A DNA stretch of 26,579 bases from a virus, in the IMG/VR virus record IMGVR_UViG_3300009467_000058, positions 1-26,579 of that record; one strand, written 5' to 3'. A program made the translations under genes and the position numbers. Under the pieces are notes generated by a model that ran no database searches, had not been told where the DNA came from, and saw nothing but the letters and a program-made list of their open reading frames with translations. This document shows, piece after piece, positions 1 to 26,579 of this stretch. Each line of letters starts with the position of its first letter. Within the stretch, counting starts at the first letter, position 1.

Positions 1-258
1 AACTTTAAGTGGAGTGCTAAGAATTTCTCCTACGATCTTCAAGCTGCTCTATACTTATCTTTGTTTGATGCTGATGAGTTTATATTCTTAGTAGTTGACA
101 AAGATACTAAAGACATAGGCATATTTGAATGTAGTGGAGACTTCATAGAGAGAGGTAGAGAGAAGGTAAGACAAGCTATGAATATTTATAGGCACTTTTA
201 TATAGATACAGACCCATTAGATTCTGTACGCAATTATGTACTTAAAGATGTACTATGA
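1..258 (+). CDS. PD-(D/E)XK exonuclease, RecE/DUF3799-like, C-terminal part (5' cut by window)
   Basis: The reading frame is open from base 1 and ends with TGA at 256-258, so this is the last 85 residues of a protein that starts outside the window. I see YDLQAALY near its start, which fits the Q-x3-Y motif of the RecB/RecE-type PD-(D/E)XK nuclease fold. It is followed by a hydrophobic strand (FIFLVVDKD) and an amphipathic helix (ERGREKVRQAMNIYRHFY), as in the end of the DUF3799 domain. Known members of this family are phage 5'-3' exonucleases that work with a RecT-type annealing protein in recombination; that partner would lie upstream and is not visible. A TTG at 61 is an internal codon, not the start, because the Q-x3-Y motif lies before it. 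The metal-binding residues are outside the window, so activity cannot be judged. Confidence 0.7.
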   Translation, partial: NFKWSAKNFSYDLQAALYLSLFDADEFIFLVVDKDTKDIGIFECSGDFIERGREKVRQAMNIYRHFYIDTDPLDSVRNYVLKDVL

Positions 259-449
259 TAGTTTATGTAGTTTATAGAGACCTCTACGTTGATGGAGTAG
301 ACTTAGATAGTTTTAAGATTTTCAAACATAAGAGAGCAGCTATTTCCTATCAATCTTATTTAGAGAAAGATATTAATTATAATAAAGGTTATTTTACTGT
401 AGAAATATTAGAACAAAAATGTTATGAAAACAATAATTATATTACTTAG
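255..449 (+). CDS. Hypothetical small protein, 64 aa
   Basis: ATGA overlap with the exonuclease stop suggests translational coupling. The protein (MIVYVVYRDLYVDGVDLDSFKIF...) looks like a small alpha/beta domain with one opening strand, then a basic stretch (KHKRAAISYQSYLEKDINYNKGY) and a closing strand. There is no signal peptide, membrane segment or cysteine pattern. I do not recognise a family. Its place between a recombination nuclease and a lysin gives no firm clue; small accessory proteins of this kind are common in phage early/middle operons. Its end overlaps the next gene by 26 bases. Confidence 0.65.
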   Translation: MIVYVVYRDLYVDGVDLDSFKIFKHKRAAISYQSYLEKDINYNKGYFTVEILEQKCYENNNYIT

Positions 450-816
450 TGGATTGACATCTATAATGTCAATCTTAAAGACAGTAGAGACTAATAACAA
501 TCCAGACTCCATAGGAGACAATGGAAGGTCATACGGCATCCTACAGATACAGAGAAGCGTTCTAAGCGATGTTAATCGTATTTATGGTACTGATTACCGT
601 CACAAGGATATGTTTGACGAGGAGGCTTCTGAGGAAGTATTTATGTTATATCTTTGTTATGGTAAAGAAGTATTCCTTAAGAAGCATTGTAGGTTTCCTA
701 CTGAAGAGGAGATGGTTAGAATGTGGAATGGGGGAATATACAAAGGTTATAAATATAACCAAACTAAAAGATATTACCAAAAGTATTTAGATGTTAAACA
801 AGAAATTAATAGATGA
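424..816 (+). CDS. Lysozyme-like / lytic transglycosylase-type lysin, 130 aa
   Basis: The protein opens with a short hydrophobic segment (KTIIILLSGLTSIMSI) that could be a signal peptide or signal anchor. A compact lysozyme-like domain follows. Glu22 (in VETNNNP) is the likely catalytic acid, followed by GDNG and SYGILQI at residues 31-42, which match the ES...AxG..G..Q pattern of SLT/lysozyme-like folds. WNGG at 101-104 and the YNQTKRYYQKY helix at 111-121 resemble the usual end of this fold. The inferred role is peptidoglycan cleavage at lysis. ATG466 (Met15) would give a form without the hydrophobic leader, so this could encode exported and cytoplasmic forms. The position in a recombination/DNA gene cluster rather than beside a holin is unusual, and no holin is evident nearby. 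Confidence 0.7.
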   Translation: MKTIIILLSGLTSIMSILKTVETNNNPDSIGDNGRSYGILQIQRSVLSDVNRIYGTDYRHKDMFDEEASEEVFMLYLCYGKEVFLKKHCRFPTEEEMVRMWNGGIYKGYKYNQTKRYYQKYLDVKQEINR

Positions 817-1036
817 GTTTTACTATATGGCTATGTATGATCTGGCCCACGAGGTAACTCAGCAAGACTTATATGAATTGCTTAAGGAATATGAAGCAAG
901 GGAAATGTATGAGCAATGTGCAGGCATAAGCCGAGCATTGAACACTTATAAGTTTGTTAAGGATTTTTACACAATTAAAGATAACAATGATAAGGGAGAC
1001 TTTATCCAAATAGATTTTGAACAAGATGGAGATTGA
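791..1036 (+). CDS. Hypothetical small protein, 81 aa
   Basis: Starts 26 bases inside the end of the lysin gene and runs into the start of the DnaA-like gene, so it is part of a tightly packed operon. The protein is mainly helical and acidic: a helix (LNKKLIDEFYYMAMYDLAHE), a second helix (TQQDLYELLKEYEAREMYEQCAGISRALNTY), then a charged tail ending IDFEQDGD. No membrane segment or motif is visible. The helix-rich, two-to-three-helix layout is common to small phage regulators, but no specific family is recognised. Confidence 0.6.
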   Translation: MLNKKLIDEFYYMAMYDLAHEVTQQDLYELLKEYEAREMYEQCAGISRALNTYKFVKDFYTIKDNNDKGDFIQIDFEQDGD

Positions 1037-1565
1037 ATTAGATTTTATAGTAGAAACATTACAGAACAAGACTGGGCTTAACCTAAAGAAGCCAACAAGA
1101 CAAAGACAGTATGTATTGGTTAGGTCATTGTATTATAAGCTTGCAAGAGAGTACACAGTACACAGCTTGGCTAAGATAGGCGAGATGTTTAATAAAGACC
1201 ACGCTACAGTTCTTCACGGACTAAAGGTCTTTGATACTGTAAAGATGTATGAACCTAAGTTGTATGATTTGTATAATAACTTTAAGCTTAGATACCCTGT
1301 GGAGTTATTTAATACTGTAGATGACATCCCAGCACCAGAGGAGCTGTCTTCCATTATAGAAAGGATAGGCAATATGGACAAGATGATTAAGGAAAGAGAC
1401 CAAGAGATAAGAAGGCTAAACATAGAGATAGACTTAATGAAGCATAGAGGAGAGGATAAGCGTAGCGATATAGTGAAGCTTATCTCTGAGGTTCCAGATG
1501 ATCAGATGCAAGTATTTACAGACAGAATATCAGCAATGGTTAAAATGATGAATACTACTGCTTAA
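1026..1565 (+). CDS. Stand-alone DnaA domain IV-like DNA-binding protein with C-terminal coiled coil, 179 aa
   Basis: Residues 25-65 read RQRQYVLVRSLYYKLAREYT, then SLAKIGEMFNKDHATVLHGL. This follows the DnaA C-terminal domain pattern: a helix with Arg, then helix-turn-helix with the signature DHATV (D58-V62) that reads DnaA boxes. Known DnaA has an AAA+ ATPase before this domain; here only about 20 residues precede it. After it come an acidic linker and a long charged helix (about residues 105-145, IIERIGNMDKMIKERDQEIR) predicted to be a coiled coil. I infer a DNA-binding protein for replication start or host DnaA interference, probably dimeric. ATG1026 is chosen over in-frame TTG1017, which adds three residues. 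It overlaps the upstream gene by 11 bases and ends in a TAATG overlap with the next. Confidence 0.72.
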   Translation: MEIELDFIVETLQNKTGLNLKKPTRQRQYVLVRSLYYKLAREYTVHSLAKIGEMFNKDHATVLHGLKVFDTVKMYEPKLYDLYNNFKLRYPVELFNTVDDIPAPEELSSIIERIGNMDKMIKERDQEIRRLNIEIDLMKHRGEDKRSDIVKLISEVPDDQMQVFTDRISAMVKMMNTTA

Positions 1566-1807
1566 TGGCCAGAAAGAAAAAGGTCAACTACAAAATAGAT
1601 AGAATGAATTACAAAGCACAGCATTGGTGCTTTAAGAATAGCTACAGAATATATCCAGTAGTTGTTAAAGATGGGTTTAACATTCACATAGATGTTGGAC
1701 ATAAACATTATGAGATAGGTCAGCTCCTTAAGGAAGCTGACTTATATCAAGAGATATGGAACTTATACGAAACAATATATAATAAAAATAAAGATGCCAA
1801 AAGCTAA
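1565..1807 (+). CDS. Hypothetical basic small protein, 80 aa
   Basis: TAATG overlap with the DnaA-like gene, so translation is probably coupled. The N-terminus is very basic (MARKKKVNYKIDRMNYKAQHW), followed by alternating hydrophobic strands (YRIYPVVVKDGFNIHIDVGHKHYEIG) and a closing amphipathic helix. The strands around YPVVVKDGFNIHID look like a small beta-sheet. No family is recognised. The basic start could bind nucleic acid; this is inference only. It overlaps the probable small terminase by 14 bases. Confidence 0.6.
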   Translation: MARKKKVNYKIDRMNYKAQHWCFKNSYRIYPVVVKDGFNIHIDVGHKHYEIGQLLKEADLYQEIWNLYETIYNKNKDAKS

Positions 1808-2234
1808 AAGACATTCACAAGAGATAAAGCCTACAGATGGTAGGAAGGGTAATGGAAAGAATAAGCAAGGAATAAAAGCTGTTCAAGTACAGAAAGCTAA
1901 TATGACTCCAGCAAGATTAAACCAAGCTAAGAAGGATCAGATAGGAACTTATGCTTTAAAAGCTATGAAGAAAGTCTTTGGCTCAGAGGCTGAGGCTTGG
2001 GAGACATTGGCTGAGAAAGCCAAGGACTCCTTTGCACATATGAACTTACTGTTTCAATATAGATATGGTAAGCCTATGGACAAGGCTCCAGAAGGCAATC
2101 AAGAAAAGAACAATGCACCAGTCATAAACTTCTTTGCATCACCTCAGCAGATTCACGAGATGGAAGAAACCATAGACATTGACTCTGAGGAAGTTGATGT
2201 AGAGAAACTAAACGAAGGAACAGAAGAAGAGTAA
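1794..2234 (+). CDS. Probable terminase small subunit, 146 aa
   Basis: Lies directly upstream of the large terminase, where the small subunit normally sits. The first about 40 residues are very basic and disordered (MPKAKRHSQEIKPTDGRKGN). A helical core follows (LKAMKKVFGSEAEAWETLAE, then DSFAHMNLLFQYRYGKPMDK), resembling the small terminase/DUF5681-like phage proteins whose helices recognise packaging DNA. The C-terminus is strongly acidic (EETIDIDSEEVDVEKLNEGT), which is typical of the part that contacts the large subunit or portal. The known role of this class is to recognise phage DNA and load the motor. Identification rests mainly on position and charge pattern; a specific helix-turn-helix is not clear. 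Confidence 0.6.
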   Translation: MPKAKRHSQEIKPTDGRKGNGKNKQGIKAVQVQKANMTPARLNQAKKDQIGTYALKAMKKVFGSEAEAWETLAEKAKDSFAHMNLLFQYRYGKPMDKAPEGNQEKNNAPVINFFASPQQIHEMEETIDIDSEEVDVEKLNEGTEEE

Positions 2235-2239
2235 AAAAC

Positions 2240-2267
2240 AGATTGGTATATTTTCAGTTATCTTAGT
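2240..2267 (+). promoter_or_regulatory. Module-start motif, copy 1 (before terL)
   Basis: The core TCAGTTATCTTAGT at 2254-2267 abuts the terL ATG. An A-rich block (aaaacagatt) lies 11 nt before AGTTATC, matching the layout at the other four copies (before 7145, 15582, 17615 and 19707). It sits in the short gap after the small terminase. Function is not known; promoter, leader element and recombination linker are all possible. Confidence 0.5.
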
Positions 2268-3488
2268 ATGACTGAAACACAAGAAGTTAAGATTCACGAG
2301 AAGTATATTCCACTATGGCAAAGCGATAGTAGATACTATGTAATCACAGGAGGTCGTGGATCTGGTAAATCATTTGGAGTAGCCGTATTTTTATTAAACT
2401 TAACCTATGAGAGAGGACATAAAGTCCTCTTCTCTCGTTATACAATGCTGTCAGCACAGACATCTATTATCCCAGAATTTATTGAGAAGATAGAAATGAT
2501 GGGAGTCTCTGACCAATTTAGAATAACTAAAGATGAGATTATAAATCTGACCACAGGAAGCTCTATAATGTTTAAGGGGATAAGAACTTCATCTGGTAAT
2601 CAAACAGCAGCTCTGAAGTCCCTAAATGGTGTTACAACCTTTGTGTTAGATGAAGCAGAAGAGCTTGTGGATGAGGATGTGTTTGATAAGATTGACTTCT
2701 CAGTAAGATCACAAGAGAAGCAGAACCGATGTGTTCTTATTCTTAACCCAACTACTAAGGAGCATTGGATATACCAAAGGTTCTTCCAGACAAGTGGTAT
2801 TCCAGATGGCTTTAATGGAGTAGAAAAAGATATTACTTACATACATACTGACTACAGAGACAACAAGTCTAACCTATCTAAGTCATTCTTAGATCAAGTC
2901 TATGATATGAAGGCAAGGAGGCCAGACAAGTATGTACACCAGATCCTTGGAGGATGGCTTGCTAAAGCAGAAGGTACAATCATTAAGAACTGGAGAGTAG
3001 GAGATTACATACAGACAGAAAAGACTGTCTATTGCCAGGATTTTGGTTTCTCAACAGATTTAACTACCCTTGTGAAGATTTCAGTAGACAAAGAACTAAG
3101 AAAGCTTTATGTAAAGGAAATATATGGTAAGCCTGGGCTATCTACATCAGAAATAGCCTTTAAGAACAAGCAAGAGTGCGGTACAGACTTAATTATATGT
3201 GATAACTCAGAGCCAAGGCTCATCAATGAGCTGAAGGCTCTTGACCTAAGCATAAAGCCTACTATAAAGAAGCAAGGTAGTATTCTAAGTGGTATAGCAC
3301 TACTACAAGACTATGAGATGATAGTAGATAGACAAAGCCACGGAGTAATGAGGGAGCTGAATAACTATGTATGGCAAGAAAGAAATGAGAAGCCAATAGA
3401 CAAGTTCAATCACTACATTGATGCAATTAGATACGGTTTACAATATTTAGTACAGGGAATTAATTCTGGTAAATATGTTGTGAGATAA
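2268..3488 (+). CDS. terL: Terminase large subunit (packaging ATPase/nuclease), 406 aa
   Basis: The motor that pumps DNA into the prohead and cuts concatemers. The N-terminal ATPase has Walker A GGRGSGKS at residues 28-35 and Walker B FVLDE ending at D128-E129. The C-terminal RNase H-like nuclease has three acidic residues in the expected places: D258 in YCQDFGFSTD, D312 in LIICDNSE and D385 in NHYIDAIRYG. Size and layout fit the Terminase_3/PBSX-type family, full length. It follows the probable small subunit by 33 bases, a gap that holds the shared module-start motif. A strong hairpin terminator follows. The portal gene, usually next, is over 16 kb downstream. Confidence 0.96.
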   Translation: MTETQEVKIHEKYIPLWQSDSRYYVITGGRGSGKSFGVAVFLLNLTYERGHKVLFSRYTMLSAQTSIIPEFIEKIEMMGVSDQFRITKDEIINLTTGSSIMFKGIRTSSGNQTAALKSLNGVTTFVLDEAEELVDEDVFDKIDFSVRSQEKQNRCVLILNPTTKEHWIYQRFFQTSGIPDGFNGVEKDITYIHTDYRDNKSNLSKSFLDQVYDMKARRPDKYVHQILGGWLAKAEGTIIKNWRVGDYIQTEKTVYCQDFGFSTDLTTLVKISVDKELRKLYVKEIYGKPGLSTSEIAFKNKQECGTDLIICDNSEPRLINELKALDLSIKPTIKKQGSILSGIALLQDYEMIVDRQSHGVMRELNNYVWQERNEKPIDKFNHYIDAIRYGLQYLVQGINSGKYVVR

Positions 3489-3494
3489 AAAAAA

Positions 3495-3523
3495 TATTTT
3501 CCGTAGAAATTTATTTTCCGTAG
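3495..3523 (+). repeat. 12-bp direct repeat, 17-bp spacing
   Basis: TATTTTCCGTAG occurs at 3495-3506 and 3512-3523, exactly 17 bases apart, just after the terL stop codon. The two copies run straight into the first CTTAAACATAGTA element. The same 17-base spacing recurs in two unrelated repeat pairs downstream. Confidence 0.8.
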
Positions 3524-3638
3524 CTCTTAAACATAGTAGGGGTCTGGCATCAAGCCAGGCCCTTTTTAGTTACTCTTAAACATAGTAGGGGTGAAATGGC
3601 ACTCTTAAACATAGTACCCCCTTAAACATAGTAGGGGT
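3524..3638 (+). repeat. Four copies of CTTAAACATAGTA element
   Basis: Core CTTAAACATAGTA begins at 3526, 3575, 3604 and 3621. Copies 1 and 2 share 20 bases (CTCTTAAACATAGTAGGGGT at 3524 and 3573). Copies 3 and 4 are 17 bases apart, and their ACCCC and GGGGT can pair across the fourth core. One 12/13 match and a related copy occur downstream of the tube gene at 19614 and 19629, also next to a terminator. The role is unknown; a binding site for a phage protein or an RNA element are possible. Confidence 0.8.
3538..3567 (+). terminator. Intrinsic terminator after terL
   Basis: GGGTCTGGC (3540-3548) pairs with GCCAGGCCC (3554-3562), 9 bp with one G-T wobble and a 5-base loop, followed by TTTTT. 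It would end transcription of the terminase transcript. The 5' arm overlaps the GGGG tail of the first CTTAAACATAGTA copy. Confidence 0.82.
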
Positions 3639-3652
3639 CAGACCTGTCCCAA

Positions 3653-3682
3653 GCCCAGTACCTTGCAATGCCCAGTACCTTG
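3653..3682 (+). repeat. 13-bp direct repeat, 17-bp spacing
   Basis: GCCCAGTACCTTG at 3653-3665 and again at 3670-3682. The spacing equals that of the 3495/3512 and 3604/3621 pairs although the sequences differ. Confidence 0.8.
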
Positions 3683-3690
3683 TATAACAA

Positions 3691-3708
3691 TGTAGGAAAA
3701 TTCCTACA
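3691..3708. repeat. Inverted repeat TGTAGGAA-aa-TTCCTACA
   Basis: Perfect 8-bp arms with a 2-base centre. Size and symmetry fit an operator for a dimeric repressor; the 2-base loop makes an RNA hairpin less likely. It lies about 275 bp upstream of the cassette promoter, so a direct link to that promoter is uncertain. Confidence 0.55.
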
Positions 3709-3983
3709 AAGAAAATATAAGGTAGGGCGGAGTCTACTCTTTCGCTCTTGTTTCAGAAGCAGACCCTTACCTTAATTACAAAGTAAAGATAGGGCCTTTT
3801 TTTAAGCTGGCAAAAACTTTAACATAATTTTAACATTTTTTTCTTATCTGTAATTATTATAAATAAGGGTCTAATTATAAGAAAAATTTGTTTATTTAAA
3901 AAATTATGCTTATTCGCGTGCCTGATCTTATTATACAAAGGTGCCACATAAAAAAAGTGTATTAAAACAAAAAAAATAGTTTT

Positions 3984-4017
3984 TTTGCTTGTGGGTTCAA
4001 AAAATTGATTACCTTTG
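3984..4017 (+). promoter_or_regulatory. Bacteroidota-type promoter of the GP88 cassette
   Basis: The -7 element TACCTTTG (4010-4017) is an exact match to TAnnTTTG. A -33 TTTG lies at 3984-3987 (22-base gap) and an alternative TTG at 3989-3991 (18-base gap); either is close to the usual spacing. Transcription would start near 4023, about 25 bases before the first small ORF. This is the host-type consensus and differs from the motif found before the phage's own modules. Confidence 0.72.
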
Positions 4018-4047
4018 GTTTATCATTAACATTAAAACAAATAAAAA

Positions 4048-4143
4048 ATGGAAATTTCAAGTTTACAGTTAATTTATGGCCTTATCGGATCCGCTCTAAT
4101 TGTGGTCTTTTCAATTACTTTTGTTAACCTTAAAAAACAATAA
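4048..4143 (+). CDS. Single-pass small membrane protein, 31 aa
   Basis: First ORF behind the cassette promoter. After a short polar start (MEISSLQ) comes one hydrophobic stretch (LIYGLIGSALIVVFSITFVN) long enough to span the membrane, ending in LKKQ. The basic end suggests the C-terminus stays in the cytoplasm. It stops one base before the ATG of the GP88-like gene, so the two are probably translated together. The clear promoter, lack of upstream competing ORFs and good membrane pattern support it as real. Function unknown; a small holin-like or membrane-docking protein are both possible. Confidence 0.55.
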   Translation: MEISSLQLIYGLIGSALIVVFSITFVNLKKQ

Positions 4144-4144
4144 T

Positions 4145-4888
4145 ATGAAAACAGTAATAAAAAAAGAAACAAAAAAAGCCGTGCAAAGGTTATTAAGTGA
4201 CGGTAAGACCAACGCAAAGACCACAAAAAACAGTCTAAAAACTTTTATTTTGTACTTGACGCCTGGCACAGTAGGTACCAAAAATATGTGTCCTATGGCC
4301 TCGGCTGGCTGCTTGCAAGCTTGTTTATATACTGCTGGATTTGCTGGCGTATATAAAAGCGTGAATGCTGCCAGGCTTAGAAAAACCGAATTTTTTATAG
4401 CTGACAAAAAAGCTTTTATACTGCAGCTATCTTACGAGATAATGAAGCAATATGTAAAGGCCAAAAAAGGCGGCTATAAAATTGCATTCAGGTTGAACGG
4501 CACCAGTGATTTAGATTTTATTTTTATGCTGCAAAAATACGCAAATTTAGATATTAGCAGCTTATCCGATCACGCTACCTTTTACGACTATACGAAATTG
4601 CTATCTAAAGCAATAAGATATAAAGACCATAAAAACTATACCGTAACCTTTAGCCGATCCGAAACAAATCAAGCCGAAACCGATCAAGCTATAAAATTAG
4701 GTATTAATGTTGCGGCTGTCTTTAGTGATGATCTACCACAAAGGTACAAAGGTGCTGTAGTTGTTGACGGGGATAAAAGTGATCTTGTTATGTTATATAA
4801 CAAAGGCGTAATTTTAGGCCTTAAGGCCAAAGGAAAAGCCAAAAAAGATAAAAGCGGCTTTGTAATAAATACAGCCCTACCATTTTAA
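4145..4888 (+). CDS. GP88-like protein with C-x6-C-x3-C motif, 247 aa
   Basis: Resembles the phage GP88 (mycobacteriophage gene product 88) family. After a basic N-terminus come FILYLTPG (34-41) and the cysteine motif C49-x6-C56-x3-C60. Further blocks are FRLNGTSDLDF (115-125), FYDYTK (146-151), TVTFSRSETN (166-175), VAAVFSD (189-195), VVVDGDKSD (205-213) and a Gly/Lys-rich end (GLKAKGKAKKDKSGF). The repeating strand-helix pattern suggests a TIM-barrel-like fold; the N-terminal cysteines could bind a metal or Fe-S cluster, as in radical-SAM-like enzymes. That reading is inference; the family's function is, as far as I know, not established. ATG4145 is preferred to ATG4100, which lies inside the upstream small ORF. 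Lysine is mostly AAA here but often AAG in nearby phage genes, a sign of separate origin. Confidence 0.72.
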   Translation: MKTVIKKETKKAVQRLLSDGKTNAKTTKNSLKTFILYLTPGTVGTKNMCPMASAGCLQACLYTAGFAGVYKSVNAARLRKTEFFIADKKAFILQLSYEIMKQYVKAKKGGYKIAFRLNGTSDLDFIFMLQKYANLDISSLSDHATFYDYTKLLSKAIRYKDHKNYTVTFSRSETNQAETDQAIKLGINVAAVFSDDLPQRYKGAVVVDGDKSDLVMLYNKGVILGLKAKGKAKKDKSGFVINTALPF

Positions 4889-4909
4889 TTAACCTATAAA
4901 AATAAAATT

Positions 4910-5080
4910 ATGCAATTATTCAAATTTGTTTTAATCTACAGCGACGGCAACAAAGCTACATATTTTAGGGCTTGCAAATATCCTAAAAAAACTGCTATAT
5001 ATAGAAAAGCATTTGAGCTGTTAAACAGCGAAAAAATTACCCGCTTTAGTTATGGCCCCTTTATACTTAATAAACTTTAA
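4910..5080 (+). CDS. Hypothetical small protein, 56 aa
   Basis: Begins 21 bases after the GP88-like gene in the same cassette. It reads as strand-strand-helix-strand: FKFVLIYSDGNKATYFRA, then a helix (TAIYRKAFELLNSEKI) and FSYGPFILN. This is the look of a small folded alpha/beta domain, not a random ORF. No cysteine pair or membrane segment. Not recognised; its conserved linkage to GP88-like genes would be worth testing. Confidence 0.55.
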   Translation: MQLFKFVLIYSDGNKATYFRACKYPKKTAIYRKAFELLNSEKITRFSYGPFILNKL

Positions 5081-5090
5081 AAATACAGAT

Positions 5091-5285
5091 ATGACAATTA
5101 TAAGCAAACTTAAACAGCTCCCAATTAAGGACAGATATAAGATCACAAAAAGCCCTAAAGGCTTTGTGATCCTGGATAAGGAAAATAAATATATATTAAC
5201 CGACGATCTAAACAGATATAAAAGTATATATATAAATGACGGCGGCTGCTTTGGCTGTATAGAAACAATAAAAAAAGAATTATAA
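5091..5285 (+). CDS. Hypothetical small protein, 64 aa
   Basis: Start taken at ATG5091, 10 bases after the previous stop, not at ATG5052, which lies inside that gene. The sequence has a leading helix (TIISKLKQLP), a strand pair (YKITKSPKGFVILDKENKYIL) and an end segment DDLNRYKSIYINDGGCFGCI with C-x2-C (CFGC). The single C-x2-C is too little to claim zinc binding. The following gene begins 2 bases after its stop. Not recognised. Confidence 0.55.
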   Translation: MTIISKLKQLPIKDRYKITKSPKGFVILDKENKYILTDDLNRYKSIYINDGGCFGCIETIKKEL

Positions 5286-5287
5286 CT

Positions 5288-5440
5288 ATGGAAAAGAAAA
5301 GAGACAGAAGGCCGCACAATACTACTTTAAATACTTTATTTAAAGATATATTAGACAGCTATACAATTAATTGGAATGACGGCACCAGCACCACTCAAAG
5401 CCCAACAGGGGAAATAATAACCTATAAAAAACTAAAGTAA
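5288..5440 (+). CDS. Hypothetical small protein, 50 aa
   Basis: Begins 2 bases after the previous stop and ends 1 base before the next ATG, the same tight packing as the rest of the cassette. Basic start (MEKKRDRRPH), a short helix (LNTLFKDILDSY), then a Thr/Ser-rich turn and strand (TINWNDGTSTTQSPTGEIIT). No motif or family recognised. Confidence 0.5.
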   Translation: MEKKRDRRPHNTTLNTLFKDILDSYTINWNDGTSTTQSPTGEIITYKKLK

Positions 5441-5441
5441 T

Positions 5442-5600
5442 ATGTATACATTTGATCATATAATAAAGCAAATAAATCAGCTTGATGAGTACCAAAAAAA
5501 ACAGCTCGCAATTATATTAATAAGCGAAACCCTAAACCCTAAGGCAATAGATAATACTATTAAGATAGTGCAAGCTAGGAATAAAAAAGGGATGATATAA
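5442..5600 (+). CDS. Hypothetical small helical protein, 52 aa
   Basis: Last gene of the cassette, 21 bases before the terminator stem. It appears all-helical: DHIIKQINQLDEYQKKQLAI, then SETLNPKAIDNTIKIVQARN, with a basic end (KKGMI). The amphipathic helices suggest a dimer or a partner-binding peptide, which is inference only. Not recognised. Confidence 0.5.
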   Translation: MYTFDHIIKQINQLDEYQKKQLAIILISETLNPKAIDNTIKIVQARNKKGMI

Positions 5601-5623
5601 ACCCTCTTAAAATACCTTAATAT

Positions 5624-5647
5624 AGGCCCTTTATAGGGCCTTTTTTT
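5624..5647 (+). terminator. Intrinsic terminator of the GP88 cassette
   Basis: AGGCCCT (5624-5630) pairs perfectly with AGGGCCT (5635-5641) around a TTAT loop, and the last arm runs into a tract of seven T (5641-5647). Together with the promoter at 3984-4017 it makes the cassette a complete transcription unit. Confidence 0.85.
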
Positions 5648-5837
5648 GTACCCTATATTTAAATATCTTTTTTTGTAAGTTGTTGAAAAATAATGGTGGT
5701 AATGTTTGGAAATGTAGCAAACTCTTTTAAACCCTATTTAAACCCGTCTAAGCCCTTATATCTATTGGCAAGTACTTGGTTAGCCTGGTCGGAGTAAATG
5801 CGGTAAATGGACGTAAAATGGGATTGCTGGACTCTTA

Positions 5838-6656
5838 TTAGGCCAATTGAATGATTTCATCCCCTTTTGATTTAACTAATAAATATCTTTTCTTCTGAAA
5901 TGATTTAGTGACACCATTAAAAAAAGCCCATACATTATTTTGTTTCACTCCTAACTTATCTGCAAATGATATTAAAGAGTGTCTTTCAACTGTATTTGTG
6001 TGGGTATCCAGGATTTCTTTATATGTATGTTGGTGTTGTCTGTTGGATTCTAATATGTATCTATTATATAATTTAAGACGATGTCCATTGAAGAGTCCTT
6101 CTGCTGTTTTTACGTTGCAACCTATATTTTTAACCATATCATTTTTAGACCAAGAGTGAATTTTTAGAGTCTTTAGATCTAATATATTTATAGGAACATC
6201 TCTGTAAAATAATTGTTTGTTGTATTTAGGCTTATATTTTACTATGTATTTCTTTTCATACTCATCAAGCAGCTCCTCAGAGCTGATTGCTACATAATAA
6301 GCAGAGTCAAAATCTTTATCTTTTATGTGGGAATTTATTCTCCCTAAGATTCCATTATTACTTTTACCTACATATACTAAATTATCATCATTTACAAGGA
6401 AGTATATAAAACAATTTCTGTTTCTTCTGGTCTCTTCTATTACAGCCTCTATAGTAACTTGTTTATACGAATCTGTGCTAAAGTTGGGTCTGTGAACATC
6501 CTTAATGGCTTTGGCCATTTCGGATGTTATACCGCTTCTTATAATATTTCTTCTTTTGTTATTATTATTTATACATTTCTTACAGTTGCCTTTGATGTAC
6601 CTCTCTGTAACTTCGTCACAGTTCTTACAATACTTGTCTGGATATTTTGATTTCAT
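5838..6656 (-). CDS. Free-standing GIY-YIG homing endonuclease with zinc finger, 272 aa
   Basis: Only clear minus-strand gene of the window. Residues 10-28 carry C10-x2-C13-x11-C25-x2-C28, a likely zinc finger. The GIY-YIG nuclease follows: FIYFL at 83-87 replaces GIY, YVG at 95-97 is YIG, with R106, H110, E134 and N146 as expected catalytic-site residues. The C-terminal half has two similar DNA-binding segments (about 155-205 and 215-267), both with the pattern of a short strand, a helix-turn-helix and a final basic strand, as in NUMOD-type repeats. Such enzymes nick or cut a target and copy themselves into homologous phage DNA. It sits between the moron cassette and the tail module and has its own promoter. 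I saw no intron core around it. Confidence 0.88.
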   Translation of the reverse strand: MKSKYPDKYCKNCDEVTERYIKGNCKKCINNNNKRRNIIRSGITSEMAKAIKDVHRPNFSTDSYKQVTIEAVIEETRRNRNCFIYFLVNDDNLVYVGKSNNGILGRINSHIKDKDFDSAYYVAISSEELLDEYEKKYIVKYKPKYNKQLFYRDVPINILDLKTLKIHSWSKNDMVKNIGCNVKTAEGLFNGHRLKLYNRYILESNRQHQHTYKEILDTHTNTVERHSLISFADKLGVKQNNVWAFFNGVTKSFQKKRYLLVKSKGDEIIQLA

Positions 6657-6672
6657 ATTTCTGATATATACT

Positions 6673-6704
6673 CAAAGATAATACAAATTACGCAAATAGT
6701 CAAA
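6673..6704 (-). promoter_or_regulatory. Bacteroidota-type promoter of the homing endonuclease
   Basis: Read on the minus strand: -33 TTTG (6704-6701), a 20-base gap, then -7 TATCTTTG (6680-6673), an exact TAnnTTTG. The endonuclease ATG follows 16 bases after the -7 element. This lets the gene be expressed by the host polymerase, independent of neighbouring phage operons. Confidence 0.75.
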
Positions 6705-6715
6705 TATCTTTTCGT

Positions 6716-6808
6716 TTAAAATGACTTAGGCCTGCTCAGAAATATTTCTGATATTGATTTAGGCATCGCTCCTAAGAGCGTGCCAAGTATTACACCCCCT
6801 ACAGACAT
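6716..6808 (-). CDS. Possible 30-aa membrane-type ORF or gene remnant
   Basis: Minus-strand ORF with a Gly/Leu-rich hydrophobic stretch (SVGGVILGTLLGAM) and a polar end (PKSISEIFLSRPKSF). The same frame, before a TAG stop, reads a plausible protein tail (PVSFKLTEQTASPVI), so this could be the wreck of a longer gene. It ends just upstream of the endonuclease promoter. Very short and unsupported by neighbours; listed only because it may explain the GC-richer patch. Confidence 0.2.
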   Translation of the reverse strand: MSVGGVILGTLLGAMPKSISEIFLSRPKSF

Positions 6809-7100
6809 TAATGTTGTTATTGCCTAAATAACTGGTGAGGCGGTTTGTTCGGTTAGCTTGAATGATACTGGGGTGCGGTCAAATGTTTGTCAAAGAAGGT
6901 ATCGCAATTGCTAAGCTGCATTTAACTGATCCAAGTGAGGTATAGCCTATGCAAGACATTCACAAGTTTGGGAACTTAAATAGATTTCCTTCTATACTTA
7001 TATAACTACAAAAGTACTATTTTGTTTTAGCAAATAGCCTTACATTTCAATACTAAATATCTATTATTTGCTTACAGACTATAAGTATTTCTTATGATAA

Positions 7101-7129
7101 AACAAAAAGCATAGAAATCAGTTATCATA
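7101..7129 (+). promoter_or_regulatory. Module-start motif, copy 2 (before tail chaperone)
   Basis: AAAACAAAAA (7100-7109), 11 bases, then AGTTATCATA (7120-7129). The spacing is identical to copies at 15582 and 19707. Here the core lies 15 bases before the ATG rather than touching it. Confidence 0.5.
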
Positions 7130-7144
7130 CTATATAAGTTTTAT

Positions 7145-7861
7145 ATGGCATTAATAGAATTAGAAGTAAGCGTACCACAAGACTTAAGTGCGATTAAGTT
7201 GCACCAGTATCAGAAGTATTTATCTGTTGCTAAAGGAGTAGATGAAGGAGACAAGAGTAATGAGTTCTTGAATCTTAAAGCACTTGAGATATTCTGTGGT
7301 TTGTCACTAAAGGATAGTTACAACTTACCTGTCTCTATGTTTGAGTCAGTTCTTAAACAAGTAAGTGCTTGCTTTGAGGAAAAGACAGATTTAGTTAATA
7401 GATTTACTATGACTGGTTCTGATGGTGTGACTGTAGAGTTCGGTTTTATACCGAACTTAGATAAGATGTCTTTTGGTGAGTATATTGACTTAGAGTCTTA
7501 CATTACTGATTGGGATAATATGCACAAGGCTATGGCTGTTATGTACAGACCTATAGTTGCTGGCAAGAAACATCTGTATGAGATAGAGCCATATGAAGGA
7601 ACAGAGCGATGGGCTGATGTAATGAAGGATGCACCAGTAAATGTAGCAATGGGAGCTTTGGTTTTTTTTTATCGTTTAGGGAGCAAATTGTCAAGATATA
7701 CGATGAACTCTTTACTGGTGGAGGAGGAGAAGAAGGGGAATACAGCCTTGAAAGAGGTTTTGGCAGAAAATGGGGTTGGTATCAGTCAATATATGGACTT
7801 GCTGGAGGCGATGTCCACAAACTTGATTCAGTTACCAAAATTTCATTACACACCTGCTTAA
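7145..7861 (+). CDS. Tail assembly chaperone, zero-frame product (gpG-like), 238 aa
   Basis: First gene of the tail module. The pattern FIPNLDKMSFGEYIDLESYI, then DWDNMHKAMAVMYRPI is one I recognise from tail assembly chaperones of Bacteroidota phages. In lambda-type phages the chaperone pair (gpG and gpGT) holds the tape measure until tube protein assembles on it. Residue 173-176 is coded by GTT TTT TTT TAT, part of a nine-T run, and the -1 frame stays open from there to 7938 with convincing protein sequence, so this gene makes both a short and an extended form. Its 3' end meets the following reading frame in a TAATG overlap. Preceded by the module-start motif. Confidence 0.8.
   Translation: MALIELEVSVPQDLSAIKLHQYQKYLSVAKGVDEGDKSNEFLNLKALEIFCGLSLKDSYNLPVSMFESVLKQVSACFEEKTDLVNRFTMTGSDGVTVEFGFIPNLDKMSFGEYIDLESYITDWDNMHKAMAVMYRPIVAGKKHLYEIEPYEGTERWADVMKDAPVNVAMGALVFFYRLGSKLSRYTMNSLLVEEEKKGNTALKEVLAENGVGISQYMDLLEAMSTNLIQLPKFHYTPA
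7662..7670 (+). promoter_or_regulatory. Programmed -1 ribosomal frameshift site
   Basis: Nine consecutive T. The slippery heptamer is T TTT TTT at 7663-7669 in the zero frame; both tRNA-Phe can re-pair after moving back one base. Zero frame continues TAT CGT; the -1 frame continues TTA TCG TTT AGG. Both frames remain open for at least 190 bases downstream. Confidence 0.8.
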
Positions 7862-7938
7862 TGTGGCTTAGTTTTGAGAAAGAGAAGAATGAGTTAGAAG
7901 CAAAGATGATAAAACAATCATATAATAAAAATACATAA
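7669..7938 (+). CDS. Tail assembly chaperone, -1 frame extension (gpT-like part of the GT fusion), 89 aa
   Basis: This frame has no early start and is read by a -1 slip. It gives LSFREQIVKIYDELF, a Gly/Glu linker, then GRKWGWYQSIYGLAGGD and HTCLMWLSFEKEKNELEAKM. The R-K-W-G-W-Y-x-S-I-Y and C-L-M-W-L-S-x-E-K blocks are the ones I know from extended chaperones of flavobacterial phages. The full fusion from 7145 would be 264 aa. The ATG at 7861 could also start a 25-aa peptide, but the conserved sequence before it favours the fusion. Its stop makes a TAATG overlap with the next gene. Confidence 0.78.
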   Translation, partial: LSFREQIVKIYDELFTGGGGEEGEYSLERGFGRKWGWYQSIYGLAGGDVHKLDSVTKISLHTCLMWLSFEKEKNELEAKMIKQSYNKNT

Positions 7939-8396
7939 TGACACAAGTATATGACATAGTAGATAAATTAAAGGATCGTCTAAGGACGAATCCTAATGTA
8001 TTTACTGTTACCTATGGAGATATTAGTGAAGTAGACCTCAACAAGACTACTATATTTCCTTTAAGTCACTTAAATATTACAGATGTGACCTTTGATGGGC
8101 CAGTAATGAATTTTACTATTCAATTACTTGCTTTAGATATTGTAGATTATAATAAAGATGCTCCTACTAAGGATGTGATTAATGGTAATGATAACTTACA
8201 AGATGTTTATAATAGTCAGCTGCAAGTGGTGAATGATGTAATTGAGCAGCTTAGAAGGGGTGATATGTTTTCTGATAGGCTTCAGTTGCTTGAGGCACCT
8301 TCAGCCACTCCATTCAAAGACAGATTTGAGAATGAATTAGCTGGGTGGGGAGTGAATATTATTGTTAGTATGCCTAATGAAATAAGTATCTGCTAA
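7938..8396 (+). CDS. Tail terminator/completion-type protein, 152 aa
   Basis: Coupled by TAATG to both neighbours. The N-terminus (YDIVDKLKDRLRTNPNVFTVTYGD), the strand MNFTIQLLALDIVDYNKD, the helix LQDVYNSQLQVVNDVIEQLR and the closing FKDRFENELAGWGVNIIVSM fit a small alpha/beta protein that I know only as a conserved hypothetical in Bacteroidota phages. The alternation of strand, helix and strand resembles gpU-like tail terminators, which cap the finished tube. Position among tail genes supports this, but the call is inference. Confidence 0.55.
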   Translation: MTQVYDIVDKLKDRLRTNPNVFTVTYGDISEVDLNKTTIFPLSHLNITDVTFDGPVMNFTIQLLALDIVDYNKDAPTKDVINGNDNLQDVYNSQLQVVNDVIEQLRRGDMFSDRLQLLEAPSATPFKDRFENELAGWGVNIIVSMPNEISIC

Positions 8397-8893
8397 TGAT
8401 ATATAATGAAATCAACCTTAAAAGGGAGCTTGTCAGTTATGGTAGGATGCTTGTTGAGAAATACAAAGCTCAGTTAAGGATTGATGGAACTTATGCTACT
8501 GGTGATACAGCCAATAGTTTAGATTACAGAATAACAAATAACGAATTAGTCATATTAGGAGATATGGCTATGAAGTATGTAGATCAAGGTAGAGAAGGTG
8601 GAGGACAACCTCCAATACCTGAAATACTTAAATGGGCAAGAGCAAAGGGTATTAGACCAAGAGATGGTGGAGGTAGATTTATAGAAGTCAATGATAGGAC
8701 TATGTTTAGGATGGCTGCAAATATATCTAAAGCCATATCTTATAATGGAACTATAAAAAGGTTTGGTGGTAAAGGTTCAGATATAATAGACTTTGTATAT
8801 CAAAGAAATAAAAGCGATATTATTGAAGGCATCTTCTTAGCTTACTCAGATGATGTTGACAATATGATTGAAGAAATAATAAAAGTTAAGTAA
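8396..8893 (+). CDS. HK97 gp10-like head-tail/tail completion protein, 165 aa
   Basis: TAATG coupling on both sides. The segment KYVDQGREGGGQPPIPEILKW followed by ARAKGIRPRD, and a later helix (FRMAANISKAISYNGT), match the HK97 gp10 family pattern: a loop with G-x-P-P, helix with W, and I..K...GT. Known members join the tail to the head or complete the tail. The N-terminal helix (LKRELVSYGRMLVEKYKAQL) is also usual. Full length for the family. I am fairly sure of the family and less of the exact position in the virion. Confidence 0.65.
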   Translation: MIYNEINLKRELVSYGRMLVEKYKAQLRIDGTYATGDTANSLDYRITNNELVILGDMAMKYVDQGREGGGQPPIPEILKWARAKGIRPRDGGGRFIEVNDRTMFRMAANISKAISYNGTIKRFGGKGSDIIDFVYQRNKSDIIEGIFLAYSDDVDNMIEEIIKVK

Positions 8894-9810
8894 TGGCAAT
8901 TAAAAGAATACACGCAAGGAGTCCTTATTATATAACATCAAAAGATGCACCTGTACCATCACCTGTTTTACCAATAGAGTACCTTGGTGCTGAATGTGGT
9001 GATATAGCTATATCTGATGGATTTATAGGAAAGAAAATATATACTCTTGTAATGACAGGTGATACAGGTGATATTGTTATAGACTACTCAGGTGGTAATA
9101 TACCTGTTAAAATAACTTTAGCTTACGATGGTGCTTCAACAACTACAGGTTATGTAGGTTTAGATGCTTATGATGATAAGCTAATTGAAGCAGGTGTTGA
9201 CCCTTCAGATATAAACACAGGCTCAACATCAACAAAATCAGGTAGCTTAACATTGGCAAAATCAACTACAAACCCTTTGACAGCTACAATAACTATTCAG
9301 AGTCCACTTGTCAATGATACACTTAGTTTAGGATTTAACTGCCCTGAAGAAGCTCCCTCTTCTGCACCTACTTGCCCTGATAGAGCATTGGTGTTCCAAG
9401 TTTGTAATGAAAATTCAGCAAAAGATGATAACTTTAATATATACTTAAACAACAACTTTATTGGTTATTTAGATTTAAGCCAAAACGCTCAAGTTGGTGG
9501 TATATTTATTGCTACAACAAACGAAAATGCTAATGTAGTTTCAGGAGATTTTGCTTGCCCTCTTGCTTTAATGGCAACAAATAGATTTGACCCTTCCTTC
9601 CTTGTTTATGGAACTAATATTTTAGAGATGAGAAATGCTCAGAATAATGGAAATGGTAACTTAGGAACAATAAGCGTTAGAAATTATATAGTTGATGGAG
9701 ATGATTTAAGCTCTCCTTGTGTTGTGGCTGATATGGCTTTTGGATATTTCAATTCAGGAGGAAGCACTACATTATCTTTTGAATACACAGCTTGTTGTCC
9801 TGAAGATTAG
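8893..9810 (+). CDS. Structural tail protein with beta-rich repeats, 305 aa
   Basis: TAATG overlap with the previous gene. MAIKRIHARSPYYI at the start is an opening I have seen in flavobacterial phage tail clusters. The rest is rich in Thr, Ser, Gly and Asn with alternating strands; it holds pairs of cysteines (NCPEEAPSSAPTCP; and ACCPE at the end) that may form disulfides or a metal site. A middle segment (FNIYLNNNFIGYLDLS) looks like a carbohydrate-binding or jelly-roll strand pair. The inferred role is baseplate, tail tip or tail decoration. No enzymatic motif. No family name can be given. Confidence 0.55.
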   Translation: MAIKRIHARSPYYITSKDAPVPSPVLPIEYLGAECGDIAISDGFIGKKIYTLVMTGDTGDIVIDYSGGNIPVKITLAYDGASTTTGYVGLDAYDDKLIEAGVDPSDINTGSTSTKSGSLTLAKSTTNPLTATITIQSPLVNDTLSLGFNCPEEAPSSAPTCPDRALVFQVCNENSAKDDNFNIYLNNNFIGYLDLSQNAQVGGIFIATTNENANVVSGDFACPLALMATNRFDPSFLVYGTNILEMRNAQNNGNGNLGTISVRNYIVDGDDLSSPCVVADMAFGYFNSGGSTTLSFEYTACCPED

Positions 9811-9831
9811 ATTTAATATAAAAAAACAATA

Positions 9832-11031
9832 ATGGCAAATATAGTAAACGCAACATTAAATCTTTGGATATATACAGGGGACTTTGGAAACAGAGATGAA
9901 ACAAACCCTGATTATATAATATATAAAGAAAAGAAAGTATCTGAGGATATAATTATATTTGAGATAGGTGAGCTTGTAAGGGATTATACAGAGGTGTTAT
10001 TTGCAGGAAATTATACTGATATTCAGCAATCTGCTTGGGTTGAATGGAAGATGATTAGAACCTATGATGATACTACTGTGGATGAAACATTAGTTGGTTC
10101 TGCAATAGCATTTAATGGATATGGTTACTTTGAAGATGGTATTAACCCTCAATTAAGTAATGATGTACTTATAAGCAACACTAACATATTTCATAAATGC
10201 CCAACATCAATATCTTCTGCATCAGTAACTGCTGATAGTACACTTTACAGAGCAGATAACACCTTTATAACCGCAGACAATGTTTCTACTTCTTCCGCAG
10301 AAACAGAAGAGTTTGGTTTATACATACCATTACTTACAGGAGAAGAAGGAGCTACGGAAGTAACATACTTGGATGCTGCAGGTTCAATAATAAGTTCAGA
10401 AACAGTAGGTGGAGATAGTTTCACTCCTTTAACTGTAGATAGCATAAATTACACGGCTGATGGAGATTTCTTGACTGCTGATATGACTTATGTTAAAGAT
10501 AGTTCAAGTGAGCTTGCTACAGATGTGGAAGTTCCATTTGGAACAAGAACAATAAGAATATTGCTGGCTGACGGTTCTTATAAAACTTTATATGTTAAAT
10601 GTATAGATTGTTCTAAGTATGAACCATACAAAGTGTCTTTTGTAAATAAGTTTGGTGTTGTTCAAGATTTATGGTTTGACAAGAAGAGAACAGACAATTT
10701 AGAAGTATCTAAAGATTCATATAAGAGAAATATATTAAACATATCAAGCACAGGTGTTGATTATTCTATAAACACAGCTCAAATGATGCCACATAATATA
10801 ATTGGGAACAGAAGGCTCATAATGAATACAGGATTTGTTACTGAAGATCACAATGAGGTTATTCAACAATTAATGCTTACTGAATCAGCTTGGATTCACG
10901 AAGAAGGATTAGTTAAATCTATAGTCCCTAAAACAACATCCTTTACATACAAGACCGTAACTGATGATAAGCTCATAAACTTTACAGTTGAATTTGATTA
11001 TGCTTTTGACACTATAAATAACATAAGATAG
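9832..11031 (+). CDS. Tail/baseplate structural protein, 399 aa
   Basis: Begins 21 bases after the previous gene and abuts the next. Opening MANIVNATLNLWIYTGDFGN is beta-rich. FEIGELVRDYTEVLF and YVKCIDCSKYEPYKVSFVNK (with C-x2-C) are the most distinctive blocks; the section after it (LWFDKKRTDNLEVSKDSYKR) is followed by ESAWIHEEGLVKSIVPKT, a pattern I associate with conserved tail proteins of Bacteroidota phages. The inferred role is in the distal tail. No enzyme motif, no signal peptide. Family not named. Confidence 0.6.
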   Translation: MANIVNATLNLWIYTGDFGNRDETNPDYIIYKEKKVSEDIIIFEIGELVRDYTEVLFAGNYTDIQQSAWVEWKMIRTYDDTTVDETLVGSAIAFNGYGYFEDGINPQLSNDVLISNTNIFHKCPTSISSASVTADSTLYRADNTFITADNVSTSSAETEEFGLYIPLLTGEEGATEVTYLDAAGSIISSETVGGDSFTPLTVDSINYTADGDFLTADMTYVKDSSSELATDVEVPFGTRTIRILLADGSYKTLYVKCIDCSKYEPYKVSFVNKFGVVQDLWFDKKRTDNLEVSKDSYKRNILNISSTGVDYSINTAQMMPHNIIGNRRLIMNTGFVTEDHNEVIQQLMLTESAWIHEEGLVKSIVPKTTSFTYKTVTDDKLINFTVEFDYAFDTINNIR

Positions 11032-13122
11032 ATGCAAACAATACAACTCTACATAGATGGTCAGAGAGTAGAAATGTTTGATGACGAAAGTATTCAACTT
11101 ACATCATCTATACAAGATGTTAAAGATATTTCTAAAATATTTACAGACTATTCTCAAACATTTAATGTTCCTGCATCAAAGACCAATAATAAAATATTTA
11201 AACACTATTATGATAATGCTATACAAAATGGATATGACGCAAGATTTAGGAGTGAAGCAATTATTGAAATAAATCATTCTCCTTTTAGAAAGGGAACTAT
11301 TAGACTCAATAGGGTTAAAATGAAGAATAACAAAGCCTACTCTTATGAGTTGACTTTCTTTGGCTCTATAGTATCTCTTTCAAGAATATTAGGGGACGAT
11401 AAACTTAAAAATTTAGACTTATCTGACTATAATCACGAATGGACATATGATAATGTCTTACAAGGCTTGCAAACAGGCTTAGAATTTAATGGAGATTCAG
11501 CTGCTGTTATATATCCGCTTATTAGCCCACAAAGAAGGTTTATATTTGACTCTGACCCTTTGTATTCGCCAATAGATAATTACGCAAACATAGGAGGTGC
11601 AGGTGTTTATGGAGGAATACTTCCTCAAGACTTAAAGCCAGCTATAAGACTAATAAGAATAATAGAGGCTATAGAAAACAGTTATCCATTAACATTCTCA
11701 AGAGACTTCTTTGGTTCTTCTGTGTTTAATGACTTATATATGTGGATGCATAGAGGCGATGGTCAAATAACATACGCTGAAGGGGAATCTGTTATGAATA
11801 TAGCTGATTGGTCTTTGACAAACACCACTACAGAGTGTGATGTATTTGAAAATAGAATAACATTCTTTGATGATTATTTTTCTTGTGTTACTACAAATTC
11901 AAACATTGATGACAGCATACATATTCTTGCTGATTTAACAATAACACCAGATAATTTAAGTGCTGAGTATAGTTATAAGATAATAGACTTAGTATCTGAC
12001 ACCGTATTAAAAGAAGTTACAAATGTTTCTGGAGTATCTGAGCAAGGCATAGGTATGCTTCCAGCTGAAGGAGAGCCAAGTAGAGAATACGAAATACAAG
12101 TTCAAATATCTACGGATTCAGCAAGTGGATTTTTACTTTATGATGCTGAATGGTATATAAGAACAATATTCATACAACCTGACGACAGGGCAAGATGCTT
12201 TAATGGACAAACATATCAGTCAGTTGCACAAAATATGATTGGAGAGGTTTTGTTAGAAAATCAAACACCTGATATTAAAGTAATTGATTTACTCACAGGA
12301 TTATTTAAAATGTTTAATTTAACCTCTTATGTTGATGACTCAAACACTATCGTAGTAGATACTTTAGACAATTACTACGGAACTTTTGATTCTTCTGTTA
12401 AACACGATATATCAAAGTATGTTAAAGTAGATGAATCTACAATTGAAAGAGTTCCTCTTTATGGAAATATAGAATTTGACTTTGTTAACCCAGTTACTTT
12501 TCTTGCTGCTGAGTTTGAAGAAAGAAATGGACAGAGGTTTGGTTACGAAGAATTCAATGTTATTATAAATGGAGAATATATTGATGGAGGTAATTACAAA
12601 ATAAAACTGCCATTTGAAAAAGTAATATATGAAAGGCTTACTGATTCTTTTGATGGATCAGAAACACCTGCTTGTTATGGATATTTTGTTAGTGACAATG
12701 AAGAAAAGATAAAAGGTAGTACACTATTATTCTTTAATGTTAATGAAGATGTTCCAGATGAAAATATGTACTTCAGAAGTGCTGATGGAATTACAAATTC
12801 CAGTTTAGCTACATATAACAGACCAAGTAATGTTTTATCTGATGAATCCCAAACATTGAACTTTGATACTGAGAATGATGAATTTAATTTACTATTTAAC
12901 GAGGAGTCTTTATTTAAGAATTACTATAAAAACTATATTGAATCTGTTTTTAATCAATATAATAGAATAACTAAAGTTAATGCTTTATTGCCAATTAAAG
13001 TCTTATCTAAATACAAACTAAACGACAGGTTTATTATAAATGGAAAAAGCTATAAGATAAATTCACTAACATCAAACTTAATGAATGGAAATAGCGATAT
13101 AGAACTAATAGAAGACTTATGA
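11032..13122 (+). CDS. Large tail/baseplate protein, 696 aa
   Basis: ATG follows directly on the previous stop. The N-terminus reads MQTIQLYIDGQRVEMFDDE, then IFTDYSQTFNVPASKTNNKI and FFGSIVSLSRIL, blocks I recognise from conserved tail proteins in Bacteroidota siphophages (DYSxxFxVPAS...N). The size and beta-rich make-up fit a distal-tail or tail-hub component, and tail-associated function is supported by position between tail proteins and the tape measure. A late segment (FNQYNRITKVNALLPIKVLS, then NDRFIINGKSYKINSLTSNL) resembles the receptor-proximal hub part of tail proteins. No catalytic motif is apparent. Confidence 0.62.
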   Translation: MQTIQLYIDGQRVEMFDDESIQLTSSIQDVKDISKIFTDYSQTFNVPASKTNNKIFKHYYDNAIQNGYDARFRSEAIIEINHSPFRKGTIRLNRVKMKNNKAYSYELTFFGSIVSLSRILGDDKLKNLDLSDYNHEWTYDNVLQGLQTGLEFNGDSAAVIYPLISPQRRFIFDSDPLYSPIDNYANIGGAGVYGGILPQDLKPAIRLIRIIEAIENSYPLTFSRDFFGSSVFNDLYMWMHRGDGQITYAEGESVMNIADWSLTNTTTECDVFENRITFFDDYFSCVTTNSNIDDSIHILADLTITPDNLSAEYSYKIIDLVSDTVLKEVTNVSGVSEQGIGMLPAEGEPSREYEIQVQISTDSASGFLLYDAEWYIRTIFIQPDDRARCFNGQTYQSVAQNMIGEVLLENQTPDIKVIDLLTGLFKMFNLTSYVDDSNTIVVDTLDNYYGTFDSSVKHDISKYVKVDESTIERVPLYGNIEFDFVNPVTFLAAEFEERNGQRFGYEEFNVIINGEYIDGGNYKIKLPFEKVIYERLTDSFDGSETPACYGYFVSDNEEKIKGSTLLFFNVNEDVPDENMYFRSADGITNSSLATYNRPSNVLSDESQTLNFDTENDEFNLLFNEESLFKNYYKNYIESVFNQYNRITKVNALLPIKVLSKYKLNDRFIINGKSYKINSLTSNLMNGNSDIELIEDL

Positions 13123-13271
13123 TAAAGAATATAATAGATTTACTAAATACTTCTGACTGGTATGTTGGAGATGAGGATATAGATATTGCAAAAGGGAAAT
13201 ATGAGGCTCCTAAGAGCCTCAAAGAAATGAGAATAAACATAAAACGTAACACATACAATGGCAGAGGTTAA
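13119..13271 (+). CDS. Hypothetical small protein, 50 aa
   Basis: ATGA overlap with the 696-aa gene, and its end overlaps the tape measure start by 14 bases, so it bridges the two genes without a gap. The sequence (MIKNIIDLLNTSDWYVGDED, then IDIAKGKYEAPKSLKEMRIN) is a helix, an acidic turn and a basic end. The double overlap and open length support a real gene. A small tail or chaperone factor is possible; not recognised. Confidence 0.55.
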   Translation: MIKNIIDLLNTSDWYVGDEDIDIAKGKYEAPKSLKEMRINIKRNTYNGRG

Positions 13272-15546
13272 TAACAAGGTTATAAAAATCACAGTAGACA
13301 CCGACAAGGCTAAAATTAAGATTGAAGGTGTTGAAGGGTATTTCAGAAAAGCTGAAACAGCTGCTAAGGCTTTAAACAAAGTACTTGATCAGAATACTCA
13401 AAAGTGGGGTAGAACAGAAGCTGCATTATCTCAACAGATTAGTTCTTTAAAAGAGTTAAGGTCTAAGACCGCTGGAACTACTGAAGAATATCAAAGACAA
13501 ACCATACAGATAGATAAGCTTCAAGCTGATTATGACAAGTTGGTAGGTTCTCAGAAAAGAGCAGCTAAAAGTATGGGTTCTATGGAAAGCTCTGCTGGTA
13601 TTGCTGGAGCTACTGTAAACGAACTTGGTAGAACTATATCTGATTTACCTTATGGTATTACCGCAATATCAAACAACATCTCTCAATTAGGTTCTTTATT
13701 CACAATACTTGTTCAAAAAACTGGTAGCGTGAAAAAAGCTTTTCAGTCATTATTTGCTACATTAAGAGCTTCCCCTGCATTGCTTGTTTTGCTTGCTTTT
13801 CAAGCTGCTGTAGCTGTTATGGATAGTCTTGCACAAAGAGCAAAAAAAGTAGACGATGCTTTTAATGGATTGCACCAATCTGTTGGTGAGGCTGCTACTG
13901 AGCTTAAAATAGCATCAAAGATTCTAAATGATTCAAGTGTATCTTTAGAAAGAAAGGATTCTATTTTAAAACAAGTAAACTCAAAGTATAAAGACTTTAA
14001 TCTTGTATTAGACGAAAATGGAATAGCAACAAAAGAGTCTACTCGTACTTTAAACTCACAAATAGAGGCTTTAGAAAGGCTTGCTAAGTCACAAGCTATC
14101 GTAAACGAAGTTAGTAGAATATATGGTGAAACAGCTATTTTAGAAACTAAATCAGGTAAAGAGGCTGCGGATACTTTAGATAAAATAACTGCTCATTTCT
14201 TAAATTTTGGTAATACAGTACAGTTAATTACAACTGCTGGTATTTTTGGTGATCGTGGTAATTACTTTGCTAAAAAGATAGAAGAGCTTGGAGAGAAAAC
14301 AAGGCAAGCTGCACTTAAAGAAAACCAAAAGACAGCAGATGCTTTAATAAAGCAGTTAGAGATTTTATTCCCTCCATTAGATCCTAAGAAAGGGCCTGCA
14401 AAGAGACTACAAGACTTAAATTTATTGTTGATTAAATCTCAGATTGAATATTTAGGTTCTTTAAATCAATTAACAGAAGAAGGGCAACTTCAAATACTTA
14501 ACGGTATAACTGGATTAAAACTTGAAGAATTAGATATACAAAAAAAATCTGCTTTAGCAAAAGCTAAAGAAGAAGGTAGAAGCAATAGCGAACTACTTCT
14601 AATTCAAGAGGCTTATGAAAATAAAAGAATAGCCTTAATAAATCAAGCTAATAAGACAGAATTAGACATAAGAAAGTCTTTCAACGCAGATCTAAAGTTG
14701 GAAGTGATGAAAATGTCTGATTTTACTTCAGAAGAACAGAAGGATTTAAATGTATTAAATAAAATATTTGGTACTGATGTACAGACTGTAGAAAATCAAT
14801 TAAAAGAACACGCTGGAAAAGTAACAAAAGGACTTGCTGCTTATCAGAAAAATAGAGAAGACACAGAAAGGAGAGGTAATGAAGCTGTAGCTAAGTTAAG
14901 ATATGAAGATATGCTGGCTGCTGTATATGCGGCTCAAGACTTGTCTAATGGTGTTTTTGCAGTTATGGATGCTTCTTTTCAAAGAGAAATAGATATAGAA
15001 CAAGATAAGACAAACAAGATTAACAACGAACTCAAAGAAAGACTTGCTAATGAAAATTTATCTGCTAATGAAAGAAAAAATATACAAAATAGAATAGCAA
15101 GAAATGATGAGGAGCTTAGAAAGAAGCAAGAAAAAATAGAGGAAAAGAAGTTCAAGCTAAATAAAGCAGCAAGTATAGCCAATGCAACAGTAAATACATT
15201 TTTAGCTGCTACAGATGCTTTAAAACAGCCAGGATCTACTTTTCAAAAAATAGCATCAATGGTTGCAATAATTGGTGCTGGATTAGCTCAAGTAGCTGTT
15301 ATTGCTAAACAGAAGTTTGTATCAAGTCAATCTGGATTATCTGGGACTGGTGCTGGAGGTTCTGGAGGAGGTGCAGGAATTCAACCACCAGACTTCAACA
15401 TAGTGGGTCAATCACCAAGCAATCAGTTAGCGGCCGCTGTAAAAGGTCAATTCAATCAACCAGTAAAAGCTTATGTAGTATCTAAAGATGTATCTACTGC
15501 TCAAGAGATGGATAGAAACATTATAGGCTCTGCAAGTTTAGGGTAA
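13258..15546 (+). CDS. Tail tape measure protein, 762 aa
   Basis: Longest gene of the tail module. Long charged helices with heptad-like patterns (residues about 40-110, and DTERRGNEAVAKLRYEDM through KKQEKIEEKKFKLNKAASIA) alternate with hydrophobic helices (SPALLVLLAFQAAVAVMD; IASMVAIIGAGLAQVAVIAK), as in tape measures that span the tail lumen. The C-terminus is Gly-rich (GLSGTGAGGSGGGAG). Such proteins set tail length; at about 0.15 nm per residue, 762 residues would correspond to roughly 110 nm, an estimate only. The chaperone pair upstream is its usual partner. No peptidase or lysozyme domain is evident inside it. Confidence 0.82.
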   Translation: MAEVNNKVIKITVDTDKAKIKIEGVEGYFRKAETAAKALNKVLDQNTQKWGRTEAALSQQISSLKELRSKTAGTTEEYQRQTIQIDKLQADYDKLVGSQKRAAKSMGSMESSAGIAGATVNELGRTISDLPYGITAISNNISQLGSLFTILVQKTGSVKKAFQSLFATLRASPALLVLLAFQAAVAVMDSLAQRAKKVDDAFNGLHQSVGEAATELKIASKILNDSSVSLERKDSILKQVNSKYKDFNLVLDENGIATKESTRTLNSQIEALERLAKSQAIVNEVSRIYGETAILETKSGKEAADTLDKITAHFLNFGNTVQLITTAGIFGDRGNYFAKKIEELGEKTRQAALKENQKTADALIKQLEILFPPLDPKKGPAKRLQDLNLLLIKSQIEYLGSLNQLTEEGQLQILNGITGLKLEELDIQKKSALAKAKEEGRSNSELLLIQEAYENKRIALINQANKTELDIRKSFNADLKLEVMKMSDFTSEEQKDLNVLNKIFGTDVQTVENQLKEHAGKVTKGLAAYQKNREDTERRGNEAVAKLRYEDMLAAVYAAQDLSNGVFAVMDASFQREIDIEQDKTNKINNELKERLANENLSANERKNIQNRIARNDEELRKKQEKIEEKKFKLNKAASIANATVNTFLAATDALKQPGSTFQKIASMVAIIGAGLAQVAVIAKQKFVSSQSGLSGTGAGGSGGGAGIQPPDFNIVGQSPSNQLAAAVKGQFNQPVKAYVVSKDVSTAQEMDRNIIGSASLG

Positions 15547-15551
15547 TTAAA

Positions 15552-15581
15552 ACAAAAAGGAAACTAATTAGTTAACATAGT
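15552..15581 (+). promoter_or_regulatory. Module-start motif, copy 3 variant (before prohead protease)
   Basis: AAAACAAAAA (15549-15558), 11 bases, then AGTTAACATAGT (15570-15581) abutting the ATG. It differs from the core by TTAAC in place of TTATC. The core overlaps a 12-bp palindrome AACTAATTAGTT (15562-15573). Confidence 0.42.
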
Positions 15582-16502
15582 ATGAAAACAATTGAACTTT
15601 ATATAGACGAAGAGAACGAGTTTAGCGGAATAGAAGCTATCTCTGTTGTTGAGAATCCTGCTATAGAAGAGGACTTCATTGCTTTAAAGAAGCACGAAGT
15701 CCAATTAGCTGAGGTAGATGCTGAGAAGAGAATCCTTATGGGGCCTGCTCTTATACCAAACAAACAAATATACAGAACTAATGGCGAAGAAGAGTATAAC
15801 ATCTTCTTTAGCGAAGATACTGTAAAGAAGGCTTCAGAGTTGTTTTTATCAAGAGGTAAGCAGAACAATTCAACATTAGAGCATCAAGTAGACTTACAAG
15901 GTCTGTCTGTAGTAGAATCTTGGATTATAGAGGATACTGATATGGATAAATCTAAGAAATATGGTCTTAGTTTACCTAAAGGCACTTGGATGGTATCTGT
16001 AAAAGTAAACAATGATGACATTTGGAATAACTATGTAAAAGAAGGTAAGGTAAAGGGCTTCTCTATAGAAGGGTTCTTTGCTGATAAGTTAGATGGGCCA
16101 AATGAATCTGTAGAAGAAGACTTCTCATCAGATGAGTTAGAGGCTATAGCCACTTTATACGACTTAGAAGATGCTATGTTGGCTTCTTACGGAGAAGAGC
16201 TTGAATCATATGCTGACTATCCAGAAAGTGCCTCAAACAACGCTAAAAGAGCTTTAGAATGGAAAAAAGAGAATGGGAGTTCTTGTGGGACATCAGTAGG
16301 TTGGAGGAGAGCCAGTCAACTGGCGAACAGACAACCACTAAGCCGATCAACAATAGCAAGAATGGCATCATTCAAGAGACACCAACAAAACAAAGATGTT
16401 CCTTACTCAGAAGGTTGTGGAGGGATTATGTGGGATGCTTGGGGCGGAAGTGCAGGTGTTAACTGGGCTATTTCTAAACTTAAAAGCATAGACAATGATT
16501 AA
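15582..16502 (+). CDS. XkdF-like prohead protease with extra C-terminal domain, 306 aa
   Basis: Start of the head module. Residues 53-62 (MGPALIPNKQ) and 72-80 (YNIFFSEDT), H101 in LEHQVD and S161 in KGFSIEGFF fit the XkdF-type serine prohead protease, which cuts scaffold and capsid precursors during maturation. GTWMVSVKVNNDDIWNNYVK (134-153) is a typical block before the catalytic serine. After an acidic linker, residues 213-304 form a separate domain: YPESASNNAKRALEW, SCGTSVGWRRASQLANR, TIARMASFKRH, CGGIMWDAWGG. I have seen this second domain attached to other phage head-morphogenesis proteins; its function is not known to me. The next gene overlaps by 8 bases. Confidence 0.8.
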   Translation: MKTIELYIDEENEFSGIEAISVVENPAIEEDFIALKKHEVQLAEVDAEKRILMGPALIPNKQIYRTNGEEEYNIFFSEDTVKKASELFLSRGKQNNSTLEHQVDLQGLSVVESWIIEDTDMDKSKKYGLSLPKGTWMVSVKVNNDDIWNNYVKEGKVKGFSIEGFFADKLDGPNESVEEDFSSDELEAIATLYDLEDAMLASYGEELESYADYPESASNNAKRALEWKKENGSSCGTSVGWRRASQLANRQPLSRSTIARMASFKRHQQNKDVPYSEGCGGIMWDAWGGSAGVNWAISKLKSIDND

Positions 16503-16656
16503 CGGATGGGAAATTAGTATAGGTTTTTACCCTGGAATATTATTTGGCATAAGAACCTACGATTACAACGACACAAATACAACCGATCACGTTTTGTATT
16601 TGCCTTTTGTAGATTTATGTTTAACAATATATAGAGAAGAGGATGCAGATTTATAA
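16495..16656 (+). CDS. Conserved small protein, 53 aa
   Basis: Overlaps the protease end by 8 bases and the next gene by 14 bases. Mostly hydrophobic beta-type sequence: MINGWEISIGFYPGILFGIR, then HVLYLPFVDLCLTIYREE. The W-E-I-x-I-G-F-Y-P-G-I-L-F-G-I-R pattern is familiar from flavobacterial phages, where it also follows the head protease. No clear transmembrane helix. Function unknown; overlap with both neighbours implies coupled translation. Confidence 0.6.
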   Translation: MINGWEISIGFYPGILFGIRTYDYNDTNTTDHVLYLPFVDLCLTIYREEDADL

Positions 16657-17275
16657 TACATCATACAAAGTACACGTTCAAAGAAGTACTGATGAAGAGA
16701 TTTCATCGGTAAATATAGAGCAAGGGGCTATGATGGTTTCTGATACTGGTCTTTATATGGGTTATAATGACAATAACGTTAGAGTATATCCTCAGTATCC
16801 AACAAGTCAAGCATTAGGATGGGCAAGATACGATGATGGTCAATATAGCTCAGCTAATAAGTTTAGTCTTGCTGATGGTGTGCCTGTTATTATTCCGAAC
16901 AATGCCGCTAACATAGTAAGAAGCAATGTAGGGTTTGACTATTACAATAGCACCACTCAAAGAGTAACTGCTGACAATGCTAATGACACCTATATGTTTA
17001 CTATGGTATTTAAATGTAGTGCTGCTAATGCCAATCAGACTCTTATAGACATAAACTTTAAAGGAGAGAACGGAACACCATACGACAGAATAACAGGAGA
17101 AGTACAGTTTACAAAAGGAAATGACTTAGAGCATAATTACCATCAAGTATTCCAATATTATGCAGATAGTAATTTTATAAACAATGGTTCTTGGTGGGAG
17201 ATTAAAGCATCAGGCGGTACTGCTAAAATATGGGATATAATTTACTTTATACAAAAAACACAATCGTATGCATAA
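16643..17275 (+). CDS. Putative capsid decoration / head fibre protein, 210 aa
   Basis: Begins within the end of the 53-aa gene. The protein is Asn/Asp/Tyr-rich and beta-type. Early part (YKVHVQRSTDEEISSVNIEQ) precedes a possible jelly-roll-like domain: FSLADGVPVIIPNNAANIVR, then VGFDYYNSTTQRVTADNAND, TYMFTMVFKCSAANANQTLI and a tail strand (SWWEIKASGGTAKIWDIIYF). Its position between the protease and scaffold suggests an external head protein. No family named; a receptor or tail-bound role is possible. Confidence 0.5.
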   Translation: MQIYNTSYKVHVQRSTDEEISSVNIEQGAMMVSDTGLYMGYNDNNVRVYPQYPTSQALGWARYDDGQYSSANKFSLADGVPVIIPNNAANIVRSNVGFDYYNSTTQRVTADNANDTYMFTMVFKCSAANANQTLIDINFKGENGTPYDRITGEVQFTKGNDLEHNYHQVFQYYADSNFINNGSWWEIKASGGTAKIWDIIYFIQKTQSYA

Positions 17276-17279
17276 TAAA

Positions 17280-17420
17280 ATGAAAGCTACTCCAAGTAGA
17301 ACAAGCCCAAAGTCATCCAAGAGAGGATGTCTTTGTAAGAATGGAACCTACTCAACTAAATGCTGTAAAGGCAATATGATTAATCAAGGAATAGGAAGTA
17401 TAACTAAAATTTCAGAATAA
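17280..17420 (+). CDS. Cysteine-rich small protein, 46 aa
   Basis: Short basic leader (MKATPSRTSPKSSKRG) then CLCKNGTYSTKCCKGNMINQ and GIGSI. The C-x-C...C-C spacing (C17, C19, C28, C29) and G-x-Y-S-x-K-C-C-x-G layout are ones I recall from other Bacteroidota phage head clusters. Four cysteines in 13 residues could bind zinc or form disulfides. It joins the next ORF by TAATG. Too short for most gene finders, but the motif argues that it is real. Confidence 0.6.
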   Translation: MKATPSRTSPKSSKRGCLCKNGTYSTKCCKGNMINQGIGSITKISE

Positions 17421-17545
17421 TGTTCAAAAGCAAGAAAAGTAAAGCAAAGAAAGAAGAGGCTCCAAAGCCTCTGATTGAAAAAGTAGAAGTGCAAGAAACT
17501 AAAAAAGATGATGGAGTAAGAGTCATCACAAGAAGCAACGGATAG
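17420..17545 (+). CDS. Hypothetical basic small protein, 41 aa
   Basis: TAATG overlap with the cysteine-rich gene. The sequence is dominated by lysine (MFKSKKSKAKKEEAPKPLIE) followed by a short charged stretch ending VRVITRSNG. It looks disordered. Unknown role; coupling to the previous gene and lack of other coding use of this DNA support it moderately. Copy 4 of the module-start motif follows at once. Confidence 0.45.
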   Translation: MFKSKKSKAKKEEAPKPLIEKVEVQETKKDDGVRVITRSNG

Positions 17546-17549
17546 TTAA

Positions 17550-17583
17550 AAATATAACAGTTCGTTGTATTTCAGTTATCATA
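17550..17583 (+). promoter_or_regulatory. Module-start motif, copy 4 (before scaffold and capsid genes)
   Basis: TTTCAGTTATCATA ends at 17583, 31 bases before the scaffold ATG. Upstream context (AACAGTTCGTTGTATTTCAG) closely parallels that of copy 1 (AACAGATTGGTATATTTTCA). It lies in front of what are probably the most highly expressed genes of the phage. Confidence 0.52.
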
Positions 17584-17614
17584 ACATATTTAGTAAATAA
17601 ATAAACCAATTAAT

Positions 17615-18067
17615 ATGAACGCAAAAGAAATCGTTGACAAATTCAAGGAGATTCTGCTTTCTAAGCCTGAAGAAGTAGCTGCTGAAGCTATTGAGGTTAA
17701 AGAAGAAGTAGTTTTATCCGAGCAGGAGCAAGAGGTTTTAGCTGAAGATATGCCAGAAGGTGTGGCAGAAGACATCGTAGAGGATGTTGTTGACAGCGAA
17801 GACAAGTATGCTACTAAAGAAGAGTTGGCTCAAGCAATGGCTGAAATGAAAGCTATGTATGACCAAATTATGGAATCTATGAGTACGGAGGAGCCTAAAG
17901 ATGCTCCTGCTGAGTTAGCTGATGCTACTGAGTTATCTGCTCAAGAAGAAGTAAAAGAATTAACTCACTCTCCAGAGGAAGTGGTTGGTTCAAGAAATTT
18001 AAACTTGTATGCTCAAAAGAGAGCCGCTACTACATTTGACTTAGTATTATCTAAAATCTCTAAATAA
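17615..18067 (+). CDS. Putative scaffold protein, 150 aa
   Basis: Sits directly before the major capsid gene, 5 bases apart. It is very acidic and helical with long Glu/Ala runs (EEVAAEAIEVKEEVVLSEQE; YATKEELAQAMAEMKAMYDQ), a likely coiled coil at about residues 65-95 and a basic, conserved-looking end (GSRNLNLYAQKRAATTFDLV). This is the usual make-up of scaffolds: acidic rod plus a basic C-terminal capsid-binding part. Cleavage by the XkdF-like protease upstream is plausible. Assignment rests on position and composition. Confidence 0.65.
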   Translation: MNAKEIVDKFKEILLSKPEEVAAEAIEVKEEVVLSEQEQEVLAEDMPEGVAEDIVEDVVDSEDKYATKEELAQAMAEMKAMYDQIMESMSTEEPKDAPAELADATELSAQEEVKELTHSPEEVVGSRNLNLYAQKRAATTFDLVLSKISK

Positions 18068-18072
18068 ACAAA

Positions 18073-19005
18073 ATGGCAACTAACACATCTATCACTACTA
18101 CTTACGCAGGTGAATTTGCTGGAAAATATATTTCTGCTGCATTATTATCTGCTTCTACCATTGAAAATGGTGGAATTGAAGTAAAACCAAACATCAAGTA
18201 CAAAGAAGTAATCAAAAAGATTGCTACTGACGATGTACTTAAAGACGCAACTTGTGACTTTGATCCAACATCAACTGTTACATTAACTGAAAGAATCATC
18301 CAACCAGAAGAGTTCCAAGTAAACTTACAATTGTGTAAGAAAGACTTCCGTTCTGACTGGGAGGCTGTACAAATGGGAGTATCTGCTTTTGATAGCTTAC
18401 CTCCATCATTTGCTGATTTCTTAATCGCTCACGTTGCGGCTAAAGTAGCACAAAAGAACGAAACTAACATCTGGTCTGGAACTAACGCTACTGCTGGTGA
18501 GTTTGACGGATTAGTAACTTTAATGACTGCTGATGCTGATGTTATTGATGTAGTAGGAACTACTGTAACTGCTGCTAACGTAATTGACGAGTTAGGAAAA
18601 GTTGTTGATGCTATCCCATCTACTTTATACGGAAAAGAAGATTTAAATCTTTATGTATCTCAAAACGTAGCAAGAGCTTACGTTAGAGCTTTAGGAGGAT
18701 TTGGAGCTGCTGGATTAGGAGCAAACGGTACAAACGCACAAGGAACACAATGGTGGAATAATGGAAGCCTTAGCTTTGATGGAGTTTCTATCTTCGTAGC
18801 CAATGGATTAGGAGACAACTATATCGTAGCTGCTGAAAAATCTAACTTATACTTTGGTACTGGTTTATTATCTGACCACAACGAAGTAAAAGTTATTGAT
18901 ATGGCGGATATTGACGGAAGTCAGAATGTTCGTGTGGTAATGCGCCTAACAGCTGGTGTACAATACGGAATCGGTTCTGACATCGTTCTTTACACACCTG
19001 CATAA
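18073..19005 (+). CDS. Major capsid protein, 310 aa
   Basis: Placed between scaffold and tail-tube genes; size fits HK97-fold capsid proteins without a fused delta domain. Blocks such as ERIIQPEEFQVNLQLCKKDF, ALGGFGAAGLGANGTNAQGT and SLSFDGVSIFVANGLGDNYI are in the order of the N-arm/E-loop region, A-domain and P-domain strands; the YVSQNVARAYVRAL helix and NLYFGTGLLSDHNEVKV strand are like those seen in HK97-type proteins of Bacteroidota phages. Codon choice (AAC, ATC, ACT, GGA) differs from most of the window and suggests high expression. A strong terminator follows. Confidence 0.85.
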   Translation: MATNTSITTTYAGEFAGKYISAALLSASTIENGGIEVKPNIKYKEVIKKIATDDVLKDATCDFDPTSTVTLTERIIQPEEFQVNLQLCKKDFRSDWEAVQMGVSAFDSLPPSFADFLIAHVAAKVAQKNETNIWSGTNATAGEFDGLVTLMTADADVIDVVGTTVTAANVIDELGKVVDAIPSTLYGKEDLNLYVSQNVARAYVRALGGFGAAGLGANGTNAQGTQWWNNGSLSFDGVSIFVANGLGDNYIVAAEKSNLYFGTGLLSDHNEVKVIDMADIDGSQNVRVVMRLTAGVQYGIGSDIVLYTPA

Positions 19006-19025
19006 GTAATACATAAATAAAAATA

Positions 19026-19065
19026 AAGGGGTAGGTAAGCCGTAAAGCCTGCCTACCCTTTTTTA
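19026..19065 (+). terminator. Intrinsic terminator after major capsid gene
   Basis: GGGTAGGTAAGC (19029-19040) pairs with GCCTGCCTACCC (19047-19058), 12 bp with one mismatch and one wobble, followed by a T-rich run TTTTTT. It lies 21 bases past the capsid stop and before the tube gene. Confidence 0.88.
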
Positions 19066-19090
19066 ATTAATCTATAAAACATAAAAACAT

Positions 19091-19618
19091 ATGGCCTGCG
19101 ATTTATCATTAGGAAGAATTGAGCCTTGTAAAGATTCAGTAGGTGGTTTAAATGCCATTTACTTTGTAAACTTTGGAGACTTAGGTGCCATCACTTATGA
19201 TGTTACCAATACTGATGTTATTGATGCGATTGCTGGAACTCCAAGTGCTTACAAGTATGACATTAAGGGGACTTCAACATTCACACAAAACATCCAATCA
19301 GATAGAGCTACTGGTACTACTGCTTTTGAGCAAGTATTAGAAATCACTTTAAAGAAATTAAGTGTAGCTGATCACAAAGAGTTAAAATTATTAGCATACG
19401 GAAGACCTCACGTTATCGTTGAAGATTACAACGGAAACTACTTCTTAGCTGGATTAGAACACGGATGTGATGTAACTGGAGGTACTATCGTTACTGGTGG
19501 TGCAATGAACGAATTAAGCGGATACACTTTGACGCTTACAGGAATGGAAAGAGTTCCTGCTAACTTCTTGGGAGATACTCCTACAGCAGTTGGATTTACT
19601 GTAGTAGCTGGTTCTTAA
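19091..19618 (+). CDS. Probable major tail (tube) protein, 175 aa
   Basis: The pattern QVLEITLKKLSVADHKELKL then YGRPHVIVEDYNGNYFLAGL and DVTGGTIVTGGAMNELSGYT is familiar from a conserved Bacteroidota phage family that I read as the tail tube protein. Lone beta-strands, a central helix and a hairpin (GNYFLAGLEHGCDVTGG) fit the tube/sheath-type sandwich fold. Codon choice is like that of the capsid gene, as expected for a protein made in many copies. It is far from the tail chaperones (7145) and tape measure (13258), which is unusual. It lies between two terminators. Confidence 0.65.
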   Translation: MACDLSLGRIEPCKDSVGGLNAIYFVNFGDLGAITYDVTNTDVIDAIAGTPSAYKYDIKGTSTFTQNIQSDRATGTTAFEQVLEITLKKLSVADHKELKLLAYGRPHVIVEDYNGNYFLAGLEHGCDVTGGTIVTGGAMNELSGYTLTLTGMERVPANFLGDTPTAVGFTVVAGS

Positions 19619-19646
19619 ACACAGTACTGTTAAACATAGAAAGGGG
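19614..19646 (+). repeat. CTTAAACATAGTA element, copies 5 and 6
   Basis: CTTAAACACAGTA (19614-19626, one change from the core) overlaps the tube stop codon, and GTTAAACATAGAAAGGGG (19629-19646) follows 15 bases later. As at 3524-3543 the element ends in a G run that merges with the 5' arm of a terminator. Confidence 0.65.
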
Positions 19647-19668
19647 GAGGGCTTATGCCCTCCTTTTC
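19641..19668 (+). terminator. Intrinsic terminator after tube gene
   Basis: GGAGGGC (19646-19652) pairs with GCCCTCC (19657-19663) around a TTAT loop; A and G before the stem extend it with T after it (TTTTC). Clear stem and T-tract. Confidence 0.85.
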
Positions 19669-19674
19669 TATTTA

Positions 19675-19704
19675 AAACAAAAAAGATACTTTTCAGTTAT
19701 CATA
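19675..19704 (+). promoter_or_regulatory. Module-start motif, copy 5 (before 19707 gene)
   Basis: AAAACAAAAA (19674-19683), 11 bases, then AGTTATCATA (19695-19704) ending two bases before the ATG. It follows directly on a terminator, where a new transcription start would be expected. Confidence 0.55.
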
Positions 19705-19706
19705 TT

Positions 19707-20081
19707 ATGATAAGATTATTACCAAGTACAGATGCTCAAACAATTGCAGTTATTCCAAGAGAATTTCCAACTGTTGATGTGTCTTTTGATAATATCAGCT
19801 TGACAATAACAGAGGATGGTACAAACAAGTCTGAGACTATTACGGACATTGAAGCAACGATTCCAGATAGCAATAGTAATTTTGTATATATGGATATTGC
19901 ATTTAGTATACTATCTGAGGAGAATGCATATTATTTAGAGTTTACTAAAGCAGACTCTTTATTTTACAGAGATAAGGCTTATGTAACAAGCCAAACAGAT
20001 GATGAGATTGTTCACACTATAAATACTGACAAATACAATGAATATGTTGGTAATGGTGATGATGAATATATAGTATTATAA
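19707..20081 (+). CDS. Conserved structural-type protein, 124 aa
   Basis: First gene after a terminator and the shared motif. The opening MIRLLPSTDAQTIAVIPREF (I-R/I-L-x-P-x-x-x-Q-x-I-x-V-I-P-R) and the strand YYLEFTKADSLFYRDKAYVT are recalled from small proteins in Bacteroidota phage head or tail operons. All-beta with a C-terminal acidic tail (GNGDDEYIVL). Probable virion part; no known fold or role can be named. The portal gene begins 1 base after its stop. Confidence 0.6.
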   Translation: MIRLLPSTDAQTIAVIPREFPTVDVSFDNISLTITEDGTNKSETITDIEATIPDSNSNFVYMDIAFSILSEENAYYLEFTKADSLFYRDKAYVTSQTDDEIVHTINTDKYNEYVGNGDDEYIVL

Positions 20082-20082
20082 T

Positions 20083-21849
20083 ATGAAACACAGAAACATA
20101 ACAATACAGCCAAAACAAAAAGTTCAAGGTTCTACAAGGATCGTGAATTTATCTGGATACCAAACACCAACCGTTAAGGAGGTTTACGGCAAAGATTGGG
20201 TTCAATATGGCGAAGATAATGACTACTTTGACAACTTAATAGATAAGTATTTAGGTAGTCCTACCAATGCTCGTTGTATTAATGGTATTGTTGATATGAT
20301 ATATGGCCGTGGCCTTGAAGCCACGGACTCTGCTATTAAGCCAGAGATGTATACTAAAATGAAGATGCTCCTTAAGTCAAGAGAGATTAAAAGAGTAGCT
20401 AATGACTATAAGATGCTTGGTCAAGCAGCAGTTCAAGTAGTGTACAATAAACAAAAGACAAGTATAGTAAAAGTACTACACTTTCCAATGGAAACATTGA
20501 GAGCTGAGAAGGCTAAAGACGGTAAGATTAATGCTTATTACTATCACCCTAAATGGGCTGATATAAAGCCTTCTGACAATCCTAAGAGAATACCTACTTT
20601 TGGTTGTGGTAGTAAATCAGACCAAATAGAGCTTTATATATTCAAGCCTTACAGATCTGGATTCTATTACTATGCACCTGTTGATTATAACGGATGTTTA
20701 CAGTATTGCTCACTTGAGGAAGAAGTATCTAACTACCATATCAATAACATAAAGAATGGCTTACAGCCATCTTTACTGATTAACTTTAATAATGGTGTTC
20801 CTAATGAGGAGACTCAAGAGTTAATTGAAAGAAAGATAATGGATAAGTTTAGTGGTTCTTCTAACGCTGGTAAGTTTATTCTTACCTTCAATGAGTCTGC
20901 TGAAACAAAGGCTGACTTAGAGCCAATACATTTACCAGATGCTCACGCTCAATATCAGTTCTTAGCTGATGAGAGTAGAGAGAAGATTATGCTTGGTCAC
21001 GGTATTGTATCTCCAATCCTTTTAGGTATTAAAGATAATACTGGTTTTGGTAACAATGCAGAAGAATTAAGAACTGCTTCTATCCTTATGGATAATATTG
21101 TTATTAGACCATTCCAACAAGCCCTTTTAGATGGGCTTGAGGACATCTTAGAATTCAACAACATCTTCTTAAACTTATACTTTGTAACATTACAACCAAT
21201 TGAGTTTACAGAATTAGAAAATATCTCTACTAAGGTGAAGAGAGAAGAAGAGACTGGGGAGAAATTATCTTCCCAGGCTAAATTAGACTTCTCTGATGAT
21301 GAAGGAGATGATCTATACGCTCAGTTAGAAGAGATGGGAGAGGTAGTAAGTTCTGATTGGGAGCTTATACACTCTGAAGAGGTAACTAACGACAATGAAG
21401 AGTTTGATTTAACGGCTTTAGCAGTTACAGAGAGCGATTCCAAGTCATCTTCACGCTCTTCTCAAGACAATTCTGGGTATAAGGTTAGATATGCTTATTC
21501 TCCTGTTAGAGAGTCTGCAAAGAGCCGTAAATTCTGTATGCAGTTAGAGTCTTTAACTAAGAAAGAGATTGTATTTAGAAAAGAAGACATCTCACAGATG
21601 TCGTTCAGAGGATTAAACAAAGAATTAGGTCACAATGGTCAAAATTACTCTTTATTTAAGTTTAAAGGGGGAGTAAATTGCCACCATTTCTGGGAAAGAA
21701 GGGTTTATAAGAAGAAAGTAAGTGCTGATACGGAGGTAGAAGCATCAGATGCAGTAAAAGATGGTTTTAACGAGCCTACAAACCCAAGTGAAGTACCAGT
21801 AAGACCTACTGATATGCCGAATAGAGGTGCATATCCTAAAACTAAGTAA
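20083..21849 (+). CDS. Portal protein with C-terminal MuF-like domain, 588 aa
   Basis: Forms the ring through which DNA enters and leaves the head. N-terminal two-thirds fit a portal: YGEDNDYFDNLIDKYLGSPT, then NARCINGIVDMIYGRGLEAT (stem-adjacent helix), HFPMETLRAEKAKDGKINAY, and ADESREKIMLGHGIVSPILL with GFGNNAEELRTAS (wing/stem helix). The last third (from about residue 465) is a second domain: YKVRYAYSPVRESAKSRKFC, EDISQMSF, GGVNCHHFWERRVYKKK. The C-x-H-x-W pattern and position resemble the MuF-type head-morphogenesis domain fused to portals in this phage group. Full length. The portal is far from terL, unlike most phages. Confidence 0.82.
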   Translation: MKHRNITIQPKQKVQGSTRIVNLSGYQTPTVKEVYGKDWVQYGEDNDYFDNLIDKYLGSPTNARCINGIVDMIYGRGLEATDSAIKPEMYTKMKMLLKSREIKRVANDYKMLGQAAVQVVYNKQKTSIVKVLHFPMETLRAEKAKDGKINAYYYHPKWADIKPSDNPKRIPTFGCGSKSDQIELYIFKPYRSGFYYYAPVDYNGCLQYCSLEEEVSNYHINNIKNGLQPSLLINFNNGVPNEETQELIERKIMDKFSGSSNAGKFILTFNESAETKADLEPIHLPDAHAQYQFLADESREKIMLGHGIVSPILLGIKDNTGFGNNAEELRTASILMDNIVIRPFQQALLDGLEDILEFNNIFLNLYFVTLQPIEFTELENISTKVKREEETGEKLSSQAKLDFSDDEGDDLYAQLEEMGEVVSSDWELIHSEEVTNDNEEFDLTALAVTESDSKSSSRSSQDNSGYKVRYAYSPVRESAKSRKFCMQLESLTKKEIVFRKEDISQMSFRGLNKELGHNGQNYSLFKFKGGVNCHHFWERRVYKKKVSADTEVEASDAVKDGFNEPTNPSEVPVRPTDMPNRGAYPKTK

Positions 21850-21851
21850 AT

Positions 21852-22367
21852 ATGGCAGAAAAGGCACTTTTTATAACAATAAACGACCTAAAAAGGAAAT
21901 CAATCATTGATGGGAATGTTGATGCTGATAAATTAATACAATTTATTGAAGTAGCACAAGATACTCACATTCAGAATTACTTAGGAGGAAAATTATACAA
22001 CAGATTGCAAGCTTTAGTAATATCTGGTGAAATTAATAATGCTGGTAATGTTAAGTACAAGAATTTAATTGACATTTATATTAAGCCTATGCTTGTTTGG
22101 TTTACGCAAAGTGCTTACTTGCCCTTTGCTATGTATCAAGTTAGTAATGGTGGTGTATTTAAACATAGAAGTGAAAATGCTGAGACTATATCTGTTGAGG
22201 AGTTAAATTCTATGTTAAATAGAGTAAATGAAACCGCAGAGTTTTATACTCGTAGGTTTGTTGATTTTATGGGATTCTATAGCCAAGACTATCCAGAGTA
22301 TAATGAGTCTACTAATGGCGAGATGTATCCAGATCGTGATGTAAACTTTCATTCTTGGGTACTGTAA
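21852..22367 (+). CDS. Head-tail connector, DUF6712-like, 171 aa
   Basis: Begins 2 bases after the portal. The opening LFITINDLKRKSIIDGNVDA with DKLIQFIEVAQDTHIQNYLG and KLYNRLQALV matches the DUF6712 pattern (dlkr.s.i.gnvD.d.l...I..aQd..I...LG..Ly..L), known from Bacteroidota phage connectors. Helices throughout, as in gp6-type adaptors that extend the portal. The end (FHSWVL) is a short conserved tail. It shares TAATG with the next small ORF. Confidence 0.75.
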   Translation: MAEKALFITINDLKRKSIIDGNVDADKLIQFIEVAQDTHIQNYLGGKLYNRLQALVISGEINNAGNVKYKNLIDIYIKPMLVWFTQSAYLPFAMYQVSNGGVFKHRSENAETISVEELNSMLNRVNETAEFYTRRFVDFMGFYSQDYPEYNESTNGEMYPDRDVNFHSWVL

Positions 22368-22486
22368 TGCAAAAAGGAGAAATTAAAACATATAAGCCTA
22401 AAAAGAGCAATATAATAAAGTTAGAAGCTTATTTAAAAAAAATAAAGAATGGCGAACAACATAAATTGGGGGCAAGGAACGTCTAA
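22367..22486 (+). CDS. Conserved small basic protein, 39 aa
   Basis: TAATG with the connector gene; overlaps the following gene by 38 bases. The sequence MQKGEIKTYKPKKSNIIKLE then AYLKKIKNGEQHKLGARNV follows a layout (K-x-Y-x-P-K-K-S-x-I-x-K-L-E-A-Y-L-K-K) I recall after connector genes of related phages. Very basic, probably one helix. Function unknown. The long overlap with the next start slightly weakens the case, but the coupled start supports it. Confidence 0.5.
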   Translation: MQKGEIKTYKPKKSNIIKLEAYLKKIKNGEQHKLGARNV

Positions 22487-22700
22487 CAACCTTATTGATT
22501 GGGGACAAGGAGCAATAAATAATGCTATATCTTGGGGTATTTCATACTTTACAAGTTGGAGTGGTGAAACTGACATTATTGGTTCACCAGCTGTTGTTTT
22601 AGCTAAATCATTTGAAGCAAGGGTTTTAGCTGATGGTGGTACTATTGAGGCTATTGCTTGTTTAACAGCTACATTGACGAATTTAAATAGAACAATATGA
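22449..22700 (+). CDS. Conserved small structural-type protein, 83 aa
   Basis: The first part has tandem WGQG units (NINWGQGTSNNLIDWGQGAI; WGISYFTSWSGETDI), a pattern I recall from Bacteroidota phages, near the head-fibre genes. The last part (AKSFEARVLADGGTIEAIAC) also occurs in other proteins of this region and may be a small trimer-forming or linking helix. Probable fibre or spike anchor, by inference. Its stop overlaps the start of the next gene (ATGA). Confidence 0.58.
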   Translation: MANNINWGQGTSNNLIDWGQGAINNAISWGISYFTSWSGETDIIGSPAVVLAKSFEARVLADGGTIEAIACLTATLTNLNRTI

Positions 22701-23995
22701 GTACATTATTAGACCAAGCGAGTTTAATACTTACACCTAACGCATATAAAGCAGGAACATTATATTCAGTAAAACCAGAAGATGGTGTAGGAGATTTTGA
22801 TTTCACAAGGGCAACAACTGCTACAAGGGTAAATTCCGCAGGCTTAATAGAAACAGTAGCAACAGGAGTACCAAGACTTGACTATCCATTTATAGATGGA
22901 GTAGTACAAGGTTGCCCTTCTTTGTTGTTAGAACCTGCTAGGACTAATTTAGTTGCTTATTCAGAAGCGTTTGATAATGCTTATTGGACTAAAAATAACT
23001 CAACAGTTGTAGGTGGTTTTATCTCTCCTGATGGAACTGCTAATGCTTTTAAATTGGTTGAAAATACGAGTACTGCTGGACACAGTGTTTTTCGAAATTC
23101 ATCAACGGTAACATTATCTTCACATTCTTTTTCTTGTTTTGTGAAAACTAACGGGAGAAATGTAAAATTAGATTTTTTCGGAGGTACAAATAACGCAATC
23201 TTTGATTTAACAAATGGAACTGTTATATCTGCAAACGGGACTGGATTAAATGCAAAAATTGAAACATTATCAAACGGGTGGTATCGCTGTTCAATAACGC
23301 AAGTACAAACGTCAACAACTATTTACCCGAATATCCTATGCGTAGACGATTCTAATGAATCTACCTATACTGGAGATGGAACAAGTGGTGTTTACATATA
23401 CGGCGCACAACTAGAAGCAGGAAGCTACGCAACATCTTACATACCAACAAGCGGTTCAACAGTAACAAGAAATGCAGATGTAGCAAATGGTGCAGGAGAT
23501 GCTTCTACGTTTAATGATTCAGAAGGGGTGTTGTTTGCAGAGATTAGTGCTTTGGCTGATGATTTAACTAATAGAAGAATTAGTATATCTAACGGTACAA
23601 CATCAGACGACAACAGAATAAATTTAATGTACACAGCAGCATCTAATCAAATAACTATAAACTACAAAGCAAGTGGAACAACAAGAGTTAGTTTTAGTTA
23701 TGTTTTAAAAGATGTTAAAGATTACAACAAGGTACTAATGCTTTATAAAAGTGGAGATTTTAGGTTTTATGTAAATGGATTTAAGTTAGATACAGATAGT
23801 AATACAACTATGATTGCTGATGGTACTTTAAGTGAGCTTGCTTTTGAAGATGCACAAAACATTAACAACTTCTACGGAAACACAAAACAAGTACTGACCT
23901 TTAAAGAAGCATTAACAGATTCAGAGTTAGAAAACTTAACATCTTGGGATTCATTTATTGAATTAGCACAAGGACAACAATATATAATATACTAA
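22697..23995 (+). CDS. Head-spike/fibre type protein, copy 1, 432 aa
   Basis: ATGA overlap with the 83-aa gene. N-terminal region (DFDFTRATTATRVNSAGLIE; SLLLEPARTNLVAYSEAFDN; WTKNNSTVVGGFISPDGTAN) is the phage head-spike-fibre domain as I recall it, with a carbohydrate-binding-like beta sandwich. The middle contains YGAQLEAGSYATSYIPTSGS, often seen before a LamG/concanavalin-like domain; the C-terminal half (EGVLFAEISALADDLTNRRI; YNKVLMLYKSGDFRFYVNGF) looks like that lectin fold. The inferred role is host or polysaccharide binding. The next gene is a shorter relative. Confidence 0.68.
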   Translation: MSTLLDQASLILTPNAYKAGTLYSVKPEDGVGDFDFTRATTATRVNSAGLIETVATGVPRLDYPFIDGVVQGCPSLLLEPARTNLVAYSEAFDNAYWTKNNSTVVGGFISPDGTANAFKLVENTSTAGHSVFRNSSTVTLSSHSFSCFVKTNGRNVKLDFFGGTNNAIFDLTNGTVISANGTGLNAKIETLSNGWYRCSITQVQTSTTIYPNILCVDDSNESTYTGDGTSGVYIYGAQLEAGSYATSYIPTSGSTVTRNADVANGAGDASTFNDSEGVLFAEISALADDLTNRRISISNGTTSDDNRINLMYTAASNQITINYKASGTTRVSFSYVLKDVKDYNKVLMLYKSGDFRFYVNGFKLDTDSNTTMIADGTLSELAFEDAQNINNFYGNTKQVLTFKEALTDSELENLTSWDSFIELAQGQQYIIY

Positions 23996-23997
23996 AA

Positions 23998-25125
23998 ATG
24001 GCGAATACATTAAATTTAGGAACTGGAGGTAATTGGGCAGCAAAGGAAGGTTCTTTGTTAGCTTACAATAACGAGAACGGAAACTTTAAACCATTGCCAT
24101 TTGACTTTACTAGAGTAAGTAGTGCTACTAGAGTAAATAGTCAAGGTCTTATAGAAGTTGTAGGAAGCGACCAACCAAGAGTAGATTATAGCAGCGGAGA
24201 AGGTGCTTTGTTGTTAGAGCCTAGTAGGAGTAATTCAATTACTTATAGTGAGGATTTTAGTAATGCTTATTGGACTAAAACTAATGTAAGTGTTGTTAGT
24301 GGGTTTTCTTCTCCAGATGGCACTACAAGTGCTTATAAATTAATCTCAAATAATGGTGGTAATATTATAGCAAGACCACAAATAACACAAAACACTACTC
24401 ACGCAAGTTCTTTTTATTTAAAAAGAGTTTCTGGAACTGGAAATGTATCTATTTTTAAAACTGATGGTAATGAAGATTATTTTACGCTAACAGATGAATG
24501 GCAGAGGTTTACTAGTATTAATTCAGTTAATCCATCTAACGCATATATAGGAGTAAGACTATATGGTTTAAATGATGAGGTTTTAGTTTATGGCGCTCAA
24601 CTAGAAGAAGGCTCATACGCTACATCTTATATTCCAACACAAGGGGCAGTAGTTACAAGGGTGGGTGAAGTTTGTGATAATGGTGCTAATGAGCAAGTGA
24701 TAAATTCAACAGAGGGGGTATTTTATGCGGAGGTTAGTGCTTTGGCTGATGATTTGACACAGAGATATATAACTATATCTGATAATTCATTTAATAACAG
24801 GGTTATATTGGGTTATAGTACTTTATCTAATAATATTTTTACTCAGATTAATAGTGGTGGTGCATCACAAGGAAACATTTCTTTTTCCACTCCAACTACA
24901 AATAATAATAAAATTGCTGTTAGATATGCCTTAAATAATTTTAGTTTATGGATAAATGGTGTAAAAAGAATAGAAGATTTATCTGGCGCCACTCCTATTG
25001 GATTAAATAGAATTGATTTCAGTAGTCCAAGTGGTGGAAGTTATTTCTACGGAAGATGCAAGGACATAAAACTTTACAACACAGCATTAACAGACGCAGA
25101 ACTTATTGCATTAACAACAATATAA
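23998..25125 (+). CDS. Head-spike/fibre type protein, copy 2, 375 aa
   Basis: Starts 2 bases after the previous gene and matches it block by block: FDFTRVSSATRVNSQGLIEV, LLLEPSRSNSITYSEDFSNA with YWTKTN, YGAQLEEGSYATSYIPTQGA, and EGVFYAEVSALADDLTQRYI. The N-terminus (NLGTGGNWAAKEGSLLAYNN) differs, as does the variable middle. The sandwich-plus-lectin layout is the same. Tandem relatives like this suggest receptor-binding diversity. The two are clearly diverged at codon level, so this is not a recent copy. Exact place in the virion (head spike or tail fibre) is unknown. Confidence 0.68.
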   Translation: MANTLNLGTGGNWAAKEGSLLAYNNENGNFKPLPFDFTRVSSATRVNSQGLIEVVGSDQPRVDYSSGEGALLLEPSRSNSITYSEDFSNAYWTKTNVSVVSGFSSPDGTTSAYKLISNNGGNIIARPQITQNTTHASSFYLKRVSGTGNVSIFKTDGNEDYFTLTDEWQRFTSINSVNPSNAYIGVRLYGLNDEVLVYGAQLEEGSYATSYIPTQGAVVTRVGEVCDNGANEQVINSTEGVFYAEVSALADDLTQRYITISDNSFNNRVILGYSTLSNNIFTQINSGGASQGNISFSTPTTNNNKIAVRYALNNFSLWINGVKRIEDLSGATPIGLNRIDFSSPSGGSYFYGRCKDIKLYNTALTDAELIALTTI

Positions 25126-25135
25126 ATAAAATAAA

Positions 25136-25438
25136 ATGGCACATATCTTTAAAAAGTACGAATTAGATTCACAAGAATTAGCAGACAGTTTAATAGCTGC
25201 TTTACCACACGATGAAGAAGGTAACCCTTCACACTCGCACACTATTGTTAAATTAGGATTCTTAACATTAGAAGCAGGAGAGTATGGCGAAGAAGGAAAC
25301 GTAATCAAAGAACCTGTATTGTCTGATAAATACTCTATTGATGTATTATGGAAAGACGAAGCAGCAGAATGGTCACAGTACGAAATACAAGTAGAAGGTA
25401 ACGGAGTACACACCTTTGCAGGTTGGTCATTTAGTTAG
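25136..25438 (+). CDS. Conserved hypothetical protein, 100 aa
   Basis: A family I recall from Bacteroidota phage fibre regions: MAHIFKKYELDSQELADSLI, then SHSHTIVKLGFLTLE and EPVLSDKYSIDVLWKDEAAE with a final HTFAGWSFS. The mix of a helix, two strands and a W/F-rich end looks like a compact alpha/beta fold. Position between spike genes and tail-fibre genes suggests a small structural or assembly factor. Function not known. Confidence 0.6.
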   Translation: MAHIFKKYELDSQELADSLIAALPHDEEGNPSHSHTIVKLGFLTLEAGEYGEEGNVIKEPVLSDKYSIDVLWKDEAAEWSQYEIQVEGNGVHTFAGWSFS

Positions 25439-25509
25439 TCTAATAAAGGTTGATAAAAATATATTGTCTTTACAAAAAAATTAATATATACATTTAAAAT
25501 ATAAGTAAA

Positions 25510-26028
25510 ATGGCACAACAAACAATTAATATCGGAACGGTTGCTAATGATGGTACAGGGGACCCATTAAGAACCGCATTTGACAAAGTAAACGATAACT
25601 TTACGGAACTGTATAACGATGATGCAGGAGATGTAAACTCGGTAACAGGTAGTGGAGGTTTAACGGCTTCCCCAACAACCGGAAATGTAGTAGTAAACTT
25701 AGATGACGATTCTATTACCTATGCTAAATTAGGTACAGAGTTTACAACAAGTTATATGTTACCGGCACCACTTCCGGGCGACCCAATAAATTTAGACTTT
25801 AGTTCTGCTCAAGTATTTGTTAAAACATTAGCAGCGGATTCTACTATTAGTTTCTCAAATCAACAAATAGGTATGGTAAAAGACTTAATACTTACGGGGG
25901 ACTATGCTTTAACACTTCCTGCAGGTACTACAGTTTCGGGTGTTTATGACGGCACAGTTGAAAACCTTATTCAAATATTAGTAACAAGTTCGGGGCAATT
26001 TTGGTACTCAATTTCACAAGGTATTTAA
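25510..26028 (+). CDS. Tail-fibre-type protein with phage fibre N-terminal motif, 172 aa
   Basis: Opens with INIGTVANDGTGDPLRTAFD then KVNDNFTELY, a motif found at the N-terminus of many phage fibre and tail proteins. It is followed by a Gly/Thr-rich stretch (VNSVTGSGGLTASPTTGNVV) and beta-strands to the end. Short for a full fibre; may be a fibre adaptor or one of several linked fibre subunits. The gap before it (25439-25509) is AT-rich, with no clear terminator or promoter. Confidence 0.62.
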   Translation: MAQQTINIGTVANDGTGDPLRTAFDKVNDNFTELYNDDAGDVNSVTGSGGLTASPTTGNVVVNLDDDSITYAKLGTEFTTSYMLPAPLPGDPINLDFSSAQVFVKTLAADSTISFSNQQIGMVKDLILTGDYALTLPAGTTVSGVYDGTVENLIQILVTSSGQFWYSISQGI

Positions 26029-26046
26029 TATTAAAGTAAAAAAAAT

Positions 26047-26499
26047 ATGAAAGCAATATTAGTAAATGGAGAAATTAAAACATTTGGTTCAGTACCTAAA
26101 TCTTGGTCTGATGAAAATGGTTTGCATTTAAACATTAAAGACGGTTCTAAATACGGTTTTAAAGATGTAGTATATCCTACATTTGATGCAAGAATAGAGG
26201 AATTATCTAACTTACACTTAGACGGAGATGTTTATACATACGATGTAATTGACAAGCCTATTAAAGAAACTTTAGCTGAATTAAAAGAGCAAAAAATAAA
26301 CAATTTAAAATCTATAGTAGGCGATAAATTATCTAAGACAGATTGGTATATTATTCGTGAATCAGATAGTGGCGAAGTTACTCCCGCAGATGTAAGAGGC
26401 GAAAGAGCAGCATTAAGAACAGAAAGTGATTCAATAGAAACAGAAATTAATGCTTTAAAAAGCAAGAAAGACGTAGTATTGTTTGACATTAACCTTTAA
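26047..26499 (+). CDS. Fibre-assembly/chaperone-like protein, 150 aa
   Basis: The segment LKEQKINNLKSIVGDKLSKT with DWYIIRESDSGEVTPADVRG and ERAALRTESDSIETEINALK resembles the C-terminal part of phage tail-fibre assembly proteins (DWY.I+..d.g...P..V...R..lr...). The first half is strand-rich (MKAILVNGEIKTFGSVPKSW). Next to fibre genes on both sides, as expected for a chaperone. The ends of the two halves form a long helix. Family recall only; no catalytic residues are expected. Confidence 0.6.
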   Translation: MKAILVNGEIKTFGSVPKSWSDENGLHLNIKDGSKYGFKDVVYPTFDARIEELSNLHLDGDVYTYDVIDKPIKETLAELKEQKINNLKSIVGDKLSKTDWYIIRESDSGEVTPADVRGERAALRTESDSIETEINALKSKKDVVLFDINL

Positions 26500-26509
26500 A
26501 AATTAAGCT

Positions 26510-26579
26510 ATGTCTTTAAGTAAAAGATTAATAAATACAAAACCCGCTGGTGGTGTTGGAAATTTCAATACTGTTTTGT
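26510..26579 (+). CDS. Spike/fibre gene, 3' cut by window
   Basis: ATG26510 opens a frame to the end of the window: MSLSKRLINTKPAGGVGNFN then TVL. The SLSKRLINT opening and FNTV motif are like the start of phage spike proteins in which FNTVxYTG precedes a lectin-like domain (family recall). Only 23 residues are visible, so the product cannot be settled. Confidence 0.5.
   Translation, partial: MSLSKRLINTKPAGGVGNFNTVL

Follow-up and report, generated by a model that had tools for sequence, protein, structure and literature searches.

GP88, a candidate radical SAM-like Fe-S enzyme carried in an exchangeable accessory unit of a viral contig

What might a phage gain from a short run of genes that is placed between its terminase and tail genes and whose largest member belongs to the GP88 family? 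The window analysed here, i.e., the whole stretch of 26,579 bases from an IMG/VR virus record, raises this question. Its terminase is nearest to those of Nonlabens phages P12024L/S (~50% identity), and for this reason the window is most likely the contig of a marine flavobacterial siphophage, for which no DNA-level match was found in the annotated phage collection. As an answer, we put forward that GP88 is a divergent radical SAM-like Fe-S enzyme in a host promoter-driven accessory unit for takeover or counter-defence, a reading whose chances we judge to be evenly balanced.

A delimited unit with exchangeable content

Relatives of the window were retrieved by way of GP88, the tail protein, and the terminase, after which the terminase-tail slot was mapped in each, with the terminases of the close relatives having 97-99% identity. 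The GP88 unit (~3984-5647) runs from a promoter through a 31-aa peptide, GP88, and four small ORFs to a terminator (Table 1). Directly beyond this terminator, on the minus strand, there is a GIY-YIG endonuclease (5838-6656) that is common to the related contig L004 and has distant versions in L007 and L228, and a different putative endonuclease gene occupies this place in L157. Separately, at the terminase start in L007, a 194-aa putative homing-endonuclease-like ORF is found (1657-2241), and the first terminase codons seem displaced.

Table 1. Features of the GP88 unit and its upstream region in the window, and the GP88 replacements in related loci
Feature	Position	Strand	dN/dS	Occurrence or remark
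TTAAACATAGTA repeats, four, three with full TTAAACATAGTAGGGGT	3526..3638	+		just 3' of terminase, upstream of unit
Bacteroidetes-type promoter, TTG...TACCTTTG	3985..4017	+		recurs in 18/22 related loci
31-aa hydrophobic (membrane) peptide, first gene	4048..4143	+		homologues in L003, L215, L157
GP88 (PF17338), 247 aa, radical SAM-like Fe-S enzyme candidate	4145..4888	+	0.04-0.18
56-aa ORF	4910..5080	+	0.16-0.36	homologues in L002, L007, L215
64-aa ORF, most conserved small member, alpha/beta fold	5091..5285	+	0.07-0.28	19 homologues
50-aa ORF	5288..5440	+	0.19-0.52	homologues in L003, L157, L142
52-aa ORF	5442..5600	+	0.04-0.22	homologues in L002, L005, L211
Intrinsic terminator, AGGCCCT-TTAT-AGGGCCT-TTTTTTGT, hairpin and T-run	5624..5647	+		distance to last stop kept in 13/17 units
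GP88 replacements, behind same promoter and membrane peptide	L141:1439-2113; L142:889-1539; L143:4362-5198

At the start of the unit, the TACCTTTG box lies at 4010-4017, with TTG upstream at 3985/3989. As a pattern, TTG-N17-23-TAnnTTTG has five matches in the window against 4.5 expected by chance, and was thus rejected as evidence on its own, since it is informative only through conservation among related loci. Upstream of the unit, 18 of the 22 related loci have this same element, which forms a conserved block (TTGnTTGTGGGTTnAAAAA...TATATTTG), and 23-41 nt separate it from the first ATG in nearly all of the related units. At the other end, a perfect hairpin with a T-run is found 22-27 nt past the last stop in most of the related units, and its stems (AGGCCCT/AGGGCCT, AGCCCC/GGGGCT, and AAGCCCC/GGGGCTT) differ in sequence and still pair, so that both sides change together. 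Hence, the host-type promoter and perfect terminator that a preliminary description had claimed are both borne out among the relatives, and all six of the ORFs that it had listed (31 aa, GP88, and four of 50-64 aa) are present. The lysine codons of the unit, which had been described as mostly AAA, do differ from those of both flanks, with AAA accounting for 81% in the cassette versus 37% upstream (p=1e-8) and 58% downstream (p=4e-4).

Upstream of the promoter lies the TTAAACATAGTA repeat array, for which four matches are counted in the window (three of them at 3526-3638) against 0.15 expected. The array is kept in most relatives, as is its spacing (e.g., 46/95/124/141 or 12/39/88/105 nt after the terminase stop), and it moves together with the unit in L005/L214. 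We consider it a candidate operator, packaging, or recombination site. Both of these contigs have an insertion between the terminase and the repeat array, ahead of the unit (L005:1332-2676; L214:2292-3636). It consists of a ParB-like gene and a gene for Mom-like DNA modification (PF25680, 4e-33). A perfect 13-nt tandem pair (GCCCAGTACCTTG), whose copies are 17 nt apart from start to start, is seen between the repeat array and the promoter at 3653-3682.

GP88 and the four small ORFs are under purifying selection, with dN/dS well below 1 for each, which speaks against a noncoding region; the least clear case is the 50-aa ORF compared with L003 (0.52). The homologues of the 31-aa peptide are 31-32 aa long and hold the same place, and a hydrophobic peptide is the first gene in 17 of 19 units. 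Homologues of the 64-aa ORF come in part from units without GP88, and its family is located before or after GP88, depending on the relative. While the predicted model of the 64-aa protein has a pLDDT of 92.8, the fold comparison gave no informative match (best Z 2.5). PADLOC returned a weak chance-level row for one of the small ORFs and nothing else. Moreover, the 64- and 52-aa ORFs, the two tested, do not occur in the annotated phage collection.

More conspicuously, the 56-, 64-, 50-, and 52-aa ORFs appear in varying combinations and orders among the relatives. GP88 itself is carried by 11 of the 12 close relatives in which both slot and terminase could be read, and is replaced by unrelated proteins of 224 aa in L141, 216 aa in L142, and 278 aa in L143/L222, the only matches of which are PHROGs of unknown function. 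The 64-aa ORF is nonetheless kept without GP88 in L141, L143, and L222. Given this reassortment and persistence, we rejected the small ORFs as fixed partners of GP88. In fact, the dS of GP88 against L002, L003, L004, and L215 is 0.8-2.2, several-fold above that of the terminase and tail genes on the same contigs (0.22-0.51), which indicates that the unit has been replaced by recombination. The GP88 unit is therefore a real, well-delimited accessory transcription unit. Of the self-contained moron that had been proposed, the accessory unit stands, with its own host-type promoter and terminator, distinct composition, and exchange between phages, while the single, fixed six-gene set does not.

The GP88 family and its predicted fold

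As had been claimed, the 247-aa protein belongs to GP88, a family with no established function. It matches PF17338 over positions 6-229 of 230 (3e-38; 132 bits versus a Pfam gathering cut-off of 24.4) and PHROG 1617 (2e-61), neither of which has a function assigned. GP88 has no match in PADLOC or NCBIfam, and was thus rejected as a known defence protein. Its loci are overwhelmingly viral, numbering more than 580 in viruses versus 19 in 84,980 species genomes, and it is found in 266 phage records versus one plasmid. Carriers include Pelagibacter phages, more than 230 mycobacteriophage records, and jumbo phages. From the BFVD, A0A514K2X2 of a Nitrosopumilus spindle-shaped virus is listed as a GP88-domain protein (a weak match, E 0.02), and by this listing the family may reach archaeal viruses. 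Our literature search found no paper on the GP88 (PF17338) family, nor, in the literature searched, its fold or a relationship with DUF5131 or radical SAM enzymes. Two namesakes were set aside: the 'gp88' of cluster K phages (Waterfoul, Hammy) in the toxicity literature is a gene number, with no link to the GP88 family established, and the 'gp88' of jumbo phage FLC6 is an unrelated concanavalin-like protein.

In an alignment of 108 GP88 homologues, three cysteines are invariant in all as C-x5-9-C-x3-C, and take the form C-x6-C-x3-C at residues 49, 56, and 60 in the window. The variable first gap is a pattern that would be expected for cluster ligands in a loop. Also invariant are Arg116, Asn118, Asp122, Tyr149, Ser170, and Asp213, and the C-terminus has a conserved basic KGKAKKD. 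In L030 (2123-2245), we noticed a 41-aa ORF in which the first residues of GP88 are fused to this KGKAKKD C-terminus, as if the middle had been deleted.

The AlphaFold model of GP88 (pLDDT 90.1, pTM 0.87) has six strands (b1 32-36, b2 113-116, b3 144-150, b4 165-170, b5 189-193, and b6 223-227) with the Cys loop following the first, and so the TIM-barrel-like pattern noted earlier holds if taken to mean a partial barrel of six strands. A partial (beta/alpha)6 core of this kind, in which strand 1 leads into the cluster loop, is that of the radical SAM barrel. Foldseek gave no match to the PDB at E<0.001. With VIA-align against 1000 PDB chains, radical SAM enzymes filled the top 16 rows (Z 6.3 to 4.0), among them spore photoproduct lyase (6.3), QueE (5.8), TigE (5.6), ChlB (5.6), NifB (5.2), anSME (5.0), RlmN (4.1), and Cfr (4.0), with the best row from other TIM barrels following at 3.9. 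Since Z values below 8 may reflect a common arrangement, the highest Z of 6.3, which spans 172 residues, counts as support, short of proof.

At the sequence level, the canonical CX3CX2C is absent from all 108 homologues. Here, QueE with its CX14CX2C indicates that the Cys loop can be longer in radical SAM enzymes and that noncanonical motifs exist (PMC4389238). Direct comparison of GP88 with a classical radical SAM (PF04055-type) profile by hhalign gave a probability of 1.1%, a Pfam scan left PF04055 unmatched, and no solved homologue of either GP88 or DUF5131 was found by sequence search. With both the canonical motif and the direct profile match failing, GP88 is not filed as a radical SAM member.

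An indirect link is offered by DUF5131, for which, as for classical radical SAM proteins, profiles were built and compared with GP88. The GP88-DUF5131 alignment by hhalign covers 102 columns (probability 82.7%, below 95%; E 9.6e-6), while the controls, in which the DUF5131 profile was reversed or its columns shuffled, stay at or below 0.9%. In this alignment, the Cys loop of GP88 (NMCPMASAGCLQAC) pairs with that of DUF5131 (PTTGCTKISAGCKNC), NGTSDL with NSMSDL, and YDYTK with QILTKR. DUF5131 proteins in turn match TIGR04471, 'radical SAM mobile pair protein A', at 5e-22, under the family's own cut-off, though the DUF5131 profile has no match with the classical radical SAM profile. The DUF5131 motif C-x6-C-x2-C is absent from GP88, whose second gap is x3 throughout the alignment, and hmmscan of GP88 did not call DUF5131 (PF07505). 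A pairing with the TcmP partner gene (TIGR04474) was rejected, as this gene is absent from all 50 GP88-bearing viral records searched, many of them fragments. By profile, GP88 would thus appear to be a distant relative of DUF5131, outside its membership, and the chain from GP88 through DUF5131 to radical SAM enzymes is made up of two links of moderate strength, to which the structure adds an independent indication.

These same data allow, as a tentative possibility, that GP88 is instead a metal-binding barrel of another kind, whose cysteines bind either zinc or an Fe-S cluster with a structural role, and which serves as a hydrolase, transferase, or binding protein. The noncanonical cysteine spacing, the want of a confident PDB fold match, and the missing direct profile link would suit such a protein, whereas the exclusively radical SAM top rows above other TIM barrels, the equal relative positions of the cysteines and NxxSD in the DUF5131 alignment, and the resemblance of DUF5131 itself to a radical SAM family all argue against it. 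On model and profile comparison together, GP88 probably works like a radical SAM enzyme, outside formal superfamily membership.

Genome position and possible role

In several phages, GP88 is placed near a genome end. In Pelagibacter phage HTVC120P, it is at position 565, in the left end, before the integrase and RNA polymerase. Mesorhizobium phage Lo5R7ANS has it as gene two at the left end, and in the cluster A mycobacteriophage Kampy a single gene separates it from the right end, which matches the location of the early promoter Pleft at the right end of L5-like phages (PMC5712189). For several more matches, in phages of Pelagibacter and Roseobacter, the distance to a genome end is no more than 2 kb. 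Together with the host-type promoter in the window, these positions suggest that GP88 is expressed at the start of infection. Among 128 proteins encoded directly beside GP88 elsewhere, those with names include, once each, an anti-restriction protein, ArdC, an inhibitor of transcription like T7 0.7, and AbiJ_NTD4. No conserved functional partner was found beside GP88 across phages, and a stable neighbour was rejected given the diversity of the immediate ones. Since GP88 lies early in T7-like and cluster A phages and has anti-restriction neighbours, we infer a role in host takeover or counter-defence rather than in defence of the host. Spore photoproduct lyase acts on DNA, and QueE on a deazaguanine precursor. 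With these substrates of the two best structural neighbours and the basic KGKAKKD C-terminus in mind, our guess is that the target of GP88 would preferably be a nucleic acid or nucleotide.

Somewhat less probable than a barrel of another kind is that the unit is an ordinary moron or auxiliary metabolic set acting on host metabolism or fitness, with GP88 as a metabolic enzyme that has no part in counter-defence. A unit with its own promoter, terminator, and codon use, with freely exchanged content and alternative payloads of unknown function, is what such a set would look like. On the other hand, a virus-specific job is suggested by the rarity of GP88 outside viral contigs, its place in the early part of T7-like phage genomes, and its listing for an archaeal virus. 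That GP88 is a maturase of the adjacent small proteins, as are radical SAM enzymes on ribosomally made peptides, is highly improbable, for while its structural matches include maturases of peptides or proteins (TigE, ChlB, and anSME) and small ORFs flank it within one transcription unit, no small ORF is constant beside it, the 64-aa ORF persists without it in three relatives, and its neighbours in other phages are unrelated.

Returning to the radical SAM-like reading, the unit would be an accessory operon in a recombining slot adjoining the terminase gene, read by host RNA polymerase from the Bacteroidetes-type promoter apart from the later phage modules, with this timing being presumed and the functions of the promoter and terminator being drawn from their conservation across relatives. 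The first gene would yield a small membrane peptide, and the remaining genes would be swappable payload, of which GP88 would be the main one in the window phage and most close relatives. GP88 most likely adopts, as modelled, the radical SAM-type six-stranded partial barrel, in which a [4Fe-4S] cluster would be bound by Cys49, Cys56, and Cys60 of the loop that follows strand 1. An RxNxTSD motif where strand 2 ends would occupy the place of the SAM-binding GGEP. A candidate activity is SAM-derived radical chemistry early in infection on a nucleic acid, a nucleotide, or a host protein, a modification by which the phage might evade restriction or gain control of its host. In a broader and more doubtful form, GP88 might represent a virus-specific branch of radical SAM enzymes with a nonstandard cluster motif, expressed with the first genes in phages of many bacteria and possibly in archaeal viruses, and altering nucleic acids or a host target against host defences; in flavobacterial phages, it would be one of the interchangeable payloads of a membrane-peptide-led unit.

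Comparison with known systems

The main value of this analysis is a testable hypothesis for GP88. With a radical SAM-like assignment, a common 'hypothetical protein' of hundreds of viral contigs becomes assayable, and the cluster A mycobacteriophages are a ready genetic system for it. The unit also illustrates clearly how phages exchange the content of an expression slot that runs from promoter to terminator.

Among known families, GP88 of the window is a clear member of PF17338 (PHROG 1617). Like DUF5131 (PF07505; phage Gp37/Gp68, three-Cys-motif proteins), it has an N-terminal Cys loop followed by NxxSD and then TK, but it differs in the spacing of the third cysteine (x3 rather than x2), in a C-terminal half that is left unaligned, and in the absence of TcmP. 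With radical SAM enzymes such as spore photoproduct lyase, QueE, anSME, and RlmN, the predicted structure has in common the six-stranded partial barrel and the Cys loop after strand 1, though CX3CX2C, GGEP, and direct sequence-profile similarity are lacking. As for phage morons and accessory slots, the unit resembles these in its host-type promoter, terminator, distinct codons, swapped content, and fixed slot, and its content is accessory in that L141 and L142 lack GP88 and that the dS of GP88 exceeds that of the terminase and tail genes. Unlike morons, however, the unit has its main payload in most close relatives and the membrane peptide almost always first, and its role is possibly one of early host takeover rather than of lysogenic fitness.
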